Positions 1 to 7,737 of a stretch of 7,737 nt of DNA are shown in pieces. The translations under genes were made by a program, and so were the position numbers. The first letter of the stretch is position 1, and each line of letters begins with the position of its first letter. Source of the DNA: Hydrogenothermaceae bacterium. Its GTDB lineage: Bacteria > Aquificota > Aquificae > Hydrogenothermales > Hydrogenothermaceae. Under the pieces are notes generated by a model. The model was not told the DNA's origin, did no database searches, and saw only the letters and a program-made list of their open reading frames with translations. The stretch spans positions 1 to 7,737 of the forward strand of contig JALSSE010000401.1 of NCBI GenBank assembly GCA_026984415.1. The letters are read 5' to 3'.

Positions 1-405
1 CCAAAGGAAGGAAATGTTTTTATATCTGTAGCTGATAAAGATAAACCTTATATTGTTGAAATTGCACGAAAATTAAAAAATAAGGGATTCAAAATTTATG
101 CGACAGAAGGAACCCACAAATTTTTGCTTGAAAATGGAATTGAAAATGAAAGGGTAAGCAAACTATCAGAAACAAGACCAAACATTGTTGACAGAATTAG
201 AAATAACGAAATCCATATGATAATAAATACACCTTCTGGAAAAAGGGAAAGGTCTGATGCTTACTACATAAGAAGGGCTGCTGTTCTTCATAAAGTCCCT
301 TATTTTACAACTATCAGAGGAGCCTATGCAGCTGTGGAAGCCATAAAATCCTATAAAGAAAAAGGATTAGATGTTAACCCAATACAGGAATTTTTTACAA
401 ACTAA
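1..405 (+). CDS. carB: Carbamoyl-phosphate synthase large chain, C-terminal MGS-like allosteric domain (5'-truncated by window)
   Basis: The reading frame is open from base 1 and ends in TAA at 403-405, so 134 C-terminal residues are visible. They match the methylglyoxal-synthase-like regulatory domain that closes CarB. It opens with GNVFISVADKDK, a beta strand and start of the fold, followed by the KGFKIYATEGTHKFL segment (the T-x-G-T type phosphate/nucleotide loop), then the RPNIVDRI helix and the INTPSGKRERSDAYYIRRAA segment, which corresponds to the INTTSG...IRR segment of the E. coli enzyme. In the family this domain binds UMP (inhibitor) and, in enterics, ornithine/IMP (activators), controlling carbamoyl phosphate synthesis for pyrimidines and arginine in the cytoplasm. 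The catalytic ATP-grasp halves lie outside the window. In some Aquificota carB is split into two genes, so this could be the second half; that cannot be seen here. An internal ATG at 124 is not a start. pyrE follows after 13 bases. Confidence 0.93.
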   Translation, partial: PKEGNVFISVADKDKPYIVEIARKLKNKGFKIYATEGTHKFLLENGIENERVSKLSETRPNIVDRIRNNEIHMIINTPSGKRERSDAYYIRRAAVLHKVPYFTTIRGAYAAVEAIKSYKEKGLDVNPIQEFFTN

Positions 406-406
406 C

Positions 407-412
407 AGGAGG
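407..412 (+). promoter_or_regulatory. Ribosome binding site of pyrE (decides TTG start)
   Basis: AGGAGG lies just after the carB stop and six bases before TTG at 419. It is a full anti-Shine-Dalgarno match and there is no comparable site before the in-frame ATG at 371, which lies inside carB. It therefore fixes the pyrE start at 419. Confidence 0.85.
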
Positions 413-418
413 TTTAAT

Positions 419-964
419 TTGATAGAAAAATTAAGAGAACTGATTAAAGAAAGGGCATTAAAAATATCAGATAAACCAATATTTAAACTTTCATCTGGAC
501 AGATGAGTACTTATTATATGGATTTAAGAACAATAACTTTAGACCCTGAAGGTGGATATATTATTGGGAATGTAGTATTCAATATGATTAAAGACAAAAA
601 TCCTAACGCTGTAGGTGGATTAACATTAGGTGCTGACCCTATATCTTACGCTACTTCAATGATTTCATATTTAAATAAAAAACCAATAAAACCATTTATA
701 GTGAGAAAAGAACCAAAAGGACACGGAACAGGAAAGCAGATTGAAGGAAATGTAAATCCTGGAGAAAAAGTTTTTATTGTAGAAGATGTAGTAACAACTG
801 CAGGTTCTTCTCTTAAAGCTGCTAAAGTTGCTAAAGATTTTGGATTAGAAATTTTAGGAATAATTGCCATAGTTGATAGGGAAGAAGGTGGAGAAGAAAA
901 TATTAAAAAAGCAGGATTTGAATTTTTTCCAATTTTTAAAATTTCTGAATTTCTCAATAAGTAG
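419..964 (+). CDS. pyrE: Orotate phosphoribosyltransferase
   Basis: Makes orotidine 5'-monophosphate from orotate and PRPP in the fifth step of de novo UMP synthesis, in the cytoplasm. With the TTG start the protein has 181 residues, a little shorter than the roughly 200 usual for the family. Visible motifs are an N-terminal helix (LIEKLRELIKERAL), the substrate-contact strand FKLSSGQMSTYYMDLR at about residues 24-37, the flexible catalytic loop VRKEPKGHGTGK at about 95-106 with its conserved Lys and His, and the PRPP-binding signature VFIVEDVVTTAGSS at about 118-131 with the acidic pair ED. Opening at the in-frame ATG at 371 would add 16 residues translated from carB and is not supported; AGGAGG at 407-412 points to TTG 419. 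The gene is 13 bases behind carB, so the two are probably co-transcribed and share pyrimidine control upstream. Its last 11 bases overlap the 3' end of the opposing ccsA-like gene. Family identity is secure. Confidence 0.95.
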   Translation: MIEKLRELIKERALKISDKPIFKLSSGQMSTYYMDLRTITLDPEGGYIIGNVVFNMIKDKNPNAVGGLTLGADPISYATSMISYLNKKPIKPFIVRKEPKGHGTGKQIEGNVNPGEKVFIVEDVVTTAGSSLKAAKVAKDFGLEILGIIAIVDREEGGEENIKKAGFEFFPIFKISEFLNK

Positions 965-1748
965 GATGTTTTATAAACCAATAGACAATAAGGGCAAGTA
1001 TGCTAATACCAATTGTTAGATAGCTAACTTCTCTGCCCTTTTCATGTCTGACTATTCTAAAATGGATAATACCACCATAAAAAATCCATAAAATAGATAA
1101 AAATACCTGTTTTGGGTCCCAAATCCAGTGTTTTCCTAAATAAACACTTGACCAGATTGAAGAAAAGATTAATGCTAAACTGACAGATATAAAAACAAGA
1201 ACCAAAATTTTATCTTCTAAATCCTGAAGTGTTTTTAAAGAGGATGAAAATTTAGAAACAAAAATAGAATTTAACTTTTTATTTTTTAAATCTCTTTCTG
1301 TAAGTATATATATTGATGAAACCATAACTAAAGCTATAATCAGTGCGTATGACAGCATCGCAAAAAATACATGGAGGTAAAACCATATATTGTTGTAAGG
1401 TTCTATATTTTGTGAATAGTTTGGAAGGGATAAAGCTATTAAAAAAACAATAATAGGTGAATAAACAGCTCCGAAATCTTTTAACTGTTTTTTATAAAGT
1501 GTCAGCCCATAAAATATCATTGCCAAAATTGTTGAAAGTAAAAACAGAATATCTTCCTGATGGACAATAGGAATTGTTCCATTTTTTATTGAAACTACCA
1601 CTAAATAAAAAATCTGAATTAAAAAACCTATTCCAAAAAAACTAAATCCTAAAGTTTTTCCTGTTTTCTTTTTTGTAAAAAGGTTTATCCAAAAACTAAT
1701 TGATGCTATAAAATAAGACATTAATGACAATATAATAAATGCCTTCAA
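954..1748 (-). CDS. Cytochrome c assembly / HemX-like integral membrane protein (CcsA family)
   Basis: A very hydrophobic 264-residue protein with about eight predicted membrane helices (roughly residues 3-24, 31-53, 66-85, 93-109, 122-149, 179-201, 212-230 and 241-260). The key signature is HWIWDPKQ at residues 207-214, followed by LSILWIFYGGIIHFR, a recognisable version of the tryptophan-rich haem-handling segment (W-x-WDPKE...LxxWLxYxxYLHxR) of CcsA/HemX proteins. Possible axial haem histidines are H126 (FYLHVFFAMLSYA) and H229 (IIHFR). In the family such proteins move or present haem for cytochrome c maturation (System II) or, as HemX, act with glutamyl-tRNA reductase. No ccsB or hemA neighbour is present, so the choice between CcsA and HemX stays open. 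The usual Glu after WDPK is Gln here. Start is TTG at 1748-1746, fixed by AAGGTG eight bases upstream; the next candidate, Met10, would cut into helix 1. It overlaps pyrE tail-to-tail and is divergent from nth. Confidence 0.85.
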   Translation of the reverse strand: MKAFIILSLMSYFIASISFWINLFTKKKTGKTLGFSFFGIGFLIQIFYLVVVSIKNGTIPIVHQEDILFLLSTILAMIFYGLTLYKKQLKDFGAVYSPIIVFLIALSLPNYSQNIEPYNNIWFYLHVFFAMLSYALIIALVMVSSIYILTERDLKNKKLNSIFVSKFSSSLKTLQDLEDKILVLVFISVSLALIFSSIWSSVYLGKHWIWDPKQVFLSILWIFYGGIIHFRIVRHEKGREVSYLTIGISILALIVYWFIKHPTY

Positions 1749-1756
1749 TATTTTTT

Positions 1757-1762
1757 CACCTT
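1757..1762 (-). promoter_or_regulatory. Ribosome binding site of the ccsA/hemX-like gene (decides TTG start)
   Basis: On the minus strand AAGGTG lies eight bases before TTG at 1748. It is a good Shine-Dalgarno match in an otherwise A-rich leader and is the reason for choosing TTG over the internal Met10. Confidence 0.7.
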
Positions 1763-1785
1763 TTTATTGAATTTGTATAAATGTT

Positions 1786-1791
1786 ATTATA
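1786..1791 (-). promoter_or_regulatory. Candidate -10 element for the ccsA/hemX-like gene
   Basis: TATAAT on the minus strand is an exact sigma-70-type -10 hexamer. It would place the transcript start about 30 bases before the TTG codon, a sensible leader length. No good TTGACA-like -35 is seen 16-18 bases upstream, and the region is so AT-rich that a chance match is possible. Confidence 0.4.
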
Positions 1792-1810
1792 CATAATTTA
1801 AATTAAAATA

Positions 1811-1828
1811 TTAGATGATTCTAATCAT
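1811..1828. repeat. Two interlocked short inverted repeats upstream of nth (possible operator)
   Basis: Two perfect inverted repeats share bases here: TTAGA-TGAT-TCTAA (1811-1824) and ATGATT-CT-AATCAT (1815-1828). They lie between the ccsA and nth genes, just before the nth ribosome binding site, where an operator or small leader hairpin could act. The site loosely recalls Fur-type TGAT...ATCA half-sites, but the spacing is wrong for a standard Fur box. No regulator is encoded nearby. AT-rich DNA yields such repeats by chance, so this is only a candidate. Confidence 0.3.
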
Positions 1829-1831
1829 TAT

Positions 1832-1837
1832 AGAGGT
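1832..1837 (+). promoter_or_regulatory. Ribosome binding site of nth (supports TTG start at 1842)
   Basis: AGAGGT, with GAGG as the core, ends four to five bases before TTG at 1842. The upstream in-frame ATG at 1815 has only AATTAAAATATTAG in front of it, with no Shine-Dalgarno match. Confidence 0.6.
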
Positions 1838-1841
1838 TATC

Positions 1842-2498
1842 TTGGATACAAAAACATTTTTAAAAGTTTTGGATATACTTGAGAAAGAATACCCTAAATG
1901 GAATGCCCCTGTTGTAACACTACTTGCACAGCACACAAAAGACCCATATAAAGTATTAATTTCAACAATAATCAGTTTACGGACAAAAGATGAAGTTACT
2001 GCGAAGGCTTCAGAAAGACTTTTCAAACTTGCTGACAATCCATTTGATATGGTTAAACTTTCAGAGGAACAAATTGCAAAAGCTATCTACCCAGCAGGAT
2101 TTTATAAAAATAAGGCAAAAACAATTTTAGAAGTTTCTAAAACACTAATTGAAAAATATAATGGAAAAGTACCAGATAAACTGGAAGAATTGCTAAAACT
2201 AAAAGGAGTTGGAAGAAAAACTGCCAATTTAGTTTTAAGCCTTGCCTTTGGTAAACCAGCAATCTGTGTGGATATCCACGTCCACAGAATCTGTAATAGA
2301 CTTGGATTTGTAAAAACAAAAACCCCTGAAGAAACAGAGTTTGAACTGATGAAAAAAGTTCCAAAAAAGTATTGGAGTAAAATTAATAACCTTTTAGTTG
2401 CTTTTGGTCAAACAATATGCAAACCTGTATCCCCACTTTGTTCTAAATGTCCCGTTGAAAAGTACTGTGAAAAAGTAGGTGTTGAGAGAAGCAGATAA
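1842..2498 (+). CDS. nth: Endonuclease III (base-excision repair DNA glycosylase/AP lyase)
   Basis: Removes oxidised pyrimidines from DNA and nicks the abasic site by beta-elimination. With the TTG start the protein has 218 residues, near the usual 210-215. The N-terminal helical domain carries [12 protein letters not shown], matching the LIA..LS.QT-D helix of the family. The helix-hairpin-helix [12 protein letters not shown] contains the catalytic lysine at about K126. VDIHVHRI contains the catalytic aspartate at about D144, and the 18-residue gap between them equals that in E. coli Nth (K120/D138). The C-terminal iron-sulfur loop C-x6-C-x2-C-x5-C (C193, C200, C203, C209) is complete and should hold a [4Fe-4S] cluster. 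The ATG at 1815 in the same frame would add a hydrophobic MILIIIEVI tail unlike the family and has no ribosome site, though it cannot be excluded. The stop codon abuts that of the opposing small gene with no base between. Function is confident, start less so. Confidence 0.93.
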
Positions 2499-2517
2499 TT
2501 AGTCTGCCTCTTTTTTT
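2485..2517 (+). terminator. Intrinsic terminator of nth, nested in the 3' ends of two convergent genes
   Basis: The stem core is GCAGA (2491-2495) pairing with TCTGC (2503-2507). After one mismatch it extends by AGAGA pairing with TCTTT, including a G-T pair. The loop TAATTAG holds both stop codons: TAA of nth and, on the other strand, TAA of the small membrane gene. Seven T's (2511-2517) follow on the plus strand, as in a rho-independent terminator. The 5' arm encodes the last residues of nth; the 3' arm and T-run encode the KKEAD tail of the opposing gene. On the minus strand the hairpin is not followed by a T-run, so it should act mainly for nth. Confidence 0.7.
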
Positions 2518-2729
2518 AAGAGATGCTTTTTAAAAATAATAAATAAATTTTCTCCACATATATAAACAATAAACCCTCCAGCAACTATTGGAATTAAGCT
2601 CTGGAGGAGTTTTGCACCACCTATGTAAGGGTCTGAAAAATCAACATTAAATAAAAAAGGTATGTTGTGAAAAATAGCATATAAACCTATTACGATTCCT
2701 ATTAAGTATAAAAGTATTGTTATAAACAA
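2499..2729 (-). CDS. Small two-helix membrane protein of unknown function, downstream of gyrA
   Basis: I do not recognise this 76-residue protein. It has two clear hydrophobic segments (about residues 2-21 and 44-66) joined by a loop, NVDFSDPYIGGAK, and a basic tail FKKHLLKKEAD. By the positive-inside rule both ends should face the cytoplasm, with the loop outside. No signal peptide cleavage site or catalytic motif is visible. The start is TTG at 2729-2727, separated from the gyrA stop codon by a single base. Only a weak GGA precedes it inside the gyrA end, so translation probably depends on ribosomes finishing gyrA (termination-reinitiation). Reasons to believe it is a gene: same strand and tight spacing with gyrA, a membrane-protein composition unlike random frames, and a stop that exactly abuts the nth stop. 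Against: short, non-ATG start, weak ribosome site. Its 3' codons also form half of the nth terminator. Confidence 0.65.
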   Translation of the reverse strand: MFITILLYLIGIVIGLYAIFHNIPFLFNVDFSDPYIGGAKLLQSLIPIVAGGFIVYICGENLFIIFKKHLLKKEAD

Positions 2730-2730
2730 A

Positions 2731-5151
2731 TTATTGTTCCGTTTCTTCTTTTATTTTTAACTTTATAGATTTAACTATTTTATCTCCCTCTATTTTTAGC
2801 ACAGGGTCTCCCATTGCTGTTCTTTTAGAAATTGGAATTCTTTTAGCATCTACTGTAAGTTTTAATAATCTTCCCATTTCTGTTGAAATTAATAATCTAT
2901 CCATAAGATTTACAGCATGGACTGAAACAAGATAATCATCTTTATTTAATTTTATTGCCATTAATCCCTTTTGGGCTCTTTTTTTAAACTTCTTTTCTTT
3001 GTCTTTTTTATAAAATTCTTCCTTTGGAACAAGTTTACTATAACCATTAGCTGTAATTGTAATAAGGTAATCCTCTTCATTCACAAGTAATCCGCCAGAA
3101 ACTTCATCTCCTTCGTCTAAATCAATTGCTTCAACACCTTTTGCCTTATCAGATGTAACCCTTACCTGACTTCTATCAAATATAAGTAAATCTCCTTTCT
3201 TTGTATAAACTCCAATGTATGAAGGGTGGTCATCTGCAAATGCTGAAATAACTTCATCTCCTTCAGATAAAGGAATAAGGGTATGTTTCTGAGATTTAAA
3301 GAATATGTCGTAATCTGAAATTCTTTTGATTATTCCATTTTTAGTTAATATAAACAGTCTATCTTCATTTCCTTCACCTTTGTAAATAGTCCCTACTATT
3401 TCTTCCCCTTCTTTAATATCAATGTTTCCTATATCTTTTGGTAAATCAGCAGTAAGACTCCAGTAAGAATTACCTTTATTTGTTATAAATGCTATTGGTG
3501 TTGAACTTTTTATCTGCTGTATTGATATTAATTTTTCACCGGGAACCATAATATTTGTTATTTCTGTAATTACCTTTTGCATTAATTCTTCATTTTTTAT
3601 ATTTTCTTCTAAATCTATTTTGTGATTTATCAATCTTCCACTGCTTAAAACAGCAATAACATGTTCTTCTTCAAAAGTTAGTTCCTGTTCCTTTCCAGAA
3701 ATAACAATTGTTTTTCTTTCATCTTTGTATTTTTCTAAAAGTTCATCAATTTCAGATATAAAAACTTTTATTTTTTCTTCTTCACTTGAAAGTATTTTTT
3801 GATAACCAACTATCTTTTCTTTTAGATTTTCTAATTCTTCATATAGCTTTTCGCTTTCTAATGCTGTAAATCTTGATAACCTCATTTCAAGGATTGCAGT
3901 TGCCTGTTCTTCTGATAATTCAAAATTATCTTTTAAAGAGATTTTTGCTTCCCCTGTATCTTTAGAACCTCTGACTATTTCAATAACCCTATCAGCATTT
4001 TCTAATGCTTTTAATAAACCTTCTACTATATGAGACCTTCTTTCTGCTTTTTCAAGTTCAAAAAGTGTTCTTCTTGTTATAATCTCAATTCTGTGCTTGA
4101 TAAACTCCCATAAAATTCCTTTTAAATCTAAAACTTTAGGTTGCTTATTAACCAGTACAGTTAAATTAATAGGTATGCTCTTTTGAAGAGATGTTCTTCT
4201 GTAAAGTTTCTTTAAAACTTTTTCAGGATTAGCTTCCCTTTTAAGTTCAACAATAATTCTTATTCCATCTCTGTCAGATTCATCTCTTAAATCAGATATT
4301 CCTTTTTCCTGTCCTTTTCTAACAAGCTCAGCAATCCTTTTAATCAATTCAACTTTATTTACCTGATATGGAATTTCATAAATTATTATCCTGTTTCTAT
4401 TTCCAGGCAGCTGCTCAATTCTTGCCTTTCCTTTTACTACAACAGAACCACGGGCATTTTTATAAATATCAACTATTTCTTCGTGGGGAGTTATTAAAAT
4501 TCCACCTGTTGGAAAATCAGGACCTTTTATAAACTGACAAAGTTCATCAACTGTTGCATTTGGAAATTCTGCAAGATATTTTAAAGCTTCGGCAACTTCT
4601 GTAAAGTTATGGGGTGGTATGTTTGTTGATAAACCAACTGCTATACCAGATGCTCCATTACATATAAGGTTAGGAAATTTAGAAGGTAAGACTGTAGGCT
4701 CTTCTAAAGATGCATCAAAGTTTGGAGCCATATCAACAGTATTTTTATCAAGGTCAGCAAGCATTTCAACGGCAAGTTTTGAAAGTCTTGCCTCTGTATA
4801 TCTCATTGCAGCCTGTGGGTCACCATCAATTGAACCAAAATTACCCTGACCCTGTATTAGTGGGTATCTTAATGTAAAATCCTGTGCCATTCTTACAAGT
4901 GCATCGTAAACAGATGTATCACCATGGGGATGATATTTACCTAATGTTTCCCCAACAATTCTTGCAGATTTTTTATATGGTTTATTTGGATAAAGTCCAA
5001 GTTCTGACATTGCATATAAAATTCTTCTTTGAACAGGTTTAAGACCATCTCTTACATCTGGAATTGCCCTTCCAACAATTACAGACATTGCATAGTCTAA
5101 ATATGCAGATTTTACTTCTTCTTCAATTGGCTGTTGGATAATTTCTGACAT
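2731..5151 (-). CDS. gyrA: DNA gyrase/topoisomerase IIA subunit A lacking a canonical GyrA box
   Basis: The DNA-breaking and rejoining subunit of a type IIA topoisomerase, partner of GyrB (not in the window). It has 806 residues; B. subtilis GyrA has about 820, E. coli 875. The winged-helix/tower region (about 30-480) shows [21 protein letters not shown], the [15 protein letters not shown] recognition helix (T80 and D84 at the positions of E. coli Ser83 and Asp87), [23 protein letters not shown] with active-site R117-Y118, and the [18 protein letters not shown] segment. A Lys/Glu-rich coiled coil occupies roughly 430-480. From about 490 the beta-pinwheel that wraps DNA begins. Its first blade has [14 protein letters not shown] (513-526) where gyrases carry Q-R/K-R-G-G-K-G; the GyrA box is absent. 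KKRAQKG at 723-729 lies in a later blade, matching SRATKG of E. coli. There is no long acidic tail. AGGAG lies eight bases before the ATG. Naming it gyrA follows the N-terminal similarity; the activity may be topoisomerase IV-like. Confidence 0.95.
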
Positions 5152-5158
5152 TCAAAAC

Positions 5159-5164
5159 ACTCCT
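5159..5164 (-). promoter_or_regulatory. Ribosome binding site of gyrA
   Basis: On the minus strand AGGAGT lies about seven to eight bases before ATG at 5151. This strong site agrees with [22 protein letters not shown] as the natural N-terminus. Confidence 0.75.
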
Positions 5165-5180
5165 ATAAAATTTCTATAAC

Positions 5181-5186
5181 ATTATA
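5181..5186 (-). promoter_or_regulatory. Candidate -10 element for gyrA
   Basis: TATAAT on the minus strand lies about 30 bases before the gyrA start codon, in the 139-base region between gyrA and the divergent lipoprotein gene. A TTGTCG at 5212-5217 is 25 bases upstream, too far to be its -35, and no better hexamer is seen at 16-18 bases. The assignment is tentative. Confidence 0.4.
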
Positions 5187-5238
5187 TTTTAACATACTTC
5201 AGGCATATTCTCGACAACCCAAAACTGTTGAAAAATTC

Positions 5239-5268
5239 TTGAAAAAAATTATTTATAAATAATATAAA
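5239..5268 (+). promoter_or_regulatory. Candidate promoter of the lipoprotein gene
   Basis: TTGAAA (5239-5244) and TATAAA (5263-5268) are separated by 18 bases, a fair sigma-70-type pair on the plus strand. The transcript would start near 5275, only a few bases before the AGGAGG ribosome site at 5278. A second TTGAAA at 5228-5233 could pair with TTTATA at 5252-5257 and give a longer leader. A perfect 16-base AT palindrome (5248-5263) overlaps the spacer; it may be chance in such AT-rich DNA. Confidence 0.45.
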
Positions 5269-5277
5269 CGTAATTTT

Positions 5278-5283
5278 AGGAGG
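5278..5283 (+). promoter_or_regulatory. Ribosome binding site of the lipoprotein gene
   Basis: AGGAGG lies seven bases before ATG at 5291. This strong site fixes the start of the long open frame and shows that it is a real gene, well placed for expression. Confidence 0.85.
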
Positions 5284-5290
5284 GTAGAGT

Positions 5291-7737
5291 ATGAGAATAT
5301 TCAGACAGTCTCTTTATTTTCTCCTTGTCCTTCTTACTTCAATTTACATTGCAGGTTGTAGCGGTGGTGGTAGTTCTTCCACAGAAACTGTTAATTTCAC
5401 AGCCAACGTAGAAAATGGAGATGGAGCTCAAATTGAAGTTATGTCTTATAATGCTGATGGTTCAAAGGAAAGGGATTCTAAACAAAGTACTATCTCAGGA
5501 AATTCTTACTCAACAACCCTAAAATTAGATAAAAAAGGTGGATATGTTTTAGTAAACATTACAAAAGATGGATATGTTGACTGGAGTAAAAAGGTCAACT
5601 TTGATACTCCAGATGATATAACTGTAAATGCAGTTTTAGAGCCAATACAGTCCCAATCTATAATTCCAGTTGAAGATACTGTTACAATAAGCTCAGCAGG
5701 AAAAAAAGTTATTAAAATAGCATTAATCAAAAGAGCAAACGGTAAAAAAGTAATTGCAGCAGGAAATAAAATAATAGCAATGGATGGAACTCCTGAGTTT
5801 ACAATGGAAATCCCAAAAGATGCTATACCTTCAGATGTTAAAGCATTAAAAGTTGGTTTAAGTTCTTTTGACCCAATAAAAGATGCAGATAAATTCCCTG
5901 GTGATTATGTTGATGAAAATGGAAACAGACTTATCTCTTTAGGTTTTAACTTTGTAGATATTAAAGATGCTGAAACGGGAAATCCTGTTTTTGGTGAAGG
6001 ACAAATATCAAAAACACAAGAGCAAACATACCGCATAACAAGATGGATTGGAAGTGAAGTATGTAATAAGTTACAGGGAGATTTTTGTACTGGTGGAGCT
6101 GATGACCCACAAATTTGTAGTAATCTTACTCAAGATGAAGTAAATGGCTACAATGTACCATTTTACAGATATAACGAAATCACTGGAACATGGGAACTTC
6201 TTGGTGTAGGAACTATAGATATAAACAACGATGGAGTTATAGATTCTAATGATGCTGTAAACAGCTCATTTGATGCTGTAGCTGTATGTACAGATAATGA
6301 TGGATTTAACACTATAATTGTTATAACTAATCCAAACTTTAGATACTGTAATCTTGACTATCCAGTAGTTATTCCACCAACTGAGTTATGTATTGATAAA
6401 ACATTTGTAGATACAAATAATCAACCATTTACACAGGTTTTAGCATGGTTGGAAGATGATGATGAAAACCAGAGTTTCTTATATTCTGCTCCAGGAATAG
6501 TTGGACAAGATGGAACTGTTAGACTAACAACATGGAATATTGAAGGAGATGGAGATACACAGGCTAAACTTTACTACCAGTACACGTTAAATACTGGAAA
6601 TGAATCAATTTTAATTACAAAAGAAGAAATTGTAGACTTAGAAACTGCTCCAAACTGCACACAAAAAACAAATACAATTGACCTTACAGAAAAACCATGT
6701 AAAGTTCAGGGAACAGTAAAATATTCAGATAACAGTGATGCTTCAAATGTTTCATTGTTTATAACAGATGACGACACATTTTTTAGATATACTACAACAG
6801 ATGAAAATGGAAACTTTGAAGCTGTAGTTCCATGTGAGAAAGAACTTTATGTATATTCCCTTTCAATTTATGAAAATATTGCTACTTTTAAAGCAGATGG
6901 AACTGTAAATGATGATGAAACAAGCGATGAAGCTCAATCCCAAGATAGTAACTATAAATACATTATTACATTAAATCAAATAACACTACCTAAACCACAA
7001 TACTCTTTATTTGTTTATAAAGAAGGAAATGGAACTGTAACAAGTAATCCTTCTGGTATTAGTTGTGGAAATGACTGCACAGAGAATTATGACAGTGGAA
7101 CAACAGTTACACTAACAGCAACACCTGCTACAGGCTATCTTATAGACAGTTGGACTGGTTGTGATAATGTTTCAACAGATAAAACAACCTGTACTGTAAA
7201 AATGAACAGCTACAGAATTGTTTCTGTTAAGTTTGTGTCTGAAACAAGGTATACTCTAAATGTTACAGTTAGCGGAAATGGATATGTAATGAGCAATCCT
7301 ACAGGAATACACTGTGTTGAAAACGGTAATATGTGTTCTTCAGAATTTGATGAAAATCAAACCATAACTTTAACAGCTTATCCAGATAATGGCTATCAGT
7401 TATCTCAATGGGGTGGAGACTGTTCTTCATGTGGTAATAACTTAACATGTGAAGTTGTATTAGATTCTAATAAACAGTGCTCAGCAGAATTTGTACAGGT
7501 TTCTGTTTCAGTTGATATGACTGGTGTATGGGAAGGAATATATGAGGGAAATGACGGAAGAAAAGGTTCTATTTGCGTAGATTTACAGCAGTCAGGAGGA
7601 AATCTAAGTGGAGAACTTTACCTACAAGGAACAGGATATGCTGGAAGTGTGACTGGTACCGTAAATAATAATTCTTTTACCTTTGGTACAGCAGCAGGAG
7701 GCAGTTATGAAGGACAGGTAAATGGTAATAATGCTTC
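5291..7737 (+). CDS. Large multidomain cysteine-rich surface lipoprotein (3' end beyond window)
   Basis: The frame runs from ATG 5291 to the window's end without a stop: 815 residues and still open. MRIFRQSLYFLLVLLTSIYI is a lipoprotein signal peptide and AGC ends it, with lipidation expected at C23; Ser at +2 fits outer-membrane sorting. After a Gly/Ser linker come a beta-rich domain (about 33-117), a region with EIPKDAIP and FDPIKDADKFPGDYV (about 120-235), a region with VPFYRYNEITGTWELLG and an EF-hand-type loop DINNDGVIDSND (310-321), a carboxypeptidase-regulatory-like segment (470 to about 535, with TTDENGNFEAVVPC), two divergent InlB B-type repeats (571-649, 654-734), and a partial beta domain from TGVWEGIYEG (about 744). 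Twenty cysteines follow C23, none before residue 258, suggesting disulfides in the exported protein. No enzyme motif is visible. It resembles adhesin or surface-scaffold lipoproteins, but its function is unknown. Codon use matches its neighbours. Confidence 0.88.
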   Translation, partial: MRIFRQSLYFLLVLLTSIYIAGCSGGGSSSTETVNFTANVENGDGAQIEVMSYNADGSKERDSKQSTISGNSYSTTLKLDKKGGYVLVNITKDGYVDWSKKVNFDTPDDITVNAVLEPIQSQSIIPVEDTVTISSAGKKVIKIALIKRANGKKVIAAGNKIIAMDGTPEFTMEIPKDAIPSDVKALKVGLSSFDPIKDADKFPGDYVDENGNRLISLGFNFVDIKDAETGNPVFGEGQISKTQEQTYRITRWIGSEVCNKLQGDFCTGGADDPQICSNLTQDEVNGYNVPFYRYNEITGTWELLGVGTIDINNDGVIDSNDAVNSSFDAVAVCTDNDGFNTIIVITNPNFRYCNLDYPVVIPPTELCIDKTFVDTNNQPFTQVLAWLEDDDENQSFLYSAPGIVGQDGTVRLTTWNIEGDGDTQAKLYYQYTLNTGNESILITKEEIVDLETAPNCTQKTNTIDLTEKPCKVQGTVKYSDNSDASNVSLFITDDDTFFRYTTTDENGNFEAVVPCEKELYVYSLSIYENIATFKADGTVNDDETSDEAQSQDSNYKYIITLNQITLPKPQYSLFVYKEGNGTVTSNPSGISCGNDCTENYDSGTTVTLTATPATGYLIDSWTGCDNVSTDKTTCTVKMNSYRIVSVKFVSETRYTLNVTVSGNGYVMSNPTGIHCVENGNMCSSEFDENQTITLTAYPDNGYQLSQWGGDCSSCGNNLTCEVVLDSNKQCSAEFVQVSVSVDMTGVWEGIYEGNDGRKGSICVDLQQSGGNLSGELYLQGTGYAGSVTGTVNNNSFTFGTAAGGSYEGQVNGNNA
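6218..6253 (+). other. EF-hand/dockerin-type calcium-binding loop in the lipoprotein
   Basis: Encodes DINNDGVIDSND, residues 310-321. Asp/Asn occupy loop positions 1, 3, 5, 9 and 12, Gly position 6 and Ile position 8, which is the canonical 12-residue calcium loop pattern. A single copy is visible with no clear flanking helices, so it is more like the calcium loops of bacterial surface proteins than a full EF-hand pair. Confidence 0.6.
7001..7237 (+). repeat. Divergent InlB B-repeat-like domain, copy 1 (lipoprotein residues 571-649)
   Basis: Coding repeat. The pattern is Y-x-L-x-V, GNGTVTSNPSGISCGNDC, a central VTLTATPATGYLIDSW and a closing strand VSVKFV. This is the GxGxVxSxPxGIxC...LTAxPxxGYxxxxWxG...VxxxF signature of the divergent InlB B-repeat family, common in secreted bacterial proteins. 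It has four cysteines (SC, DC, GC, TC), likely two disulfides. Confidence 0.75.
7250..7492 (+). repeat. Divergent InlB B-repeat-like domain, copy 2 (lipoprotein residues 654-734)
   Basis: Coding repeat, parallel to copy 1 after a five-residue joint: GNGYVMSNPTGIHC, then ITLTAYPDNGYQLSQWGG, ending in CSAEF. It keeps the four cysteine positions of copy 1 roughly and adds a C-x2-C pair (DCSSC) and a cysteine before the last strand, six in all. The DNA of the two copies has clearly diverged, so the duplication is old or each copy was acquired separately. Confidence 0.75.

Follow-up and report, generated by a model that had tools for sequence, protein, structure and literature searches.

The window, the whole stretch of 7,737 nucleotides that was analysed, carries on its minus strand (2,731 to 5,151) a complete, intein-free open reading frame of 806 amino acids that encodes a GyrA-like A subunit of a type IIA topoisomerase. 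Profile searches matched both GyrA domain families (PF00521, 541 bits; PF03989, 62 bits), and the DNA-cleavage site is intact: Arg117-Tyr118 within the RYTE motif (4,792 to 4,803, minus strand), an Arg-Tyr pair with an established catalytic role in DNA cleavage, which lines up with AAMRYTE in E. coli GyrA. The C-terminal pinwheel domain (CTD) comprises residues 485-806 (2,734 to 3,699, minus strand). Alongside gyrA the window carries pyrE, nth, a ccsB-like gene and parts of two more genes: the 3' portion of one that resembles carB (a label given by eye) and the beginning of one that resembles a lipoprotein gene. The CcsB-like cytochrome c assembly protein (954 to 1,748, minus strand) scored 83.5 bits against an NCBIfam cut-off of 187.6 bits. 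The lipoprotein-like frame (5,291 to 7,735, plus strand), which continues beyond the window, shows CSGGGS after a hydrophobic start when read by eye, two divergent InlB B-repeat stretches (PF18998), and weak PEGA and carboxypeptidase-regulatory matches.

The closest contigs were metagenome-assembled genomes labelled Persephonella, Hydrogenothermus, Hydrogenothermaceae or Aquificota (L001-L013, L024 and L028), with best-segment identities of 63-84% over longer loci, and in a tree of the GyrA body the window protein was sister to that of G002 (100/99); the window belongs with the Hydrogenothermaceae (Aquificota), a family of heat-loving bacteria. In many Aquificota an intein interrupts gyrA at the catalytic tyrosine (about PF00521 position 92, where intein domains were found), and some copies apparently carry a second one around position 41; the window copy is free of both, and GyrA of G034 and G036 likewise has no intein.

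In blade 1 of the CTD, the window GyrA lacks the GyrA box, Q(R/K)RGG(R/K)G, which a passage of one survey calls the defining feature of gyrases (PMC9348778). A MAFFT alignment of 159 rows, including E. coli GyrA and ParC, placed residues 513-531 ([19 protein letters not shown]; 3,559 to 3,615, minus strand) on the GyrA-box columns, with NEELMQK opposite E. coli QRRGGKG; a second alignment of 21 rows agreed, and no recognisable box or box-like motif was found at the blade-1 loop. Absence of the box is a trait that the protein has in common with topoisomerase IV (ParC). The sequence-only reading had asserted a box-less blade 1, and two alignments, a structure model and a survey of Aquificota bear it out; its residue range was correct, but the positions it gave (3,574 to 3,615) correspond to residues 513-526 only. 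It had also called the replacement acidic, which holds for the window (net charge -4) and for 32 of 34 family genomes, the range across the family being -4 to +1. The segment is similar across Hydrogenothermaceae and has not decayed. An AlphaFold2 model of the CTD, built with 20 relatives (mean pLDDT 88.3, pTM 0.87), replaced the box loop with a predicted 15-residue alpha-helix (residues 520-534; 3,550 to 3,594, minus strand; model residues 36-50 by DSSP), followed by the usual blade strands, although confidence was lower (mean 68) over a block of ten residues that takes in the loop and the helix start.

The distribution of the box was determined in 136 Aquificota genomes, 126 of which had a PF00521 match. 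Blade 1 was readable in 120; in the other 16 there was no gene found, a contig end or a frame-broken copy (G014). Genomes were scored as box-less when no Q-x-R-x-G occurred at the GyrA-box alignment columns, and duplicate loci in a genome were counted once. By this measure 100 of the 120 readable genomes were box-less, and the 20 box-bearing genomes all fell in one Desulfurobacteriaceae-like clade (G115-G136; 20 of 22 readable, all with the box, which reads QGRSGTG in 16). Every readable genome was box-less among the Hydrogenothermaceae (34 of 41 readable), the Aquificaceae-like genomes (58 of 64), the small clade G106-G112 (6 of 7) and the pair G113 and G114. The 41 Hydrogenothermaceae were a predefined family group, including G036 (Sulfurihydrogenibium sp. 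YO3AOP1), G016 (Hydrogenothermus marinus) and G022 (Persephonella atlantica); the other group labels come from search order and the tree. We take G034 to be S. azorense, and G123 and G133 are presumably Desulfurobacterium thermolithotrophum and Thermovibrio ammonificans, respectively. The box was present in 12 of 12 outgroup GyrAs (as QARGGVG in L022), a set picked after the first alignment had been seen, from which the box-less L023, L025 and L026 (other phyla, 32-38% identity, possibly ParC) and the box-bearing near-copies L017 and L021 were left out; L024, L027, L029 and L030, which had no CTD anchor, were dropped before counting.

Blade-1 loops are hard to align by eye between gyrases, and the missing box might on that account be an alignment or sequencing error. 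We consider this extremely improbable. The reading frame is open, the same state recurs in many separate genomes, and the model puts a helix at the site; because the box is absent from 100 of 120 Aquificota yet present in all 20 sister-clade genomes and all 12 outgroup GyrAs, an alignment slip or chance is an unlikely cause, and an alignment artefact was ruled out by the fact that the same alignment finds the box throughout the sister clade.

The remaining blades differ in what they have kept. The blade-2 loop is shortened (residues 568-584; 3,400 to 3,450, minus strand, from the alignments), and nothing in the window GyrA corresponds to TRGARGR, the blade-2 box of E. coli, 6 of the 7 columns being gapped. 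Box-like loops are kept in blades 3 to 6 (all minus strand, by alignment): FKSQKHT in blade 3 (3,280 to 3,300) and SDKAKGV in blade 4 (3,133 to 3,153), both with their basic residues, the strongly basic KRAQKGL in blade 5 (2,962 to 2,982), which is conserved in the family, and KRTAMGD in blade 6 (2,806 to 2,826). The blade-4, -5 and -6 loops, with their Lys or Arg residues, are largely conserved in Hydrogenothermaceae. We also considered whether the box had moved to a different blade and rejected the idea, since KRAQKGL occupies the usual blade-5 loop, which reads SRATKGV in E. coli. Net charge of the CTD likewise failed as a discriminator (window, -6; E. coli GyrA, -17; Desulfurobacteriaceae-like median, +12; Aquificaceae-like median, 0); the E. 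coli GyrA CTD has a long acidic tail. In E. coli GyrA, one source places most of the positive charge on the loops of blades 1 and 2 (PMC11626157, in the part available), and the counterpart of the blade-5 loop is described in another as the E. coli R766 loop (PMC7038939, likewise in part).

The type IIA topoisomerase of Aquifex aeolicus, a distant relative, was the subject of work by Tretter, Lerman and Berger in 2010; it is said to be box-less and reportedly relaxes and untangles DNA instead of underwinding it. The window protein had been read as the same case, and the comparison held: the A. aeolicus CTD (PDB 3no0) was the best match to the window CTD both by fold and by sequence, and the window GyrA combines the gyrase-like body, pinwheel CTD and missing box of the Aquifex type. 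The two are not identical. G042, an Aquifex-size genome that we take to be A. aeolicus VF5, deletes the blade-1 segment, whereas Hydrogenothermaceae have the predicted 15-residue helix there, and it has fewer basic residues on blades 4-6 than the window (TPGARGV in blade 4, NRGVKGT in blade 5 and a gap at blade 6). The available text of one paper describes the A. aeolicus enzyme as a chimera of GyrB and ParC (PMC11302465). With canonical GyrA (E. coli and the Desulfurobacteriaceae-like Aquificota) the window protein has in common the domain order, the catalytic Arg-Tyr pair and the pinwheel CTD; unlike it, the window protein has neither a blade-1 box nor a basic blade-2 loop and falls short of the NCBIfam gyrA equivalog cut-offs (819 and 830 bits against 877 and 902), as did five of five family members tested, while one box-bearing control (P0076) reached them. 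It exceeded the cut-off of the subfamily model NF004044 (758 against 654 bits).

Alternatively, the enzyme could be a true ParC that was acquired and took over from GyrA, or a gyrase body onto which the CTD of a topoisomerase IV was transplanted. The six-bladed pinwheel, a gyrase feature present in the window model, is common to the topoisomerase IV CTD 1wp5, and both 1wp5 and the ParC model 9a68 fitted the CTD model as well as gyrases did. Fold alone therefore does not separate a gyrase CTD from a 1wp5-type topoisomerase IV CTD, which slightly raised this alternative and slightly lowered the main reading. We nevertheless judge it unlikely, and distinctly so: the window protein missed the cut-offs of the parC equivalog models (649, 601 and 535 bits against 813, 1475 and 629), E. 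coli ParC fitted the CTD model far worse than did the A. aeolicus CTD, the body tree argues against it, and the CTD agrees best with A. aeolicus in both fold and sequence. In the CTD sequence search E. coli GyrA ranked second (1.8e-18) and 1wp5 12th of 13 (2.3e-14).

The topoisomerase complement was examined in relatives, the earlier reading having supposed a host with reverse gyrase and no parC. In Hydrogenothermaceae, 36 of 41 genomes had a PF00521 match, each consistent with one GyrA/ParC-type gene, and no second such gene was found when all PF00521 places in these 36 were viewed; extra pieces fitted intein, contig-end or frame breaks (G014 is frame-broken, and G012, G018 and G037 hold only a partial gene). 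Phylum-wide, PF00521 places were taken from among the matches listed (to 7.6e-31), with multi-piece genomes treated as intein or contig splits without each piece being viewed; second matches in G094, G095, G096 and G098, when re-checked, were sub-threshold only. G066 has an extra N-terminal GyrA-type fragment apart from its full gene (C1:317421-317876; PF00521 1-152; a 201-residue frame). GyrB was matched in 128 of the 136 Aquificota genomes (109 over the cut-off), at one place in 12 of 13 genomes checked and as two contig pieces in G010. Reverse gyrase exceeded its cut-off in 123 of 136 genomes, including three of the window's closest clade (G002, G006, G010 and G011), with G010 carrying it in pieces. 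The relatives are consistent with this condition, with one GyrA/ParC-type gene per matching Hydrogenothermaceae genome and a common reverse gyrase; an excerpt of PMC7203096 states that all members of the wider phylum Aquithermota on its trees have the enzyme. Since reverse gyrase was also over the cut-off in 19 of 22 genomes of the box-bearing clade (under it in G122, G127 and G129), loss of the box is not a simple consequence of having reverse gyrase.

The history of the box was traced on a careful body tree of 56 rows from an 87-row thinned set (351 columns), with two long outgroup rows and G076 left out. Re-rooted, it joined G113-114 to the box-bearing clade (98/89), and it joined Hydrogenothermaceae (100/99) to a group of the G106 clade and the Aquificaceae-like genomes (86/64). 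The best tree needs two changes of box state, although a single box-less clade was not rejected (p-AU 0.0775). G113 (L126) and G114 (L117) group with the box-bearing clade and yet are box-less, a possible second loss. Two roots, E. coli ParC and afterwards E. coli GyrA, had been used for a first FastTree, in which ParC stood beside the G113/box-bearing group at 0.55; ParC was therefore left out of later trees. Loss is the simplest reading of the history, given that the box is present in the outgroup GyrAs that were chosen.

Taken as a whole, the evidence is in our judgement probably best explained by a gyrase-derived, box-less, topoisomerase IV-like A subunit, belonging to an enzyme that is probably the sole type IIA topoisomerase of its host. 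The protein would be a gyrase by descent: its body is that of a gyrase, its six-bladed CTD is closest to the one from Aquifex, and it presumably has a GyrB partner. The blade-1 box would have been lost in an ancestor of Aquificales/Hydrogenothermaceae, its place being taken by the short conserved segment with the predicted helix, and the blade-2 loop would have been shortened. On the DNA path described in an excerpt of PMC6821735, DNA meets blade 3 first, passes over blades 4, 5 and 6, and exits at blade 1, where the box acts as a clamp. In the window enzyme DNA would meet the basic loops of blades 3-6, on which it could be touched and bent, but there would be no clamp to complete the chiral wrap and offer the T-segment in cis, so that T-segments would be captured in trans or at existing crossings. 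The enzyme most likely relaxes supercoils and decatenates and would be unable to underwind DNA; driven by ATP, it would decatenate and would relax positive, and more slowly negative, supercoils in the manner of topoisomerase IV. We infer this DNA path, the loss of supercoiling and the role in vivo from box-mutant studies in the cited papers and from the A. aeolicus precedent. Deletion of the box or its replacement by alanine abolishes negative supercoiling (PMC6821735, in part), mutants without the wrapping feature still relax DNA, positive supercoils about 2-fold faster (PMC10342825, in the portion seen), and the blade-1 box is called 'absolutely required' for supercoiling in a passage of PMC11626157. 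The sequence-only proposal of a non-supercoiling, topoisomerase IV-like enzyme is thereby supported in part.

Supercoiling could instead have been retained, with the basic loops of blades 3-6, chiefly KRAQKGL of blade 5, or the helix replacing the box in a weak or re-routed wrap. The conservation of the blade-4, -5 and -6 loops in the family favours such an arrangement, as do the likeness of the replacement segment across the family and a report, in the available part of PMC7038939, that the blade-5 box of M. tuberculosis matters for both supercoiling and decatenation. We think it unlikely, though worth keeping in view: supercoiling reportedly disappears when the blade-1 box alone is removed or mutated (PMC6821735, in part), the replacement segment is net negative in nearly all family genomes, and the blade-2 loop is lost as well.

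Some genomes appear to hold neither device. On a contig of 1,559,514 bp, G074, which we take to be Hydrogenobaculum Y04AAS1, matches the gene order of G071 in the reverse gyrase region, apart from 2,988 bp that are absent from inside the gene (L152/L153). Stop codons interrupt what is left of it, and the stump of the N-terminal zinc finger is reduced to a frame of 45 residues that contains a stop. The G074 reverse gyrase is a pseudogene; no other reverse gyrase was found in this genome, and its GyrA is box-less. In the drafts G072 and G020 the matches were confined to type IA topoisomerase and weak helicase-like hits, with no zf_Rg match in either. Judging from sequence, the organisms represented by G074, G072 and G020 may lack any supercoil-introducing topoisomerase.

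The box-less Aquifex enzyme is an already known case, to which the window GyrA adds a variant; what is new here is the helix replacement, the loss of blade 2's basic loop, the pattern across the clade, and one genome in which the box is absent and reverse gyrase is not intact. Among the open-licence PMC matches listed there was no earlier report of a box-less GyrA in this clade, although Tretter 2010 may mention more Aquificales, and the portions seen of PMC5872134, PMC12903076, PMC7203096 and PMC11508158 do not mention a missing GyrA box. A passage of PMC9348778 describes DNA gyrase as ubiquitous in bacteria, and the same source eliminated sequences without a GyrA box from its survey; surveys that filter GyrA by the box discard box-less enzymes.

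Across the Aquificales/Hydrogenothermaceae lineage, the state described for Aquifex in 2010 seems to be the rule. We suggest, tentatively and as something short of an even chance, that this lineage gave up gyrase-type negative supercoiling as its box-bearing sister clade kept the motif, and that Hydrogenothermaceae represent an intermediate, with a conserved helix for the clamp and half the wrapping surface still basic, whose enzyme may sense positive crossings although it does not wrap DNA. On this view no supercoil-introducing topoisomerase would be left in some of the box-less members, such as G074 and probably G020, which belongs to the window's own family. The 100 box-less genomes (one per species) beside a box-bearing clade form a natural experiment in the passage from a gyrase to a topoisomerase IV-like enzyme, and the lineage allows one to ask whether bacteria can live without any supercoil-introducing enzyme.
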